64,000 nt of DNA from Cupriavidus taiwanensis (lineage in GTDB: Bacteria > Pseudomonadota > Gammaproteobacteria > Burkholderiales > Burkholderiaceae): contig NZ_LT977070.1 in the NCBI RefSeq assembly GCF_900250075.1, positions 1,619,634 through 1,683,633 of the forward strand, given 5' to 3'. The position numbers were made by a program, and so were the translations under genes. Below are positions 1 through 64,000 of this stretch, one piece after another. The notes under the pieces were generated by a model. It was not told the origin of the DNA. It made no database searches and worked only from the letters and a program-made list of their open reading frames with translations. Position 1 is the first letter of the stretch. Each line of letters opens with the position of its first letter.

Positions 1-20
1 ACCAACTGAGCTAACGCCCC
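1..20 (-). tRNA. tRNA-Lys(CUU), 5' part only, cut by the window edge
   Basis: The first 20 bases are identical to 2790-2809, the 5' acceptor and D-arm end of the complete tRNA-Lys(CUU) further on. The match continues to about base 29, just upstream of the gene. The anticodon is outside the window, so the identity rests on this match. A good promoter lies just upstream on the same strand. Confidence 0.8.
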
Positions 21-33
21 AACGAAGAAAAAG

Positions 34-62
34 ATTGTAGCAAGGTATCGGATGCGGCGCAA
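34..62 (-). promoter_or_regulatory. Sigma-70 promoter for the edge tRNA-Lys
   Basis: On the minus strand a TTGCGC -35 box (62-57) and a TACAAT -10 box (39-34) are 17 bases apart. The tRNA 5' end follows 13 bases after the -10 box, a normal distance for a stable-RNA promoter. Confidence 0.65.
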
Positions 63-161
63 TAGCCTTTACGGGATTTTTTGCGAAGCCTGACCGCTAC
101 AATGCCAGGCCGCCGTCATGCGCCTCCGCGCCGGCACCGCATCCACCTGTTTGCCAGATCC

Positions 162-1070
162 ATGCACGCCAGAGTCCTACGCTATCTCGACGAGGTCGTT
201 CGCCGCGGTTCCATCCGCAAGGCGGCCGAGCACCTGCATGTGGCGCCGACCGCGGTCAACCGGCAGATCCTGGATCTGGAGGCCGAACTGGGCGCGCCGT
301 TGTTCGAGCGCATCAACAAGCGCCTGCGGCTGACGCCGCTGGGCGAGATGGTGCTGGCCCACGTCCGCCAGACGCTGCGCGAGCACGACGCGCTGCGCGA
401 GCGCATCGAGGAGTTCAAGGGCGCGCGCCGGGGCGAGGTCACGCTGGCGGTGACGGCAGGCCTGGCGGGCTCGCTGATGCCGTCGCTGGTGCATGACTTC
501 CGCCAGCGCTATCCGGGCATCGTGGTGCGCGTCAATGACCTGCCGGTGGCTGATATCGTGGCGGCGGTGGAGCAGGGCGATGCCGACCTGGGCCTGGGCT
601 ATGACCTGCCGGAACTGCCGGCCTTTCGTGCGCTGGCCAGCAGCGACTGGCAGATCGGTGCGGTGGTGCCGCCCGGCCATGCGCTGGCGGCGCGGCCATC
701 GGTGCTGCTAAGCGAATGTGTCGGCTATCCGCTGATCCTGCCGGCGCCGTCGTTGTCGATCCGCGCCATCCTCGATGCGGCCTTTGCGCGCAATGCAATC
801 GAAGTGTCGCCGGTGGCGGAGTCGACCTCGACCGTGCTGATCCGCCAGCTGGTGCTGCTGGGGACCGGCATTGCCCTGCTGAACCCGCTCGACGTGATGG
901 AGGAGCGCGCGCGCCAGGCGCTGGTGTACGTGCCCTTGCGCGACCGCCACCTGCAGGGCCAGACGCTGACACTGGTGGCGCGCGCCGGCGGCCCACTCAA
1001 CGCCGCGGCGGCGCTGATGGCCGAGCGCATCGGCGACGCGCTGGCGACGCTGTTCGCGCAGGCCCGCTGA
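162..1070 (+). CDS. LysR-family transcriptional regulator
   Basis: A 302-residue LysR-type activator/repressor. The winged helix-turn-helix occupies about residues 1-60 and carries the usual run of motifs: GSIRKAAEHLHVAPTAVNRQ, then LEAELGAPLFER and LRLTPLGE. An effector-binding domain of the periplasmic-binding-protein type fills residues 90-300. The ATG at 162 was chosen because the family motif starts right after it and the length is then typical. In-frame starts at 81 (TTG) and 102 (ATG) would add an unusual basic extension, and none of the three has a strong Shine-Dalgarno. It stands 140 bases before the deaminase gene on the same strand, so it may control that gene. The inducer is unknown. 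Confidence 0.85.
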   Translation: MHARVLRYLDEVVRRGSIRKAAEHLHVAPTAVNRQILDLEAELGAPLFERINKRLRLTPLGEMVLAHVRQTLREHDALRERIEEFKGARRGEVTLAVTAGLAGSLMPSLVHDFRQRYPGIVVRVNDLPVADIVAAVEQGDADLGLGYDLPELPAFRALASSDWQIGAVVPPGHALAARPSVLLSECVGYPLILPAPSLSIRAILDAAFARNAIEVSPVAESTSTVLIRQLVLLGTGIALLNPLDVMEERARQALVYVPLRDRHLQGQTLTLVARAGGPLNAAAALMAERIGDALATLFAQAR

Positions 1071-1210
1071 GCCGGGCTTCTGGCGGATGTACACTTTTTG
1101 TGGACAGGCTGCTCGGAATTCTGTGCTTGGGAAGAGGCAACGCGCCGCCGTAGACTGGCGGCGATCGTATCTGCCCTCAATCCCATCCGCTTCACAGAAG
1201 GAGTTCCGCC

Positions 1211-2599
1211 ATGACCCTGATCGCCCTCAATGCCGACGTCCTGGTGACCATGGACGCGCAGCGCCGCGAGATCCGCGACGGTGCGCTGGTCGCCGAAGGC
1301 CCCGCGGTGCAATGGGTCGGCCCGACCGCTGAGCTGCCGCCGCAATACCGGCGCATGGTCGACGACGGCAGCGCGCAGGTGCTGGATATGCGCGGCCGCG
1401 TGGTCACGCCCGGGCTGGTCAACACGCACCACCACATGTACCAGAGCCTGACGCGCGCGGTGCCGGCGGCGCAGGATGCCGAGCTGTTCTCGTGGCTGAC
1501 CAACCTGTACATGCTGTGGTCGCACCTGACGCCGGAAATGATCGCGGTGTCGACCAAGACTGCGATGGCCGAGCTGATGCTGTCGGGCTGCACCACCACC
1601 AGCGACCACCTTTATCTGTTTCCCAATGGCTCGCGCCTGGACGACTCGATCGCCGCGGCGCAGGAGATGGGCATGCGCTTCCATGCCGCGCGCGGCTCGA
1701 TGAGCGTGGGCCGCAGCAAGGGCGGCCTGCCGCCGGACGTGGTGGTGGAAGAGGAGGCCGCCATCTTGCGCGACAGCCAGCGGCTGGTGGAGCAGTACCA
1801 CGACAGCGCGCGCCACGCGATGCTGCGCGTGGTGCTGGCACCGTGCTCGCCGTTCTCGGTATCGCGCGACCTGATGCGGGAATCGGCGGTGATGGCGCGC
1901 CACTACGGCGTGTCGCTGCATACGCACCTGGCCGAGAACGACAACGACATTGCCTATTCGCGCAAGAAATTCGGCCTGACGCCGGCGCAGTATGCCGAGG
2001 ACCTGGGCTGGGTCGGCCACGATGTCTGGCACGCGCACTGCGTCAAGCTGGACGACGAGGGCATCGCGCTGTTCGCCCGCACCGGCACTGGGGTGGCGCA
2101 TTGCCCGTGCTCGAACATGCGGCTGGCGTCGGGCATTGCGCCGGTGCGTGCCATGCGCGATGCGGGCGTGCCGGTGGGGCTGGGCGTGGACGGCAGCGCG
2201 TCGAACGACGGCGCGCATATGCTTGGCGAGGCGCGCCAGGCGATGCTGCTGCAGCGGGTCGGCTACGGTCCGGCCGCGATGAGCGCGCGCGAGGCGCTGG
2301 AAATCGCCACGCTGGGTGGCGCGCGCGTGCTCAACCGCGACGATATCGGCGCGCTGGCGCCGGGCATGTCGGCGGACTTCGTCGCCTTCGACCTGGCGTC
2401 GGTCGGGTTTGCCGGCGCCGGCCATGACCCGGTGGCGGCGCTGGTGTTCTGCACGCCGGCCAATGTCGCGGCCAGTGTGATCAATGGCAGGGAAGTAGTG
2501 CGCGACGGCGAGCTGCTGACGGCCGACCTGCCCGCGGTGCTGCTGCGCCATCGCGCGCTGGCGCGCACGCTGTTCGAGCGGGCCAGCGTTGGCGCGTGA
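1211..2599 (+). CDS. 8-oxoguanine deaminase-type amidohydrolase
   Basis: A 462-residue metal-dependent hydrolase of the amidohydrolase superfamily, cytosolic. The closest recognised family is 8-oxoguanine deaminase, which turns 8-oxoguanine into uric acid plus ammonia; hydroxyatrazine-type aminohydrolases are close relatives. The metal-binding HxH is in NTHHHMYQSLTR (His73 and His75), as in Pseudomonas 8-oxoguanine deaminases. Further metal and catalytic motifs follow in order: SLHTHLAEND, WHAHCVKL, AHCPCSNMRL and GLGVDGSASND. A Shine-Dalgarno, AGAAGGAG, ends 9 bases before the start. The substrate is inferred from motif resemblance; triazine, guanine or cytosine-like substrates cannot be ruled out. 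Confidence 0.82.
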   Translation: MTLIALNADVLVTMDAQRREIRDGALVAEGPAVQWVGPTAELPPQYRRMVDDGSAQVLDMRGRVVTPGLVNTHHHMYQSLTRAVPAAQDAELFSWLTNLYMLWSHLTPEMIAVSTKTAMAELMLSGCTTTSDHLYLFPNGSRLDDSIAAAQEMGMRFHAARGSMSVGRSKGGLPPDVVVEEEAAILRDSQRLVEQYHDSARHAMLRVVLAPCSPFSVSRDLMRESAVMARHYGVSLHTHLAENDNDIAYSRKKFGLTPAQYAEDLGWVGHDVWHAHCVKLDDEGIALFARTGTGVAHCPCSNMRLASGIAPVRAMRDAGVPVGLGVDGSASNDGAHMLGEARQAMLLQRVGYGPAAMSAREALEIATLGGARVLNRDDIGALAPGMSADFVAFDLASVGFAGAGHDPVAALVFCTPANVAASVINGREVVRDGELLTADLPAVLLRHRALARTLFERASVGA

Positions 2600-2690
2600 C
2601 ACAGTGCCGTTGCGGCGGGGGCGGTGGCCTCTGCCGCAACGGATCGGTGCGGTCCGGGCCGCCCAGGGCAAAAGGCCGTTGCCAAAAGCA

Positions 2691-2727
2691 AAAGGCCGGA
2701 AGCATTGCTGCTTCCGGCCTTTTTTGT
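2691..2727. terminator. Intrinsic terminator between the deaminase gene and tRNA-Lys
   Basis: A perfect 14-bp stem (2691-2704 with 2709-2722) closes a 4-base loop and is followed on the plus strand by a run of T from 2719. It ends the deaminase transcript. An A-run at the left edge (2691-2693) is short, so its effect on the tRNA transcript from the other strand is less sure. Confidence 0.85.
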
Positions 2728-2733
2728 ATTCGC

Positions 2734-2809
2734 TGGTGGGGCGTGAGTGACTCGAACACTCGACCTACGGATTAAGAGTCCGCTGCTCTACCAACTGAGC
2801 TAACGCCCC
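2734..2809 (-). tRNA. tRNA-Lys(CUU)
   Basis: A 76-base gene including an encoded CCA. Read on the minus strand it starts GGGGCGTTAGCTCAGTTGG and has a CUCUUAA anticodon loop (anticodon CUU). The T arm is GAGTGTTCGAGTCACTC, and the acceptor stem ends CGCCCC-ACCA. Its first 20 bases recur at the left edge of the window, so two tRNA-Lys copies bracket the LysR/deaminase pair. Confidence 0.96.
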
Positions 2810-2822
2810 AACGAAGAACGAG

Positions 2823-2850
2823 ATTCTAGCATGATTTCCGGCGCTGTCAA
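2823..2850 (-). promoter_or_regulatory. Strong sigma-70 promoter for tRNA-Lys
   Basis: The minus strand has TTGACA (2850-2845), a 16-base spacer and TAGAAT (2828-2823). This is near consensus, and the tRNA 5' end lies 13 bases downstream of the -10 box. Confidence 0.8.
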
Positions 2851-3036
2851 TTGCCTGACGCAATTGCCATGGCAAGCTACGCGCACGCGCCCTGCGTGCG
2901 AAGGGGGTGTGCGACGGAACCGAACGGCGGTCGCGGTGGTCTTCCGAATGAACCCTATCGCATGGGGTTCTACCCATACGATTTTGCCGGAGCCATGTTA
3001 GGATGTTTCTCCACTTGCATATGGAGGGCTGCACCG

Positions 3037-3300
3037 ATGGATATCAAATTCCAAGAGCAAGAGCGCTACGACATCAATAACGAAGGCTTGTTGTTCCAGG
3101 CACTTGTCAATGGCGAGAAGGTGACTTGCGTGGTGACACGCGAAGCACTGTGGGAAGGTTTCAGCGCCGACCAGGTGCTGTCACTTGAAGAAGCATTCCG
3201 CGCCGGCCGCGAAACCATCGAACGCGCCGCCGTGGTGCTGATCGAGCAGGGTGCGCCGCAGCCTATCGTCGTCAAGCGCGCCCACGTGGCGCCGATCTGA
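3037..3300 (+). CDS. DUF1488 family protein
   Basis: A small cytosolic protein of 87 residues, acidic and without membrane segments. It resembles the DUF1488 family, small proteins of unknown function common in Burkholderiales; the start MDIKFQEQERYD and a central CVVTREALWEGF-type segment are typical. The ATG at 3037 is chosen because GGAGGG lies 8 bases ahead; a longer in-frame reading upstream has atypical composition. It stands alone between tRNA-Lys and the convergent SulP gene. No function can be assigned. Confidence 0.8.
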   Translation: MDIKFQEQERYDINNEGLLFQALVNGEKVTCVVTREALWEGFSADQVLSLEEAFRAGRETIERAAVVLIEQGAPQPIVVKRAHVAPI

Positions 3301-3479
3301 TGCAGATGGATGCCCCGGCCCGCCCCAGGCAAGCCGCGGGCGCCCATCTTGCATCAGGGTTCAGAGCATAGGCCGTCCGGCCTTGCTTGCCAGCCGGCAC
3401 CGCCGGCGCAGGCAATCCCCAGTTTCTTCCGTTTTTTTCCGCCGTGACGTGGCGAAGCGCGCCTGTGCGGGCGCTGCGC

Positions 3480-5273
3480 TCATGGCTGCGCGGACGCGGC
3501 CGTCGCTGCGGTGGCGCCAGGCCGCGACGCGCATTCCTCGAAGATGCGCACGGTGCAGCGGGCGCAGACTTCCGGCGACAGTTGTCCGATGATGGTGTGC
3601 AGCGCCTGCCGCTTGGTCGGGAACACATGGTCGGCGCCGAGCTTGTCGGTAAAGCCGGTCTGCGCCCAGGTCTGCAGCACCTGCGTGCGCGGCCGGTGGA
3701 AGTACAGGTCGCCGCCGAGCGCGCGCCGCTCGCTCAGCTCGTATTCCCACATTTCCGCCCCGGCGAGGTCGATGAAATTCATGCTCTTGGTCATCGCCAG
3801 CAGGTGGGTCTGGCCGGGATTGACGGTGCGCAGCCAGTGCAGGCGGTCGGTCACGTATTGCACCGCGCCGAAGTAGATCGCACCCTCCATGCGCAGCAGC
3901 TTGAGCTGCGGACATTCCGGCTGCGGACGGCGCAGCTCGTCCAGCGGCGTGAAGCGCCGGCCGGGATCGTCGGCATCCGGCACCAGGCTGCGCACCGCGG
4001 GCCGCGAGGTGCGGTACAGGTAAGCCACCAGCGACAGCACGGTGCCGAGCAGCACCGCCATTTCCAGCCGGATCACCAGCGTGGCGGCAAAGGTGCCGAT
4101 GGCGATCGCGAACTCGGTGCGGCTGAGCGTGAAGATGCGGCGCAGCCGCGCGATGTCGAGCAGGCCCCACGCCACCAGCAGCAGCATCGCCGCGATCGCC
4201 GCCATCGGGATCTGCGCCAGCAGCGGCGCGCTGACCGCGACCAGCGCCACCAGCCACAGCGCCGAGAACACGCTCGCCAGCGGCGTGCGCGCGCCGGCCT
4301 CGAAGTTGGGCACCGAGCGGTTGAGCGAGCCGCACGAGATATAGCCGGAGAAGAAGCCACCCGCGATATTCGACAGGCCCTGGCCGATGAACTCGCGGTT
4401 GGCATCGATATGCTGGCCCGAGCGCAACGCCACCGCCTTGGCGATCGAGATCGACTGGCCCAGCGCGACGATGGTCAGCGCCGCGGCGATGCCCAGCAGG
4501 TCGGGCAGCTTGCGCCAGTCGACGTCAGGCACCTCGAAGTGCGGCAGTGCCGACGGAATCGGCCCCACGACGTTGACGTGGTGGCCGCCAGCCTGGTTCA
4601 GCCACAGCGCCACGCCATAGCCGGCCAGCAGGCCCAGCAGCATGAACGGCAGGCGCCGCCAGAGCCGCTTGCACAGCAGCGTCACCGCCAGCGTGACGGC
4701 GCCGACCATGGCCGCGTCCCAGTTGATGGTGCCGGCATGCTCGAACAGGTGGCGCAACACGCCGAAGGCGCTGGTGCCGGTCGGCACCGACAGGCCGAAC
4801 AGGTCCTTCAGCGCGTACAGCCCTATCAGCGTCGCCGCGCCGCAGGTAAAGCCGAGCAGCACCGACGGCGAAATGAAGTTGGCGAGCGAGCCCAGCCGCA
4901 GCGTGCCCACCGCAAGCTGCATCACGCCGACCACGATGGTCACCGCCAGCGCCAGGCCGATATAGGCCGGGCTGCCCGCGAACGCGAGCGGGCTCAGCAT
5001 CGCGAACAGCGCCAGCGAGTTGGCGTTGGTCGGCCCCGACATGACGTGCCAGCTGGAACCGAACAGCGCCGCCACGATGCACGGCACCACCGCGCTGTAG
5101 ATGCCGTACTGCGGCGGCAGGCCGGCGAGCGTGGCGAACGCCACCCCCTGCGGCAACACCAGCACGGCGCCGAGCAGTCCCGCCACCAGGTCGGCGCGCA
5201 GCGTGGTCGGGTCGACGCGCTGGCTCCAGGGGAACAGGCGTGGCAGCAGGGGTGCGGTGATGGGCGCGGGCAT
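3480..5273 (-). CDS. SulP family anion transporter
   Basis: An inner-membrane SulP (SLC26-type) permease of 597 residues, for sulfate, bicarbonate or a carboxylate. The N-terminal 400 residues are a run of hydrophobic helices starting with DLVAGLLGAVLVLPQGVAFA, then the family segment LAGLPPQYGIYSAVVP. A STAS-like domain covers about residues 430-560, with FIDLAGAEMWEYE as its core strand. The extreme C-terminus carries a small cysteine group (CARCTVRIFEEC) and an Ala/Thr-rich tail. The start at 5273 removes an implausible 25-residue leader that would overlap the upstream gene. The gene follows the MarR-family gene by 19 bases, so the two probably form an operon. The substrate is not visible from sequence. 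Confidence 0.88.
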   Translation of the reverse strand: MPAPITAPLLPRLFPWSQRVDPTTLRADLVAGLLGAVLVLPQGVAFATLAGLPPQYGIYSAVVPCIVAALFGSSWHVMSGPTNANSLALFAMLSPLAFAGSPAYIGLALAVTIVVGVMQLAVGTLRLGSLANFISPSVLLGFTCGAATLIGLYALKDLFGLSVPTGTSAFGVLRHLFEHAGTINWDAAMVGAVTLAVTLLCKRLWRRLPFMLLGLLAGYGVALWLNQAGGHHVNVVGPIPSALPHFEVPDVDWRKLPDLLGIAAALTIVALGQSISIAKAVALRSGQHIDANREFIGQGLSNIAGGFFSGYISCGSLNRSVPNFEAGARTPLASVFSALWLVALVAVSAPLLAQIPMAAIAAMLLLVAWGLLDIARLRRIFTLSRTEFAIAIGTFAATLVIRLEMAVLLGTVLSLVAYLYRTSRPAVRSLVPDADDPGRRFTPLDELRRPQPECPQLKLLRMEGAIYFGAVQYVTDRLHWLRTVNPGQTHLLAMTKSMNFIDLAGAEMWEYELSERRALGGDLYFHRPRTQVLQTWAQTGFTDKLGADHVFPTKRQALHTIIGQLSPEVCARCTVRIFEECASRPGATAATAASAQP

Positions 5274-5292
5274 CGGCGGAAAACGGCGCTGG

Positions 5293-5811
5293 CTAGCCGG
5301 CTTCGCCACCGCGTCCGGAGGGCGGCAAGGCGGCTGGGGCTGGCGCACTGGATTGAGGTGTGGCCGGCTGCGGGCCCAGGCTCGCCAGCATGGCGTCGAG
5401 CGCGCGATAGACCTCGGCCAGGCGCTCGGCGCCCAGCTGCTGTGCGAGCTGCTGGTAGCGGGCGTCGATCAGTGGTTCCATCTGCGCGATGACGTCGCGC
5501 GCGGCATTGGTCAGGTTGACCAGCTGGCGGCGCTGGTCGGTGGCCGAGCGCGTGCGTGCCACCAGCCCGGCGTCTTCCATGCCCGCCAGCATGCGGGTCA
5601 GGCTGGGGCTCAGGATCAGGCAGGCCTCGGCGAGCTGGTTGGGCTCCATCGGCCCGCGCTCGTTGAGCGTGCGCAGCACGCGCCATTGCTGCTCGGTCAC
5701 GCCGAATTGCCGCAGGACCGGCCGGAAGCCGGCCAGCAACGCTTCGCGCGCTTGCAGCAGCAGGTGGGGGAGATTGCGATGGCGAAACATGGCCTGGCTG
5801 GGAGGGCTCAT
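5293..5811 (-). CDS. MarR-family regulator, HpaR-like
   Basis: A 172-residue winged-helix DNA-binding protein. The N-terminus (MFRHRNLPHLLLQAREALL, from residue 8) and the following FGVTEQQWRVLRTL look like HpaR, the regulator of homoprotocatechuate degradation. The recognition helix region reads LAEACLILSPSLTRMLAGME, followed by the wing with DQRRQLV. The C-terminus is a Pro/Ala-rich tail longer than in most family members. It lies just upstream of the SulP gene on the same strand and may control it. No aromatic meta-cleavage genes are nearby, so the HpaR role itself is not implied. Confidence 0.85.
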   Translation of the reverse strand: MSPPSQAMFRHRNLPHLLLQAREALLAGFRPVLRQFGVTEQQWRVLRTLNERGPMEPNQLAEACLILSPSLTRMLAGMEDAGLVARTRSATDQRRQLVNLTNAARDVIAQMEPLIDARYQQLAQQLGAERLAEVYRALDAMLASLGPQPATPQSSAPAPAALPPSGRGGEAG

Positions 5812-5920
5812 GCCCGCAGTGTAGCGGGCACGGCCGGGCGCGGCGAGCGGGGCTTGCCCGGGCTTGCCTGAACCGGCGCCATGCCCCAGCGCGGCCGGCA
5901 GGCGCGCACGCCGCGCAGGG

Positions 5921-6751
5921 TCAGCCGCAATGCAGCGTCGCCACCACCGGGGTGTGGTCGGATGGCTGCTCCCAGGTGCGCGGCACCCGGTCGATCACGC
6001 ACGCGCTGCACTGCTCGGTCAGCGCCGGCGACAGCAGGATATGGTCGATGCGCAGGCCGGCATTGCGCCGGAACGCCAGCATGCGGTAGTCCCACCACGA
6101 GAAGGCCTTCTCCGGCTGCTCGAACTTGCGGAACGCATCGGCCAGGCCGAGTTCGAGCAGCGCGGCAAAGGCGGCGCGCTCGGGCGGCGAGACCAGGTTC
6201 TGGCCTTCCCACTTGGCCGGGTCGTGCACGTCGCGGTCTTCCGGCGCGATATTGAAGTCGCCCAGCAGCGCCAGCCGCGGGTGGCGCGTCATTTCCTCGC
6301 GCAGCCACGCGGTCATCGCTTCGAGCCATTGCAGCTTGTAGGCGAACTTGTCCGAATCGGGCGACTGCCCGTTGGGGAAATAGGCGCAGACCAGGCGCAG
6401 GTCGCCATACGTCGCGGCGATCACGCGCTGCTGCGCGTCCTCGAAGCCGGGGATGTTGCGCACCACGTCGACGGGGCCGGGCATGCTTGCGTCGCGCGCC
6501 AGGATGGCGACGCCGTTGTACGTTTTCTGGCCGGTGTAGACGCTGTGGAAGCCGGCGTTTTCCAGTTCGGCCAGCGGGTACTTGTCGTCGGGCAGCTTCA
6601 GTTCCTGCAGGCACAGCGCGTCGATCGGCGCGCCGGCCTGGTCCTGCTCGGCCAGCCACTGCAGCACCTGCGGCAGGCGCACCTTCAGCGAATTGACGTT
6701 CCAGCTGGCAATGCGCAGCGGGCCCTGGCCCGGCAGTCCCAGCGCGCTCAT
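5921..6751 (-). CDS. xthA: Exodeoxyribonuclease III (AP endonuclease)
   Basis: A 276-residue enzyme of the exonuclease III/EEP family, which cleaves DNA at abasic sites and removes 3' blocks in base excision repair. Active-site motifs are in the normal order: RIASWNVNSLK, CLQELKLPD (metal-binding Glu), VCAYFPNG, GDFNIAPEDRDV, and the terminal SDHTPVVA with the catalytic Asp-His. The ATG at 6751-6749 overlaps the stop of the upstream oligopeptidase gene in an ATGA arrangement, so the two are translationally coupled. That overlap fixes the start; the open frame runs further upstream inside the neighbour. Confidence 0.95.
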   Translation of the reverse strand: MSALGLPGQGPLRIASWNVNSLKVRLPQVLQWLAEQDQAGAPIDALCLQELKLPDDKYPLAELENAGFHSVYTGQKTYNGVAILARDASMPGPVDVVRNIPGFEDAQQRVIAATYGDLRLVCAYFPNGQSPDSDKFAYKLQWLEAMTAWLREEMTRHPRLALLGDFNIAPEDRDVHDPAKWEGQNLVSPPERAAFAALLELGLADAFRKFEQPEKAFSWWDYRMLAFRRNAGLRIDHILLSPALTEQCSACVIDRVPRTWEQPSDHTPVVATLHCG

Positions 6752-8832
6752 GCGGCCATCCCGCCGTGGCGCAGCAGCGCGTCGATCTGCGGCGCGCGGC
6801 CGCGGAACGCCACGAACGAGTCCATCGCCGGGCGGCTGCCGCCCACCGACAGGATCTCGCGCTGGTAGCGCGCGCCGGTTTCGCTGTCGAGGACCGTGCC
6901 CGACAGCTGCGCGGCCTCTTCGAACGCCGCGTAGACGTCGGCCGACAGCACCTCGGCCCACTTGTAGCTGTAATAGCCCGCCGCATAGCCGCCGGCGAAG
7001 ATATGGCTGAAGGTGTTAGGCCAGCGCGACAGCGGATGCTGCGGCACCACGTGCACGCGGTCGTTGATCTGGCGCGACAGCTCCAGCACCGAGGTGGCGC
7101 CGGCCGGGTCGAAGTCGGTATGCAGGTGCATGTCGAACGACGAGAACACGATCTGGCGCAGCGTCATCATGCCGTTCTGGAAGTTCTTGGCCGCCAGCAT
7201 GCGGTCGAACAGCGCGCGCGGCAGCGGCTCGCCGGTGTCGACATGCTGCGTCATGCCGGTCAGCACTTCGTACTCCCAGCAGAAGTTCTCCATGAACTGC
7301 GACGGCAGTTCCACCGCGTCCCACTCCACGCCGTTGATGCCCGACACGCCGAGTTCGCCCACCTGCGTCAGCATGTGGTGCAGGCCGTGGCCGAACTCGT
7401 GGAACAGGGTGATGACCTCATCGTGCGTGAACAGCGCGGGCTTGTCGCCGACCGGCGCCGAGAAGTTGCAGGTCAGGTAGGCCACGGGGGTCTGCACGCC
7501 GCCATGCTCGAGCACCTTGCGCCCGCGGGCGTCGTCCATCCACGCGCCGCCGCGCTTGCCTTCGCGCGCGTACAGGTCGATGTAGAACTGGGCCAGCAGC
7601 GTGCCATCGGGGGTGCTGACGCGGAAGAAGCGCGCGTCGGGGTGCCAGGTCTGCGCCTGCTCGGGCTGGATGCTCACCGAGAACAGCTTCTGCACCACGC
7701 CGAACAGGCCCTCCAGCACCTTGGCTTCCGGGAAATACTGCTTGACCTCGTGTTCGGAGAACGCATAGCGCTGCTGGCGCAGCTTCTCCGAGGCATAGGC
7801 CACGTCCCATGGCGCCAGTTCCGGCAGGCCCAGCTCGGCCGCGGCGAAGGCCTTCAGCTCGGCCCAGTCCTGCTCGGCGTAGGGGCGCGCCTTGACCGCC
7901 AGTTCGTCGAGGAACTTGAGCACCTCGGCCGGCGACTCGGCCATCTTCGGCACCAGCGAGACTTCGCCATAGCACTGGTAGCCGAGCATCTGCGCCTCTT
8001 CGCGGCGCAGGGCCAGCTGCTCGCGCATATTGGCGGTGTTGTCCCAGTCGGGCTGGCCCTGGCCGTGCTGCGGCCCAAGCTCGGATGCGCGCGTGACGTT
8101 GGCCTCGTACAGGGTCTGGCGCAGCGCGCGGTCGTCCGCGTACTGCAGCACGGGGAAGTAGGAGGGGAAGTGCAGCGTGAACTTCCAGCCGGCCTTGCCA
8201 TCCTTTTCCGCGGCGTGGCGGGCGGCTTCACGGGCATCGTCGGGCAGGCCGGACAGGCGCGCCTCGTCCTCGATGACCAGCGCGTAGGCGTTGGTGGCGT
8301 CGAGCACGTGGTCGGAGAAGGCCTTGGACAGCTGGGCCTGCTGCTCCTGGATCTCGGCAAAGCGCGGCTTCTTGTCCTCGGGCAGTTCGGCGCCGCCGAG
8401 GCGGAAGCCGCGCAGCTCGTTCTCGATCAGCTGGTGGCGCGCCGCGCTCATGCCGGCGAACTCGGGGCTGGCCGCCAGCGCCTTGTATTTCTCATACAGC
8501 GCCAGGCTCTGGCCCAGCGACGACCAGAACTCGGTCATGCGCGGCAGGTTCTCGGCATGCGCCTGGCGCAGCTCGGGCGTATCGGCGACGGCGCTGAGGT
8601 GGCTGACCACGCCCCAGGCGCGGCCCAGCGGCTCGGTGGCGGCTTCCAGCGCCTGCACGGCGTTGGCCCAGTCGGCGGGCGTGGCGGGATCCTCGGCGCG
8701 GGCGACGGCCTGTTGCGCGCGTTCCAGCAGCACGTCGAGGGCGGGGCTGATGTGCTCCGGCCGGATCTCGGCAAAGCGGGGCAGGTCGGAAAAGTCCAGC
8801 AGCGGATTGGTAGCGTTGGCGGCGTGGTCCAT
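6748..8832 (-). CDS. prlC: Oligopeptidase A (M3 family zinc peptidase)
   Basis: A 694-residue cytosolic metallopeptidase that degrades oligopeptides, including cleaved signal peptides. The zinc motif HEFGHGLHHML places the ligands at about His478 and His482, with catalytic Glu479. The length matches E. coli PrlC (about 680). The N-terminal half is the helical M3 lid, and DLYAREGKRGGAWMDD is the family segment ahead of the active site. The stop codon overlaps the exonuclease III start. The ATG at 8832 follows a 128-base gap after folD on the same strand, so all three genes may share transcripts. Confidence 0.95.
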   Translation of the reverse strand: MDHAANATNPLLDFSDLPRFAEIRPEHISPALDVLLERAQQAVARAEDPATPADWANAVQALEAATEPLGRAWGVVSHLSAVADTPELRQAHAENLPRMTEFWSSLGQSLALYEKYKALAASPEFAGMSAARHQLIENELRGFRLGGAELPEDKKPRFAEIQEQQAQLSKAFSDHVLDATNAYALVIEDEARLSGLPDDAREAARHAAEKDGKAGWKFTLHFPSYFPVLQYADDRALRQTLYEANVTRASELGPQHGQGQPDWDNTANMREQLALRREEAQMLGYQCYGEVSLVPKMAESPAEVLKFLDELAVKARPYAEQDWAELKAFAAAELGLPELAPWDVAYASEKLRQQRYAFSEHEVKQYFPEAKVLEGLFGVVQKLFSVSIQPEQAQTWHPDARFFRVSTPDGTLLAQFYIDLYAREGKRGGAWMDDARGRKVLEHGGVQTPVAYLTCNFSAPVGDKPALFTHDEVITLFHEFGHGLHHMLTQVGELGVSGINGVEWDAVELPSQFMENFCWEYEVLTGMTQHVDTGEPLPRALFDRMLAAKNFQNGMMTLRQIVFSSFDMHLHTDFDPAGATSVLELSRQINDRVHVVPQHPLSRWPNTFSHIFAGGYAAGYYSYKWAEVLSADVYAAFEEAAQLSGTVLDSETGARYQREILSVGGSRPAMDSFVAFRGRAPQIDALLRHGGMAA

Positions 8833-8960
8833 GGCGTGGTCTCGGTTGGCTGCGCGGTTGGCTGGTCCTGGTCAGGCAATATTCCCGCAGATGGGGCCGG
8901 GGCGGTGGATTTTCCAGTGCCCCGGGTGGCGCATCGGGCGCCGGCGGCAAGCCCGGGAGG

Positions 8961-9812
8961 TCAGCCCGCGGCGCGCTCGGCGGCTTCCAGCGTGTTGATC
9001 AGCAGCATGGTGATGGTCATGGGCCCGACCCCGCCCGGTACCGGCGTGATGTAGCCGGCGACTTCGCGCACGCCGGCGAAGTCTACATCGCCGCACAGCT
9101 TGCCGTGGTCATCGCGGTTCATGCCGACATCGATCACCACCGCGCCGGGCTTGACCATGTCGGCCGTGATCAGGTTGCGCTTGCCGACCGCGGCCACCAC
9201 CACGTCGGCGTCACGGGTGTGGGCGCCGATATCGCGGGTCTTGCTGTTGCAGATGGTGACGGTGGCGCCGGCCTGCAGCAGCAGCATCGCCATCGGCTTG
9301 CCGACGATATTGGAGGCGCCCACCACCACGGCGCGCGCGCCGCGCAGCGGATACTGGATCGATTCCAGCATCTTCATGCAGCCGTAGGGCGTGCACGGGC
9401 GGAACAGCGGGGCGCCGGTCATCAGCGCGCCAGCGTTGGCCACGTGGAAGCCGTCGACGTCCTTTTCCGGGGCGATTGCTTCGAGCACCTTGTGGCTGTC
9501 GATGTGCTTCGGCAGCGGCAGCTGCACCAGGATGCCGTGGATGCGGGGATCGCGGTTGAGGGCGTCGATGCGGGCCAGCAGGTCGGCCTCGGACAGGTCG
9601 GCCGGATAGCGGTCCAGCGACGAATGGAAGCCGTTGTCCTCGCAGGCCTTGACCTTGTTGCGCACATAGACCTGGCTGGCCGGGTCTTCGCCCACCAGCA
9701 CCACGGCCAGGCCGGGCTGGTGGCCGCGTTCGGTCAGGCGGGCGGCGCGCTGGGCGGCTTCGGAGCGGATTTGCTTGGCAAGGGCGTTGCCGTCGATCAG
9801 TTGGGCAGGCAT
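8961..9812 (-). CDS. folD: Methylenetetrahydrofolate dehydrogenase/cyclohydrolase
   Basis: A bifunctional folate enzyme of 283 residues that interconverts 5,10-methylene-, methenyl- and 10-formyl-tetrahydrofolate using NADP. Signatures are clear: [14 protein letters not shown] with the catalytic Lys, [12 protein letters not shown], the nucleotide-binding [17 protein letters not shown], and the C-terminal [14 protein letters not shown]. The start at 9812 gives [15 protein letters not shown], which lines up with family N-termini; the open frame upstream is low in folD-like character. The gene is divergent from the membrane-protein gene at 9973, with 160 bases between them. Confidence 0.96.
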
Positions 9813-9972
9813 GGGAGGCAGGACGGGGTGATGGCGAGAAGGTGACGGCGCCGGCCAGCGCAGGCGCGCGGCAGGGCCAAAGGCGGAATTATAAGGGTTG
9901 CGCGGGCCCTGTCGCACGGAGCTTGACCGCCGGCAGCCATCGCGCTGGCCAGGTACTGGTAGCATCGGCCGC

Positions 9973-10653
9973 ATGCCTACCGCGCTTGCCTCGACGCTAT
10001 CCGATCCGCTGCTGGTGCTGCTGTCCGTGTGCGGGCTGCTGTGGGCGCTGACGCGCCGGCCCTGGCGGCTGCTGCGCCGCGATGCGCTGCAGAATGCCTG
10101 GCTGGGCGCGATGCTGCTGGTGGCGCTGCTGTGGACGGTGCGCGCGACGCTGGCAGGCGGCATGGTGATCCAGCTGCTCGGCGCCACGCTGATGGTGACG
10201 CTGTTCGGGCTGCCGCTGGCGCTGCTGTCGCTGTTCGCCGCGGACGTGGTCTCGCTGCTGGGGCTGGAGTACCTGGCCGGGCACGGCTGGAGCCAGTTCG
10301 ACTGGGCCGCGCTATGGGTGCGCTATGTGTGGCTGGCGCTGCTGCCGGCGCTGCTCTCGGCGGGCCTGCAGGCGGCGATGCGGCGCCTGCTGCCGCGCCA
10401 TCCGTTCGTATTCATCCTGGGGCACGGGTATTTCACCGCCGGCCTGGCCGCGCTTGGGGCCGGGACGGCGCAGGCGGCCTGGCGCTACCTGGCCATGCCG
10501 GGACAGCCACTGAGCCTTGCCGACACCTTGCTCGGGGCCGTGATCCTCGCCTTCGGCGAAGCCTTCCTCACCGGCATGCTGGTCGCAGTGCTTGTGGTCT
10601 ATCGGCCACAGTGGGTGGTGACCTTCCGCGACGAGGATTACCTCGGGCGTTGA
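9973..10653 (+). CDS. CbiM-like integral membrane protein (energy-coupling-factor type permease)
   Basis: A 226-residue, very hydrophobic protein with six or seven predicted transmembrane helices, rich in Leu and Ala. It resembles the energy-coupling-factor permease family (CbiM fold) annotated in many Burkholderiales. The C-terminal [21 protein letters not shown] is the most family-like stretch. Classical CbiM works with CbiN, CbiQ and CbiO in cobalt or nickel uptake, but no partner gene is near here. The ATG at 9973 was chosen because the hydrophobic protein begins right after it. The transported substrate, or whether it transports at all, is unknown. Confidence 0.75.
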
Positions 10654-10751
10654 GCTGTGGGCGGCAGGGCGTGGGGAAGTGGCGTGGGGAAGTGGCGCAG
10701 GGGGGCGCAGGTGCGGCCCACGGCCGCACCGTGCAAGCGGGCGCCAGCCGC

Positions 10752-11384
10752 TCAGCTGTTGCGCGACAGCGCCAGGCGCAGCAGGTCGGCGACGGTGTTG
10801 ACGTTGAGCTTTTCCATGATGTTGGCGCGGTGCGCCTCCACGGTCTTGATGGAAATGCCCAGGTCGTCGGCGATCTGCTTGTTCAGGCGGCCGGCCACGA
10901 TGCGCTCCAGCACCTGCTGCTCGCGCGTGGTCAGCTTGCCCAGCAGGTCCTTGGCGGCGCGCTGTTCGCGCGCGGTGGAGTGGTCGGTGCGGGCCTTCTG
11001 CAGCATGCGCTCGACCAGCGCGCGCAGCTCGGACTCGTCGAAGGGCTTTTCGATAAAGTCGATGGCGCCGCGCTTCATCGTCGATACCGCCATCGGCACG
11101 TCGCCGTGGCCGGTGATGAAGACGATCGGAATGTCGATCTGCTCGGCCAGCATGCGCTCCTGCAGCTCGGGCCCGCTCATGCCGGGCATGCGCACGTCCA
11201 GGATCAGGCAGGACACCTGGCTGGCGTCGTAGGCGGCGAGGAACTGCTCGGCGCTGGTAAAGCTGCGCACCTGATAGCCATTGCCCTCCAGCAGCCAGGT
11301 CAGCGAGTCGCGCATGGCTTCATCGTCGTCGACGATGAACACGGTCTCGCCGCGGTGGGGCGTGGGGTTTGGCGTTGCGGTCAT
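10752..11384 (-). CDS. Two-component response regulator, FixJ/NarL type
   Basis: A 210-residue regulator with a receiver domain (residues 10-125) and a LuxR-type helix-turn-helix (about 145-205). The receiver has the acidic pair in VFIVDDDEAMRDS, the phosphoacceptor Asp in CLILDVRMPGMSG, the switch Thr in VFITGHGD, and Lys in IEKPFDESEL. The output domain reads LTTREQQVLERIVAG and GISIKTVEAHRANIMEKL. The ATG at 11384 has GAGGAG ahead of it. It lies 159 bases downstream of the sensor kinase gene on the same strand, so the two are probably a pair of the FixL/FixJ or DctS/DctR type. The regulon is unknown. Confidence 0.93.
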   Translation of the reverse strand: MTATPNPTPHRGETVFIVDDDEAMRDSLTWLLEGNGYQVRSFTSAEQFLAAYDASQVSCLILDVRMPGMSGPELQERMLAEQIDIPIVFITGHGDVPMAVSTMKRGAIDFIEKPFDESELRALVERMLQKARTDHSTAREQRAAKDLLGKLTTREQQVLERIVAGRLNKQIADDLGISIKTVEAHRANIMEKLNVNTVADLLRLALSRNS

Positions 11385-11543
11385 GTAGTCTCCTCGGGAC
11401 AACAATTCATTGCTGCGAAGTGTAACCGGCAGCGGCCCCCTGTGGCGAGACAGGCCCCCCACGTCGGAGGGGGAGCGGCGCCGCCGGCGCGAGGCATCCG
11501 ATGATGCGCAAGGGTGCGCGTGGCCCGCGCGCGCGGGCTCTGC

Positions 11544-14156
11544 TTATTCGGCCACGGCTTCGGCGGGCGCCGCCTGCAGCGGCAGCATGATCTTGAATGT
11601 ACAACCGATGCCGTCGACATTGTTCTCGACCCACAGCCGGCCCTGGTGCGACTCGATGATCGAGCGGCAGATGTTCAGCCCCATGCCCATGCCGTCGGAC
11701 TTGGTGCTGAAGAAGGGCTCGAACAGCCGCTCCTTGGTGGCCTCGTCGACGCCCGGGCCCTGGTCGATCACGTCGATATGGACGTTGTCGCCGATCTCGC
11801 CTGGCTCGACCCGCGCGTGCAGCCGCACCACGCCGCCGGCGCGCATCGCCGGCAGCCCGGCCATGGCCTCGACCGCGTTCTTGAGCAGGTTCACCAGCAC
11901 CTGTTCGATCAGCACCGGATCGACATAGACCGTCAGCGGCGGCGCCGGCAGCCGGGTCAGGATGGTGACGCGGCGGCGCGTGGCTTCCAGGTCGGCCAGG
12001 CCCACGGCGTCGGCGACGATGTCGTGCAGCGCGGCCTCGCGCCGCTGCGGTTGGCTGCGCTTCACGAAGCCGCGGATGCGGCTGATGATGGTGCCGGCCC
12101 GCACCGCCTGCGCCGAGGTCTTCTCCAGCACCGGGATCAGGTCCTCGGGCGTGCTGCGGCCCGAATGCAGCCTCGCCACCGCGCCCATGCAGTAGTTGTT
12201 GATCGCGGCCAGCGGCTGGTTCAGCTCGTGCGCCAGCGACGACGCCATCTCGCCCATGGTGGTCAGGCGGCTGGTGAACTGCAACCGTTCTTCATGCTGG
12301 CGCGCCATTTCCTCGGCGGCCTTGCGCACGGTGATGTCGGTGGCGATCTGCATCTGCGCCAGGTGGCCGTCGACCCACTGGATATAGCGGCGGCGCACTT
12401 CGAACCATTTCTGCATGTCGGGCACGAACACCTCGCGCGCATCGGAAGCGTATGGCATCAGCTCCGAGGCCGGCAGGCCGGCATAGGCATCGACATAGTC
12501 GGTGTTGTCGCTGGAAACCTGGTCCTTGTCGAGCTCGTCGCCGGCCAGCTTGACGTGGCCCTCGGCCTCCCAGCCGAACAGCTGGCGGTAGTAGCGGTTG
12601 GCGAACAGCAGTTCGGCCTTGTCGGTGGCCAGCACCGACACCGCGGCGTCCAGGCTTTCCAGCACGGTGGTGAAGCGGTCGTGCGCGGCGGCCAGTTCCT
12701 CGCGCGCGCGCTTGGGCTCGGTGATGTCCGTCATCGAGCTCATCCAGCCGGTATGGCGGCCGCGGCTGTCGACCAGCGGCGACACGTACATGCGGGCGTA
12801 GAAGCTGCTGCCGTCGCGGCGCATCACGCGCATCTCGTAGCCGCCGGCGGGCGACTTGCCCTGCAGCGTCAGGTCGATCTGCTTCTGCATCTCCTGCTGG
12901 TCGTTGGGCGGCCAGTAGGGGAAGGGCGGCAGGCGCCCGACCAGGTCGTTCTCCTGCCAGCCGGTCATGCGGCAGAAGGCCGGATTGACGTAGGTGATGC
13001 GGCCGTTCAGGTCGAGCGCGCGCAGGCCGATCAGCATCGAGTTTTCCATCGCGCGCCGGAACGAGGTCTCGGCCAGCAGCGCACGCTGCGCCTCGGAGCG
13101 GCGGCTGGTGTGCCGCCACATGCTCCACAGGCTCCACAGCAGGAAGCAGGACAACCCCACCACCAGCCACAGCAGCATGTTGTTGGGCAGGTTCGATGCC
13201 GGTGGGTAGGCGTCGGCGCGCAGCGACAGCGAATGGCCCGGCGGGTCGAGCAGCACCTCATACGACAGCGCGTTGCCCGGCACCGGCCGCAGCGAGGTGC
13301 TGGCACGGGTCTGGTTGTTCTTGTCGATCAGCGAGAAGCGGTAGCGCTCGGTCAGCTCGGGCGGCAGCAGGTGGGTCAGGATGCCGTTGATCGAATACAG
13401 CGCGCCCAGCGTGCCGAGGAACTCGTTGTCGCGCACGATCGGGACTTCCATCAGCATGAAGCTGTCGCCGCGTTCGTTGACCAGCGGTCGCGAGTAGACC
13501 ACGCGCTGGGTCTCGCGCGCGGCGTCGAAGGTGTCGAGCACTTCGGGCTCGAGCGGCTGGTCCTGGTTTTCGCGCAGGCGGCTGGCGAATTCGGACGTCG
13601 ACGGCAGCGACCAGCGGCCCCGCTTGGTGGCGTCGAGCCAGTTGATGAAGACGATCTCGGGGTTCTCGCGCAGGATTTCCTGCGCCGCGGTGCGGTAGGC
13701 ACCCTGCTCCAGCTGCGCGGCGGCGATGTCGCGCGCGAGCGAGGCCAACTGGTCCTGGTTGCTCAGCAGCGACAGGCGCACGCGCTGCTGCGCCCACGCC
13801 GCGTCGCGGTACAGCGCGTCGCGCTGCTGCTGGCGTTCGGTCTCGTGCAGCGACCACAGGATCACGCCCATCGCCACGGTGAAGAGCACAATGGCAACCA
13901 GCGGGATGAACATGAACCAGCTGGTGGCGACCAGGTTGCGCCAGCGCAGCCACCACAGGCCGCGCGGCGGCGCCACCGGGACGCCGTCGTCCGGTCCCAG
14001 CGCTTCGATCGGCCCCAGGCCGGCCGCCGGAGAAGGCGCATGCGGGACCTGCGCGGACTCGCCGCCGGCGGCCTTGGCTGTACCCAACGCATCGGAGGGA
14101 AGCATGGCGGCACGCAGGCTGCGGAAAAGACGGTCGAGGCGGTTGAAAAACGGCAT
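11544..14156 (-). CDS. Membrane PAS-domain sensor histidine kinase
   Basis: An 870-residue sensor of the DctB/DctS-like kind. After a Pro-rich cytosolic start there is a membrane helix at about 80-102, a periplasmic sensory domain of about 215 residues, and a second helix at about 320-340 (LLWLVVGLSCFLLW). Two PAS domains follow (one with RITYVNPAFCRMTGWQ, one with LLFANRYYRQLFGW). The kinase core has the phosphoacceptor His in SSLAHELNQPLAAINNYC. The ATP-binding part has VNLLKNAVEAM, DQGPGVDEATKERLFEPFF and GMGLNICRSIIESH. The start at 14156 gives MPFFNRLDRLF; an upstream in-frame extension runs through the likely promoter region. The ligand is not known. It is divergent from the pyruvate dehydrogenase operon. 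Confidence 0.92.
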   Translation of the reverse strand: MPFFNRLDRLFRSLRAAMLPSDALGTAKAAGGESAQVPHAPSPAAGLGPIEALGPDDGVPVAPPRGLWWLRWRNLVATSWFMFIPLVAIVLFTVAMGVILWSLHETERQQQRDALYRDAAWAQQRVRLSLLSNQDQLASLARDIAAAQLEQGAYRTAAQEILRENPEIVFINWLDATKRGRWSLPSTSEFASRLRENQDQPLEPEVLDTFDAARETQRVVYSRPLVNERGDSFMLMEVPIVRDNEFLGTLGALYSINGILTHLLPPELTERYRFSLIDKNNQTRASTSLRPVPGNALSYEVLLDPPGHSLSLRADAYPPASNLPNNMLLWLVVGLSCFLLWSLWSMWRHTSRRSEAQRALLAETSFRRAMENSMLIGLRALDLNGRITYVNPAFCRMTGWQENDLVGRLPPFPYWPPNDQQEMQKQIDLTLQGKSPAGGYEMRVMRRDGSSFYARMYVSPLVDSRGRHTGWMSSMTDITEPKRAREELAAAHDRFTTVLESLDAAVSVLATDKAELLFANRYYRQLFGWEAEGHVKLAGDELDKDQVSSDNTDYVDAYAGLPASELMPYASDAREVFVPDMQKWFEVRRRYIQWVDGHLAQMQIATDITVRKAAEEMARQHEERLQFTSRLTTMGEMASSLAHELNQPLAAINNYCMGAVARLHSGRSTPEDLIPVLEKTSAQAVRAGTIISRIRGFVKRSQPQRREAALHDIVADAVGLADLEATRRRVTILTRLPAPPLTVYVDPVLIEQVLVNLLKNAVEAMAGLPAMRAGGVVRLHARVEPGEIGDNVHIDVIDQGPGVDEATKERLFEPFFSTKSDGMGMGLNICRSIIESHQGRLWVENNVDGIGCTFKIMLPLQAAPAEAVAE

Positions 14157-14580
14157 GGGAGGGATTGACGGCTGACCGACCAGTGTACCGAGATTATTGC
14201 GGTGCGTCGCTTGGGGAAAGCGCCAATGAAATCCCGGCGCCGCGTGCCGGCGCTGGCAGGATGGAGGCACGGGGCATGCGGCTCGGGCTGTGATTCTTGG
14301 TGCGCTGCCGCATAATTCCACATTATAAAAAACGATATCGCAATTTGAAAATTTCCCTTGTGCTCGCCATTGGGCTTCCATAGAATCGGTCCGACCCAAG
14401 AATGCGGGCGGTAGCCATGCGCCTGCCGCGCGGAGAAACCGGAACAGGTTTCCCGGCGGCGGCCCCGATGCAAGGCGGCAATGGCGCCGATCTCCGCAAG
14501 TCGGTGCGAGTCATACGTTGAGTCGTGTCCGGCGCTGCCAGCGCGGACGCGGAAGCCAAGAATTCACCCAGGAGACAGTC
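14157..14580. other. Divergent control region between the sensor kinase and aceE
   Basis: No gene is seen in these 424 bases. The stretch 14311-14360 is clearly A+T-rich (cataattccacattataaa and the following acgatatcgcaatttg) in otherwise G+C-rich DNA. This is a likely place for regulator binding and promoter melting. A probable aceE promoter lies at its right edge and leaves a leader of about 190 bases. No promoter for the kinase gene stood out. Confidence 0.5.
14358..14386 (+). promoter_or_regulatory. Candidate sigma-70 promoter of the pyruvate dehydrogenase operon
   Basis: TTGTGC (14358-14363) and TAGAAT (14381-14386) are separated by 17 bases on the plus strand. Transcription would start near 14393, leaving a leader of about 190 bases before aceE. 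The A+T-rich patch just upstream could act as an UP element or operator. Confidence 0.5.
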
Positions 14581-17268
14581 ATGTCCGCCGTACCAGAGCA
14601 GATCCTCGGCGCCTCGAGCGCCAACGACGCCGATCCCCAGGAAACCCATGAATGGCTCGACGCCCTGCAGGGCGTGCTGGCCGCGGAAGGCCCGGCGCGT
14701 GCCGCCTTCCTGATCGACAAGCAGATCGAATACGCACGCGTGAACGGCGTGACCCAGCCGTTCCACGCCGAGACGCAATACATCAACACCATCCCGGTCG
14801 AGCAGCAGGCCCGCATCCCCGGCGACCAGGACATCGAGCACCGGATCCGCTCGTACACCCGCTGGAACGCCATGGCGATGGTGCTGCGCGCCAACAAGCA
14901 CACCAATGTCGGCGGCCATATCTCGTCGTTTGCCTCGGCGGCCACGCTGTACGACGTCGGCTACAACCACTTCTGGCGCGCGCCGTCAGAGCAGAGCGGC
15001 GGCGACCTGGTCTTCGTGCAGGGCCACTCGGCGCCGGGCGTGTACTCGCGCGCCTTCCTGCTCGGTCGCCTGACGCCCGACCAACTCGATAACTTCCGCC
15101 AGGAAGTCGACGGCAAGGGCATCTCGTCGTACCCGCACCCGTGGCTGATGCCGGACTTCTGGCAGTTCCCGACGGTGTCGATGGGCCTGGGCCCGATCAT
15201 GGCCATCTACCAGGCCCGCTTCATGAAGTACCTGGACAGCCGCGGCCTGGCCAAGGCCGGCGACCGCAAGGTCTGGGCCTTCCTGGGCGACGGCGAGACC
15301 GACGAGCCGGAATCGCTGGGCGCGATCGGCATGGCCGGCCGCGAAAAGCTCGACAACCTGGTCTTCGTCATCAACTGCAATCTGCAGCGCCTGGACGGCC
15401 CGGTGCGCGGCAACGGCAAGATCATCCAGGAACTGGAGTCCGAGTTCCGCGGCGCCGGCTGGAACGTGATCAAGGTGGTGTGGGGCAGCAAGTGGGACGC
15501 GCTGCTGGCGCGCGACACCAAGGGCCTGCTGATGAAGCGCATGATGGAATGCGTGGACGGCGAGTACCAGACCATGAAGGCCAAGGACGGCGCCTACGTG
15601 CGCGAGCACTTCTTCAACACGCCCGAGCTCAAGGCCATGGTCGCCGACTGGTCCGACGAGGACATCTGGCGCCTGAACCGCGGTGGCCACGACCCGCACA
15701 AGATCTACGCCGCCTACAAGGCCGCCAGCGAGCACAAGGGCCAGCCCACGCTGATCCTGGCCAAGACCATCAAGGGCTATGGCATGGGCGACGCCGGCCA
15801 GGCCATGAACGTCGCGCACCAGCAGAAGAAGATGCCGGTCGACGCGATCCGCAAGTTCCGCGACCAGTTCAACATCCCGGTCGCCGACGACAAGCTGGAA
15901 GAAGTGCCGTACATCACCTTCGAGGAAGGCTCGAAGGAACTGGAATACATGCGCCAGGCGCGCATGAACCTGGGCGGCTACCTGCCGGCGCGCCGCCAGA
16001 AGGCCGAAGCGCTGCAGGTGCCCGAGCTGAAGGCGTTCGAAGCGCTGCTCAAGGCCACCGGCGAAGGCCGCGAAGTGTCCACCACCATGGCCTTCGTGCG
16101 GATCCTGAACACGCTGCTGAAGGACAAGCAGATCGGCAAGCACGTGGTGCCCATCGTCCCGGACGAGTCGCGCACCTTCGGCATGGAAGGCCTGTTCCGC
16201 CAGGTCGGCATCTGGAACCAGGAAGGCCAGAAATACGTGCCGGAAGACCATGACCAGCTGATGTTCTACAAGGAATCGCAGACTGGCCAGGTGCTGCAGG
16301 AAGGCATCAACGAAGCCGGCGCCATGTGCGACTGGATCGCTGCCGCGACGTCGTACTCGACCCACGGCGTGCAGATGATCCCGTTCTACATCTACTACTC
16401 GATGTTCGGCATCCAGCGTATCGGCGACCTGTGCTGGGCCGCCGCCGACATGCGCTCGCGCGGCTTCCTGCTGGGCGGCACCGCCGGCCGCACCACGCTG
16501 AACGGCGAAGGGCTGCAGCATGAAGACGGCCATTCGCACGTGTTCCACGCCGTCATCCCGAACTGCATCTCGTACGACCCGACCTTCCAGTACGAACTGG
16601 CGGTGATCATGCAGGACGGCCTGCGCCGCATGTATGCCGAACAGGAAGACGTCTACTACTACCTGACGGTGATGAACGAGAACTACGAGCACCCGGAAAT
16701 GCCGGCTGGCGTAGAGCAGGACATCGTCAAGGGCATGTACCAGTTCCGCAAGGGCGTCGAGAACAGCAACGCGCCGCGCGTGCAGCTGCTGGGCTCGGGC
16801 ACGATCTTCCGCGAGGTGATCGCCGCGGCCGAGCTGCTGAAGAAGGACTGGGGCGTCGAATCCGACCTGTGGGGCTGCCCGAGCTTCACCGAGCTGGCGC
16901 GCGACGGCCAGGCCGCCGAGCGCTACAACCTGCTGCATCCGGCCGAGACCCAGCGCGAAGCCTTTGTCACGCAGAAGCTGAAGTCGGCGCGCGGCCCGGT
17001 GATTGCCTCGACCGACTACGTGCGCACCTTCGCCGAGCAGATCCGTCCGTACGTGCCGCGCCGCTACGTGGTGCTGGGCACCGACGGCTTCGGCCGCTCG
17101 GACACGCGCGAGAAGCTGCGCCACTTCTTCGAAGTGGACCGCTACTGGGTCACGCTGGCCGCGCTCAAGGCGCTGGCCGACGAAGGCGCGATCGGCCGCG
17201 ACAAGGTCGCCGAGGCCATCAAGAAGTACAACCTCGACCCGAACAAGCCCAACCCGATGTCGGTCTGA
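14581..17268 (+). CDS. aceE: Pyruvate dehydrogenase E1, homodimeric type
   Basis: An 895-residue thiamine-diphosphate enzyme that decarboxylates pyruvate and reductively acetylates the lipoyl group of E2. The length and the single-chain form match E. coli-type AceE (about 887). Thiamine-diphosphate binding is visible in FLGDGETDEPESLGAI followed by LVFVINCNLQRLDGPVRGNG. Other AceE segments are NVGGHISSFASAATLYDVGYNHF and LGGTAGRTTLNGEGLQHEDG. The ATG at 14581 has AGGAGA 6 to 7 bases before it, in the phrase caggagacagtcATG. It is the first gene of an operon with E2, a proteasome-like protein and E3. Confidence 0.97.
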   Translation: MSAVPEQILGASSANDADPQETHEWLDALQGVLAAEGPARAAFLIDKQIEYARVNGVTQPFHAETQYINTIPVEQQARIPGDQDIEHRIRSYTRWNAMAMVLRANKHTNVGGHISSFASAATLYDVGYNHFWRAPSEQSGGDLVFVQGHSAPGVYSRAFLLGRLTPDQLDNFRQEVDGKGISSYPHPWLMPDFWQFPTVSMGLGPIMAIYQARFMKYLDSRGLAKAGDRKVWAFLGDGETDEPESLGAIGMAGREKLDNLVFVINCNLQRLDGPVRGNGKIIQELESEFRGAGWNVIKVVWGSKWDALLARDTKGLLMKRMMECVDGEYQTMKAKDGAYVREHFFNTPELKAMVADWSDEDIWRLNRGGHDPHKIYAAYKAASEHKGQPTLILAKTIKGYGMGDAGQAMNVAHQQKKMPVDAIRKFRDQFNIPVADDKLEEVPYITFEEGSKELEYMRQARMNLGGYLPARRQKAEALQVPELKAFEALLKATGEGREVSTTMAFVRILNTLLKDKQIGKHVVPIVPDESRTFGMEGLFRQVGIWNQEGQKYVPEDHDQLMFYKESQTGQVLQEGINEAGAMCDWIAAATSYSTHGVQMIPFYIYYSMFGIQRIGDLCWAAADMRSRGFLLGGTAGRTTLNGEGLQHEDGHSHVFHAVIPNCISYDPTFQYELAVIMQDGLRRMYAEQEDVYYYLTVMNENYEHPEMPAGVEQDIVKGMYQFRKGVENSNAPRVQLLGSGTIFREVIAAAELLKKDWGVESDLWGCPSFTELARDGQAAERYNLLHPAETQREAFVTQKLKSARGPVIASTDYVRTFAEQIRPYVPRRYVVLGTDGFGRSDTREKLRHFFEVDRYWVTLAALKALADEGAIGRDKVAEAIKKYNLDPNKPNPMSV

Positions 17269-17434
17269 TCCGGCAGCCTGCACCCACCCCCGCAGTACGG
17301 CAACGCCGTGCCGCGGGCGCCCCGGCACAGTCCCGATGGCGCCTTGCGGCATGGCGGCGTGACAGAAGCGGGCGGCGAAGGTAATCTCGCCGCTTGCGGA
17401 TGTCGCGCGTGCCGGCCTGCTCAGGAGACACTGA

Positions 17435-19108
17435 ATGAGTCAAGCAATTGAAATCAAGGTGCCGGATATCGGCGACTATGACGCCGTCCCCGTCATCGAA
17501 GTGCATGTGAAACCCGGCGACAGCATCAACGCGGAAGACGCGCTGGTGACGCTGGAATCGGACAAGGCCACCATGGACGTGCCCTCGCCGCAGGCCGGCG
17601 TGGTCAAGGACGTCCGCATCAAGGTGGGCGACAACGTGTCCGAAGGCTCGGTGCTGGTGATGCTCGAAGCGGCGAACGAGGCCTCCGCGGCACCGTCCGC
17701 CGCCGCGCCCGCTCCGGCGCCTGCCGCCGCGGCACCTGCGCCCGCTCCCGCGCCGGCAGCTGCTCCCGCGGCTGCGCCTGCTGCCGGCGGTGGCGGCACA
17801 GTCGAGGTCAAGGTGCCCGATATCGGCGACTACGATGCCGTGCCGGTCATCGAAGTCCACGTCAAGCCGGGCGACACCATCAACGCGGAAGACGCGCTGG
17901 TGACGCTGGAATCCGACAAGGCAACCATGGACGTGCCGTCGCCGCAGGGCGGCGTGGTCAAGGAAGTCAAGGTCAAGGTTGGCGACAATGTGTCCGAAGG
18001 CACGCTGCTGCTGATCCTGGAAGGCGCCGCCGGCGCGGCCGCCGCACCGGCTCCGGCTGCCGCGGCGGCCCCGGCCCCGGCCCCGGCCGCAGCCAGCGCG
18101 CCCGTCCCGGCCCCCGCGCCCACGGCTGCCCCCGCGCCGGCAGCAGCGCCCGCCGCCGCGCCGGCAGTCGCTGGCGTAAGCGGCAAGGCCGCCCATGCCA
18201 GCCCCTCGGTGCGCAAGTTCGCGCGCGAGCTGGGCGTCGACGTGTCGCGCGTGGCCGGCACCGGCCCCAAGGGCCGCATCACCCAGCAGGACGTGCAGAG
18301 CTACGTCAAGGGCGTGATGACCGGCCAGGCCGCCGCGCCGGCCCAGGCCGCCGCGGCTGGCGGCGGCGGTGGCGAGCTTGGCCTGCTGCCGTGGCCGAAG
18401 GTCGATTTCACCCGCTTCGGCGAGGTCGAAAGCAAGGCCCTGTCGCGCATCAAGAAGATTTCCGGCGCCAACCTGCACCGCAACTGGGTCATGATCCCGC
18501 ACGTCACCAACCATGACGAAGCGGACATCACCGAGCTGGAAGCCTTCCGCGTGCAGCTGAACAAGGAAAACGAGAAGTCCGGCATCAAGGTGACCATGCT
18601 GGCCTTCATGATCAAGGCCACGGTCGCGGCGCTGAAGAAGTTCCCCAACTTCAATGCCTCGCTCGATGGCGACAACCTGGTGCTGAAGAAATACTTCAAC
18701 ATCGGTTTTGCCGCCGACACCCCGAACGGCCTGGTCGTGCCGGTGATCAAGGACGCCGACAAGAAGGGCGTGCTCGAGATCAGCCAGGAAATGAGCGAGC
18801 TGGCCAAGCTGGCGCGCGACGGCAAGCTCAAGCCGGACCAGATGCAGGGCGGCTGCTTCTCGATCTCGTCGCTGGGCGGCCTGGGCGGTACGTACTTCAC
18901 GCCGATCATCAATGCGCCGGAAGTGGCCATCATGGGCGTGTGCAAGTCGTTCCAGAAACCGGTGTGGGACGGCAAGCAGTTCGTGCCGCGCCTGACGCTG
19001 CCGCTGTCGCTGTCGTGGGACCACCGCGTCATCGACGGTGCCGAGGCCGCGCGCTTCAACACGTACTTTGCGCAATTGCTGGCGGACTTCCGCCGTATCC
19101 TGCTCTAA
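17435..19108 (+). CDS. aceF: Pyruvate dehydrogenase E2 (dihydrolipoamide acetyltransferase)
   Basis: A 557-residue core subunit that carries acetyl groups on swinging lipoyl arms to coenzyme A. Two lipoyl domains are present (about 2-76 and 120-195), each with [13 protein letters not shown]; the lipoylated lysines are Lys44 and Lys162. Long Ala/Pro linkers separate them. The E1/E3-binding domain is at about 250-285 ([20 protein letters not shown]). The acetyltransferase domain ends with the active-site motif around [15 protein letters not shown] (His530, Asp534). E. coli has three lipoyl domains; two is usual for this group. The near-identical lipoyl repeats in DNA could recombine. AGGAGA precedes the ATG. 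Confidence 0.97.
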
Positions 19109-19167
19109 CTCGGCAGCGCGCACCGGCATTGCCGGTGTGCGCCCAAGCCTGACGATAGGAGCGAGCC

Positions 19168-19812
19168 ATGACTACCTGTGTTGTCGTCAAGAAGGGTGCC
19201 GAGGTGGCGATCGCGGCGGACGCGCTGGTCACCTTCGGCGATACGCGGCTGTCGCGCGCGTATGAGCGCAACCAGAAGGTCTTCCCGGTCGGCGACGGCT
19301 TTATCGCGCTGGCCGGGACGACCGCGCACTTTCCGGTCATGCGCACGCTGCTGGCGGGCCTGGGCGAGGAATGCAGGCTGGGCTCGCGCGACGACGTGTT
19401 CCGCACCTTCCTGAAGGTGCACGAGAAGCTGAAGACGGACTACTTCGTCAACACCAAGGAAGACGATGACGATCCCTACGAGTCGTCGCAGATCGTATGC
19501 CTGATCGCCAATCCGGCGGGCATCTTCGGCGTCTACTCGTATCGCGAGGTGTTTTCGTTCGACCGCTTCTGGGGCATCGGCTCGGGCCGCAACTACGCGC
19601 TGGGCGCGATGCACGCGGTCTATGACCGGCCGGACCTCGGCGCGGGCGAGATCGCGCGCATCGGTGTCGATGCCGGCGTGGAGTTCGACAAGAGTTCGTC
19701 GGGACCGATCGAGATGCACACGGTGCGGCTGCACCAGGAAGACGCCGCGGCGGCACTCGCCGACGATGCCGCGGCCGGCGACGCAGCAACCAACAACGAC
19801 GGCGCGCCCTGA
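19168..19812 (+). CDS. Proteasome-fold Ntn hydrolase, betaproteobacterial proteasome homolog (BPH)
   Basis: A 214-residue relative of HslV and proteasome beta subunits. If the initiator Met is removed, the mature chain begins Thr-Thr-Cys, as HslV begins Thr-Thr. Mature Asp17 sits in AIAADALVTFGDTR, against AGDGQ in HslV, and a Lys before VFPVGDG fits the position of HslV Lys33. ALAGTTAHF parallels the HslV FAGGT loop. These suggest a live N-terminal-threonine active site. The family has been described structurally as BPH, a double-ring complex in betaproteobacteria. The C-terminal 25 residues are acidic and Ala-rich. It has its own AGGAG-type site and lies 59 bases after E2 and 33 before E3, so it is made with the pyruvate dehydrogenase complex. 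Partner unfoldase and substrate are unknown. Confidence 0.82.
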   Translation: MTTCVVVKKGAEVAIAADALVTFGDTRLSRAYERNQKVFPVGDGFIALAGTTAHFPVMRTLLAGLGEECRLGSRDDVFRTFLKVHEKLKTDYFVNTKEDDDDPYESSQIVCLIANPAGIFGVYSYREVFSFDRFWGIGSGRNYALGAMHAVYDRPDLGAGEIARIGVDAGVEFDKSSSGPIEMHTVRLHQEDAAAALADDAAAGDAATNNDGAP

Positions 19813-19845
19813 AGCCGAGAGGCCGGCGCGCATAGAGGAGCAAAT

Positions 19846-21630
19846 ATGAGTGTGATCGAAGTCAAGGTGCCGGATATCGGCGATTTCGACGCGGTGGAAG
19901 TGATCGAGGTGCTGGTCAAGGCCGGCGACACGGTCGAGGTGGAGCAGTCCCTGATCGTGCTGGAATCCGACAAGGCCAGCATGGACGTGCCGTCGTCGGC
20001 CGCCGGCAAGGTGGTCGACGTCAAGGTCAAGGTGGGCGACAAGGTGGGCCAGGGCGCGGTGATCTGCACCATCGAGGCCCAGGCTGGAGCAGCCGCCGCG
20101 CCTGCCCCGGCCCCGGCCCCGGCACCCGCGCAGGCCCCTGCGCCCGCGCCCGCCGCAGCGCCTGCCCCGGCGGCCGCCAGCCATGCCGGCGGTGCCGATA
20201 TCCAGTGCGAGATGCTGGTGCTGGGTGCCGGCCCTGGCGGCTACTCGGCCGCCTTCCGCGCCGCCGACCTGGGCATGAACACCGTGCTGGTGGAACGCTA
20301 CAGCACGCTCGGCGGCGTCTGCCTGAACGTGGGCTGCATCCCGTCCAAGGCGCTGCTGCACAACGCCGCGGTGATCGACGAAGCCAAGGCGCTGGCCGCC
20401 CACGGCATCCTGTTCGGCGAAGCCAAGATCGACCTGGACGGCCTGCGCCACTACAAGAACCAGGTGGTGGGCAAGCTGACCGGCGGCCTGGCCGGCATGG
20501 CCAAGGCGCGCAAGGTTCAGGTGGTGCGCGGCATCGGCAACTTCCTCGATCCGCACCACATGGAAGTGGAACTGACCGAGGGCGAGGGCAAGCGCAGCAC
20601 CGGCAAGAAGACCGTGATCCGCTTCGAGAAGGCCATCATCGCCGCAGGCAGCCAGGCGGTGAAGCTGCCCTTCATCCCGGAAGACCCGCGCATCGTCGAT
20701 TCGACCGGCGCGCTGGAGCTGCCGGAAGTGCCCAACAAGATGCTGGTCATCGGCGGCGGCATTATCGGCCTGGAAATGGCGACGGTGTACAGCACGCTGG
20801 GTGCCGACATCGATATCGTAGAAATGCTGCCGGGGCTGATGAACGGCGCCGACCGCGACCTGGTCAAGGTCTGGGAAAAGAAGAACAAGGACCGCTTCGG
20901 CAAGGTCATGCTGAACACCAAGACGGTCGCGGTGGAAGCCAAGCCGGACGGCATCTACGTCAGCTTCGAGGGCGAGCAGGCGCCGGCCGAGCCGCAGCGC
21001 TATGACCTGGTGCTGGTGTCTGTGGGCCGCTCGCCCAACGGCAAGCGCATCAGCGCCGAGAAGGCCGGCGTTGCCGTGACCGACCGCGGCTTTATCGACG
21101 TCGACAAGCAGATGCGCACCAACGTGCCGCACATCTACGCGATCGGCGATATCGTCGGCCAGCCGATGCTGGCGCACAAGGCCGTGCACGAAGCCCACGT
21201 GGCGGCCGAGGCCGCGCATGGCGAGAAGGCCTTCTTCGATGCCAAGCAGATCCCGTCGGTGGCCTTTACCGATCCGGAAGTGGCCTGGGCCGGCCTGACC
21301 GAGGACGAGTGCAAGGCGCAGGGCATCAAGTACAGCAAGGGCGTATTCCCGTGGGCCGCTTCGGGCCGCGCCATCGCCAACGGCCGCGACGAGGGCTTCA
21401 CCAAGCTGATCTTCGACGAGGAAACGCACCGCGTGATCGGCGGCGGCATCGTCGGCACGCACGCCGGCGACCTGATCAGCGAAGTGTGCCTGGCGATCGA
21501 GATGGGCGCCGACGCGGTGGATATCGGCAAGACCATCCATCCGCACCCGACGCTGGGCGAGTCGATCGGCATGGCGGCCGAGATCTACGAAGGCACTTGC
21601 ACCGACGTGCCGCCGCCGCGCAAGCGTTGA
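19846..21630 (+). CDS. lpdA: Pyruvate dehydrogenase E3 (dihydrolipoamide dehydrogenase) with N-terminal lipoyl domain
   Basis: A 594-residue flavoenzyme that reoxidises dihydrolipoamide with NAD. Unlike E. coli Lpd it carries its own lipoyl domain at residues 2-75 (Lys43 in [10 protein letters not shown]), then an Ala/Pro linker to about residue 118; this form is typical of Cupriavidus and Neisseria. The flavin-binding fold starts at [20 protein letters not shown]. The redox disulfide is in [19 protein letters not shown] binding uses [19 protein letters not shown]. The C-terminal catalytic dyad is in [16 protein letters not shown]. The gene is called pdhL in C. necator literature. It is the last gene of the operon, with a terminator just after it. 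Confidence 0.97.
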
Positions 21631-21652
21631 GGCGCTGTCCGCTGCGATGACA

Positions 21653-21680
21653 AGGCCCGCCTTGATGGCGGGCTTTGTTT
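21653..21680 (+). terminator. Intrinsic terminator of the pyruvate dehydrogenase operon
   Basis: A GCCCGCC/GGCGGGC stem (21655-21661 with 21667-21673, 5-base loop), extended by a G-U and an A-T pair, is followed by TTTGTTTTG. It lies 22 bases after the E3 stop codon. Confidence 0.8.
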
Positions 21681-21784
21681 TGCACGGTTTCGCAATTAAC
21701 CGCCTTAACTTGTCCACGCCAATGCATGGCGGCTTGCAGCGACAGGGGAAAAGGGCGCGGGGAAAGGCTGGCTGAGGCGAGATC

Positions 21785-21816
21785 AAAAAAAAACCCGACC
21801 TGTAGAGGTCGGGTTT
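21785..21816 (-). terminator. Intrinsic terminator of phaP1
   Basis: An 11-bp stem (21791-21801 with 21806-21816, loop GTAG) is followed on the minus strand by a run of nine T (plus-strand A at 21785-21793). It lies about 175 bases past the phaP1 stop, so the phasin mRNA has a long 3' leader-out region that contains a second hairpin. Confidence 0.85.
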
Positions 21817-21908
21817 AACGATACCTTTGGACAAGGAGACCGCGGTACCGAGGAGACATCGGCAGACAAGGCAGCGCCGGGCCGGTCGGTCATGGCACTC
21901 CCTTCATC

Positions 21909-21954
21909 GTTGGCGAAGCCCACCGCCTGCGCGGGGTCGATGGGCTTTGCCAAC
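21909..21954 (-). repeat. Long hairpin in the phaP1 3' untranslated region
   Basis: Bases 21909-21922 pair with 21941-21954 over 14 positions (gttggcgaagccca against the complement of tgggctttgccaac, one G-U pair) around an 18-base loop. A second inverted repeat, GGACCGGCC/GGCCGGTCC at 21955-21974, touches it on the right, nearer the phaP1 stop. Neither has a T-run, so they are not obvious terminators. They may protect the abundant phasin mRNA from 3' decay; that role is inference. Confidence 0.5.
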
Positions 21955-21991
21955 GGACCGGCCGGGGCCGGTCCATCTTCAACGCAGGCTA

Positions 21992-22570
21992 TCAGGCAGC
22001 AGCGGCCTTCTTCGCCGTGGCCGTGCGGGCCGTGGCGCTGGCTTGCTGGGCAGCCTTGGTGGCAGCAGTGGCGGCGGCCTGGAAGTTGGTTTCAGCGATT
22101 TCGACCGCTTGCTTGGTCGCCTTCTGCACCGACTCGTAGGCGTTGTTGGCAGCGGAGATTGCCGACTTCACGATGGCCACGGTCGATTCCGAACCGGCCG
22201 GGGCGTTCTTGGCGAAGTTCTCGACCAGAGCCTGGACGTTCTTCGAGCCTTCGGCCAGCTGGGCCTCGGCCACCTTGGCGAATTCGCTCTGGGTTTCCGA
22301 AGCGATCTCGTACAGGTGACGGGTGTATGCCAGGGTCTTTTCGGCGACCGGCTGCACGGCCGCGGCCTGGATCGCCAGCAGTTCCTGCGCGTCCTTGGCC
22401 GACAGCGCCTTCTTGGCGTTGTCCACGCCTTCGGCGAAGCTGGTCTTGACGACCTGCAGGTTCAGTTCGACGAGCTTTTCGACGCCTTCAAACGCCTTGG
22501 TGGTCAGGCCGAACAGCGTTTCGAGGTTAGCCTTTTGTGCTGCTGCGACTTGTTCCGGGGTGAGGATCAT
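21992..22570 (-). CDS. phaP1: Phasin PhaP1, polyhydroxyalkanoate granule coat protein
   Basis: A 192-residue amphipathic helical protein that coats poly(3-hydroxybutyrate) granules and sets their size and number. The whole sequence reads as the R. eutropha PhaP1, from [20 protein letters not shown] to the Ala/Lys-rich tail ending TAKKAAAA, at the same length. There is no signal peptide or membrane helix. The ATG at 22570 has GGAG 9 bases before it. It is transcribed alone, from a strong promoter flanked by two PhaR-type operators, and ends in its own terminator. In this organism PhaR represses phaP1 until growing granules titrate the repressor away. Confidence 0.96.
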
Positions 22571-22701
22571 TGCTGGTCTCCAGTGGTGAACTTCAAGGTC
22601 AAGCAAGTTAAGCCGCCTAGATGTCAGGACCGTGACGGTGTTTCGCCGTTTCGGCCAGCCCAGGCGTGTGGGTGGGTCAGGGCGCCAATCCGTTGGTTCG
22701 T

Positions 22702-22717
22702 TTGTGCGCCGCAACAA
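22702..22717 (-). promoter_or_regulatory. PhaR-type operator at the phaP1 transcription start
   Basis: An imperfect palindrome with a TGC-GCC-GCA core (plus strand ttgtgcgccgcaacaa). It covers the expected start site, about 6 to 20 bases past the -10 box. It shares the TGC-N3-GCA layout with the upstream site and matches the reported PhaR footprint at the phaP1 start. Confidence 0.7.
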
Positions 22718-22722
22718 GCCGT

Positions 22723-22750
22723 ATTGTAGGGACAGCCAAATCAATGTCAA
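22723..22750 (-). promoter_or_regulatory. Sigma-70 promoter of phaP1
   Basis: On the minus strand TTGACA (22750-22745) and TACAAT (22728-22723) are 16 bases apart, close to consensus. This fits the very high phasin level once repression is lifted. One PhaR-type site overlaps the start point and the other lies just upstream of the -35 box. The leader before the ATG is about 145 bases. Confidence 0.85.
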
Positions 22751-22755
22751 GGAGT

Positions 22756-22778
22756 TTTTGTGCGTTGCACAAAATCCG
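22756..22778 (-). promoter_or_regulatory. PhaR-type operator upstream of the phaP1 -35 box
   Basis: A perfect 19-base inverted repeat, ttttgtgc-gtt-gcacaaaa (22756-22774). Its right arm plus flank, GCACAAAATCCG (22767-22778), fits the PhaR consensus GCAMMAAWTMMD published for R. eutropha (recalled from the literature). It starts 6 bases upstream of the -35 hexamer. Confidence 0.78.
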
Positions 22779-22934
22779 GGTCGACCGAGCTTAAGGCAAG
22801 TGGCGTGGTAGCCATCTCGCCCCCCCGGCAATGCCCGGACAGGGGTGCTACCATGCCAGGCTGCCCGCGCCGGTACGGCCGGCCGAGGCTGGAACACCAA
22901 CAAGATGTGAACAGGATCGCCCAGGCCTCATTCC

Positions 22935-23861
22935 ATGCTCGCTTTCTACGCCGACCACTTCGTGCTGCCGCTGCCGCCAGGACATCGCTTCCCCATGCGC
23001 AAGTACAGCATGCTGCGCGACGCGGTGTCGGCCCAGGTGCCGGGGCTGCGCCTGTCCGAGGCGCCGCGTGCCGGCGACGATGCGCTGCTGCTTGCACACA
23101 CCGCGGAATACGTAGAGGCGGCCTCGGCCGGCACGCTCGACCCGGCGCGCCAGCGCGAGATCGGTTTTCCGTGGTCCGAAGCAATGGTGGAACGCTCGCG
23201 CCGGTCGGCCGGCGCCACCATCGAGGCCTGCCGCAGCGCGTTGCGTGAAGGCATAGCCGTGAACCTGGCGGGTGGCACGCATCACGCGTATGCGGACAAG
23301 GGCGGCGGCTTCTGCGTCTTCAACGATGCCGCGATCGCTGCACGCGTGCTGCAGCGCGACGGCGCGGTGCGCCGCGTGGCGGTGATCGACCTTGACGTGC
23401 ATCAGGGCAACGGCACCGCATCGATCCTGCACGGCGACTCATCGGTATTCACGCTATCGCTGCATGGCGAGAAGAACTATCCGTTCCGCAAGGAAGCAAG
23501 CGACCTCGACGTCGGCCTGCCGGATGGCTGCGACGACGAGGCCTACGCGCAGGCGTTGCAGACAGCGCTGGACACGCTGTTCCGCCGCTTCGAGCCCGAC
23601 CTGCTGATTTACCTGGCGGGCGCGGACCCGCACGAGGGCGACCGGCTCGGGCGGTTGAAGCTGACCATGGCTGGCCTGGCACGGCGCGACCGCCTGGTGT
23701 TCGACGCCGCGCAAGCACGTCGGCTGCCGGTGGCGGTGACCATGGCCGGCGGCTACGGCAACCAGATCGAAGACACCGTTGCCGTCCATGCGCAGACGGT
23801 GCGGCTCGCCGCGCAATATCACGCCCGGTACGCGCAACTTGCCGCGCGGCTTGCCTCATGA
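22935..23861 (+). CDS. Histone deacetylase-family zinc deacetylase (AcuC/HDAC-like)
   Basis: A 308-residue cytosolic zinc hydrolase of the arginase/deacetylase fold. Bacterial members remove acetyl groups from acetylated polyamines, lysines or small amides; the substrate here is not known. Catalytic and metal motifs are intact: NLAGGTHHAY, FCVFNDAAIAA, VIDLDVHQGNGTA (zinc Asp and His), SLHGEKNYPF, YLAGADPHEGDRLG (second zinc Asp), and GGYGNQ near the end. The N-terminus (LPLPPGHRFPMRKY) is typical of the bacterial group. The ATG at 22935 follows the divergent phaP1 control region. The next gene starts inside its stop codon, so the two are coupled. Confidence 0.92.
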   Translation: MLAFYADHFVLPLPPGHRFPMRKYSMLRDAVSAQVPGLRLSEAPRAGDDALLLAHTAEYVEAASAGTLDPARQREIGFPWSEAMVERSRRSAGATIEACRSALREGIAVNLAGGTHHAYADKGGGFCVFNDAAIAARVLQRDGAVRRVAVIDLDVHQGNGTASILHGDSSVFTLSLHGEKNYPFRKEASDLDVGLPDGCDDEAYAQALQTALDTLFRRFEPDLLIYLAGADPHEGDRLGRLKLTMAGLARRDRLVFDAAQARRLPVAVTMAGGYGNQIEDTVAVHAQTVRLAAQYHARYAQLAARLAS

Positions 23862-24784
23862 GCGAGGCGATCGAGTCGGGCCGCAGCGGTGCGGCCAACC
23901 CGCGCGCCACGCTGTGGGTGGCATCGATGCCGTGGCTGTTCGTGCTGATCTGGAGCACCGGCTTTATCGTCGCCAAATACGGCATGCCGTATGCGGAGCC
24001 GATGACCTTCCTGTTCCTGCGCTTTGCCGGCGTGCTGGTGTTGATGGTGCCGTTCGTGCTGCTGGCGCGCGTGCCGCTGCCGCGCGTGACGGGATCGACC
24101 GCAACCGACTGGCGCGCGGTGGGGCATATCGCGGTGGCCGGCCTGCTGCTGCAGGCGGGCTACCTTGGCGGCGTCTGGGCCGCGATCAAGCTAGGCATGC
24201 CGGCAGGCGTATCGGCGCTGATCGTCGGCATGCAGCCGATCCTGACCGCGCTGATCGCCACGCGCATGGGCGAGCGCATCGGCGCACGCCAGTGGCTGGG
24301 CCTGCTGCTGGGCATTGCCGGCGTGGCGCTGGTGGTGGCCAACAAGCTCGGTACCAGCGGCTTGACGCCGGCCAGCCTCGCCCTGGCCGGCGGTGCGTTG
24401 TTCAGCATCACCGTGGGCACGGTCTACCAGCGGCATTTCTGCCCGGTGTTCGACCTGCGCATGGGTTCGGTGATCCAGTTCGCCGCGGCGGCGCTTGCCT
24501 GCGTGCCGTTCATGTTCCTGTTCGAGACGCGGGAGGTGCAGTGGACTGCCGCCATGCTCGGCGCGCTGGCGTGGTCGGTGGTGGCGTTGTCGATCGGCGC
24601 GATCTCGCTGCTGTTCATGCTGATCCGCCAGGGTGCGGCGACGAAGGTGTCCAGCCTGATGTACCTGACCCCTCCTGCCACGGCGGTGATGGCCTGGCTC
24701 TTGTTCGGCGAGCGCTTCCCGCCGCTGGCTGCCGCTGGCATGGTGCTGGCCGCGCTGGGTGTCGCGCTTGTCATCCGTCGCTAG
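23858..24784 (+). CDS. EamA-family (DMT) membrane transporter
   Basis: A 308-residue inner-membrane protein of the drug/metabolite transporter superfamily, with ten predicted helices in two EamA repeats. The first opens with WLFVLIWSTGFIVAKYGM and the second follows AGGALFSITVGTVYQRHF. The usual C-terminal segment YLTPPATAVMAWLLFGERFP is present. Members often export amino acids or metabolites; no substrate can be named. Its ATGA overlap with the deacetylase gene implies coupled translation, so a link between the deacetylase product and export is possible. Confidence 0.88.
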   Translation: MSEAIESGRSGAANPRATLWVASMPWLFVLIWSTGFIVAKYGMPYAEPMTFLFLRFAGVLVLMVPFVLLARVPLPRVTGSTATDWRAVGHIAVAGLLLQAGYLGGVWAAIKLGMPAGVSALIVGMQPILTALIATRMGERIGARQWLGLLLGIAGVALVVANKLGTSGLTPASLALAGGALFSITVGTVYQRHFCPVFDLRMGSVIQFAAAALACVPFMFLFETREVQWTAAMLGALAWSVVALSIGAISLLFMLIRQGAATKVSSLMYLTPPATAVMAWLLFGERFPPLAAAGMVLAALGVALVIRR

Positions 24785-24867
24785 CGGCCACGCGTTCGTA
24801 TCGCGTAGGCCGCTGGTTCAGAATATTCGCATTTCGTACTGCCTCGCTTCTGTCCCTCTCTCGCCCC

Positions 24868-25326
24868 ATGAAACCGCAAGCCGAATCGCGCAGTGCCTAT
24901 CCGTACTTCCAGCCGATCACCACGCGTTGGATGGACAACGATGTCTATGGCCACGTTAACAACGTTGTCTACTACAGTTATTTTGACACCGTGGTGAATA
25001 CCTACCTGATCCGGCAAGGCGTGCTCGATGTTACGTCGGGCGACACCATCGGGCTGGTGATCGAGACGCAGTGCAACTACTTCTCGTCGCTCAGCTTTCC
25101 CGAGACCGTGATAGCGGGTTTACGCGTAGCCAGGCTGGGCACGTCGAGCGTGCGCTATGAGGTCGGCCTGTTCAGCGGCGACAACGAAGTCGCTGCCGCG
25201 CAAGGGCATTTCATCCACGTCTATGTCGATCGCGCTACGCGCCGGCCGGTACCGCTGCCGGGCGCCTTGCGCGAAGCGCTGCTGCCGTTGGCGGCGGCGG
25301 GCGCGGTGACGGGCGCACGGGAATAG
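24868..25326 (+). CDS. Acyl-CoA thioesterase, 4HBT hotdog family
   Basis: A 152-residue single hotdog-fold thioesterase of the YbgC/4-hydroxybenzoyl-CoA type. The active-site segment is intact: TRWMDNDVYGHVNNVVYYSYFDT, with the catalytic Asp in the DNDVYGH part. Such enzymes hydrolyse short or branched acyl-CoA or acyl-carrier esters. The ATG at 24868 is chosen because the family motif starts 20 residues later; the open frame running in from upstream belongs to the previous gene's shadow. It lies 83 bases after the EamA gene and 25 bases before the nitroreductase. Confidence 0.88.
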   Translation: MKPQAESRSAYPYFQPITTRWMDNDVYGHVNNVVYYSYFDTVVNTYLIRQGVLDVTSGDTIGLVIETQCNYFSSLSFPETVIAGLRVARLGTSSVRYEVGLFSGDNEVAAAQGHFIHVYVDRATRRPVPLPGALREALLPLAAAGAVTGARE

Positions 25327-25351
25327 GGCGGGGCAACAGGAGATGAACAAG

Positions 25352-26065
25352 ATGTCCCACGAGAAGCAACTCGGCTCGCAGGATGCCGTGGACTGCGTGG
25401 ATCGTGCGATCCTGACGCGGCGCTCGGTGCGGGCCTTTCTCGATACGCCCGTGCCGCGCAGCACCGTGGAAGAGATCCTGGCGGTGGCCAGCCGCGCGCC
25501 CTCCGGCACCAACACGCAGCCGTGGCGCGTCTATGTGCTGTCGGGCGAGGCCAAGGCCAAGCTGTGCGCCGATGTGCTCGCCGCCTATGAAGATCCCGAG
25601 CGTGATAGCAAATACCGGGAGGAGTACCCGTACTATCCGCGCGAATGGGCCGACCCGTATCTGTCGCGGCGGCGCAAGGTGGGCTGGGACCTGTACGGGC
25701 TGCTCGAGATCAGCCGCGAGGACAAGGCGCGCATGCACGAACAGCATGCGCGCAACTTCCGTTTCTTCGATGCGCCCGTGGGCATCATCTTCACCATCGA
25801 CCGCATCATGGAGCAGGGCAGCTGGCTCGACTACGGCATGTTCCTGCAAAGCATCATGGTCGCCGCCCGGGCACGCGGGCTCGATACCTGCCCGCAGGCG
25901 GCGTTCACGCAGTTCCACAAGATCATCGCCAGCCACTTGCGGCTGCCACCGGAGGAAATGGTGGTGTGCGGCATGTCGCTGGGTTTTGCCGATCCGGAGG
26001 CCGTCGCAAACCGCCTCACCACGGAACGTGAGCCGGTCAGCGGGTTTGCGCGTTTTCTCTCATAG
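25352..26065 (+). CDS. Nitroreductase-family flavoprotein
   Basis: A 237-residue FMN-dependent oxidoreductase of the nitroreductase fold. FMN phosphate binding is in ILTRRSVRAFLD, followed by VASRAPSGTNTQPWRVYV, and the C-terminal FMN/dimer segment is VVCGMSLGFADPEA. Substrates in the family include nitroaromatics and quinones; none is indicated. Two in-frame ATGs compete. CAGGAG (25337-25342) touches the first at 25343 but is 9 bases from the second at 25352, so the second is preferred. The transcript probably includes the thioesterase upstream. Confidence 0.88.
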   Translation: MSHEKQLGSQDAVDCVDRAILTRRSVRAFLDTPVPRSTVEEILAVASRAPSGTNTQPWRVYVLSGEAKAKLCADVLAAYEDPERDSKYREEYPYYPREWADPYLSRRRKVGWDLYGLLEISREDKARMHEQHARNFRFFDAPVGIIFTIDRIMEQGSWLDYGMFLQSIMVAARARGLDTCPQAAFTQFHKIIASHLRLPPEEMVVCGMSLGFADPEAVANRLTTEREPVSGFARFLS

Positions 26066-26280
26066 TGAAATTTGTTTCAACATGTAACGATGGACGCCGA
26101 TATTTCAAGAGACTTTCCGTATTGGCTTCGTCGCTGCAAAGGGGTAGCAAGGGTGAGCCGGACTGCGCTTGGGTCGAGCGCACAGGAGTTCGATGGCGGA
26201 CGTGACGCATCACGTACTTTTTCCACAATGTGGAAACGTACGTGAATCGAACTTTAAGGAGCGTCTGTAAGTCTTTAATC

Positions 26281-26309
26281 TTGCTAACAATTTCTTTCTT
26301 TCCTACACT
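26281..26309 (+). promoter_or_regulatory. Candidate promoter of the endopeptidase gene
   Basis: TTGCTA (26281-26286) and TACACT (26304-26309) are 17 bases apart in a T-rich stretch. The start codon is 28 bases downstream, so the leader would be short. Confidence 0.55.
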
Positions 26310-26337
26310 AGCGCCATTCCTATGCGCTGAACGAATC

Positions 26338-27555
26338 ATGTTCCGGTCTGATTCCATTTTCTCCAGATTCTTCGGCTCCACACCCTTGTCCGCCGTCGCC
26401 GCTGCGGTACTGGTGTCGGTGTCGATGGTCGCGGTGCCTGTGGCCGAAGCGGCCACCAAGGCCTCATCCACGCAAAAAACAAGCAAAAAGCAGGCAAAAT
26501 CCGCTCAAACGGAGAAAAAGACCGCTTCCAAGCCTGTTGCCAAGAGCGCCCGCAACGCCAGGGTCGCGAAGAGCGAAGCAGGCTCCGCGCGCAAGGTGGT
26601 GGTGCTGAAGAAGGGCAAGCGCCACGTCGTGGTGGCGCAGCGCGCGGCCCCGGTGCGGGCTGCGTTTACGCCGTCCAAGCCGTCGCTGGGCGAGGCCATG
26701 GGCCTGCGCGACACCGACGATGCGCTGGCCTTGCGCTCCAGCGTCGCCCTGGTGATGGACCAGAACTCCAACGAGGTGCTGTTCCAGAAGAATGCCGGCG
26801 CCGTGCTGCCGATTGCATCGATCACCAAGCTGATGACCGCGCTGGTGGTGATGGACTCGCGCCTGCCGATGGACGAGGTGCTGACCATCACCGAGGAAGA
26901 CCGCGACACCGAGAAGCACAGCAGCTCGCGCCTGCGCTTCGGCACGCAGCTGACGCGTCAGGAACTGCTGCTGCTGGCGCTGATGTCGTCCGAGAACCGT
27001 GCCGCTTCGGCGCTGGGCCGCCACTACCCGGGCGGCCTGCCGGCCTTTGTGCAGGCCATGAACCGCAAGGCGCGCGAGCTCGGCATGAACGACAGCCATT
27101 TCGTCGATTCCAGCGGCCTGTCGAGCAGCAACGTGTCGAGCGCGACCGACCTGGTGCGCATGGTCAACGCCGCCTACCGCAACCCGACCATCCGCGAGTA
27201 CTCGACCCAGACCGAGCATGAAGTCAACGTGCTCGGCCGCACCCAGCATTACGTCAGCACCAACCGCCTGGTGCGCGGCGGCAACTGGGAGATCGGCCTG
27301 CAGAAGACCGGCTTTATCTCCGAGGCCGGCCAGTGCCTGGTGATGCAGGCACGCGTGCACGGACGCAATGTGGTGATGGTGTTCCTGGATTCGGCCGGCA
27401 AGCTGTCGCGCTTTGCCGATGCCAACCGCGTCAAGGACTGGCTCGAGCATTCGCCGTCCTCGCCGCAGCGCGGTTTCCCGTCGTCGCCGAACCTGACGCA
27501 GGGTCCGGGCAGCGCCCACGCGGTACTGGCCTCGCAGCAATCGCGCGGCATCTGA
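26338..27555 (+). CDS. pbpG: D-alanyl-D-alanine endopeptidase (PbpG, penicillin-binding protein 7 type)
   Basis: A 405-residue periplasmic serine peptidase of the S11 family that cuts peptide cross-links in peptidoglycan. A signal peptide ends near VAVPVAEAATKA (about residue 40). A Lys/Ala-rich low-complexity segment (about 40-100) follows, which may bind the wall or membrane. The catalytic set is SITK in LPIASITKLM (Ser-x-x-Lys), SEN in LMSSENRAAS, and KTG in GLQKTGFIS. The ATG at 26338 is preferred because the signal peptide starts there; an upstream frame would add a hydrophobic leader with no ribosome site. A terminator follows the stop. Confidence 0.93.
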   Translation: MFRSDSIFSRFFGSTPLSAVAAAVLVSVSMVAVPVAEAATKASSTQKTSKKQAKSAQTEKKTASKPVAKSARNARVAKSEAGSARKVVVLKKGKRHVVVAQRAAPVRAAFTPSKPSLGEAMGLRDTDDALALRSSVALVMDQNSNEVLFQKNAGAVLPIASITKLMTALVVMDSRLPMDEVLTITEEDRDTEKHSSSRLRFGTQLTRQELLLLALMSSENRAASALGRHYPGGLPAFVQAMNRKARELGMNDSHFVDSSGLSSSNVSSATDLVRMVNAAYRNPTIREYSTQTEHEVNVLGRTQHYVSTNRLVRGGNWEIGLQKTGFISEAGQCLVMQARVHGRNVVMVFLDSAGKLSRFADANRVKDWLEHSPSSPQRGFPSSPNLTQGPGSAHAVLASQQSRGI

Positions 27556-27576
27556 GCCCGCAAGCCTGACCGGAAA

Positions 27577-27603
27577 AAAACGCGCCGCATTGCGGCGCGT
27601 TTT
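27577..27603. terminator. Bidirectional terminator between pbpG and the FAD oxidase gene
   Basis: CGCGCCGC (27581-27588) pairs with GCGGCGCG (27592-27599) around ATT, extended by AAAA/TTTT (27577-27580 with 27600-27603). A- and T-runs on both sides let it end both convergent transcripts. Confidence 0.85.
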
Positions 27604-27621
27604 GCTTTGGTGCGGCAGCGC

Positions 27622-29034
27622 TCAGAGCAGCTTGCCGGGGTTCATGATCCCGGCCGGATCGAACACCGACTTGATCTCCCGCATCAGCCGCAATTCCAGC
27701 GGATCCTTCACCGCCAGGAAGGCGTGGCGCTTGAGCTGGCCGATGCCATGCTCGGCGCTGATGCTGCCGCCGTAGCGCATCACCTCGTCCAGCACCGCAT
27801 CGGTCACGGCATCGCCCTGCGTGGCCGCCCAGTCCCTGGCGGCACCGGCCGGACGCGACAGGTTGTAGTGCAGGTTGCCGTCGCCGAAGTGTCCGAACAC
27901 GAAGGGCCGGATCGCGGCATCGAGCGCGCGCAGCCGGGCTTCCATCGACGCCATGAAGGCCGGGATCTGCTCGATCGGCAGCGACACATCGTGCTTGAGG
28001 TGCGGACCGTCGGCGCGCTGCGCTTCGGAGATCTCCTCGCGCAGCTTCCACAGCGCCTGCAGTTGCGCCAGCGACGCGGAGACGGCGGCATCGAGGCACA
28101 GCTCGCGCTCCAGCGCCTCGCCGATGACGCGTTCCAGCAGCGCGTTCAGCGCCGCCTCGTCGGTGGTATCGGCCAGTTCCACCAGCACGTAGGCCGGGTA
28201 GCGCTGCGCAAACGGCTCCTGCACGCCTTCGGCATGGACGAGCACCAGGTCCAGGCAAGCGCCGGTAAAGAACTCGAAGGCCTGCAGGCGTGCGCCGCAT
28301 TGCTCGAACAGCAGTTCATAGAGCGCCAGCGACTGCGCCGGCGAGGCCACTGCCGCCAGCACCACGCTGCGTGTATCGGTGCGCGGGAACAGGCGCAGCG
28401 CCGCCGCGGTGATCACGCCGAGCGTGCCTTCGGAGCCGATCAGCAGCTGCTTCAGGTCATAGCCGGTATTGTCCTTGCGCAGCGTGCGCAGCCCGTGGAA
28501 GACCTCACCGTTGGGCAGCACCGCTTCGACCCCCAGCACCAGTTCGCGCGTCATGCCATAGCGCACCACGTTGACGCCGCCGGCATTGGTCGCCAGGTTG
28601 CCGCCGATCTGGCACGAATCCTCGGCGGCCAGCGACAGCGGCAGCAAGCGGTTGGCGTCCTGCGCCGCGCGGCGCAGGTTGCCCAGGATGCAGCCAGCCT
28701 CGGCCACCATGGTATTGGCGATGGTGTCGAGCGAGCGCACCGCGTTCATGCGGTCCAGGCTCAGCACCACGTTCTGTGCGCGCGCGTCGGGCGTGGCGCC
28801 GCCGCACAGGCCGGTATTGCCGCCGCGCGGCACCACCGGCACCGCGGCCTGCTGGCACAGCGCCAGCGCGCGCGACACTTCGTCGACGCTACGGGGCCGC
28901 AGCACCGCCTGGGCCTGGCCGCGGTAGATGCCGCGCCAGTCGGACAGCCACGGCGCGATATCGTCGGGGTGGGTCAGCGCGGTGTCGGGGCCGAGGGCTT
29001 CGGTAAGCCGCTGGGCGAAGGATCCGTTTTGCAT
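27622..29034 (-). CDS. FAD-linked 2-hydroxyacid dehydrogenase (GlcD/D-2-hydroxyglutarate type)
   Basis: A 470-residue flavoenzyme with an N-terminal FAD-binding domain of the vanillyl-alcohol-oxidase fold and a C-terminal substrate domain. Flavin contacts are seen in VVPRGGNTGLCGGATPD, CQIGGNLATNAGGVNVVRYG and LIGSEGTLGVITAA. The C-terminal FGHFGDGNLHYN and GSISAEHGIGQLKR give the metal- and substrate-binding His residues of D-lactate/D-2-hydroxyglutarate dehydrogenases. The product is a 2-oxoacid; which hydroxyacid is used is not visible. The gene follows the GntR-family gene by 15 bases, so the regulator probably controls this operon. Confidence 0.9.
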   Translation of the reverse strand: MQNGSFAQRLTEALGPDTALTHPDDIAPWLSDWRGIYRGQAQAVLRPRSVDEVSRALALCQQAAVPVVPRGGNTGLCGGATPDARAQNVVLSLDRMNAVRSLDTIANTMVAEAGCILGNLRRAAQDANRLLPLSLAAEDSCQIGGNLATNAGGVNVVRYGMTRELVLGVEAVLPNGEVFHGLRTLRKDNTGYDLKQLLIGSEGTLGVITAAALRLFPRTDTRSVVLAAVASPAQSLALYELLFEQCGARLQAFEFFTGACLDLVLVHAEGVQEPFAQRYPAYVLVELADTTDEAALNALLERVIGEALERELCLDAAVSASLAQLQALWKLREEISEAQRADGPHLKHDVSLPIEQIPAFMASMEARLRALDAAIRPFVFGHFGDGNLHYNLSRPAGAARDWAATQGDAVTDAVLDEVMRYGGSISAEHGIGQLKRHAFLAVKDPLELRLMREIKSVFDPAGIMNPGKLL

Positions 29035-29049
29035 GATGGTGGTGTGGTC

Positions 29050-29799
29050 TCAGGAAAGGGATGCGGGGCTGGCGGCGCGCGCCGCCGTCGCTGCGTCGTC
29101 GCGCGCGCGTAGCGCAAGCCCGAGGCGGCGCGCGGCGCTTTGCAGGTGCGCCACCGCCGCCGCGCGCGCCGCGCCGGCATCGCCGCGGCGAATGGCCGCG
29201 ACGATGGCCTCGTGTTCGGCATGCACGGTCTCGGCCAGGCCCGGCTGGCGCAGCGTATTGGCACGCGCGGTGGCGACGGCCTGGTGCAGCTGCAGGTTCA
29301 GGTATTGCAGCAGCTGGCGGTAGTACGGATTGTGGGTGGCGGCGGCGATGCCGATATGGAAGGCCGCGTCGAGATCGGCAGCGGGCTGCGGGTCGTAGAG
29401 CCGGTCCTGCAGGCGCTGCAGCAGTGCCGCCAGCGCGGCCACGTCGTCATCGGTGCGGCGCACCGCGGCCAGCGCCGCGGCGGCGCCTTCCAGGTCGATG
29501 CGCAGGTCGTACAGGTCGGCCAGTTCGCCGGCGTCGAGCTGGGGCTCGCGCGGCAGCTGGAAGCCGGAGGCGCCGGTGCGCGAGCGCACCGTGCAGCCAA
29601 CCCCCTGGCGCGATTCGACAAAGCCCTGCGAGCGCAGGTGCTCGGTGACTTCACGGATCACGGCGGCGCTGACGCCGTATTGCTCGGCCAGCTGCCGGCC
29701 GGTCGGCAGGCGGCTGCCGACCGGGTAGGCGCCGCTTTCGATATCGGCGCGCAGCTGGCGCGTGACCTGTTCGGTAAGGGTGACGGTGCGGGTTCGCAT
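29050..29799 (-). CDS. GntR-family regulator, FadR/LldR subgroup
   Basis: A 249-residue regulator. The winged helix at about residues 8-75 reads LRADIESGAYPVGSRLPTGR, then LAEQYGVSAAVIREVTEHLR and FVESRQGVGCTV. An all-helical FCD effector domain follows; its acidic and His metal-site residues appear in LYDLRIDLEG, DAAFHIGIAAATHN and HAEHEAIVAAI. FCD regulators sense carboxylates such as lactate or glycolate. The gene is first in an operon with the 2-hydroxyacid dehydrogenase, so it likely answers to that enzyme's substrate. An inverted repeat about 40 bases upstream may be its own operator. Confidence 0.9.
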   Translation of the reverse strand: MRTRTVTLTEQVTRQLRADIESGAYPVGSRLPTGRQLAEQYGVSAAVIREVTEHLRSQGFVESRQGVGCTVRSRTGASGFQLPREPQLDAGELADLYDLRIDLEGAAAALAAVRRTDDDVAALAALLQRLQDRLYDPQPAADLDAAFHIGIAAATHNPYYRQLLQYLNLQLHQAVATARANTLRQPGLAETVHAEHEAIVAAIRRGDAGAARAAAVAHLQSAARRLGLALRARDDAATAARAASPASLS

Positions 29800-29837
29800 G
29801 ACCGTCGATTATAAGGTTTGCTGGTTATCTGAAAACA

Positions 29838-29851
29838 AAGGGTAAACCCTT
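29838..29851 (-). promoter_or_regulatory. Inverted repeat upstream of the GntR regulator, candidate operator
   Basis: aaggg-taaa-ccctt, a 14-base inverted repeat, lies 39 bases before the GntR start. It is a plausible autoregulatory site but does not fit the FadR TGGT-N3-ACCA form. Confidence 0.35.
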
Positions 29852-29880
29852 GTCTTGGACATCGCCAGCCTCCCCAAAGC

Positions 29881-29917
29881 AAAACGCGCGGACTGCCTTG
29901 CCGGCAGCCCGCGCGTT
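29881..29917 (-). terminator. Intrinsic terminator of the IclR regulator gene
   Basis: AACGCGCGG (29883-29891) pairs with CCGCGCGTT (29909-29917), with an inner CTGCC/GGCAG stem. On the minus strand it ends in TTTTGCTTTG. It lies 24 bases after the IclR stop. Confidence 0.75.
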
Positions 29918-29940
29918 GGCGGTCAATGGCCCGGTAGGCC

Positions 29941-30726
29941 TCAGGCGGCGGCTTCGGTCACGTACCCCATGCCGCGCGAGATCTGCAGGGCGGTGTCCTT
30001 CAGGTTCTGCAGCCAGCTGTCCTGCAGCCGGTCTGCCGGCGCCGACAGCGACAAGCCGGCCACCAGCCGGCGCGAGTCGTCATAGATGCCGGCGGCGATG
30101 CAGCGCACGCCGAGTTCCAGTTCCTCGTTGTCACGGGCATAGCCGTTGGTGCGCACCCAGTTCAGTTCGCGTTCCAGCTTGGCCAGGTCGGTGATCGAGG
30201 TGCGGGTGTGGCCGGCCAGCCCGGTGCGGGTGGCGTAGTTGCGCACGCGCGCCGACTCGTCGGCCGCCAGGAACAGCTTGCCCACCGAGGTCAGGTGCAG
30301 CGGGGCGCGGCCGCCGATGGCGCGCACCACCTGCATGCCCGAGCGCTCGCTGTAGGCGCGCTCGATATAGACGATCTCGTCGCCCTGGCGCACCGACAGG
30401 TTGACGGTCTGGCCGGTGACGCGGTGCAGCGCGCGCATCGGTGCCAGTGCCGCGTCGCGCACCGACAGGCGCGCCTTGACCAGGTTGCCCAGTTCCAGCA
30501 GCCGCATGCCGAGCCGGTAGCTGCCGGGGTCGGAGCGGTCGACAAAGCGGCAGGCCACCATATCGTTGAGGATGCGGTGCGCGGTGGAAGGATGCAGGCC
30601 GGTGGCCAGCGACAGCTCTTTCAGGCTGACCGGGTCGGCATGCTGGGCGAGGGCGTCCAGCAGGGTCATCATGCGCTCGATGACCTGGATGGACGTCTTG
30701 CCGGGTGACTTGTCTGCGTCGGACAT
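29941..30726 (-). CDS. IclR-family transcriptional regulator
   Basis: A 261-residue regulator with an N-terminal winged helix (about 15-75) and a C-terminal IclR effector domain (about 85-255). The helix-turn-helix reads LKELSLATGLHPSTAHRILN. The effector domain has GDEIVYIERAYSERS, APLHLTSVGKLFLA, and DNEELELGVRCIAAGIYDDS, the last being the usual ligand-pocket stretch. The ATG at 30726 was taken over a start 18 bases upstream because MSDADKSPGKTS is the more family-like N-terminus. It is divergent from the lutA-like operon, with an IclR-type palindrome between them, so it probably controls that operon. Confidence 0.9.
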   Translation of the reverse strand: MSDADKSPGKTSIQVIERMMTLLDALAQHADPVSLKELSLATGLHPSTAHRILNDMVACRFVDRSDPGSYRLGMRLLELGNLVKARLSVRDAALAPMRALHRVTGQTVNLSVRQGDEIVYIERAYSERSGMQVVRAIGGRAPLHLTSVGKLFLAADESARVRNYATRTGLAGHTRTSITDLAKLERELNWVRTNGYARDNEELELGVRCIAAGIYDDSRRLVAGLSLSAPADRLQDSWLQNLKDTALQISRGMGYVTEAAA

Positions 30727-30793
30727 GGTTGGGAAAAGTAGCAATGTTGCCTTGCGGCATTTTTAAACGTCTGCCTGATTCTATCTCGCATCG

Positions 30794-30804
30794 TGAAAAT
30801 TTCA
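30794..30804. promoter_or_regulatory. IclR-type palindrome between the IclR and lutA-like genes
   Basis: A perfect palindrome TGAAAATTTCA lies in the 238-base divergent region, with a second half-site TGAAAT 6 bases on. It resembles the A+T-rich IclR operator form TGGAAATNATTTCCA. Binding by the adjacent IclR protein is inferred. Confidence 0.5.
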
Positions 30805-30964
30805 ATAGGTGAAATGACATTACGGTAAGAAACCACCGGTGATGTCGCCGCGGGAAGTGCCGTGCATGGCACCGCATTCACGAGGCCGATGAACGCTTTA
30901 TGCGCCACCCGCGGCGCCAAGCGCGCATAATTACGGGGTTTCAGGGTCTGGGGAGAAGTCAACA

Positions 30965-31690
30965 ATGCGAGTCGGTCTGTTCCACACCTGCCTGGTGGAC
31001 CTGATGCGCCCGGAGATCGGTTTTTCGGTGCTCAAGCTGCTGGAAGCCGCCGGCTGCGAGGTCATGGTGCCCGAGGCGCAGACCTGTTGCGGCCAGCCGG
31101 CCTACAACTCGGGGGAGCGCGCGGTGTCGCGCGACCTGGCCGAGAAATTCCTGCGCGAGTTCGAGATGTTCGACTACATCGTGGTGCCGTCTGGCAGTTG
31201 CGGCGGCATGATCCGGCATCACTACGCCGACCTGCTGCGCGACGATCCGGAACTGAACGGCCGCTACGAGCGCCTGCGCGAACGCGTGTACGAGCTGACC
31301 GACTTCCTCGCCAACGTGGCCCGGATCGAGACCCTGCCGTCGACCTTCGCGGGCCAGGTAACCTACCACGATTCGTGTTCCGGCCTGCGCGAACTGGGCG
31401 TCAAGCAGCAGCCGCGCGCCTTGCTGTCGCGCCTGCCAGGCGTGCAACTGACCGAGATGAAGGACTGCGAGGCCTGCTGCGGTTTCGGCGGCACCTTCTC
31501 GGTCAAGTACGGCAATATCTCCACGGCCATCGTCGACGAGAAGTGCACCAACATCCAGGCCACCGGCGCCGATGCGGTGGTGCTGGGCGACCTGGGCTGC
31601 ATCCTCAATATCGAAGGCCGCCTGCGCCGCACCGGCGACAGCCGCACGCGCGTGCTGCATATCGCGCAGGTGCTGGCGGGCGACGCCTGA
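30965..31690 (+). CDS. lutA: Lactate utilisation Fe-S oxidoreductase, LutA/YkgE type
   Basis: A 241-residue iron-sulfur protein with two CCG domains, the cysteine-rich motif of succinate-dehydrogenase/heterodisulfide-reductase relatives. The first has QTCCGQPAYNSG, the second KDCEACCGFGGTFSVK; HTCLVD at residue 8 and HDSCSGLRELG supply the other cysteines. In Bacillus, LutABC oxidises L-lactate to pyruvate. The gene opens an operon with lutB 30 bases downstream, and the IclR regulator diverges from it. The lactate role is known for the family and not proven here. Confidence 0.9.
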   Translation: MRVGLFHTCLVDLMRPEIGFSVLKLLEAAGCEVMVPEAQTCCGQPAYNSGERAVSRDLAEKFLREFEMFDYIVVPSGSCGGMIRHHYADLLRDDPELNGRYERLRERVYELTDFLANVARIETLPSTFAGQVTYHDSCSGLRELGVKQQPRALLSRLPGVQLTEMKDCEACCGFGGTFSVKYGNISTAIVDEKCTNIQATGADAVVLGDLGCILNIEGRLRRTGDSRTRVLHIAQVLAGDA

Positions 31691-31720
31691 CCGCGACGAC
31701 ACCATCAGGAATTCGCCACG

Positions 31721-33133
31721 ATGCAAGTCCACAGCATGGAATTCAAGGCGCGCGCCGGGCAGAAGCTGGCCGACCAGCGCCTGCAGCAGAACCTGAAGAA
31801 GCTCTCGACCAAGTTTGTCACGGCGCGCGCCGAGGCGATCCGCGATATCGATTTCGATGCCACGCGCGAGGCCCTGAAAGAGCGCCGCAACCGCGCGCTG
31901 GAAAACCTCGACGTCTGGCTTGCCACGTTCGAAGAGAACGCGACCCGCCGCGGCGCCACCGTGCTGTTTGCCGAAACCACCGCCGACGCCGCGCGGCTGG
32001 TCGCCGAGATCGCGCGCGAGCATGGCGTGAAGAAGGTCATCAAGAGCAAGTCGATGGTGACCGAGGAAATGCGCCTGAACCAGGTGCTGGGCGAGATGGG
32101 CGTGCAGAGCATCGAGACCGATCTCGGCGAGTACATCCTGCAGATCAACGACTCGGAGCCGCCCTCGCACATCATTGCGCCGGTGGTACACAAGGACAAG
32201 GACGAGATCGCCGACCTGTTCGCCAAAGTCCACCACAAGCCGCGGCTGACCGAGATCCCGGAGATGACGCGCGAAGCGCGTGAAGTGCTGCGCCCGGAAT
32301 TCCTCAGCGCCGACATGGGCGTCACCGGCGGCAACTTCATCATCGCCGAGACCGGCTCGGTGGCGGTGGTCACCAACGAGGGCAACGAAGGCATGTGCAC
32401 GGTGATGCCGCGCGTGCACGTGGCCGTGACCGGCATCGAGAAGGTGCTGCCGACGCTGGAAGACCTGGCGACGGTGATGCGGCTGCTGCCGCGCTCGGCC
32501 ACCGGCCAGGCGATTTCCAACTACTTTTCGCTGCTGACCGGGCCGCGTGCCGAGGGCGAGCGCGACGGTCCCGAGCATATGTATTTCGTGCTGGTCGATG
32601 GCGGCCGCAGCGGACTGATCGGCGGCGATTTCCAGGAGATGCTGCGCTGCATCCGCTGCGGCGCCTGCATGAACCACTGCCCGGTGTACCAGAAGATCGG
32701 CGGCCATGCCTATGGCTGGGTCTATCCCGGCCCGATGGGCAGCGTGCTGACGCCCAGCTACGTCGGTCTGGCCAACACGGTGGACCTGCCGCAGGCGGCC
32801 ACCATGTGCGGCGAATGCAATCGCGTCTGCCCGGCATCGATCCCGTTGTCGGACCTGCTGCGCAAGCTGCGCGAAAAGCAGATGGAACGTGGCCTGCGGC
32901 CATGGCAGGAGCGCTTTGCGCTGAAGGCCTGGGGCTACGTGGCCAAGCGGCCCGAACTCTATGCGCTGACTGCCCGCATCGGTGCCTGGCTGCTGGGCCG
33001 CATGGGCGGCAGCAACGGACTGATTGCCAGCTTGCCGCTGGCGGGCAAGGGCTGGACCGAAACCCGCGACATGCCGGCGCCGTCGGGCCGCACATTCCGC
33101 GAACTCTACAAGGAAAGGAGGGCGCGTTCATGA
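31721..33133 (+). CDS. lutB: Lactate utilisation Fe-S protein, LutB/YkgF type
   Basis: A 470-residue protein with an N-terminal LUD domain (about 60-300) and two 4Fe-4S clusters near residues 305-370. The clusters are bound by CIRCGACMNHCPVYQKIGG and CGECNRVCPASIPLSDLL. The N-terminal domain has the LUD signature GVKKVIKSKSMVTEEMRLN and GGNFIIAETGSVAVVTNEGN. It would pass electrons from lactate oxidation. The length is normal for LutB (about 475). Its stop overlaps the start of the small gene that follows. Confidence 0.92.
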   Translation: MQVHSMEFKARAGQKLADQRLQQNLKKLSTKFVTARAEAIRDIDFDATREALKERRNRALENLDVWLATFEENATRRGATVLFAETTADAARLVAEIAREHGVKKVIKSKSMVTEEMRLNQVLGEMGVQSIETDLGEYILQINDSEPPSHIIAPVVHKDKDEIADLFAKVHHKPRLTEIPEMTREAREVLRPEFLSADMGVTGGNFIIAETGSVAVVTNEGNEGMCTVMPRVHVAVTGIEKVLPTLEDLATVMRLLPRSATGQAISNYFSLLTGPRAEGERDGPEHMYFVLVDGGRSGLIGGDFQEMLRCIRCGACMNHCPVYQKIGGHAYGWVYPGPMGSVLTPSYVGLANTVDLPQAATMCGECNRVCPASIPLSDLLRKLREKQMERGLRPWQERFALKAWGYVAKRPELYALTARIGAWLLGRMGGSNGLIASLPLAGKGWTETRDMPAPSGRTFRELYKERRARS

Positions 33134-33399
33134 GCGCAGCCAACACGGAAACGCTGGCGCGCATGCGCGTCGCGCTGGACCAGCATGTCTCGGGGTCGAT
33201 GCCCGCGCAGGAACTCGTGCGCGCATGGCGCGATGCCGGCAGCGCGCTGGCGCTGCCGCCTGTCTACGGGCAGGCGATGGAAGAACTGCTGCGCAGGCTG
33301 GAGATGTCCGCGGTGTTTGCGCAGGACAGCTGCTCGTTCTCGAGCAGCGCGGTGACGGACCAGCTGGCGCGGTGGCTGGACAAGGCGGCGACGGCCTGA
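33130..33399 (+). CDS. Small protein of unknown function coupled to lutB
   Basis: An 89-residue, mostly helical, acidic cytosolic protein with no family that I recognise. Its ATG overlaps the lutB stop (ATGA), and AAGGAGGG is 9 bases upstream inside lutB, so translation is coupled. In most lut operons this position holds lutC, but no LUD-domain LutC reading frame is seen here or downstream. One short Ser/Cys stretch, QDSCSFSSSAV, stands out near the C-terminus. It is probably a real gene given its ribosome site and codon use. Confidence 0.75.
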   Translation: MSAANTETLARMRVALDQHVSGSMPAQELVRAWRDAGSALALPPVYGQAMEELLRRLEMSAVFAQDSCSFSSSAVTDQLARWLDKAATA

Positions 33400-33453
33400 G
33401 GCCTTCACGCTTCGCCGCGGCCGCTTCTTCAATCGCCGCCGCGGCCTAACGCT

Positions 33454-33546
33454 TCACCCCGTCAGCGTCTCCACGAATTCCAGCGACAGCCGCGACAGCG
33501 GCTCCGTCTGCACATGGAAGATCTGCACCGAGGCATTGACCTTCGA
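33454..33546 (-). pseudogene. C-terminal fragment of an unknown gene
   Basis: One minus-strand frame reads SKVNASVQIFHVQTEPLSRL and SLEFVETLTG, then a stop at 33454. It looks like the tail of a normal protein-coding gene but has no start or body: the frame runs into the Fic-like remnant, which is read in another frame. The parent family was not recognised. It suggests a deletion that joined two gene pieces. Confidence 0.4.
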
Positions 33547-34112
33547 GTCCGCGCAGCATCTCACGTAGCCGATCCCAATGGGGGGCTACGTAGTGGACGA
33601 TATGCTCGAACCGACGAGGTCCGTCGAACCAGCGGGCAGAAATCTCGATTCCCGGGCAGGTTGTCTCGCACGCGCCAACGTGCATTTCGAGTTGACGCCG
33701 TTGCGGCAAAGTAGGTCTGCGGGTCGATCGCGTCGACGTAGTTGCCTCCGGTCACGGCTTCAACGCCGGCGATCTGCCGACCGGTCAGCCACTCATACAG
33801 AAATCCAGCCCGTCTGGCATACTGCCCGGTGCGCTCGCTATTCAGCCATGCGGCCAACTCCGCCTGCGGGAGGACATCGAAGAGTCGCGCCAGGAATTCG
33901 AGATGGATGCCCTCTTGTCGGAGCGCGTAGGTCAGGTGTGCCTGCAGCGTGGGCGCTTGACGAGACCCAGCGGGTTAAGTTTCGAGCGTTCTGCCATCGG
34001 TGACCACGGAGCGCCGAGCGGCCCCAATCTCGCTCGTGATCTCGAAGTCCTGTACTGGGGTCACGCGGTAGTGCTCTGCGAGCCACTTATACCCCATCCA
34101 TTCAGTCGTCAC
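33547..34112 (-). pseudogene. Fic-family protein, frameshifted and truncated before the active site
   Basis: Pieces of a Fic-like N-terminal region appear in successive minus-strand frames. A GTG start at 34112 (GGAG 7 bases ahead) opens TEWMGYKWLAEHYRVTPVQD and ends in a stop at 33975. A second frame continues LQAHLTYALRQEGIHLEFLA, FDVLPQAEL and AAWLNSERTGQYARRAGFLY, then EWLTGRQIAG, YVDAIDPQTYF and RWRVRDNLPG. A third frame holds RRFEHIVHYVAPHWDRLREM. At least two frameshifts are needed, and the HPFxxGNGR core of Fic enzymes is missing, because the sequence then joins an unrelated fragment. The protein would not be active. The family call rests on memory of Fic N-terminal regions. Confidence 0.6.
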
Positions 34113-34125
34113 GTTTCGCTCCAGT

Positions 34126-34185
34126 CGTTTAATTTGGCCGGCAGACGTTTAAAAATCCCACGATTTTTTGATTATCGTTTAAACG
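34126..34185 (-). promoter_or_regulatory. Three phased TTTAAACG-type boxes upstream of the Fic remnant
   Basis: The word cgtttaa occurs at 34126, 34146 and 34176, so the copies are 20 and 30 bases apart, whole turns of the helix. The third is a perfect 10-base palindrome, cgtttaaacg. The stretch is far richer in A+T than its surroundings. It looks like the operator/promoter of the former fic gene and may still bind its regulator. Confidence 0.5.
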
Positions 34186-34362
34186 ACACTTCCTTGCTGC
34201 CTGTTCTGCGTACGTCGCGGCAAGATCGAGCGCGCCGTCGCGTACCGAGCAGTTCAGCGCATCGGCTATCGCCGGCATGCAAGCGGGAGCGGGAGCGCAC
34301 GGTCGGCACAGTTGGGCGTCATGGCGCGCCCCATTGCCGTCGCCCGCTGATCGGCGCTAAAC

Positions 34363-34395
34363 AAAAACGGGGAGCCGAAGCTCCCCGCATTTTTT
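34363..34395. terminator. Intrinsic terminator downstream of the ABC transporter operon
   Basis: CGGGGAGC (34368-34375) pairs with GCTCCCCG (34380-34387) around CGAA. An A-run on the left (34363-34367) and T-run on the right (34390-34395) let it work on both strands. It lies 14 bases after the ATPase stop. Confidence 0.85.
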
Positions 34396-34408
34396 CTTGC
34401 CCGCGCTG

Positions 34409-35203
34409 TCACCCCAGCAACAACGCATCGTCATCCAGCTGCTCATGCCGCGTCTGCTCGAACATCTTCAGCAGGTCCGGCACGTCCAGGCCCTTGCGCT
34501 TGTCGCCCGAGACATCCAGCACCACTTGCCCCTGGTGCAGCATCACCGTGCGCTGGCCGTAGTCGAGCGCCTGGCGCATGCTGTGCGTCACCATCATCGT
34601 CGTCAGCTTGCTTTCCTCGACGATGCGCGCGGTCAGCTCCAGCACGAACGCGGCGGTCTTCGGGTCCAGCGCGGCGGTGTGCTCGTCCAGCAGCAGGATG
34701 CGCGACGGCTGCAGCGAGGCCATCAGCAGGCTGACCGCCTGGCGCTGGCCGCCGGAGAGCAGGCCGATGCGGTCGGTCAGGCGGTTTTCCAGGCCCAGGT
34801 TGAGCAGGCGCAGCTTCTCACGGAACAGCTCGCGCGAGGCGCGGTTCAGCGCCGGGCGGAAGCCGCGGCGGCTGCCACGAGCCATCGCCAGGGCCATGTT
34901 CTCCTCGATCGTCAGCGCTTCGCAGGTACCCGCCATGGGGTCCTGGAACACGCGTGCCACCAGGTGGGCGCGGTCCCACGCAGGCTTGCGCGTAACGTCG
35001 GTGTCATCGATGGTGATGCGGCCCGAGTCGACCATCTGGTCGCCGCTGATCGCATTCAGGAAGGTCGACTTGCCGGCGCCGTTGGAGCCGATCACGGCCA
35101 CGAACTGGCCGCTCGGGATTTCCAGGCTGAGGCCACGCAGTGCGCGGGTCTCGATCGGGGTGCCCGGGTTGAAGGTGAGCTTCAGGTCTTGTGCGCGCAG
35201 CAT
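34409..35203 (-). CDS. ABC transporter ATP-binding protein (TrpZ-like)
   Basis: A 264-residue ATPase that powers the adjacent permease. It has the Walker A motif GSNGAGKST, the Q-loop in ARVFQDPMAG, signature LLSGGQRQAVSLLMA, Walker B ILLLDEHTAALD and the switch His in MMVTHSMRQAL. The start at 35203 gives MLRAQDLKLTF, one base after the permease stop, with GGAGGTG suitably placed inside the permease end. It is the third gene of a binding protein/permease/ATPase operon. Such systems (DUF534-type) import tryptophan or tyrosine, or other small solutes, in Gram-positives. Confidence 0.92.
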   Translation of the reverse strand: MLRAQDLKLTFNPGTPIETRALRGLSLEIPSGQFVAVIGSNGAGKSTFLNAISGDQMVDSGRITIDDTDVTRKPAWDRAHLVARVFQDPMAGTCEALTIEENMALAMARGSRRGFRPALNRASRELFREKLRLLNLGLENRLTDRIGLLSGGQRQAVSLLMASLQPSRILLLDEHTAALDPKTAAFVLELTARIVEESKLTTMMVTHSMRQALDYGQRTVMLHQGQVVLDVSGDKRKGLDVPDLLKMFEQTRHEQLDDDALLLG

Positions 35204-35204
35204 C

Positions 35205-36101
35205 TCAGGCACCTCCGTTCTTGCGGGCAAAGAGCTTCTTGCGCGTCGCCGGCAGCACCAGCGCGATCGTCACCAGCGCGGCGGTGACCAGGTTCAGGTC
35301 CTGCGCCTTGAGGCCGATGAAGTCGCTGTTCAGCGCCAGCGCGATGAAGAAGCGGTACAGGATGGCGCCCAGCACCACGGCCAGCGTGGTCCAGATCAGC
35401 CGCCGTGCCGGCAGGATGGTTTCGCCGATGATCACCGCGGCCAGCCCGATCACGATGGTGCCGATGCCCATCGAGATATCGGAGCCGCCCTGGGTCTGCG
35501 CGAACAGCGCGCCGGCCAGCGCCACCAGCGCGTTGGACAGCGCCATGCCGGCCAGCGTGGCGCGGCCGGTGGGGATGCCCTGGGCGCGGGCCATGCGCGG
35601 GTTGGCGCCGGTGGCGCGCATCGCCAGGCCCAGCTGCGAGCTGAAGAACCAGTCCAGGCCGACCTTGGCCACCACCACCACCACGAACAGCACCAGCGGG
35701 CGCAGCACGTAGTCGGGCAGCCACTCCGGCTGCAGCACGGTGAACAGCGTGGGCTCGGTGATCAGCGGCACGTTGGGGCGGCCCATGATGCGCAGGTTGA
35801 CCGAGTACAGCGCGATCATCATCAGGATACTGGCGAGCAGGTCCATGATCTTGAGCCGCACGTTGAGCCAGCCGGTGATCCAGCCGGCCAGCGCGCCGGC
35901 GGCGATGGCCACCACGGTCGCCAGGAACGGGTCCTGGCCGGCGGCGATCAGCGTCGCGGCCACGGCGCCGCCCAGCGGGAAGCTGCCGTCGACGGTCAGG
36001 TCGGGAAAATTGAGGATGCGGAAGGAAATCAGCACCCCGAGCGCCACCAGGCTGAAGATCAGGCCGATCTCCAGGGCGCCCAGAAGGGAAAAGAGGGACA
36101 T
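35205..36101 (-). CDS. ABC transporter permease (TrpY-like)
   Basis: A 298-residue inner-membrane permease of the branched-chain type family, with eight or nine helices. The N-terminus MSLFSLLGALEIGLIFSLVA and the segment FRILNFPDLTVDGSFPLGGA are typical of the TrpY-like group; LAAVIIGETILPARRL is the coupling region. The ATG at 36101 is preferred because the hydrophobic core begins there, and the frame upstream is a Pro/Arg-rich shadow. It is 177 bases downstream of the binding-protein gene. Confidence 0.92.
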   Translation of the reverse strand: MSLFSLLGALEIGLIFSLVALGVLISFRILNFPDLTVDGSFPLGGAVAATLIAAGQDPFLATVVAIAAGALAGWITGWLNVRLKIMDLLASILMMIALYSVNLRIMGRPNVPLITEPTLFTVLQPEWLPDYVLRPLVLFVVVVVAKVGLDWFFSSQLGLAMRATGANPRMARAQGIPTGRATLAGMALSNALVALAGALFAQTQGGSDISMGIGTIVIGLAAVIIGETILPARRLIWTTLAVVLGAILYRFFIALALNSDFIGLKAQDLNLVTAALVTIALVLPATRKKLFARKNGGA

Positions 36102-36278
36102 GGGGGAATCCTGTTGCAGGGTCCGGCGTCTGCCTTGGCGCCGGTTTCGGGGCGGTGCGCCCGGCACGCCCGGTGGGGCCGCCGGCCGCCTCGCCCTGGT
36201 CTGTTCCGGCCAGGCCGGGTAGGCCGGGCCAGCGCATCCGCCGCCTCGCGGCGGCGGCATGGCAGGGCGTGGCTGGGC

Positions 36279-37256
36279 TTACTTGATGACGGTCTTTGCT
36301 TCCTTGACCAGCTCCGGCGACAGCGTGACGCCTTGCTTGGCGGCCGCGCCGGTGTTGACGAACAGTTCCAGGTTGTCGCTGGTCTGCGAGGCGATCGCGC
36401 CCGGCTTCTCGCCCTTCAGGATGCGCACCACCACCTTGCCGGTCTGGTGGCCCAGGTCGCCGTAGTTGACGCCCAGTGCCGCCACGGCGCCGCGCTTGAC
36501 GCTGTCGGTATCGGCCGCGACCAGCGGGATCTTCGATTCGTTGGCGACCTTGACCAGGGCCTCGTAGGCCGACACCACGTTGTTGTCGGTGTTGGTGTAG
36601 ATCACGTCGACCTTGCCGATCAGGCTCTTGGCGGCCGGACCGATGTCGACGGTGCGCGGTGCGGCGGCTTCCTTGAGCGTCAGGCCTTCCTTGGCCAGCA
36701 GCGCGCTCAGTTCCTTGACCACCACCACCGAGTTGGCTTCACCCGGGTTGTAGACCATGCCCACGGTCTTGGCCTTGGGCACCACGCGCTTGATCAGGGC
36801 CACCTGCTTGTCCAGCGGCAGCTTGTCCGACACGCCGGTGACGTTGGTGCCCGACGCCGACCAGCTCTTGACCAGCTGCGCGGCGACCGGATCGGTCACG
36901 CCCGAGTACACCACCGGCACCGTCTTGGTGGCAGCCACCACGGCCTGTGCCGACGGCGTGGCGATGGCGACGATGGCATTGGGGTTGTCGCCGACGAACT
37001 TGCGCGCGATCTGCGCGGCGGTGCCGGTGTTGCCCTGGGCGCTCTGGTATTCCCACTTCAGGCTCTTGTCGGCGTCATAGCCGGCCGCCTTCAGCTCTGC
37101 GCGCACGCCGTCGCGGATGGCGTCCAGCGCGGGATGGTCGACGATCGACAGCACCTTGACGGTCTGGGCCTGCACGGCGCCGCCGTACAGCAGTGCCAGC
37201 GCCACGGCGCCGCCCAGGATGGACTTGGATGCTGCGAGACCCTTGGTGGATTTCAT
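36279..37256 (-). CDS. ABC transporter substrate-binding protein (TrpX-like)
   Basis: A 325-residue periplasmic binding protein of the DUF534/TrpX family. A signal peptide (KSILGGAVALALLYGGAVQA) ends near residue 31. The mature part starts VKVLSIVDHPALDAIRDGV, and two alpha/beta lobes follow, with family segments IVAIATPSAQAVVAATKTVP and VGMVYNPGEANSVVVV. The start at 37256 has GGGGAG about 10 bases ahead. It is first in the operon with the permease and ATPase. Aromatic amino acids are the known ligands of some homologs, but the ligand here is unproven. Confidence 0.9.
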   Translation of the reverse strand: MKSTKGLAASKSILGGAVALALLYGGAVQAQTVKVLSIVDHPALDAIRDGVRAELKAAGYDADKSLKWEYQSAQGNTGTAAQIARKFVGDNPNAIVAIATPSAQAVVAATKTVPVVYSGVTDPVAAQLVKSWSASGTNVTGVSDKLPLDKQVALIKRVVPKAKTVGMVYNPGEANSVVVVKELSALLAKEGLTLKEAAAPRTVDIGPAAKSLIGKVDVIYTNTDNNVVSAYEALVKVANESKIPLVAADTDSVKRGAVAALGVNYGDLGHQTGKVVVRILKGEKPGAIASQTSDNLELFVNTGAAAKQGVTLSPELVKEAKTVIK

Positions 37257-37692
37257 TATGTGTGCTCCCCCGAAACTTGGTTCTGGATTGGATACGGCCG
37301 CGGATGGTTCGGTCAGCCGTCCTGGCCCGCGCGCCAGCTGGCGCACGGTGCCGGTCCGGGCGGGCGCGGCGGCTTCCTGCGGCGGGAGGGAGCGTGCGCG
37401 GACGCGTCGGATGCGACAGCGATAAGCCTGCGAGGATACCACTTCCCGCGCACGAAATGGATAGTCATCATGCGGAAGTGGGGCATCCGATGCTGTCAGA
37501 CGCCCGCTATCCGCCATCGAGGCGCATTTTATTGCGCGGGAACCGGGATTTGCTTGTGGATTACCCTGATTGCGGCGGCCGCATCTTCATGCAATTGCGC
37601 GCCACCAGGGTGTCGAGGCTTTCCTCGACCCGGGCGGTGCGGGTGGCGCATCGGCCGGGTAGGATCGGGGCCTTGGGCCGGCCCCGTCGGGC
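37257..37692. other. Intergenic region between the ABC binding-protein gene and pyrD
   Basis: No gene is visible in these 436 bases. Both neighbours lie on the minus strand, so this holds the promoter of the ABC operon and the 3' end of the pyrD-side spacer. The stretch 37430-37570 is less G+C-rich than its flanks. No convincing -35/-10 pair, attenuator or T-box was found. Confidence 0.4.
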
Positions 37693-38727
37693 TCAGCCGC
37701 GCAGCGCGGCGGCGCACTCGCGTACCAGCGCCGGGCCGCGGTAGATCAGGCCGCTGTAGACCTGCACCAGTCGGGCGCCGGCGTCGGTCTTGGCGCGCGC
37801 GTCGGCACCGCCGAAGATGCCGCCCACGCCGATGATCGGCACCGCGTCGCCGACCACGCCGTGCAGCGCGCGCACCACGCGGGTCGAGGCTTCGAACACC
37901 GGGCGCCCCGACAGGCCGCCGGCTTCGTCGGCATGCGGCAGGCCCTTGACCGCCTCGCGCGAGATGGTGGTGTTGGTGGCGATCACGCCATCGATCTGGT
38001 GGCGCACCAGCGCGTCGCCGATATTGCCGATCTGGTCGGCGTCGAGATCCGGCGCGATCTTCAGCGCCAGCGGCACATAGCGCTTGTGCTGGTCGGCCAG
38101 GCGCTGCTGCGCGGCCTTCAGCGTCGACAGCAGGCTGTCGAGCTCGCTCGCGCCCTGCAGCTGGCGCAGGTTCTTGGTGTTGGGCGACGAGATGTTGACC
38201 GTCACATAGCTGGCGTGCGGATAGACGCGCTCCAGGCAGTACAGGTAGTCGTCGTTGGCGCGCTCGATCGGGGTATCGGCGTTCTTGCCGATATTCAGCC
38301 CCAGCACGCCGCCCTCGGCCTTCCAGCGCGACGCCTGCACGTTGGCGACGAAGGCATCGACGCCGCCGTTGTTGAAGCCCATGCGGTTGATCAGCGCATC
38401 CGCCTGCGGCAGCCGGAACATGCGCGGGCGCGGGTTGCCCGGCTGCGCGCGCGGCGTGACCGTGCCCACCTCGATAAAGCCGAAGCCGAGCGCGGCGAGG
38501 CCGTCGATATAGGCGCCGTCCTTGTCCAGCCCGGCGGCCAGGCCAACCGGGTTGGGAAAGCGCACCCCCATGACCGTGCGCGGATCGTCGGCGATGCGAT
38601 TGCCGATGCAGCCGCCCAGGCCCATGCGGTGGGCGCGCAGCAGGTTGTTCAGCGTGAAATGGTGGGCGTCCTCGGCATCCATCGAGAACAGGGCGGGGCG
38701 AAACAGGGGGTAGAGCGCGTTGAGCAC
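37693..38727 (-). CDS. pyrD: Dihydroorotate dehydrogenase, class 2 (quinone-dependent)
   Basis: A 344-residue membrane-associated flavoenzyme that oxidises dihydroorotate to orotate in pyrimidine synthesis, passing electrons to quinone. Class 2 is shown by the N-terminal amphipathic segment ([20 protein letters not shown]) and the catalytic Ser in [17 protein letters not shown]. Flavin contacts appear in [48 protein letters not shown] and [10 protein letters not shown]. The start is GTG at 38727; this keeps the N-terminal helix that lines up with E. coli PyrD, whereas the next ATG would remove it. Confidence 0.95.
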
Positions 38728-38835
38728 GTGGGCAGGCGGCCGCCGGGGCGGCGCGGAAGTCGGGACCAGGGCGGCATTGTAGCGGCTGGCCCGTCCGCGA
38801 GGGCGGCCGTGGCGGTGGCCCGCGGCCTGGCCGGG

Positions 38836-39633
38836 CTACGGCTGCGTCGCGGGCGGCACCGGCGCGGCGGCTTGCGGGGCTTCGGCGGCGACGTCCTCGA
38901 ACGCGTGCCAGTGGTTGCCGGTCAGCACCTGCAGCGGCCGGAAGCGCGCCTTGTACGCCATCTTGCGGCTGTCGGCGATCCAGTAGCCCAGGTACAGGTG
39001 TGGCAGGCCCAGCGCATGGGTCTGGCGGATCTGCCACAGGATGTTGTAGGTGCCGTAGCTGGCGTTGCGCTCGAGCGGATCGTAGAAGGTGTAGACCGAC
39101 GACAGCCCGTCGTCGAGCACGTCGATCATGCTGACCATGCGCAGCCGGCCGGCCTCGGGCGAGCCGGGGGGATCGCGGAACTCGACCAGGCGCGAGTTGA
39201 CGCGGCTTTGCAGCAGGAACTGCTCGTATTGGTCGCGGCTGTCCTGGTCCATGCCGCCGCCGGCATGGCGCATCGACTGGTACAGCAGGTACAGCGAATA
39301 GTGCTCTTCGACGTAGGTCAGCGGCGCCACCAGCGCCTGCAGGTGCTGGTGGCGGTTCCATGCGCGGCGCTGCGAGCGGTCCGGGGTGAACTGATCGACC
39401 AGCACGCGGCACGGCGTGCAGGCGTGGCAATCGTCGCAATAGGGCCGGTAGGTAAAGATGCCGCTGCGGCGGAAGCCCGCGCGCACCAGGCGCGAATAGA
39501 CGTCGGCATTGATCAGGTGCGCCGGCGTGGCCACCTGGGAGCGCGCCATGCGGCCGTCGAGATAGCTGCAAGCGTAGGGCGCCGTGGCATAGAACTGCAG
39601 CGCGGACAGCGGAAGTTCCTTCAGCTTGCTCAT
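38836..39633 (-). CDS. bpt: Aspartate/glutamate leucyltransferase (Bpt)
   Basis: A 265-residue aminoacyl-tRNA-protein transferase that adds leucine to proteins starting with Asp or Glu, marking them for ClpS/ClpAP. It resembles eukaryotic arginyltransferases. Signatures are [40 protein letters not shown] (cysteine-rich N-domain) and [32 protein letters not shown] and [17 protein letters not shown] are in the GNAT-like core. The stop codon is 109 bases before pyrD, and the aat gene lies 79 bases upstream, so both leucyl-transfer enzymes share one stretch. Confidence 0.95.
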
Positions 39634-39712
39634 GACTCAGGGGGCTCCGGGGCGGGACGGCGCGGTTTGCACGGTGGTCCGCAGCGTCAGCGTCGGCACC
39701 CGTGCCAGGGAT

Positions 39713-40465
39713 TCAGGCTGCCGGCGCGGCGGGTGTCCCGGCCCAGCGCTCCAGCACCGATTTGTCGAACCGCCACGGACTGATCGCCGGCTGTGCCGTT
39801 GCCGCGCGCACATGGGCCACGAATTCGGCGCGGGGGATGGGGCGCGCACCCAGCGAAGCCAGGTGGTCGGTTTCCTGCTGGCAGTCTATCATCGCCACGC
39901 CGTGGTTGCCGAGGAACGCGCACAGCGCCGCGAGCGCGATCTTGGACGCGTCGGTACGGTGCGCAAACATGGACTCGCCGAAGAACATCCGTCCCAGCGC
40001 CACGCCGTACAGGCCGCCGACGCGCTTGCCGCGGTACCAGCTCTCGACCGAGTGGGCCAGGCCGTTGCGGTGCAGCGCGCTGTACGCGGCAATGATGGCG
40101 TCGGTGATCCAGGTGCCGTCCTGGCCCTCGCGCGGCGTGGTCGCGCAGGCGCGCATCACGGCCAGGAAATCGTGGTCGACGCGGATTTCCCAGTCGGCAT
40201 CGCGCAGCACGCGCCGCAGCGTCTTGCGCAGGTTGGCCGAGACGCGCAATGCCGGCGGCGCCAGCACCATGCGCGGATCGGTGCTCCACCACAGCACCGG
40301 CTGGCCGCTCGAATACCACGGGAAGATGCCCTGGCGATACGCCAGCAGCAGCCGCTGCGGCGACAGCTCGCGGCTGGCGGCAAGCAGGCCGGGGGCCTCG
40401 GAATCCGGACCGAGCGCGTGCTCGACCGGGGGGAACGGATCCTGGGGGTCCAGCCAGGCAATCAT
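39713..40465 (-). CDS. aat: Leucyl/phenylalanyl-tRNA-protein transferase
   Basis: A 250-residue enzyme that adds Leu or Phe to proteins with N-terminal Arg or Lys in the bacterial N-degron pathway. Family motifs are in order: [80 protein letters not shown] and [15 protein letters not shown]. The length is normal for Aat. The ATG at 40465 starts [15 protein letters not shown]. It lies 41 bases downstream of the Nudix gene on the same strand and 79 upstream of bpt. Confidence 0.96.
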
Positions 40466-40505
40466 GCGGACTGCGCCGGAGGGCGGTGCGCGGCAGGCCC
40501 GCCGC

Positions 40506-41090
40506 TCAGGGCGTGACCGTGGCCCGGCTGGTCAGCGGGCGCATGGGCTTGTCGATGTCCAGACTGTGCAGCCGGAAGCTGCCGTCCTGCAGGCGGCCGG
40601 CGGCGCGGTCGGCAAAGAAGCAGCGCAGGGTATGGATCACGGTGGGGAAGGCCAGTTCATCCCACGGCACATCGGCCTCGGCCACCAGCTTCACTTCCAG
40701 GCTTTCCTCGCCGGGCGCGATGTCGAGGTCGTCGAGCGTGGCGAGGTAGAACAGGTGCACCTGGTGCACATGCGGCACGTTCAGGATCGAGAACAGCTCG
40801 CCCACCTGCACGCGCGCGCCGGCTTCTTCCAGGGTTTCGCGCGAGGCCGCCTGGGCGGTGGTCTCGCCGATCTCCATGAAGCCCGCAGGCAGGGTCCAGA
40901 AACCGTAGCGGGGCTCGATCGCGCGCTTGCACAGCAGGATCTTGTCTTCCCAGACCGGGATGGTGCCGACCACGTTGCGGGGATTGACGTAGTGGATGGT
41001 GCCGCAGTTGTCGCAAACGCTGCGCGGGCGGTTGTCGCCGTCAGGCACGCGCAACACGACCGCATGGCCACAGTTCGAGCAGAATTTCAT
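40506..41090 (-). CDS. Nudix hydrolase with N-terminal zinc ribbon
   Basis: A 194-residue Nudix enzyme. The N-terminus has two CxxC pairs, CSNCGHAV and CDNCGTIHY, forming a zinc ribbon. The Nudix box follows at about residues 70-92: [14 protein letters not shown], then RETLEEAGA, with the full set of catalytic glutamates. The order matches the NADH-pyrophosphatase-like small Nudix group (NudC-related), which acts on NAD or nucleoside-diphosphate substrates; the exact substrate is not known. The ATG at 41090 is chosen because the zinc ribbon starts right after it. Aat and Bpt follow on the same strand. Confidence 0.92.
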
Positions 41091-41222
41091 GAGGGGCGTC
41101 CGGGAGAATGGCGAAAGTGTATCACCCCCGCCGAGCGCTCCGGCGGGCCGTAGGAGCGGTGGTGCACCATCGGTCGGCAGGCCGCAGCGGCACCCGCGCG
41201 CCGCGGGCTGGCGGCACCAAAC

Positions 41223-41246
41223 AAAAAACCCGCCGAAGGCGGGTTT
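41223..41246 (-). terminator. Intrinsic terminator after the initiator tRNA
   Basis: AAACCCGCC (41226-41234) pairs with GGCGGGTTT (41238-41246) around GAA. On the minus strand it ends in a run of T (plus A at 41223-41228). It lies about 40 bases past the tRNA 3' end. Confidence 0.8.
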
Positions 41247-41285
41247 GTCTGCGTCGACGGCGTCACAGATAAGCATCTGTGCGGT

Positions 41286-41361
41286 TGGTTGCGGGGGCAG
41301 GACTTGAACCTGCGACCTTCGGGTTATGAGCCCGACGAGCTGCCAACTGCTCCACCCCGCG
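41286..41361 (-). tRNA. Initiator tRNA-fMet(CAU)
   Basis: A minus-strand gene, 76 bases with encoded CCA. It starts CGCGGGGTGGAGCAG and has the anticodon loop CTCATAA. The anticodon stem carries the GGG/CCC pairs of initiators (TCGGGCTCATAACCCGA), and the acceptor stem has an unpaired C1-A72 (CGCGGGG against CCCCGCA). Both features mark the initiator form and exclude elongator Met or Ile2. Confidence 0.95.
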
Positions 41362-41376
41362 TCCGTCGAAGAAAAG

Positions 41377-41405
41377 ATTATATGGCATCTGGTTGCGCAA
41401 TGCAA
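41377..41405 (-). promoter_or_regulatory. Promoter of the initiator tRNA
   Basis: TTGCAT (41405-41400) and a perfect TATAAT (41382-41377) are 17 bases apart on the minus strand, with the tRNA 5' end 15 bases downstream. Confidence 0.75.
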
Positions 41406-41483
41406 CACCTGTTTAACAAAACTTGTCAGCGATGCGCATTGCCGCGTGCCATAACGATTAGATCGCCGCGGCGTGGCAGAGGT

Positions 41484-42236
41484 TCAGCGCGCCTCGGGGG
41501 TATCGCTTGTGCGCTGCCACAGCGCGGCCTCGAACTCGAAGCTGTCGCGCTGCTGCAGGTCGTCGCGCTGCCAGATCACGCGGTCGCGGCGCACGGTCAG
41601 CATCCACGTGGTGGTGTCGAGCGGCATCGGGTGCGAGAACGCGCGCGGCGTCAGCACCGCGCCGCAGGGCCCGTGCTGCGGATCGCGCACCGAGGTGTAG
41701 CGGATCATGCCGAGGCCGGCTTCGCGCGCGATGCGGCCGAACGCCTGGCAGGGTTCGTGGTTGTCCGGATCGGTCCAGGCGGCGCGGTCGCGGTCGAACG
41801 GCGGCTGGTCGAGCGCCACCCCGGAGGTCTCGACCCGCACTTCGAACAGCGTCTGCGCGCGCGCGTCGATGCGGGGCAGCGCCGGGCTGTCGTTGAGAAA
41901 GCGCCAGCGCCAGTAACCGAGCTCGGCGCAGGCGGTGCGGATCTCGTTGGCGCCATAGAACACGCCCGGATCCTGGCTGGCGCGGAAGCGCGAGCCCCAC
42001 GGGGAGGGCGGGTAGCGGAACGGGGTGAACAGCAGATAGTGCAGATGGCGTGCCTCCAGGGGCACGGCCGGCTTGCCGGCGTCGAGCACCGCTTCCAGCA
42101 CCGCCTGTTCCTCCAGGCTGTCGACCAGCGGCATGGTGGAGACCACATGCTGGGCTTCCACCGCCCGCCACAGCGTGAGCGCGAACTGCCGGCGCTCAGA
42201 TGCGACCGCGGGTGGCGTCCAGGTAGTGAACGACAC
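41484..42236 (-). CDS. RES-domain toxin of a RES/Xre toxin-antitoxin pair
   Basis: A 250-residue protein with a RES domain, the fold of NAD-degrading toxins such as MbcT and Res. The three residues that name the family are visible: Arg24 in LTLWRAVE, a Glu in FYGANEIRTACAELG, and Ser in IRYTSVRDP. The start is GTG at 42236, which makes a 41-base overlap with the antitoxin gene; this is usual for such pairs. It is longer than many RES toxins (150-230), because of an N-terminal segment. If active, it would cleave NAD and stop growth when free of its antitoxin. Confidence 0.88.
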   Translation of the reverse strand: MSFTTWTPPAVASERRQFALTLWRAVEAQHVVSTMPLVDSLEEQAVLEAVLDAGKPAVPLEARHLHYLLFTPFRYPPSPWGSRFRASQDPGVFYGANEIRTACAELGYWRWRFLNDSPALPRIDARAQTLFEVRVETSGVALDQPPFDRDRAAWTDPDNHEPCQAFGRIAREAGLGMIRYTSVRDPQHGPCGAVLTPRAFSHPMPLDTTTWMLTVRRDRVIWQRDDLQQRDSFEFEAALWQRTSDTPEAR

Positions 42237-42585
42237 GGACCAGACCTTCGGTTGTGCGGATCAGTTCGAGCGGCTTGCCGCCCAGCGCGAGGTTGTCGTT
42301 GGTCAGCCACAGGCGGGCCTGGTCGCCGTGGCCCAGGATGGCGTCGAGCGAGCGGAACAGGCGCACGAACAAGACGCCGAACTCCCACTCCTTGCGGTGC
42401 GCGTCGAGCACATAGCCGCCCGAGGCCATGCGCGAGACCGAGGCCGTGCTGATGCCCAGCACGCTTGCCACCATGGCCTGGCTGATGCCCAGGAAGCCCG
42501 CGGCGCGCATGACCGCCTTGGTCAGCGTGGTGCCGGGGTCGGGGCCTCCGGCGGGATCGGTTTCCGGAATCCGCCTCGATTGCAT
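42196..42585 (-). CDS. Xre/MbcA/ParS-type antitoxin
   Basis: A 129-residue antitoxin of the Xre-DUF2384 kind. The DNA-binding part is FLGISQAMVASVLGISTASV followed by SRMASGGYVLD. The C-terminal toxin-binding part is LFRSLDAILGHGDQARLWLT, NDNLALGGKPLELI and GLVRVVHYLDATRGRI, ending in the conserved tail that plugs the RES active site. The ATG at 42585 has AGGAG 8 bases upstream. It precedes and overlaps the RES gene. Boxes flanking its -10 element suggest autoregulation. Confidence 0.9.
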   Translation of the reverse strand: MQSRRIPETDPAGGPDPGTTLTKAVMRAAGFLGISQAMVASVLGISTASVSRMASGGYVLDAHRKEWEFGVLFVRLFRSLDAILGHGDQARLWLTNDNLALGGKPLELIRTTEGLVRVVHYLDATRGRI

Positions 42586-42603
42586 CGCCTATGCTCCTGT
42601 TTC

Positions 42604-42635
42604 TTCAGAAAGATTATAGGCGATGAATTTCAGAA
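42604..42635 (-). promoter_or_regulatory. Promoter and candidate operator of the RES/Xre pair
   Basis: A perfect TATAAT (42618-42613, minus strand) is flanked by two copies of TTCTGAA (42635-42629 and 42610-42604), 25 bases apart. The -35 region is weak. The boxes are a plausible site for autorepression by the antitoxin. Confidence 0.5.
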
Positions 42636-42698
42636 GGGAAGGGCTGCCCCAAAAGATCCGACCCGTGTCGCCGCGCGGGCGGTTTGCCCGGGTCGCGG

Positions 42699-43943
42699 CT
42701 AATAGGTTTCGATATGCAGCCGTCCTTCGGCCTTCATGGTGGTTTCCAGCGCCTTCCAGTTAAGACCGGCGCCGGCGCAGACCGTTTCAAATGCCGCCAG
42801 CACGCCTTCCTCCATGCCTTTCAGGCCGCAGATATAGACATGGCCGTTGGCGTCGCCCAGCAGCGCGGCAACGCTGTCGGCGGCTTCGCGGATCGCGTCC
42901 TGGACATAGCGGCGCGGCGTGGCCGGGTCGCGCGAGAAGGCGAAGTGGATCTCGAGGAAGTCCCTGGGCAGCTTCAGCAGCGGGCCGAAGTAGGGCAGTT
43001 CGGCGGCATTGCGCGCGCCGAAGAACAGCAGGCGGCGCCCGCTGAATTGCGCCAGGTTGCGGCGCATGCGCTCGGTCATGGCGCGCATCGGTGCCGACCC
43101 GGTGCCGGTGCAGATCATCATCACGCTGGCCTCGGCGTGGTTGGGCATCAGGAAGGTCGAGCCGAACGGGCCCACTACCTGCACCGTGTCGCCCTTGGCC
43201 AGGTCGCACAGGTAGTTCGACGCCACGCCGCGCACCGCCTTGCCGTCGTGGTCCTGCTCGACCCGCTTCACCGTCAGCGCGAGGTTGTTATAGCCCGGGC
43301 GCTCGCCGTCGCGCGGGCTGGCGACCGAATACATGCGGATGTAGTGCGGCTTGCCGGCGGCATCGGTGCCGGGTGGCACGATGCCGATCGACTGGCCCTC
43401 CAGGATCGGGAAAAAGTGGGTGCCGAGATCCAGCACGATATGGTGGATGTCGCTCGAGGCATCCGCGGCGGTGAGCCGGTAGTTGCCGGCCACGGTGGCG
43501 GTCACCGGCGCGCGCACGCCGTGCAGGTTCACATAGGGATGGGCGGCCGACCACGGTGCGCGCGGCGAGGTATGGCGGCTGGTCTCGACCGCCTGGATCG
43601 CGGCGTCGTCGGCCGTGGTGGTGCCGCTGCCGGCGGTGGCCGGCGCGGCCTGGTCCGCGCTGTCCAGCTCCGGCAACGGCAGCTCGGCCGGCAGCTCGTC
43701 CCACAGCAGCTGCGCCTCGATCGGGTAGGCCTGGCCGCGCAGCATGGTGCGCCAGTTGTCGATGGCGCCGGTCGGGCAGGGCGACAGGCAGGCGTTGCAG
43801 CCGTTGCAAACGTCGGCCCGGACCACGTAGTTGCGGTCGTCATGGGTGATGGCGTCGATCGGGCAGGTGTCTTCGCAGGTGTTGCAGCGAATGCAGATTT
43901 CCGGATCGATCAGGTGCTGCTTGATGATGTCGGGGGCGCCCAT
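42699..43943 (-). CDS. boxA: Benzoyl-CoA 2,3-epoxidase, reductase subunit BoxA
   Basis: A 414-residue reductase that passes electrons from NADPH to BoxB in aerobic benzoyl-CoA breakdown. Two 4Fe-4S clusters are bound at the N-terminus ([12 protein letters not shown] and [12 protein letters not shown], residues 17-60). A linker of about 60 residues leads to a ferredoxin-NADP-reductase-like FAD/NAD domain with [31 protein letters not shown] and the terminal RLHIETY. It is the last gene of boxCBA, 13 bases after boxB. Confidence 0.96.
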
Positions 43944-43956
43944 GGCGTATCTGGTT

Positions 43957-45381
43957 TCAGTTGAAGCGCACGTATTCGAAATCCATCGGCTGGCGGTTGA
44001 TGCCCACCGCCGGCGGGGCGATCCAGTTGGCGTACTTGCCGGGCTCGGCGACGCGGCCCATCAGCGAGGCGACGAAGGCGCGGTCTTCGTCGGTCGCCAG
44101 CCAGTCGCGCTCGCTGGCCGTCCATTCGGCGTCCGATATCAGCCTGCCGTCGGGCGAGACATGGACGTTGGCCAGCGTGCCGATCTTGCGATTGAAGGCC
44201 TTGTGCGGCACGGTCAGGCGGAACGGGATGCCGGCCTTTTCGATGACCTTGTTCCAGCGCGCCACGCCGCCCATGCTGTCCTTGATGTAGTCGTCGCGCA
44301 GCACTTCATTGAGGGCGTTGAGCATCGGCACTTCGCGCTCGCCGAGGCGCCCGTCGCGCACCTCCAGCACGCGGTAGGCCTCGCCCTTGAGCAGATGGTC
44401 GTCGGCGCGCTTGCCCTCCTCGAAGCGTCCCTTCAGCCCCGCGCTGTAGAAGGTGGCGGCGTTCGACGACTGGTCGGCGCCGAACAGGTCGATGGTGACG
44501 CTGTAGTGGAAGTTCAGGTAGCGCTGGATGGTCGGCAGGTCGATCACGCCGGCGGCGCGCACCTCGGCCGGGTCGTCGATGCCGCGCTCGCGCATGACCT
44601 CGCAGGTGCGCTGGATCACGCGCGATACGCCCGATTCGCCGACGAACATGTGGTGCGCTTCCTCGGTCAGCATGAAGCGCGTGGTGCGCGCCAGCGGATC
44701 GAAGCCGGACTCGGCCAGCGCGCACAGCTGGAACTTGCCGTCGCGGTCGGTGAAATAGGTGAACATGAAGAACGACAGCCAGTCCGGCGTGCGTTCGTTG
44801 AAGGCGCCGAGGATGCGCGGGTTGTCCTGGTCGCCGGAGCGGCGCTCCAGCAGCGCCTCGGCTTCCTCGCGGCCGTCGCGGCCGAAATAGCGGTGCAGCA
44901 GGTACACCATCGCCCACAGGTGGCGGCCTTCCTCGACGTTGACCTGGAACAGGTTGCGCAGGTCGTACAAGCTGGGCGCGGTCAGCCCGAGGTGGCGCTG
45001 CTGCTCGACCGAGGCGGGCTCGGTGTCGCCCTGGGTCACGATGATGCGGCGCAGGTTGGCGCGGTGCTCGCCCGGCACCTCCTGCCACGCGGCCTCGCCC
45101 TTGTGCTCGCCGAAGTGGATGCGGCGCTCGGGATCGGCCGGCTGCAGGAAGATGCCCCAGCGGTAGTCCGGCATCCTGACGTGGTCGAAATGCGCCCAGC
45201 CCGATGGATCGACCGACACCGCGGTGCGCAGGTACACCTCGAAGTCGTGCGAGCCATCGGGCCCCATGTCGCGCCACCAGTCGAGGAAGGCGGGTTGCCA
45301 GTGCTCGAGCGCGCGCTGCAGCGCGCGGTCGTCGGACAGGTTGACGTTGTTGGGGATCTTCTGGCTGTAGTCGATGCTCAC
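43957..45381 (-). CDS. boxB: Benzoyl-CoA 2,3-epoxidase, oxygenase subunit BoxB
   Basis: A 474-residue di-iron epoxidase that makes the 2,3-epoxide of benzoyl-CoA. Two Glu-x-x-His pairs supply the iron site: [12 protein letters not shown] and [13 protein letters not shown]. Other BoxB blocks are [20 protein letters not shown] and [20 protein letters not shown] near the C-terminus. The start is GTG at 45381 ([13 protein letters not shown]), with AGGAG 8 bases ahead; the frame open upstream runs through the end of boxC in another frame. The length matches known BoxB (about 473). Confidence 0.96.
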
Positions 45382-45410
45382 GTCCTGGTCTCCTGTGTCT
45401 TGCGGGCGCG

Positions 45411-47108
<1,698 letters not shown>

Positions 47109-47122
47109 GGCTGTCTCCAGAG

Positions 47123-47181
47123 TGCACTATCGTGCCTTGCGGCTTTTGATGAAATATAGTGCATGGAGACGGGTGGTGCAA
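47123..47181 (-). promoter_or_regulatory. Promoter of boxCBA with two ATAGTGCA boxes
   Basis: On the minus strand TTGCAC (47181-47176) and TATATT (47158-47153) are 17 bases apart. ATAGTGCA occurs at 47156-47163 (plus strand, overlapping the -10 box) and at 47130-47123 (minus strand, between promoter and gene). TGCA-containing repeats are known operators of BoxR/BzdR regulators, so BoxR repression here is likely. Confidence 0.65.
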
Positions 47182-47210
47182 CGTCTTTGTCGGCCTGCGC
47201 CGGGGCAGCT

Positions 47211-48158
47211 TCAGGCGCCCGCGGCCTCCAGCCGGGCGCGCAGTTGCTGCAGCGAGGCGGCGGCGTCCTGGCCGCTGGTGTCGATCGACAGGTCGGCCCG
47301 GTCATACAGCGGCGCGCGCGCTTCGAGGATGCGGCGCAGGTCGGCCATGGCCTCGCGGTTGCCTTCCATCGGCCGCATGTCGCCCTGGGCCACCACGCGC
47401 GCCATGTGCTCTTCGGGCGAGGTGCGCACCCAGATGGTGTAGCACTGCGCCAGCAGCAGGTTGAAGGTGGCCGGCTCCGACACCAGGCTGCCGGGGGTGG
47501 CCAGCACCATGCGGTCGTGCTCGCGCAGGGTCCGCTCCAGTGCGCGCATTTCGTAGCGGCGATAGGCAGCCTGCCCGTACAGCGAGTGGATCTCGGACAG
47601 GCTGGCGCCTGCTTCCTGCTCGATCACGGTATTCAGTTCGACGAAGGGCACGTCGCGCACCGCGGCGAGCGCGCGCCCCAGCGTCGACTTGCCGGCGCCG
47701 CGCAGACCGATCAGCGCGATGCGGCGGTGGCGCGCATCGCCTGACTGTTCCGGCGCCAGCGCATGGCGGCAGGCTTCGCGTACGCGCGCAAGGTCGCCGG
47801 CTGGCAATTGCGCCAGCCACTGCACCATCTGCGCGAATTCGGACGCCTGCTGGCCGTTGAGGGTGTCCACCTCGGCCAGCACCACCGGCAATGGCACATC
47901 GAGCGCGCGCGCCACCTGCCGCAGCAGCAGCACCGAGGCATTGCCGGTGCCGGTTTCCAGATTGGCCAGGTAGCGTTCGGACACGGCCGCGCCGCGCGCC
48001 AGGTCCTTGCGCGACATGCCGCGCGACGCGCGCAGCGAACGGATGCGCTCGCCCAGCCGGGTCAGGTAGGGGTCGCGTTCGGCGTTGGCAGCGGGCGCGG
48101 CATGGGTGTCGGCCTCGGCGGCGCTGGCGGCGGGCAGCGGTGCGGAATCGCGGCGCAT
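47211..48158 (-). CDS. boxR: Benzoyl-CoA-responsive regulator BoxR (Xre plus shikimate-kinase-like)
   Basis: A 315-residue repressor with an N-terminal Xre helix-turn-helix (about 30-90) and a C-terminal shikimate-kinase-like domain that senses benzoyl-CoA. The DNA-binding part is IRSLRASRGMSRKDLARGAA and VSERYLANLETGTGNASVLL. The C-domain keeps the Walker-type GLRGAGKSTLGRALA and the segment PFVELNTVIEQEAGASLSEI. The ATG at 48158 lacks a strong ribosome site; the family N-terminus fits it. It lies 102 bases upstream of boxC on the same strand, divergent from the ligase gene. Confidence 0.93.
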   Translation of the reverse strand: MRRDSAPLPAASAAEADTHAAPAANAERDPYLTRLGERIRSLRASRGMSRKDLARGAAVSERYLANLETGTGNASVLLLRQVARALDVPLPVVLAEVDTLNGQQASEFAQMVQWLAQLPAGDLARVREACRHALAPEQSGDARHRRIALIGLRGAGKSTLGRALAAVRDVPFVELNTVIEQEAGASLSEIHSLYGQAAYRRYEMRALERTLREHDRMVLATPGSLVSEPATFNLLLAQCYTIWVRTSPEEHMARVVAQGDMRPMEGNREAMADLRRILEARAPLYDRADLSIDTSGQDAAASLQQLRARLEAAGA

Positions 48159-48278
48159 GGTGTCGGTCGGGGTTGGAGGCGGCCAATGAAGGCTCGGGCA
48201 AAAGCAGGGGCGCATTATACGTTCAGCGGGGTCGCACCAAGTGGTGCCGGAGGCGGCTGCGTCCGCGAACCCTGTCCT

Positions 48279-48327
48279 ATAGTGCATTCCCTTGGTTGCA
48301 TAATAGTTGATGTGAAATAAAATGCAT
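48279..48327 (+). promoter_or_regulatory. Promoter of the benzoate-CoA ligase gene with TGCA boxes
   Basis: TTGCAT (48296-48301) and TAAAAT (48318-48323) are 16 bases apart. ATAGTGCA occurs at 48279-48286 just upstream, a TGCA half-site overlaps the -35 box (48297-48300), and the palindrome ATGCAT overlaps the -10 end (48322-48327). This is the same word as at the boxC promoter, which points to one regulator at both. Confidence 0.6.
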
Positions 48328-48439
48328 CAACAAGCGGATTCCGGCTGCATTCCGGCCGGTTCCCATAACAGCGACTGGCCTGGCGCCGGCGCGCACCCGC
48401 GGTGGCGGGTCGCGGCGCGCGACCCCGAGGAGTGCAGAC

Positions 48440-50047
48440 ATGACGCCCCCCACCCTTGCCGCGGCCGGCACCCCTGGTGCCATTGCGGCGCTGCCGTCAC
48501 GCTATAACGCCGCCGACGACCTGCTGTCGCGCAACCTCGCGGCCGGCCGCGGGGCCAAGACCGCTTATCGCGACGACACCACCGCGCTGACCTACGCCGA
48601 GCTCGACGAGCGGGCCCGCCGCTTCGCCGGCGCGCTGCGCGCGGCCGGCTTGCGCCAGGAAGAGCGCCTGTTGCTGTGCGCGCTGGATACGGTCGATTTT
48701 CCCGTGGTGTTCCTCGGCTGCCTGCTGGCCGGCGTGGTGCCGGTGGCGGTCAATACCCTGCTGACGGCCGACGACTACGCCTACATGCTCGAACACAGTG
48801 GCGCACGCGCGGTGGTGGTGTCCGAGCCGCTGCTGCAGGTGATGCAGGCCGCGATCGACAAGAGCGGGCTGTCGCCGACCGTGATCCAGGCCGCACCGCA
48901 CGCCGGCGCCGCACCGTCGTGCAGCGTCGGCGCGATGCTGGCGCGCACGCGCACACCGGCAACGACTGCGCGCACCGGGCCCGACGACATGGCGTTCTGG
49001 CTCTACTCGTCCGGCTCGACCGGCCGGCCCAAGGGCACCGTGCATACCCACGCCAACCTGTTCCATACCGCCGACCTCTATGCACGGCAAGTGCTGGGCA
49101 TTGGCGAGGACGACGTGGTGTTCTCCGCGGCCAAGCTGTTCTTTGCCTACGGGCTGGGCAACGCGCTGACCTTCCCGATGTCGGTCGGCGCCACCACCGT
49201 GCTTATGGCCGAGCGGCCCACGCCCGCGGCCGTGTTCAAACGGCTGTGCGAGCACAAGCCGACGCTGTTCTGCGGCGTGCCGACACTGTTCGCCGGCATG
49301 CTGGCCGCGCCCGAGCTGCCGGCGCGAGCGCAGGTGGCCTTGCGCGTATGCACCTCGGCCGGCGAGGCGCTGCCGCGCGATATCGGCGAACGCTTCCTGG
49401 CGCATTTCGGCTGCGACATCCTCGACGGCATCGGCTCCACCGAGATGCTGCATATCTTCCTGTCGAACCGGCCGGGCGCGGTGCGCTACGGCACCACCGG
49501 CGTGCCGGTCCCCGGTTACGAAATCAGGCTGCTCGACGAGCAGGGCCAGCCCTGCGCCGCCGGCGAGATCGGCGAGCTCTACATCAAGGGCCCGAGCGCC
49601 GCGCTGATGTACTGGTGCAACCGCGACAAGAGCCGCGAGACCTTTGTCGGCGCCTGGACCCGCAGCGGCGACAAGTACCTGTGCGATGCGGACGGCTACT
49701 ACACCTACGCCGGCCGCAGCGACGACATGCTCAAGGTCGGCGGCATCTACGTCTCGCCGTTCGAGGTCGAGGCCGCGCTGGCCCAGCATCCGGCCGTGCT
49801 GGAAGCAGCGGTGATCGGCGTGACGGACGCCGACGAACTGGTCAAGCCCAAGGCCTTCGTGGTACTGCGCCCCGGCCAGCAATGGCACGACGGCATGGCG
49901 GCGGAACTGCAGGCCTTCATCAAGTCGCGCCTGGCGCCGTACAAGTACCCGCGCCAGATCGAATGCGTGCCGGAACTGCCCAAGACTGCGACCGGCAAGA
50001 TCCAGCGCTTCCGCCTGCGCCAGCGCGAGCAGGCCGTGCGCGGCTGA
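48440..50047 (+). CDS. bclA: Benzoate-CoA ligase
   Basis: A 535-residue adenylate-forming enzyme that activates benzoate to benzoyl-CoA, the entry step of the box pathway. Motifs are the ATP-binding YSSGSTGRPKGTVHTH, the benzoate-CoA-ligase segment AAKLFFAYGLGNALTFPM, DGIGSTEMLHIFLSN, YTYAGRSDDMLKVGGIYVSP and the C-terminal catalytic Lys in PKTATGKIQRFRLR. The ATG at 48440 has GAGGAG 7 bases ahead. A hydrolase and the uptake genes follow on the same strand. Confidence 0.96.
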   Translation: MTPPTLAAAGTPGAIAALPSRYNAADDLLSRNLAAGRGAKTAYRDDTTALTYAELDERARRFAGALRAAGLRQEERLLLCALDTVDFPVVFLGCLLAGVVPVAVNTLLTADDYAYMLEHSGARAVVVSEPLLQVMQAAIDKSGLSPTVIQAAPHAGAAPSCSVGAMLARTRTPATTARTGPDDMAFWLYSSGSTGRPKGTVHTHANLFHTADLYARQVLGIGEDDVVFSAAKLFFAYGLGNALTFPMSVGATTVLMAERPTPAAVFKRLCEHKPTLFCGVPTLFAGMLAAPELPARAQVALRVCTSAGEALPRDIGERFLAHFGCDILDGIGSTEMLHIFLSNRPGAVRYGTTGVPVPGYEIRLLDEQGQPCAAGEIGELYIKGPSAALMYWCNRDKSRETFVGAWTRSGDKYLCDADGYYTYAGRSDDMLKVGGIYVSPFEVEAALAQHPAVLEAAVIGVTDADELVKPKAFVVLRPGQQWHDGMAAELQAFIKSRLAPYKYPRQIECVPELPKTATGKIQRFRLRQREQAVRG

Positions 50048-50060
50048 ACTTCCTTAACCG

Positions 50061-50897
50061 ATGCAACCAGACAAGATGTCCATGCCCAGCAGCCTGGTCG
50101 AGATTCCGTTCGACAACCGCCGCATCCAGATCGAATATCAGTGGCTGCGCCCGCAGCGCGCGCAGCGCCCGCTGGTGGTGTTTTTGCACGAGGGCCTGGG
50201 CTCGGTCAGCATGTGGCGCGACTTTCCGCTGGACTTCTGCGAGGCCGGCGATTACCGCGGGCTGGTGTTTTCCCGCTACGGCTACGGTCGCTCCACGCCG
50301 CGGCCGCACGACGAGAAGTGGCGCCCCGATTTCATGCACCGGCAGGCGCGCGAGGCGTTGCCCGCGCTGTTCGATGCGCTCGAAATCGGACCCGGCCGCG
50401 CGCACGGCATACCCTGGCTGCTCGGCCACAGCGACGGCGGCTCGATCGCGCTGATCCACGCTGCCAGCTTTGCGCGTGCGGTGGCGGGCATCACCGTGCT
50501 GGCGCCCCATATCGTGGTCGAAGACCTGTCGGTGCAAAGCATCGCGGCGACGCGGCAGGCCTATCTCGAAACCGACCTGCGCGAGCGGCTGGCGCGCCAC
50601 CACGCGGATGTCGATTCGGCGTTCTGGGGCTGGAACGATATCTGGCTCGACCCCGAATTCCGCGCCTGGGACCTGCGGCCGCTGCTGTCCGGCATCCAAT
50701 GCCCGGTGCTGGCGGTGCAGGGCGAGGACGACGAGTACGGCACCATGGCGCAGATCGAGGGTATCCATCGATATGCCCCCCAGACCACCTTGCTTAAACT
50801 CGCGCGATGCGGACATTCGCCCCATCGCGACCAAAAAGATCCGTTGACGCTGGCCGCGGTTAGGCATATAAACGCATATACTTCAAACCTAAAATAA
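50061..50897 (+). CDS. Alpha/beta hydrolase of the box cluster
   Basis: A 278-residue alpha/beta hydrolase, 13 bases after the ligase gene. The nucleophile elbow is LLGHSDGGSIAL (Ser), preceded by VVFLHEGLGSVSMWRDF for the oxyanion hole; the acid and base are in QGEDDEYGTMAQ and CGHSPHRDQKDP. Such a gene is common in box clusters and may hydrolyse a CoA thioester or lactone that would otherwise build up. Its exact reaction is not known. ATGs at 50061 and 50076 are both possible; the first was kept. Confidence 0.88.
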   Translation: MQPDKMSMPSSLVEIPFDNRRIQIEYQWLRPQRAQRPLVVFLHEGLGSVSMWRDFPLDFCEAGDYRGLVFSRYGYGRSTPRPHDEKWRPDFMHRQAREALPALFDALEIGPGRAHGIPWLLGHSDGGSIALIHAASFARAVAGITVLAPHIVVEDLSVQSIAATRQAYLETDLRERLARHHADVDSAFWGWNDIWLDPEFRAWDLRPLLSGIQCPVLAVQGEDDEYGTMAQIEGIHRYAPQTTLLKLARCGHSPHRDQKDPLTLAAVRHINAYTSNLK

Positions 50898-51021
50898 TTC
50901 GGCTTCCCGCCGATTGCGCAGGGGTTCCCGGTGCCAGATGCGCCGCCGGCGGCCCATGGCAAAGGCAGGGGTGACCGGCAACGGTCCAGCGAGCCAACCG
51001 GCTTGACCACCAGGAGACACC

Positions 51022-52227
51022 ATGCGTCGCTTCCCACCGCGCAGGCTTGCGCCTGCCTGCCTTGCCGTCGCCACCGTCTTTGCCATGGCCGGCGCGTCCG
51101 CGCAGACCGCGGCCCCCGCGACCGGCGCCCCCGCCGGCGGCAAGATCAAGGTCGGCTTCATGCTGCCGTACACCGGCACCTACGCCGCGCTGGGCAACGC
51201 CATCGAAAACGGCTTCCGCATGTACGTGCAGCAGCAGGGCGGCAAGCTGGGCGGGCGCGAGATCGAGTACTTCAAGGTCGACGACGAGTCCGATCCGGCC
51301 AAGGCGCCGGAGAATGCCACCAAGCTGGTCAAGCGCGACCAGGTCGACGTGGTGGTCGGCACGGTGCATTCCGGCGTGCAGATGGGCATCGTCAAGGTGG
51401 CCAAGGAAAACAACACGCTGCTGATCATTCCCAACGCCGGCGTCGACGAGGCCACCGGACCGCTGTGCGGGCCCAACATCTTCCGCACCTCGTTCTCGAA
51501 CTGGCAGCCGGGCTATGCCATGGGCCAGGTGCTGGGCGAGCGCGGCCTGAAGAAGGTGGTGACGCTGACCTGGAAATACGCTGCCGGCGAGCAGTCGGTC
51601 AAGGGCTTCAAGGAGGCGTTCGAGGCCAAGGGCGGCAAGGTGGTGAAGGAGCTGAGCCTGCCGTTCCCCAATGTCGAGTTCCAGGCGCTGATCACCGAAG
51701 TGGCATCGCTCAAGCCCGATGCCGTGTTCGTGTTCTTTGCCGGCGGCGGCGCGGTCAAGTTCGTCAAGGACTGGGCCGCGGCCGGGCTGAAGGACAAGAT
51801 TCCGCTTTATGGCTCGGGCTTCCTGACCGACGGCACGCTCGAGGCGCAGGGCAACGCCGCGCAGGGCCTGGAGACCACGCTGCATTACGCCGACGGCCTG
51901 AGCAACGCGCGCGACAAGAATTTCCGCCTGGACTACGCCAAGACCTACAAGCTGCAGCCCGACGTGTACGCGGTGCAGGGCTACGATGCCGCGCAGCTGC
52001 TGGCGGCCGGCGCGACCGCCGTGAAGGGCGACATGACGCGCAAGGCCGACCTGTACAAGGCCATGGGCGGTGCCCGGATCGACAGCCCGCGCGGCACCTT
52101 CACGCTGTCCAAGGCGCACAACCCGGTGCAGGACTTCTACCTGCGCAAGGTTGACGGGCGCGAGAACAAGGTCAGTGCGGTGGCGGTGAAGGCGCTGGCC
52201 GATCCGGCGCGCGGCTGCCGGCTGTAA
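51022..52227 (+). CDS. ABC transporter substrate-binding protein, probable benzoate importer
   Basis: A 401-residue periplasmic binding protein of the branched-chain amino acid (LivJ) fold. The signal peptide (ACLAVATVFAMAGASAQ) is cut near residue 30. The mature protein opens IKVGFMLPYTGTYAALGNAI and has VVVGTVHSGVQMGIVKVA and NAGVDEATGPLCGPNIFRTS, segments shared with aromatic-compound binding proteins. Its place in the box cluster makes benzoate or a relative the likely ligand; that is inference. AGGAG precedes the ATG. A hairpin follows the stop before the permease genes. Confidence 0.9.
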   Translation: MRRFPPRRLAPACLAVATVFAMAGASAQTAAPATGAPAGGKIKVGFMLPYTGTYAALGNAIENGFRMYVQQQGGKLGGREIEYFKVDDESDPAKAPENATKLVKRDQVDVVVGTVHSGVQMGIVKVAKENNTLLIIPNAGVDEATGPLCGPNIFRTSFSNWQPGYAMGQVLGERGLKKVVTLTWKYAAGEQSVKGFKEAFEAKGGKVVKELSLPFPNVEFQALITEVASLKPDAVFVFFAGGGAVKFVKDWAAAGLKDKIPLYGSGFLTDGTLEAQGNAAQGLETTLHYADGLSNARDKNFRLDYAKTYKLQPDVYAVQGYDAAQLLAAGATAVKGDMTRKADLYKAMGGARIDSPRGTFTLSKAHNPVQDFYLRKVDGRENKVSAVAVKALADPARGCRL

Positions 52228-52253
52228 GCGCTTCAACACCCGCGTGTTTGCGC

Positions 52254-52277
52254 CCCTCTCCCAGGCGCGGGAGAGGG
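52254..52277 (+). repeat. REP-like hairpin between the binding protein and permease genes
   Basis: CCCTCTCCC (52254-52262) pairs with GGGAGAGGG (52269-52277) around a 6-base loop, with no T-run after it. Short hairpins of this kind are common intergenic repeats in beta-proteobacteria. Here it may stabilise the upstream mRNA, giving more binding protein than permease. Confidence 0.6.
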
Positions 52278-52328
52278 AGCTTGCCACCAGCATGCGTGGC
52301 GCTATCGGTTCCTTGATGTATTGCCCGC

Positions 52329-53195
52329 ATGGACATCGTCTCCTTCCTCATCCAGTGCCTGAACAGCGTCCAGTACGGCCTGCTGCTATTCCTGGTCGCC
52401 AGCGGCCTGACGCTGATCTTCGGCATCATGGGCGTGATCAACCTGGCCCACGGCAGCTTCTACATGCTGGGCGCCTACCTGGCCTTCACGCTGGCCGGGC
52501 TGACCGGCAATCTGTTCATCGCCATCCCGCTGGGCATCGTGCTGGCGGTGGCGTTCGGCTATGTGCTGGAGTGGGCCTTCTTCAGCTACCTGTACGAGCG
52601 CGACCACCTGCAGCAGGTGCTGATGACCTATGGCCTGATCCTGGTGTTCGAGGAGCTGCGCAGCATCCTGGTCGGCGATGACGTGCACGGGGTGCAGGTG
52701 CCGGCGCTGCTCGACGGCGCGCTGCCGATCGGCAATGACATGACGTATCCCGTGTACCGCCTGTTCATCTCCGCCATCTGCCTGGTGGTGGCGCTGGCGA
52801 TGTACTACGTGATCCGCCGCACGCGCCTGGGCATGATGATCCGCGCCGGCGCCACCAACCGCGAGATGGTGCAGTCGCTTGGCATCAATATCACCGTGCT
52901 GTACCGCTTTGTGTTCGCGCTCGGCGTGGCGCTGGCGGTGCTGGCCGGCATGATCGCCGCGCCGGTGTCGTCGGTCTATCCGGGCATGGGCGGGCAGGTG
53001 CTGATCGTCTGCTTCGTGGTGGTGGTGATCGGCGGCATCGGCTCGGTCAAGGGCGCGCTGGTGGCGTCGCTGTTGCTGGGCTTTGTCGATACCTTCGGCA
53101 AGGTGTTCTGGCAGGAGGCAGCCGGCGTGCTGATCTACCTGCTGATGGCGGTGATCCTGCTGTGGAAGCCGCAGGGGCTGTTCAAGGCGGGGTGA
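52329..53195 (+). CDS. ABC transporter permease, LivH type
   Basis: A 288-residue inner-membrane permease of the branched-chain amino acid/aromatic family. About eight helices; the N-terminus has VASGLTLIFGIMGVINLAHG and FYMLGAYLAF, the core has FVVVVIGGIGSVKGALVASL. It pairs with the LivM-type protein, which starts one base after its stop. Part of the probable benzoate importer. Confidence 0.93.
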   Translation: MDIVSFLIQCLNSVQYGLLLFLVASGLTLIFGIMGVINLAHGSFYMLGAYLAFTLAGLTGNLFIAIPLGIVLAVAFGYVLEWAFFSYLYERDHLQQVLMTYGLILVFEELRSILVGDDVHGVQVPALLDGALPIGNDMTYPVYRLFISAICLVVALAMYYVIRRTRLGMMIRAGATNREMVQSLGINITVLYRFVFALGVALAVLAGMIAAPVSSVYPGMGGQVLIVCFVVVVIGGIGSVKGALVASLLLGFVDTFGKVFWQEAAGVLIYLLMAVILLWKPQGLFKAG

Positions 53196-53196
53196 C

Positions 53197-54276
53197 ATGA
53201 ATCCGACGACATTGCCGGCGCGCCGGCACGCTGCGCGCAACGCCACGCTGGCCACCGCGCTGGGCTGGGTGGTGGCTTTCGCGGTGCTGGCCGGGCTGCC
53301 GCTGCTGCTGACCGCGGACAGCCACAAGTTCTATATCGAGCTGCTCAGCAAGGTGATGATCATGGCGATCTTCGCGCTCTCGCTGCAGCTGCTGATCGGC
53401 TACACCGGGCTGGTCAGCCTGGGCCATGCCGCCTATTTCGCCATGGCCGCCTACGCCACCGCCATGCTGGCGCCGCAGAGCGGCCCTGGCAACGGCTGGG
53501 TGCTGCTGGCCGGCGCGCTGGCGGCATCGGCCGCGCTGGCGCTGGTGGTGGGCGCGCTGGTGCTGCGCACGCGCGGCGTGTATTTCATCATGGTGACGCT
53601 GGCGTTCGCGCAGATGGTGTACTTCGTGTTCCACGACACCAAGGTCGCGGGCGGCAGCGACGGCACCTATATCTACTTCCGTCCGGAATTCCCCGTGCCC
53701 GGCGAGCACCTGCTGACGGTGAACGACCCGATGCACTTCTACTGGCTGGTGTGGCTGGGCCTGGTGGCGACCGTGGCGGTGCTGATGCTGGTGCTGCGCT
53801 CGCGCTTCGGCCACGCGCTGGTCGGCATCCGCCACAACGAGCAGCGCATGCGCGCGGCCGGCTATGCCACCTATCGCTACCAGCTTGGTGCCTTTGTCGC
53901 GGGCGGGCTGCTGGCGGGCCTGGCCGGGTTTCTCTATGCGATCCAGTTCGGCTTCGTCAATCCGGAAATCGCGTCGTGGCATCAGTCCGGCAACGCCATG
54001 CTGATGGTGATCCTGGGCGGCGTCGGCAGCCTCGCCGGCGCGGTGCTGGGCGCGTTCTCGTTCGTGCTGCTGGCCGAGTGGTTCAGTACCCTGACCAAGC
54101 ACTGGCAGCTGCTGATGGGCGGCTTCATCATTGTCGCGGTGGCGCTGCTGCCGCGCGGGCTGGTGAGCCTGCCGTCGGTGCTGCGGCACGGACGCCGGCG
54201 CCGCCGCAATGGCGATGCCGGCTCTGGCACCGACGAAGCCGCCGCCGAGCCGCGCAGCCATACGGAGGCCGCATGA
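53197..54276 (+). CDS. ABC transporter permease, LivM type
   Basis: A 359-residue inner-membrane permease. The N-terminal helices include LLIGYTGLVSLGHAAYFAMA, and the loop VGIRHNEQRMRAAGYATYRY precedes the last helices; MLMVILGGVGSLAGAVLGAF is the coupling stretch. A charged 40-residue tail is longer than usual. The stop overlaps the LivG-type start (ATGA), so translation is coupled. Confidence 0.93.
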   Translation: MNPTTLPARRHAARNATLATALGWVVAFAVLAGLPLLLTADSHKFYIELLSKVMIMAIFALSLQLLIGYTGLVSLGHAAYFAMAAYATAMLAPQSGPGNGWVLLAGALAASAALALVVGALVLRTRGVYFIMVTLAFAQMVYFVFHDTKVAGGSDGTYIYFRPEFPVPGEHLLTVNDPMHFYWLVWLGLVATVAVLMLVLRSRFGHALVGIRHNEQRMRAAGYATYRYQLGAFVAGGLLAGLAGFLYAIQFGFVNPEIASWHQSGNAMLMVILGGVGSLAGAVLGAFSFVLLAEWFSTLTKHWQLLMGGFIIVAVALLPRGLVSLPSVLRHGRRRRRNGDAGSGTDEAAAEPRSHTEAA

Positions 54277-55043
54277 ACGCGCCCGCCACCCCTATCCTGG
54301 AGGCGCAGCAGCTGACGCGCCGCTTCGGCGGCCTGACCGCCGTGGCGGGGGTCGACCTGACGCTGGCGCTGCATGAGATCCACGCCGTGATCGGCACCAA
54401 CGGCGCCGGCAAGTCGACCCTGATCAATATGCTGTCCGGCGAATTGCCGCCTTCCTCGGGCCGGCTGCGCCTGAAGGGCGAGGACGTGACCGGCTGGTCG
54501 CAGCCGCGCCTGGCGCGCCATGGCGTGGGGCGCAGCTACCAGCGCAACAACATCTTCCTGCCGCTGACGGTGCGCGAGAACTGCCGGCTGGCGGCGCAGT
54601 CGCGCGCGCAGCGCGCCTGGCGGCTGTGGGAGAGCGCCCAGGGCTGCCGCACCGCCGCGACGCTGGCCGACGAGGCGATGGAGCGGGCCGGGCTGGAGCA
54701 CCTGGCGGAGCGGCGCGCCAGCGACCTTGCGCACGGGCAGAAGCGCCAGCTGGAAGTGGCGATGTGCCTGGCCACGCAGCCGGTCGCGCTGCTGCTGGAC
54801 GAGCCGCTGGCGGGCATGGGCGCGGAAGAGTCGGCGCGGATGCTGGCGCTGCTGCGCGGCCTGCGCGAAGGCCACGCCATCCTGCTGGTGGAGCATGACA
54901 TGGACGCGGTGTTCTCGGTCGCGGACCGCATCACCGTGATGGTCAACGGCGCCGTGATCGCCACCGGCAGCCCGCAGGCGATCCGCACCAACCACGAAGT
55001 CCAGGTGGCCTACCTGGGCGAGGAAGAGGACGAGGCCGCATGA
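54273..55043 (+). CDS. ABC transporter ATP-binding protein, LivG type
   Basis: A 256-residue ATPase. Walker A is GTNGAGKST, the signature region ASDLAHGQKRQLEVAMCLA uses LAHGQ in place of LSGGQ, which is common in this family, and Walker B is VALLLDEPLAGMG. The switch His is in ILLVEHDMDAVFSV. Its stop overlaps the LivF-type start. Confidence 0.94.
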   Translation: MNAPATPILEAQQLTRRFGGLTAVAGVDLTLALHEIHAVIGTNGAGKSTLINMLSGELPPSSGRLRLKGEDVTGWSQPRLARHGVGRSYQRNNIFLPLTVRENCRLAAQSRAQRAWRLWESAQGCRTAATLADEAMERAGLEHLAERRASDLAHGQKRQLEVAMCLATQPVALLLDEPLAGMGAEESARMLALLRGLREGHAILLVEHDMDAVFSVADRITVMVNGAVIATGSPQAIRTNHEVQVAYLGEEEDEAA

Positions 55044-55780
55044 ACCTGCCCAAAACTGCTGCGGCACAGCCGGCGCCGATGATCGAGGCCACCGGCATCA
55101 ACGCCTGGTATGGCTCCAGCCACGTGCTGCGCGACATCGACTTCACCGTCGGCGCGGGCGAGACGGTCGGGCTGCTGGGGCGCAACGGCATGGGCAAGAG
55201 CACGCTGTTGCGCACGCTGCTGGGGCATGTGCGCCAGCGCCAGGGCCGGATCCTGGTGGCCGGCCGCGATCTCTCGCGCGCGCAGCCGTTCGAGGTGGCG
55301 CGGCTGGGCGTGGCCTACGTGCCGGAGGGTCGCGGCATCTTCCCGAGCCTGTCGGTGCGCGAGAATCTGCTGATGGCGGCGCGCCAGGGCTGCAATGGCC
55401 GCAACGACTGGGACGAGGCGCGCGTGCTCGACCTGTTCCCGCGCCTGAAGGAACGCCTGTCCCATGGCGGCCAGCAGCTGTCCGGGGGCGAGCAGCAGAT
55501 GCTGTCGATCGGCCGCGCGCTGATGACCAATCCTGACTGCCTGGTGCTCGACGAGGCCACCGAAGGGCTGGCGCCGCGCATCGTGCGCGAAATCTGGGCC
55601 GTCATCGCCACGGTGCGGGCCACCGGTATCGCCTCGGTGGTGGTCGACCGCAATTTCCGCTCGGTGCTGGCCCACGCCGACCGTGCCGTGGTGCTGGAAA
55701 AGGGCCGGGTCGTGCTATCCGGCCCCGCCTCCGACCTGGCCGGCAAGCCCGAAGCGCTGGACCGCTACCTCGGCGTCTGA
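55040..55780 (+). CDS. ABC transporter ATP-binding protein, LivF type
   Basis: A 246-residue ATPase and last gene of the importer. Walker A is GRNGMGKSTLL, the signature is LSGGEQQMLSIGRAL, Walker B is CLVLDEATEGLAP. The D-loop/switch region has VVVDRNFRSVLAHADRAVVL, where the usual switch His is replaced (DRN for EHN/EQN), a point to check. Confidence 0.94.
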   Translation: MNLPKTAAAQPAPMIEATGINAWYGSSHVLRDIDFTVGAGETVGLLGRNGMGKSTLLRTLLGHVRQRQGRILVAGRDLSRAQPFEVARLGVAYVPEGRGIFPSLSVRENLLMAARQGCNGRNDWDEARVLDLFPRLKERLSHGGQQLSGGEQQMLSIGRALMTNPDCLVLDEATEGLAPRIVREIWAVIATVRATGIASVVVDRNFRSVLAHADRAVVLEKGRVVLSGPASDLAGKPEALDRYLGV

Positions 55781-56110
55781 CTCGAGAGAGAAAGAGAGAG
55801 CGGCGTATAAGGCACTATTGTTGCCCTGCCGCAACGGCTCTTGCGGGCGCAAGGTATCGCTGTTTTGCTCTCGCAGGGCTTGACCATCCGCCACTTCCCT
55901 CCCATCCTTCCGAAGTCACGAAAGCGGCATCCCTGTTTGCCGCAGTGGTCGATAGTCGACAGTTCCACTAGAATTGCGCGCGTTTGTGCAATGCAATAAG
56001 AACCGCACCCAGCACCGGCACCGGGCGCAGCAAGCTGTTGCGCCGGATCTGACCGGCCCGCTGCAGAGCCAACAAACCTGCCGGCGCTCCGGTCGGGCAG
56101 ACCCAACTTC
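55781..56110 (+). other. Intergenic region upstream of kup
   Basis: No gene is seen in these 330 bases. A GA-rich stretch (gagagagaaagagagagcgg at 55783-55802) follows the importer stop. No clear intrinsic terminator was found. A TAGAAT at 55969-55974 could be the kup -10 box, but the matching -35 position is weak. Confidence 0.4.
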
Positions 56111-58009
56111 ATGACCCAGTCCACAACCAGCCATTATTTTGTCGAGAGCCCCAGCACGCGCGCGCTGGTGCTCGGCGCGGTAGGCGTCGTCTTCGGCGAC
56201 ATCGGCACCAGCCCGCTCTACGCCCTCAAGGAATGCTTCAGCAAGGAGCACGGCATCGCCTTCAGCCCCGACGCGGTGCTGGGCGTCATCTCCATGCTGT
56301 TCTGGGCCATGATCATCGTGGTCTCGATCAAGTACGTGGTGTTCGTGATGCGGGCCGACAACGACGGCGAAGGCGGCGTGCTGGCGCTGATGGCGCTGGT
56401 GCTGCGCACCGTGGCGCCACGCTCCGGCAAGGCCAGGGTGCTGATGATGCTGGGCATCTTCGGCGCCTGCATGTTCTACGGCGACGCGGTGATCACGCCG
56501 GCGATCTCGGTGCTGTCGGCGGTGGAGGGGCTGGAGATTGCCGCGCCGCAACTGTCGCAATTCGTGATACCGATCACGCTGGTGATCCTGGCGGCGCTGT
56601 TTCTGATCCAGCGCCATGGCACCGCCGCGGTGGGCAAGCTGTTCGGGCCGGTGATGTTGGCGTGGTTCCTTGCGCTGGGCGCATTGGGCGTCTACAACCT
56701 GGTGCAGGCGCCGGAAATCCTGAAGGCGGTGAATCCCTACTACGGCATTACCTTCCTGGTGGAGCACTCGCTGCAGGCGTTCATCGTGCTCGGCTCGGTG
56801 TTCCTGGTGCTGACCGGGGCCGAGGCCTTGTATGTCGACATGGGCCACTTCGGCGCGCGCCCGATCCGCCTGGGCTGGTTTATCCTGGTGATGCCGTGCC
56901 TGATGCTGAACTACTTCGGCCAAGGCGCGATGCTGCTGAACAATCCGGCCGGCGCCGAGAACCCGTTCTTTCTGATGGTGCCGGAGCTGCTGCGGATCCC
57001 GATGGTGCTGCTCGCCACCTGCGCCACCGTGATCGCCTCGCAGGCGGTCATCTCGGGCGCGTACTCGCTGACCAGCCAGGCTATCCAGCTGGGCTTCCTG
57101 CCGCGCATGCGGGTGCGCTATACCTCGGCGGCGGAGATCGGCCAGATCTACCTGCCGGTGGTCAACTGGATGCTGCTGGCGCTGGTGTTCGGCGTGGTGA
57201 TCTCGTTCAAGAAGTCCGAGAACCTGGCGGCGGCCTATGGCATCGCGGTGACCACCACCATGGTCATTACCACCATCCTGGCGACGGTGTGCATGCGCAA
57301 CGTCTGGAAATGGAACCCGGCGCTGGTCGCGGTGCTGGGCGCGGCCTTCCTGGTGGTCGACCTGTCGTTCTTCGCGGCCAACCTGCTCAAGGTCGCCGAG
57401 GGCGGCTGGTTCCCGCTGCTGCTGGGCAGCAGTGCGTTCTTCCTGCTGATGACCTGGTACAGCGGGCGCAAGCTGCTGCGCGCGCGCAGCCTGGAAGACG
57501 GCATTCCGCTCGAGCCGTTCATCGCCGGCCTGCTGGCGCACCCGCCGCACCGGGTCGAGGGCACCGCGGTGTTCCTGACCGGCAACACCGACTCGGTGCC
57601 GGTCTCGCTGCTGCACAACCTGAAGCACAACCGCGTGCTGCATGAGCGCGTGGTGTTCCTGAACTTCATCACGCGCGACGTGCCGTACGTCGACGACGAC
57701 CAGCGCCTGAGCTGCAAGGACCTGGGCGGTGGCGTATTTATCCTCAAGTCCGAATACGGCTTCAAGGAAACGCCGGACGTGCAGAAGGTGCTGGACCTGG
57801 CCGATCGCAAGCTGGACATGCATTTCGAGCTGATGGAGACCTCGTTCTTCATTGCCCGCGAATCGGTGATCCCGTCCAAGTTGCCGGGCATGCCGATGTG
57901 GCGCGAAAGCCTGTTCGCGTGGATGCACCAGAACGGCGCCAAGCCGTCGGACTTCTTCCAGATCCCGGCCAACCGGGTCGTCGAACTGGGCACCAAGGTC
58001 GAGATCTGA
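56111..58009 (+). CDS. kup: Low-affinity potassium transporter Kup
   Basis: A 632-residue inner-membrane proton/potassium symporter of the KUP/HAK family. The family start [20 protein letters not shown] is at residue 17. Twelve predicted helices follow, with [40 protein letters not shown] and [20 protein letters not shown]. The cytosolic C-terminal domain runs from about 460, ending [12 protein letters not shown]. The length is typical (620-630). It stands alone with its own terminator. Confidence 0.96.
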
Positions 58010-58043
58010 GCGCGCGCGGGCCGCGCCCGCCGCCCGCGCCGCC

Positions 58044-58084
58044 AGCCCCCGGGTCTGCGCCGCCAGGCGCCCCGGGGGCTTTTC
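58044..58084 (+). terminator. Intrinsic terminator of kup
   Basis: AGCCCCCGGG (58044-58053) pairs perfectly with CCCGGGGGCT (58071-58080) around a 17-base loop, followed by TTTTCATTT. It lies 35 bases after the kup stop. Confidence 0.8.
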
Positions 58085-58454
58085 ATTTGTGGGCAATGCC
58101 CGCTGCGGGGCACAGGTCCCGGAAAACGGCCATGCGGCAGCCCGAACCGGGACCGTAGCCTCATGCGGCCAACCGGCCCGCGTCCGACAATGCGTCCCTC
58201 AGCTTGTCTCAGCCCCGCGCCTTGCGGCAGTTCCCTCATCGGCGCGGCGGCCTCCAGACTGCCCCAGAACCCCCCGGAAACCCGGAGTCCGGCGCCATGC
58301 CGCTGCCCTGATGGGATCGCAGCCGGCCGGCGCCAGGCCATGGCTTGCACGGCACGGGCGATCCCGTGCAGCCGCGCCGTTTCGCCGCCGATCGCCTGAA
58401 TGACGGAGCCGCCGCGGCTGACGCTGCCGCCGGCTACCGCAGTTGGAGATTGCA
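58085..58454. other. Intergenic region between kup and the repeat-protein gene
   Basis: No convincing gene in these 370 bases; open frames on both strands lack ribosome sites and family resemblance. It must hold the promoter of the secreted repeat protein, but no consensus promoter was seen. Confidence 0.35.
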
Positions 58455-58871
58455 ATGCACAGGAATCTTGCCCACACCCTCGTTGCCGCTGCCGCACTCG
58501 CCGCCGGCCTGAGCCAGCCCGCCCGCGCCGGTGCCTATGGCGAAGCGCTGGCCGCTGCCATGCCGCGCCACGCCGCCGCCCAGCGCGATGCATTTACCGA
58601 GGGCGCGCGCAGTCCGGACGCTGGGACCGTGCTGCTGCCCGTGGTGGCGCGCGGCAACCTTTCCGTGTGCCGGGTGCGCGGCTTCGACGCGAGCCAGGAC
58701 GGAATGCGCAAAGCGGATCCCTATACCGACGGCGCGCGCATGGGGCGTTTCGACGTCTTCACCGAGGGCGCGCGCGCAGCTTCTCGCGACCCCTCTCGCG
58801 ACCCTTCTCGCGACCCGTATACCGACGGCGCGCGCAGCGATGCGCGCGGCAGCGGGGAATGCCTGTCCTGA
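58455..58871 (+). CDS. Secreted small protein with TDGAR/TEGAR repeats
   Basis: A 138-residue protein that I do not recognise. A signal peptide (LAHTLVAAAALAAGLSQPARA) is cut near residue 26. The mature part has four copies of a short repeat, F/Y-T-D/E-G-A-R: AFTEGAR, PYTDGAR, VFTEGAR and PYTDGAR. Between the last two is a triple ASRDPSRDPSRDP run. Two cysteines remain, VCRVRG and GECLS at the end. The ATG at 58455 has GGAG 6 bases upstream, which decides it over a TTG at 58443. The repeats are also visible as near-identical DNA. The repeated acidic-Gly-Ala-Arg units could bind metal or polyanion, but this is only a guess. Confidence 0.72.
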   Translation: MHRNLAHTLVAAAALAAGLSQPARAGAYGEALAAAMPRHAAAQRDAFTEGARSPDAGTVLLPVVARGNLSVCRVRGFDASQDGMRKADPYTDGARMGRFDVFTEGARAASRDPSRDPSRDPYTDGARSDARGSGECLS

Positions 58872-58994
58872 ACCCGCGGCGGCGCTTTTGCGCCGCCCGT
58901 CCTTTGCCTAAGCTAGGGGAGTCACGCGGCGCGCCCGCATGGCGGCCGCGGCCCGCGGCCGCCGGCAGGCAGCTCTTGCCCGCGCGGCCCCGAC

Positions 58995-60083
58995 ATGCCG
59001 ATGTTCAAGCAGCAGATCCGCCTGTGCACCAGCCGCGATGGCGTGCGGCTGGCCTATGCCGTTACCGGCAGCGGCGCGCCGCTGGTCAAGGCGGCCAACT
59101 GGATGAGCCACCTGGAGTTCGACGTCGGCAGCCCGGTGTGGAGCCACATGATCACGGCGCTGTCCGACACGCATACGCTGATCCGCTATGACGAGCGCGG
59201 CTGCGGGCTGTCCGACCGTGACATCGAGGACCTGTCCTTCGATGCCTGGCTGCGCGATCTCGAAACCATCGTCGACGCCACCGGCGTGGACCATTTCCCG
59301 CTGCTGGGTATCTCGCAGGGCGCATCGATCGCCGTGGCCTACGCGGTGGCGCATCCGCAGCGCGTCAGCCACCTGGTGCTGCACGGCGGCTACGCGCGCG
59401 GGCGCCTCAAGCGCGACCACCTGAGCCAGCGCCTGCTCGAGGAAGCCGAGTTGATGAACAAGCTGGCCGAACTCGGCTGGGGCCAGGAGAACCCCGCCTT
59501 CCGCCAGTTCTTCACCACCCAGTTCATTCCCGGCGGCACCGCCGAGCAGCATGCCTGGTTCAATGAACTGGAGCGCGTGTCGACCTCGCCGCTGAACGCC
59601 GCGCGCTTCATGCGCGTGTTCAACGAGATCGACGTGGTGGCGCTGCTGCCGCGCGTGTCGTGCCCGACGCTGGTGCTGCACGCGGTGCGCGACGCGCGCG
59701 TGCCGTTCGATGAGGGCCGCCTGATGGCCAGCGAGATTCCCGGCGCGCGCTTCGTGCCGCTGGAAAGCGGCAACCACCTGCTGCTGGAAGACGAGCCGGC
59801 GTGGCGCCGCTGGCTCGACGAGGTGCGCGGGTTCCTGCCCGCGGCGCAGCCGGCGCGCTCTCCCGCGTTCGCCGCGTTCACCGCGCTCACGCGCCGCGAG
59901 CGCGATATCGTCGAACTGATCGCGCAGGGGCGCGACAACGCGCAGATCGCTGCCCACCTCGACCTGTGCGAAAAGACCGTGCGCAACCATATCACCAGCA
60001 TCTTCGCCAAGCTGGAAGTGGAAAACCGCGGCCAGGCCATCGTGCTGGCGCGCAAGGCCGGCTTCGACCGCGCCGGCGCCTGA
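58995..60083 (+). CDS. Alpha/beta hydrolase fused to a LuxR-type DNA-binding domain
   Basis: A 362-residue fusion. Residues 1-280 are an alpha/beta hydrolase: oxyanion region SGAPLVKAANWMSHLEFD, DERGCGLSD, nucleophile elbow LLGISQGASIAV, acid in HAVRDARVPFDEG and His in LESGNHLLLED. Residues 295-360 are a LuxR helix-turn-helix: LTRRERDIVELIAQGRDNAQ then IAAHLDLCEKTVRNHITSIF. A hydrolase pocket used as a ligand sensor is a likely reading, since the catalytic residues look intact but no partner kinase is near. It could respond to an ester or lactone. A short GC hairpin overlaps its stop. Two heat-shock genes follow. Confidence 0.88.
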   Translation: MPMFKQQIRLCTSRDGVRLAYAVTGSGAPLVKAANWMSHLEFDVGSPVWSHMITALSDTHTLIRYDERGCGLSDRDIEDLSFDAWLRDLETIVDATGVDHFPLLGISQGASIAVAYAVAHPQRVSHLVLHGGYARGRLKRDHLSQRLLEEAELMNKLAELGWGQENPAFRQFFTTQFIPGGTAEQHAWFNELERVSTSPLNAARFMRVFNEIDVVALLPRVSCPTLVLHAVRDARVPFDEGRLMASEIPGARFVPLESGNHLLLEDEPAWRRWLDEVRGFLPAAQPARSPAFAAFTALTRRERDIVELIAQGRDNAQIAAHLDLCEKTVRNHITSIFAKLEVENRGQAIVLARKAGFDRAGA

Positions 60084-60110
60084 GGCGCCGGCCAGCCTGC
60101 ACCAACCCCT

Positions 60111-60139
60111 CTTGAAATCCTCCGGCCCGGACACTAATT
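60111..60139 (+). promoter_or_regulatory. Heat-shock (sigma-32) promoter of the hsp20 pair
   Basis: CTTGAAA (60111-60117) is a perfect sigma-32 -35 box. After 14 bases comes CACTAATT (60132-60139), close to the CCCCATNT -10 form. It precedes the first hsp20 gene with a leader of about 110 bases. Confidence 0.75.
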
Positions 60140-60224
60140 AAGGATTGCCCAGCCGCTGCAGCAACGCGCTGTGGCTTCCCCGCCAGCCGGCGCGCCGGCG
60201 GCCGGGAAACAAGGCGTCCGTGCG

Positions 60225-60247
60225 CCTCCCCGCTGCACAGAAGGAGG
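60225..60247 (+). promoter_or_regulatory. Hairpin that could mask the hsp20 ribosome site
   Basis: CCTCC (60225-60229) can pair with GGAGG (60243-60247), the Shine-Dalgarno of the first hsp20 gene, around a 13-base loop. This is the layout of RNA thermometers that free the site on warming. The leader upstream (60140-60224) is G+C-rich and could fold further. Function is inferred from position only. Confidence 0.4.
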
Positions 60248-60255
60248 ATCCAACC

Positions 60256-60696
60256 ATGAGTGACTTCATTTTCGGGACTGATCTGTTCAGTGAATTCGAC
60301 CGGATGCAACGGCAGATGGCGAGCCTGTTCGGCGGCTTTCCGTCCAGCCTGCGCTCCGGGCGTTTCGGTGCGTTCCCGCCGCTCAATATCGGCACCACCG
60401 ACGACTCCATCGAGATCGTGGTGTTTGCCCCGGGCCTGAAGGCGGAGCAGTTCGAGGTGTCGGTGGACAAGGGCCTGCTGACCATCAGCGGCGAGCGCGC
60501 CGCGACGCAGCCCGAGGGCGAGGCCGAGGCGCGGCCCTACGCGCAGGAGCGCTTTGCGGGCAGCTTCCGCCGTGTGATCGAGCTGCCGCAGGCGGCAGAC
60601 CCCGACAAGGTGCAGGCACGCTACGCCAACGGCTGCCTGTCGATCAGCGTCGGCAAGCGCGAGGCCTCGCGCCCGCGTGCCATCACCGTCAGCTAA
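60256..60696 (+). CDS. Small heat-shock protein, Hsp20/IbpA family
   Basis: A 146-residue alpha-crystallin-type chaperone that holds unfolding proteins. The N-terminal arm has FSEFDRMQRQMASLFGGF. The alpha-crystallin domain runs about 40-135: FPPLNIGTTDDSIEIVVFAP, LLTISGERAA and FRRVIELPQAADPDKVQARY, then NGCLSISVGKRE. The C-terminal IxI-like anchor is weak (ITVS). The ATG at 60256 has AAGGAGG 8 bases ahead. It is co-transcribed with a second hsp20 15 bases later. Confidence 0.94.
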   Translation: MSDFIFGTDLFSEFDRMQRQMASLFGGFPSSLRSGRFGAFPPLNIGTTDDSIEIVVFAPGLKAEQFEVSVDKGLLTISGERAATQPEGEAEARPYAQERFAGSFRRVIELPQAADPDKVQARYANGCLSISVGKREASRPRAITVS

Positions 60697-60711
60697 TGTG
60701 AGGAGGTAGCC

Positions 60712-61134
60712 ATGACCGATTCGAATCAAGTCGTCCAGCGCGACCAGGCCAATGCGGCCGGGCAGGGCGGTGCCGTGGCGCAGCGCCGCGACGAGGCCCC
60801 GGCCATGACGCTGATCCCCGCCGTCGACATCTTCGAAACCGCCGCGGGCGTTACGCTGTGGGCGGACCTGCCGGGGGTGCCGCGCGAGAAGCTGGAGGTC
60901 AACGTGCACGACAGCAGCCTGCGCATCGAGGGCGAGGCGGTGCTGCCAATGCCGACGGGCCTGCGCGTGCAGCATGCCGAGGTACGGCAGCCGCGCTATG
61001 CGCGCACCTTCACGCTCAGCCCGGACCTTGACGCGTCCGGAATCGAGGCCAACCTGCAGGATGGCGTGCTGAAGCTGACCATCCCGCGCCGCGATGAAGC
61101 GCGGCCGCGCCGGATCGAGGTCTCGGTGGGCTAA
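60712..61134 (+). CDS. Small heat-shock protein, Hsp20 family (second copy)
   Basis: A 140-residue alpha-crystallin-type chaperone. It starts with a polar arm rich in Gln and Asp, then the domain TLIPAVDIFETAAGVTLWAD, PGVPREKLEVNVHDSSLRIE, ARTFTLSPDLDASGIEANLQ and DGVLKLTIPRRDEARPRRIE. AGGAGGT precedes the ATG. The two paralogs differ strongly, so they may build mixed oligomers, as IbpA/IbpB do. A strong terminator follows. Confidence 0.94.
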   Translation: MTDSNQVVQRDQANAAGQGGAVAQRRDEAPAMTLIPAVDIFETAAGVTLWADLPGVPREKLEVNVHDSSLRIEGEAVLPMPTGLRVQHAEVRQPRYARTFTLSPDLDASGIEANLQDGVLKLTIPRRDEARPRRIEVSVG

Positions 61135-61146
61135 GCATGCCCGGAT

Positions 61147-61183
61147 GCAGAACGGCGGTGCCTGGGCACCGCCGTTCTGCTTT
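61147..61183. terminator. Terminator between the hsp20 pair and the arn genes
   Basis: A perfect 16-bp stem (61147-61162 with 61165-61180) around a 2-base tip is followed by TTT on the plus strand. It sits between convergent genes. The T-run is short, so the strength is uncertain. Confidence 0.7.
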
Positions 61184-61200
61184 GCATGGGCCGCGAGCGC

Positions 61201-62256
61201 TCAGCCGTGGTTGACCAGCACGCGGGCATCGCTCACGTGGCTGCGGTACGCCTCGAAGATGCGCCGCAGCGACGCTTCCATGCCGATCTCGGGGCGCCAG
61301 CCCAGCTCCTCGATGGTGTTGTCGATCTTCGGCACGCGGTGCTGCACGTCCTGGTAGCCCTTGCCGTAGAACTCGCCCGACGAGGTCTCGACGATTTGGG
61401 TGAGGCGCGCCTGCTGCGCGTATTCCGGGTAGTCGGCGGCCATCTTCAGCATCATCTCGGCCAGCTCGCGCACCGAGTGGATATTGCCCGGGTTGCCGAT
61501 GTTGTAGATCTTGCCGCTGGCCACGCCGCCGGGATTCTCGATGATGCGCATCAGCGCGCTGATGCCGTCGGCGATGTCGGCGAAGGCGCGTTGCTGCGCG
61601 CCGCCGTCGACCAGCCTGATCGGTTCGCCGCGCACGATATGGCCCAGGAACTGCGTCACCACGCGCGACGAGCCTTCCTTCGATTCGAAGATCGAGTCCA
61701 GCCCCGCGCCGATCCAGTTGAAGGGGCGGAACAGCGTGTAATTGAGCCCTTGCTCCATGCCGTAGGCATGGATCACGCGGTCCATCAGCTGCTTGGAGCA
61801 GGCGTAGATCCAGCGCGGCTTGTTGATCGGGCCGTAGACCAGCGGCGAGGCGTCGGGGTCGAATTCCTCGTCGCCGCACATGCCGTAGACTTCGGAGGTC
61901 GACGGGAACACCAGGTGCTTGCGGTACTTGACCGCGGCGCGCACGATCGGCAGGTTGGCCTCGAAGTCCAGCTCGAACACGCGCAGCGGCTGGCGCACGT
62001 AGGTGGCCGGGGTGGCGATGGCGACCAGCGGCAGCACCACGTCGCACTTGCGGATGTTGTACTCGATCCACTCCTTGTTGATGGTGATGTCGCCCTCGAA
62101 GAAGTGCATGCGCGGGTGGTCGACGAGGTCGCCCAGGCGGTCCGTGTTCATGTCCATGCCGTAGACCTCCCACGGCGTTGTTTCCAGGATGCGGCGCGTC
62201 AGGTGGTGGCCGATGAAGCCGTTGACGCCGAGAATCAGTACTTTCTTGACTTGCAT
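61201..62256 (-). CDS. UDP-sugar decarboxylase/epimerase, ArnA C-terminal domain type
   Basis: A 351-residue short-chain dehydrogenase/reductase matching the dehydrogenase half of ArnA, which oxidises and decarboxylates UDP-glucuronate for 4-amino-4-deoxy-L-arabinose. The NAD-binding start is VLILGVNGFIGHHLTRRILE. The catalytic Ser-Tyr-Lys set lies in PSTSEVYGMCGDEEF and RWIYACSKQLMDRVIHAYG. Family segments FRPFNWIGAGLDSIFE and NIGNPGNIHSVRELAEMM agree with ArnA. There is no formyltransferase domain. The ArnT-like gene lies 3 bases upstream, so they form one unit. Confidence 0.92.
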   Translation of the reverse strand: MQVKKVLILGVNGFIGHHLTRRILETTPWEVYGMDMNTDRLGDLVDHPRMHFFEGDITINKEWIEYNIRKCDVVLPLVAIATPATYVRQPLRVFELDFEANLPIVRAAVKYRKHLVFPSTSEVYGMCGDEEFDPDASPLVYGPINKPRWIYACSKQLMDRVIHAYGMEQGLNYTLFRPFNWIGAGLDSIFESKEGSSRVVTQFLGHIVRGEPIRLVDGGAQQRAFADIADGISALMRIIENPGGVASGKIYNIGNPGNIHSVRELAEMMLKMAADYPEYAQQARLTQIVETSSGEFYGKGYQDVQHRVPKIDNTIEELGWRPEIGMEASLRRIFEAYRSHVSDARVLVNHG

Positions 62257-62259
62257 GCG

Positions 62260-63987
62260 TTAAGGAATGGCAGGGGGAGTGGCAGGGGGAGTGGCAGGGA
62301 AACCGGAAACCAGCCGGCGCGTCTGGCGCTCGCCGGCCAGGGCAAAGTTGGCCACCGCAACGCGGCGCCAGTCGCGCGCGATGACATGCATCGGCACGCG
62401 CGCGCTCAGTTCGGCAAATGTTGCCGGCGACAGCAGCGCGACGGCGCGCGGGCCATGCTGCCAGGCGTCGACGAAGGCATCGACGGTCGGCAGCCATTTC
62501 TGCGGCTCCTGCGCGGTGCCGAAGGCCAGCTCGTCGGCCTGCGCCACCATGGTCAGCGGATGGCGCAGGTAGAACGGCAGCGTGTGATCGAGCATGCCGA
62601 CACCGTACAGCGGCATGCCGGGCCGCAGCACGCGCCCGATCGGCGCAACCAGGTCGATGCCGGAGGCGGCCCGGCCGATGGCTTCGTGGCCGAGCAACGC
62701 GACCGAAAACGCCAGCAGCATGCCGAACGCATAGCCCGTGACGCTGGCCATGCGCCCGTGGCGCCGAAGCAGCCACAAGGCCGCGGCGGCACTGGCCATC
62801 ACCAGCGCGCAAGCCAGCGCCGCCCAGATCGCGTAGTGGCGGTACAGCGCATTGGGCGTGTTGTTGGCATCGAGGGTGGCCACCACCGGGCTGGCCAGCA
62901 GGCCGATGGCACCGAGGGCCAGCATGGCGCGCACTTGCCGGGTCCAGGCACGCTCGCCGGCGTGCGCCAGCGCCACGCCGCCGAGGATGCCGAGCGCGGG
63001 GAACATCGGCACGATGTAGCCCGGCAGCTTCGAACCCGACAGGCTGAAGAAGCCGAAGATGGCCAGCGCCCACAGGGCCGCCAGCAGCGCGGGCTGGAAC
63101 GGCAGGTGATTGCCGGCTGTGTGCGCCACGCCGGCGCGCTGCGTGACCGCGCGCACCATGCCTGGCAGCAGGCCCAGCCATGGCAGGAAGCCGCCGGCCA
63201 GCAGCGGCACGAAGTACCACGGTGCGCCGGTGCGCGCGTGCGCCGTCGAGGTATAGCGCTGCCAGTGCTCGTGGATGAAGAAGAAGCGCAGGAATTCCGG
63301 ATTGCGCCGTGCTACCAGCCAGTACCACGGCACCGCCACCAGCAGCATCAGCGCGATCCCGGTAGGCGCATGCAGGCGTCGCCACAGGGCCAGGTCGCGC
63401 GTCACGGCGGTGTAGAGCACCAGCACCAGGCCCGGCAGCGCCACGCCGACCAGCCCCTTGGTCAGCACCGCCACGCCCATGGCCACCCAGCACGCCAGCA
63501 TCCAGCGGCAGCGCGCGGCTGGCGTCGCCGCCGGATGCTGCGCCAGCAGCAGGCTGGCCAGCACGCAGGCCATGGCGCCGGACAGCGTCATGTCGAGCGT
63601 GTTGAAATGCGCCGCGATATTCCACATCGGCGCACTGGCCAGCACCAGCCCGGCCATCAGCCCGGCGCGCGCGCCGAACCAGCGCGCGGCCGCGAGCATC
63701 GATACCCCAAGCCCCGCGGCCCCGGCCAGCGCCACGCACAGCCGCGCCTGCCAGTCGCCGATGCCGAACAGCGCATACGACACCGCTGTCATCCACATGT
63801 GGAACGGCGGCTTTTCAAAGTACTTCAGGCCGTCGTAGCGGATCGTGACCCAGTCGCCGCTGCGCAGCATCTCGCGCGCGATCTCGGCATAGCGGCCTTC
63901 GTCGGGACCCAGCAGGTGGCGCATGCCGAGCGTGCCGAACCACAGCAGCGCGAAGGCCAGCACCACCAGCATCGGCACCACTGGCAT
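62260..63987 (-). CDS. Lipid A glycosyltransferase, ArnT-like
   Basis: A 575-residue, multi-helix membrane glycosyltransferase of the PMT/ArnT family, which moves 4-amino-4-deoxy-L-arabinose (or a related sugar) from a lipid carrier to lipid A. The periplasmic catalytic motif GPDEGRYAEIAREMLRSGDW is at about residue 26, followed by YDGLKYFEKPPFHMWM. The last residues contain a 12-base tandem repeat in DNA (coding TPPATPPA). The ATG at 63987 is chosen, but the frame stays open to the window edge, 13 bases upstream, so the true start could lie outside. Modified lipid A gives resistance to cationic peptides in other bacteria. Confidence 0.9.
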   Translation of the reverse strand: MPVVPMLVVLAFALLWFGTLGMRHLLGPDEGRYAEIAREMLRSGDWVTIRYDGLKYFEKPPFHMWMTAVSYALFGIGDWQARLCVALAGAAGLGVSMLAAARWFGARAGLMAGLVLASAPMWNIAAHFNTLDMTLSGAMACVLASLLLAQHPAATPAARCRWMLACWVAMGVAVLTKGLVGVALPGLVLVLYTAVTRDLALWRRLHAPTGIALMLLVAVPWYWLVARRNPEFLRFFFIHEHWQRYTSTAHARTGAPWYFVPLLAGGFLPWLGLLPGMVRAVTQRAGVAHTAGNHLPFQPALLAALWALAIFGFFSLSGSKLPGYIVPMFPALGILGGVALAHAGERAWTRQVRAMLALGAIGLLASPVVATLDANNTPNALYRHYAIWAALACALVMASAAAALWLLRRHGRMASVTGYAFGMLLAFSVALLGHEAIGRAASGIDLVAPIGRVLRPGMPLYGVGMLDHTLPFYLRHPLTMVAQADELAFGTAQEPQKWLPTVDAFVDAWQHGPRAVALLSPATFAELSARVPMHVIARDWRRVAVANFALAGERQTRRLVSGFPATPPATPPAIP

Positions 63988-64000
63988 CGCGGCAGCGCGC

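Follow-up and report, generated by a model that had tools for sequence, protein, structure and literature searches.

A predicted proteasome homologue within the pyruvate dehydrogenase operon of Cupriavidus taiwanensis, and the unlike core operons that house its family

The closest described system is the betaproteobacterial proteasome homologue (BPH) itself. According to the principal account (Fuchs et al. 2018, PMC5777263), BPH of C. metallidurans and T. denitrificans assembles into tetradecameric double rings (PDB 5OVS, 5OVT and 5OVU). Although epoxomicin was bound at Thr1, activity in vitro was absent on standard substrates, peptides or casein. The same account reports that the residues contacting HslU are lost in the family, that pull-downs from C. 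metallidurans recovered neither pyruvate dehydrogenase (PDH) subunits nor HslU, and that Ser replaces Thr at position 1 outside betaproteobacteria; one heading calls BPH 'constitutively expressed'. It describes three contexts of the gene, for which Valas and Bourne 2008 (PMC3235984) is cited: the PDH operon in C. metallidurans, an association with argG in T. denitrificans and one with Hsp33 in Laribacter. The occurrence of BPH in a PDH operon, the core of what is described here, is thus already published. HslV of HslVU shares the proteasome β fold and Thr1 with BPH but is sixfold, whereas the published BPH rings are sevenfold, and PMC8665760 states that BPH has no known ATPase partner or interacting unfoldase. 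The same paper describes further proteasome-like homologues of the BPH superfamily that have no known ATPase partner, among them connectase, a monomeric ligase in contrast to the double ring of the BPH structures.

The window, a 64,000-nucleotide stretch of the C. taiwanensis genome, holds at 19168–19812 (+ strand) a 214-residue open reading frame that, on Pfam, structure-sequence and alignment matches, is assigned to BPH and lies between the E2 and E3 genes of the PDH operon. It matches Pfam PF00227 (Proteasome) with 29.4 bits (cut-off 22.4). By sequence, the two nearest solved structures are BPH depositions, 5ovu (E 4.3e-109, residues 2–189) followed by 5ovs (E 7e-37); the best HslV chain comes next (E 1e-4). 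These matches bear out the BPH-family assignment of the initial annotation. Its description of the protein as HslV-like stands as kinship, through the proteasome fold, but not as identity, since the NCBIfam cut-offs for HslV are not reached (29.6 bits against 137, and 28.3 against 157.75). The cut-off of TIGR03634, the archaeal proteasome β subunit, is not reached either (19.5 of 224 bits). Unlike HslV, the window protein has no adjacent hslU, its neighbours being aceF and lpd. Elsewhere in the genome, PF00227 is matched strongly at G000:C1:455510 (L001), which by eye we take to be HslV, with an adjoining frame that reads like HslU, and a third match, below cut-off, at G000:C1:1505014 (L003), which by eye we presume to be Anbu. 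Anbu shares the proteasome fold with BPH but is a separate gene with different neighbours.

The translation starts MTTCVVVKKG, with the nucleophile directly after Met and no propeptide; removal of Met, published for the C. metallidurans protein (PMC5777263), would leave a mature Thr-Thr N terminus. In mature numbering, the catalytic residues are Thr1, Asp17 and Lys36, accompanied by G49 and S138. Among 225 BPH sequences of the order, 222 begin with Thr and 3 with Ser at position 1, Asp and Lys are present in all 225, the oxyanion Gly is invariant and the equivalent of Ser129 is Ser in 216. A wider set of 190 sequences, overlapping the first, retains Asp17 and Lys36 throughout, with Thr (153) or Ser (37) as residue 1. 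The intact proteasome-type active site proposed initially from the Thr-Thr terminus, Asp17 and a fitting Lys is therefore upheld, and Thr and Lys, far from being absent in most homologues, are nearly or fully invariant among the 225. Both published proteins, from C. metallidurans and T. denitrificans, are of the same family and share the active-site residues and the acidic loop, and the former lies in the same PDH operon.

This loop, residues 92–108 (YFVNTKEDDDDPYESSQ; 19441–19491, + strand), is delimited here by alignment and acidic excess, whereas the term pore loop is that of PMC5777263. Its acidic excess has a median of 5 (range 4–5) in 20 PDH-context sequences, that of the window included, and medians of 4–6 across all contexts, the lowest rows of two unassigned groups reaching −1 and 0. 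Beyond the fold, alignment and length comparison delimit an Ala/Asp-rich C-terminal tail (19738–19809, + strand), which is long and variable in Cupriavidus (total length 198–228 residues) and whose greater length sets the window protein apart from the published BPH. The tail is missing from the 190-residue Ralstonia copies, although a copy titled Ralstonia (L059) has 210 residues. Names derived from NCBI and UniRef mislabel BPH as 'MFS transporter' in at least 15 of the 120 matches listed, a wrong and widespread label that hides the family in public databases. A literature search for the putative locus tag H16_A1376 returned nothing.

The surrounding operon comprises aceE, encoding E1 (14578–17268, +; TIGR00759, 1645.9 bits; start codon uncertain, the longest frame opening at 14518); aceF, encoding E2 with two lipoyl domains, an E3-binding domain, a catalytic domain and Ala/Pro linkers (17435–19108, +; Pfam and TIGR01348, 741.6 bits); and, downstream of BPH, lpd/pdhL, encoding E3 with an N-terminal lipoyl domain (19846–21630, +; Pfam and TIGR01350, 479.6 bits). 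The tight placement noted initially is confirmed, with spacers of 59 nt (E2–BPH) and 33 nt (BPH–E3), each carrying AGGAG before the start codon; that upstream of BPH, resembling a ribosome-binding site, lies at 19157–19161 (+). The neighbours that could be named from roughly 10.7 to 26 kb, by family matches and, for one response regulator, by eye, include no AAA+ gene, in agreement with the earlier remark that no ATPase partner is encoded nearby. A pattern scan of 14300–23000 found no σ70-like promoter on the + strand and fewer terminator-like sites than in shuffled sequence, the only one on the + strand lying within BPH (19536, stem of 5 bp).

The E2–BPH spacer contains a hairpin with a 12-bp stem, a 3-nt loop and no T-run (19116–19142, +; the stretch has a fold z of −2.80). 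Relatives carry hairpins of unrelated sequence in the corresponding spacers, where the median fold z is −2.79 for spacers of 40–350 nt (n=89 of 96 PDH loci). A role as a BPH-specific regulator was considered and rejected, because E1–E2 spacers are at least as structured (median z −3.77, n=74); BPH–E3 spacers show little structure (−1.33, n=18). Spacer structure is a habit of the PDH operon, not of BPH.

Several features around the operon are recorded in their own right. Divergent to aceE, the − strand (10752–14399) encodes a PAS sensor histidine kinase and, read by eye, a response regulator, which may control the PDH operon. A phasin gene (TIGR01841; 21992–22903, −) converges on the operon end and by position links polyhydroxyalkanoate granules with acetyl-CoA supply, and a histone-deacetylase-fold protein (PF00850) is encoded nearby at 22935–23861 (+). 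In 9 of 80 named loci (L049, L053, L054, L056, L061, L068, L070, L080 and L111), the contig ends about 1–1.6 kb upstream of BPH, inside aceF, where assemblies may break at the Ala/Pro linkers and the lipoyl repeats.

The gene-order comparison suggested by the initial annotation was carried out with a profile built from 18 BPH proteins (A1; E≤1e-20), which gave 145 matches; of the 399 genomes sampled from the GTDB order, 143 had at least one. Apart from the window itself, all 144 loci were retrieved with up to 6 kb per side and their neighbours searched by tblastn, neighbour families being named through NCBIfam from one representative each. The E2–BPH–E3 arrangement was found in 15 of these loci, and argG upstream in 45. 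Downstream of BPH, hsp33 follows at no more than 1.2 kb in 56 loci, and hsp15 at no more than 1.5 kb in 16 others; one locus had gluQ only and 11 had none of these neighbours, some lying at contig ends. The PDH arrangement thus extends beyond close relatives, over seven GTDB family codes, but accounts for only 16 of the 145 sampled loci when the window is included, and BPH is not confined to PDH. Among named loci, the best 80 of 284 confirmed and hence the closest, all 80 read E2–BPH–E3, including those of Cupriavidus, Ralstonia, Pandoraea, Noviherbaspirillum and Collimonas.

In 5 of the 15 retrieved PDH loci (L121, L122, L125, L127 and L151), the E2 stop and BPH start overlap by 4 nt, as against none of the 80 named loci and 5 of the 96 PDH loci measured overall; this overlap suggests tuned co-production in some families. 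The same start–stop coupling recurs with another partner in the hsp33 context, where in some loci (L187, L194–L196, L198 and L201–L203) BPH begins inside the end of cinA/pncC with a 4-nt overlap. As a separate observation, in 42 of the 45 argG-context loci (for example L211–L213 and L219–L220), yajQ, of a cyclic-di-GMP-binding family, follows BPH within 400 nt.

A broader profile (A2) matched 44 of 370 genomes of the class, 43 besides that of the window. In these 43 genomes, all outside the order, 30 matches lie in a riboflavin operon, identified through neighbours on representatives: 29 loci read ribD–BPH–ribE and one, at a contig end, has ribE only. In this riboflavin set (L277–L304, L307 and L318), the fullest loci read nrdR–ribD–BPH–ribE–ribBA. 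Of the other 13, two adjoin nrdR and 11 have none of the riboflavin or nrdR neighbours. Within the flanks covered (at most 1.5 or 6 kb, less where a contig ended), neither E2 nor E3 adjoins BPH in any of the 43 loci, and in a 397-genome sample of the phylum none of the 13 positives lies outside the class. The word riboflavin is absent from PMC5777263 and PMC8665760, and a literature search covering main texts open without subscription gave nothing relevant; relative to these two papers, the riboflavin operon is a fourth context of BPH and is new here. Ser follows the start codon in all 29 loci L277–L305. Across the 41 sequences outside the order that are readable at residue 1, 34 have Ser (29 of 29 riboflavin rows and 5 of 12 others) and 7 have Thr, so that the riboflavin type obeys the published rule of Ser1 outside betaproteobacteria, whereas some of the weaker matches break it. 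The seven weaker Thr1 matches (L308, L310, L312–L315 and L317) have no known context, and some weaker matches outside the order may belong to other proteasome-like families rather than to BPH. One riboflavin-operon BPH (L318; G749:C1:1041269–1041680) is split into two matches with its first part missing and is apparently a broken copy.

When 151 BPH proteins were placed in an unrooted tree (LG+G4, quick search), the 22 PDH rows formed one side of a branch with an SH-aLRT value of 98. This clade spans the seven family codes f1, f3, f7, f9, f19, f20 and f48, suggesting that the gene moved into the E1–E2–E3 operon, most simply once, in the clade ancestor. Rooting the family with HslV as outgroup was rejected, the outgroup branch being 10 changes per site long; in that tree, the PDH rows do not stay together and the outgroup joins the longest PDH row. 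BPH is under purifying selection like the PDH enzymes, with dN/dS values of 0.006–0.113 over 12 pairs against 0.012–0.154 for E1, E2 and E3 (one pair without E1). These low values, together with the constant order in the best 80 of 284 confirmed loci, argue that placement between E2 and E3 is not due to chance.

The move left little mark on the protein, as in a comparison of 20 more evenly sampled PDH rows Y125 is the only residue that the PDH clade has fixed and that other rows seldom carry. By the same measure, the argG clade has 16 such positions, the riboflavin rows have 2 and the hsp33/hsp15 rows none. An active-site specialization of the PDH clade was considered on the strength of nine residues in a 96-row PDH set, which over-represents Cupriavidus, Ralstonia and Pandoraea, and was abandoned when even sampling left only Y125, the 20-row test using a slightly looser cut. 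The S1 positions in this comparison are mapped after those of the proteasome.

The gene has also been lost without disturbing the operon. In a family sample, BPH occurs in 54 of 200 genomes and 3 of 25 genera; family f48 has 4 genomes with and at least 7 without it. Among the Cupriavidus genomes listed, 17 have BPH and 6 lack it. Four of these six have a readable E2; all four place E3 directly after E2, and the spacers of 24, 24, 24 and 64 nt contain no BPH match. Absence from the other two (G453 and G494) was not counted as loss, since E2 was also not found and assembly gaps may be responsible. In a 33-row tree, the four BPH-less genomes group as a single clade nested among the others, most simply pointing to one loss within Cupriavidus with the E1–E2–E3 order kept. 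One locus (L258) keeps AACAACGAC just 5′ of E3, which matches the end of the window BPH tail, a match that is no more than suggestive. The lipoyl-to-catalytic distance of E3 is 117–131 in the four BPH-less loci against 112–132 in 27 BPH-bearing ones. E2 is 556 residues long in the one BPH-less locus measurable in the same way, against 550–573 in BPH-bearing loci (n=9); the remaining open frames give 559 (L259), a shorter 529 (L260) and only 328 residues (L271).

Taken together, these data make it probable, though well short of certain, that BPH is an ATP-independent housekeeping chamber peptidase, placed in strong operons for steady expression and not acting on PDH as its substrate. This reading is favoured because the same enzyme core is kept although its gene occupies four or more dissimilar core operons, because BPH was lost without loss of PDH genes, and because the published pull-downs contained no PDH subunits. 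BPH would be a double-ring, N-terminal-threonine chamber peptidase of proteasome fold, in which Met removal exposes Thr1 and Asp17 and Lys36 serve as general-base pair. It would work without an ATPase, its acidic loop admitting only short or unfolded chains to the chamber. After a move into the E1–E2–E3 operon, most simply a single one in the clade ancestor, the gene would have stayed there for the steady, growth-linked expression that the operon provides. What we infer is peptidase activity in the cell, a broad range of substrates, the single move, and that the position was kept for the sake of expression. PDH genes are highly induced in the growth phase of R. eutropha H16 according to a passage of PMC3734047 in which the BPH gene is not named, and BPH is on that basis likely to be most abundant in growth phase. 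Such induction is hard to square with a published heading that reads 'constitutively expressed' and counts against the housekeeping reading, as do the absence of in vitro activity on peptides or casein and the E2–BPH overlap in a third of the retrieved PDH loci. The HslV-outgroup tree, which splits the PDH rows, also counts against it, though that root is distrusted, and expression alone explains only loosely a position kept in seven family codes.

Fuchs et al. (2018) propose a stress protease that degrades oxidized or heat-damaged proteins without ATP, like an uncapped 20S proteasome, with PDH subunits as one client class. The hsp33 or hsp15 gene downstream of 72 of the 144 loci favours this view, as does their own argument on stress links, but in the same account (PMC5777263) carbonylation patterns in extracts or in E. 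coli are unchanged by BPH. The riboflavin and argG–yajQ contexts are, moreover, not obviously stress operons, and we regard this explanation as unlikely. A quality control dedicated to PDH, in which E2 or E3 chains that are damaged or fail to assemble would be trimmed or removed by BPH, entering at their flexible Ala/Pro linkers, was the function initially suggested for the window protein. The faithfully kept position, between E2 and E3 in all of the best 80 of 284 confirmed loci, and the overlap with E2 in some families speak for a dedicated role in this clade. Against it stand orthologues that have identical catalytic residues and the acidic loop but lie in other kinds of operon (beside hsp33/hsp15, argG–yajQ and ribD–ribE), the clean loss in Cupriavidus with E1–E2–E3 kept and readable linkers mostly in the usual range, the single clade-specific residue and the lack of PDH subunits in the published pull-downs (PMC5777263), which together render it improbable. 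The alternative offered alongside it, that BPH merely shares a strong promoter, fits better.

That BPH is instead a specific processing enzyme or ligase, acting like connectase on one conserved protein present in all bearers, appears quite improbable. Its inertness on standard substrates despite a Thr1 reactive to epoxomicin (PMC5777263), the acidic loop kept in each main context and the connectase precedent (PMC8665760) agree with such a role, but no candidate partner was found, and the absence of BPH from many genomes, with one loss in Cupriavidus, implies that a target cannot need it for survival. Finally, E3 is a flavoprotein and ribD–ribE serve flavin synthesis, and on this shared flavin theme BPH could be seen as a relocating housekeeping peptidase, locked in each lineage between consecutive core-operon genes, that clears flavoenzyme chains failing cofactor loading or assembly, a highly improbable reading under which the E2–BPH–E3 and ribD–BPH–ribE positions would be functional and not just handy.

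For the BPH family as a whole, the map of its gene contexts narrows the range of possible roles and makes a PDH-specific function unlikely.
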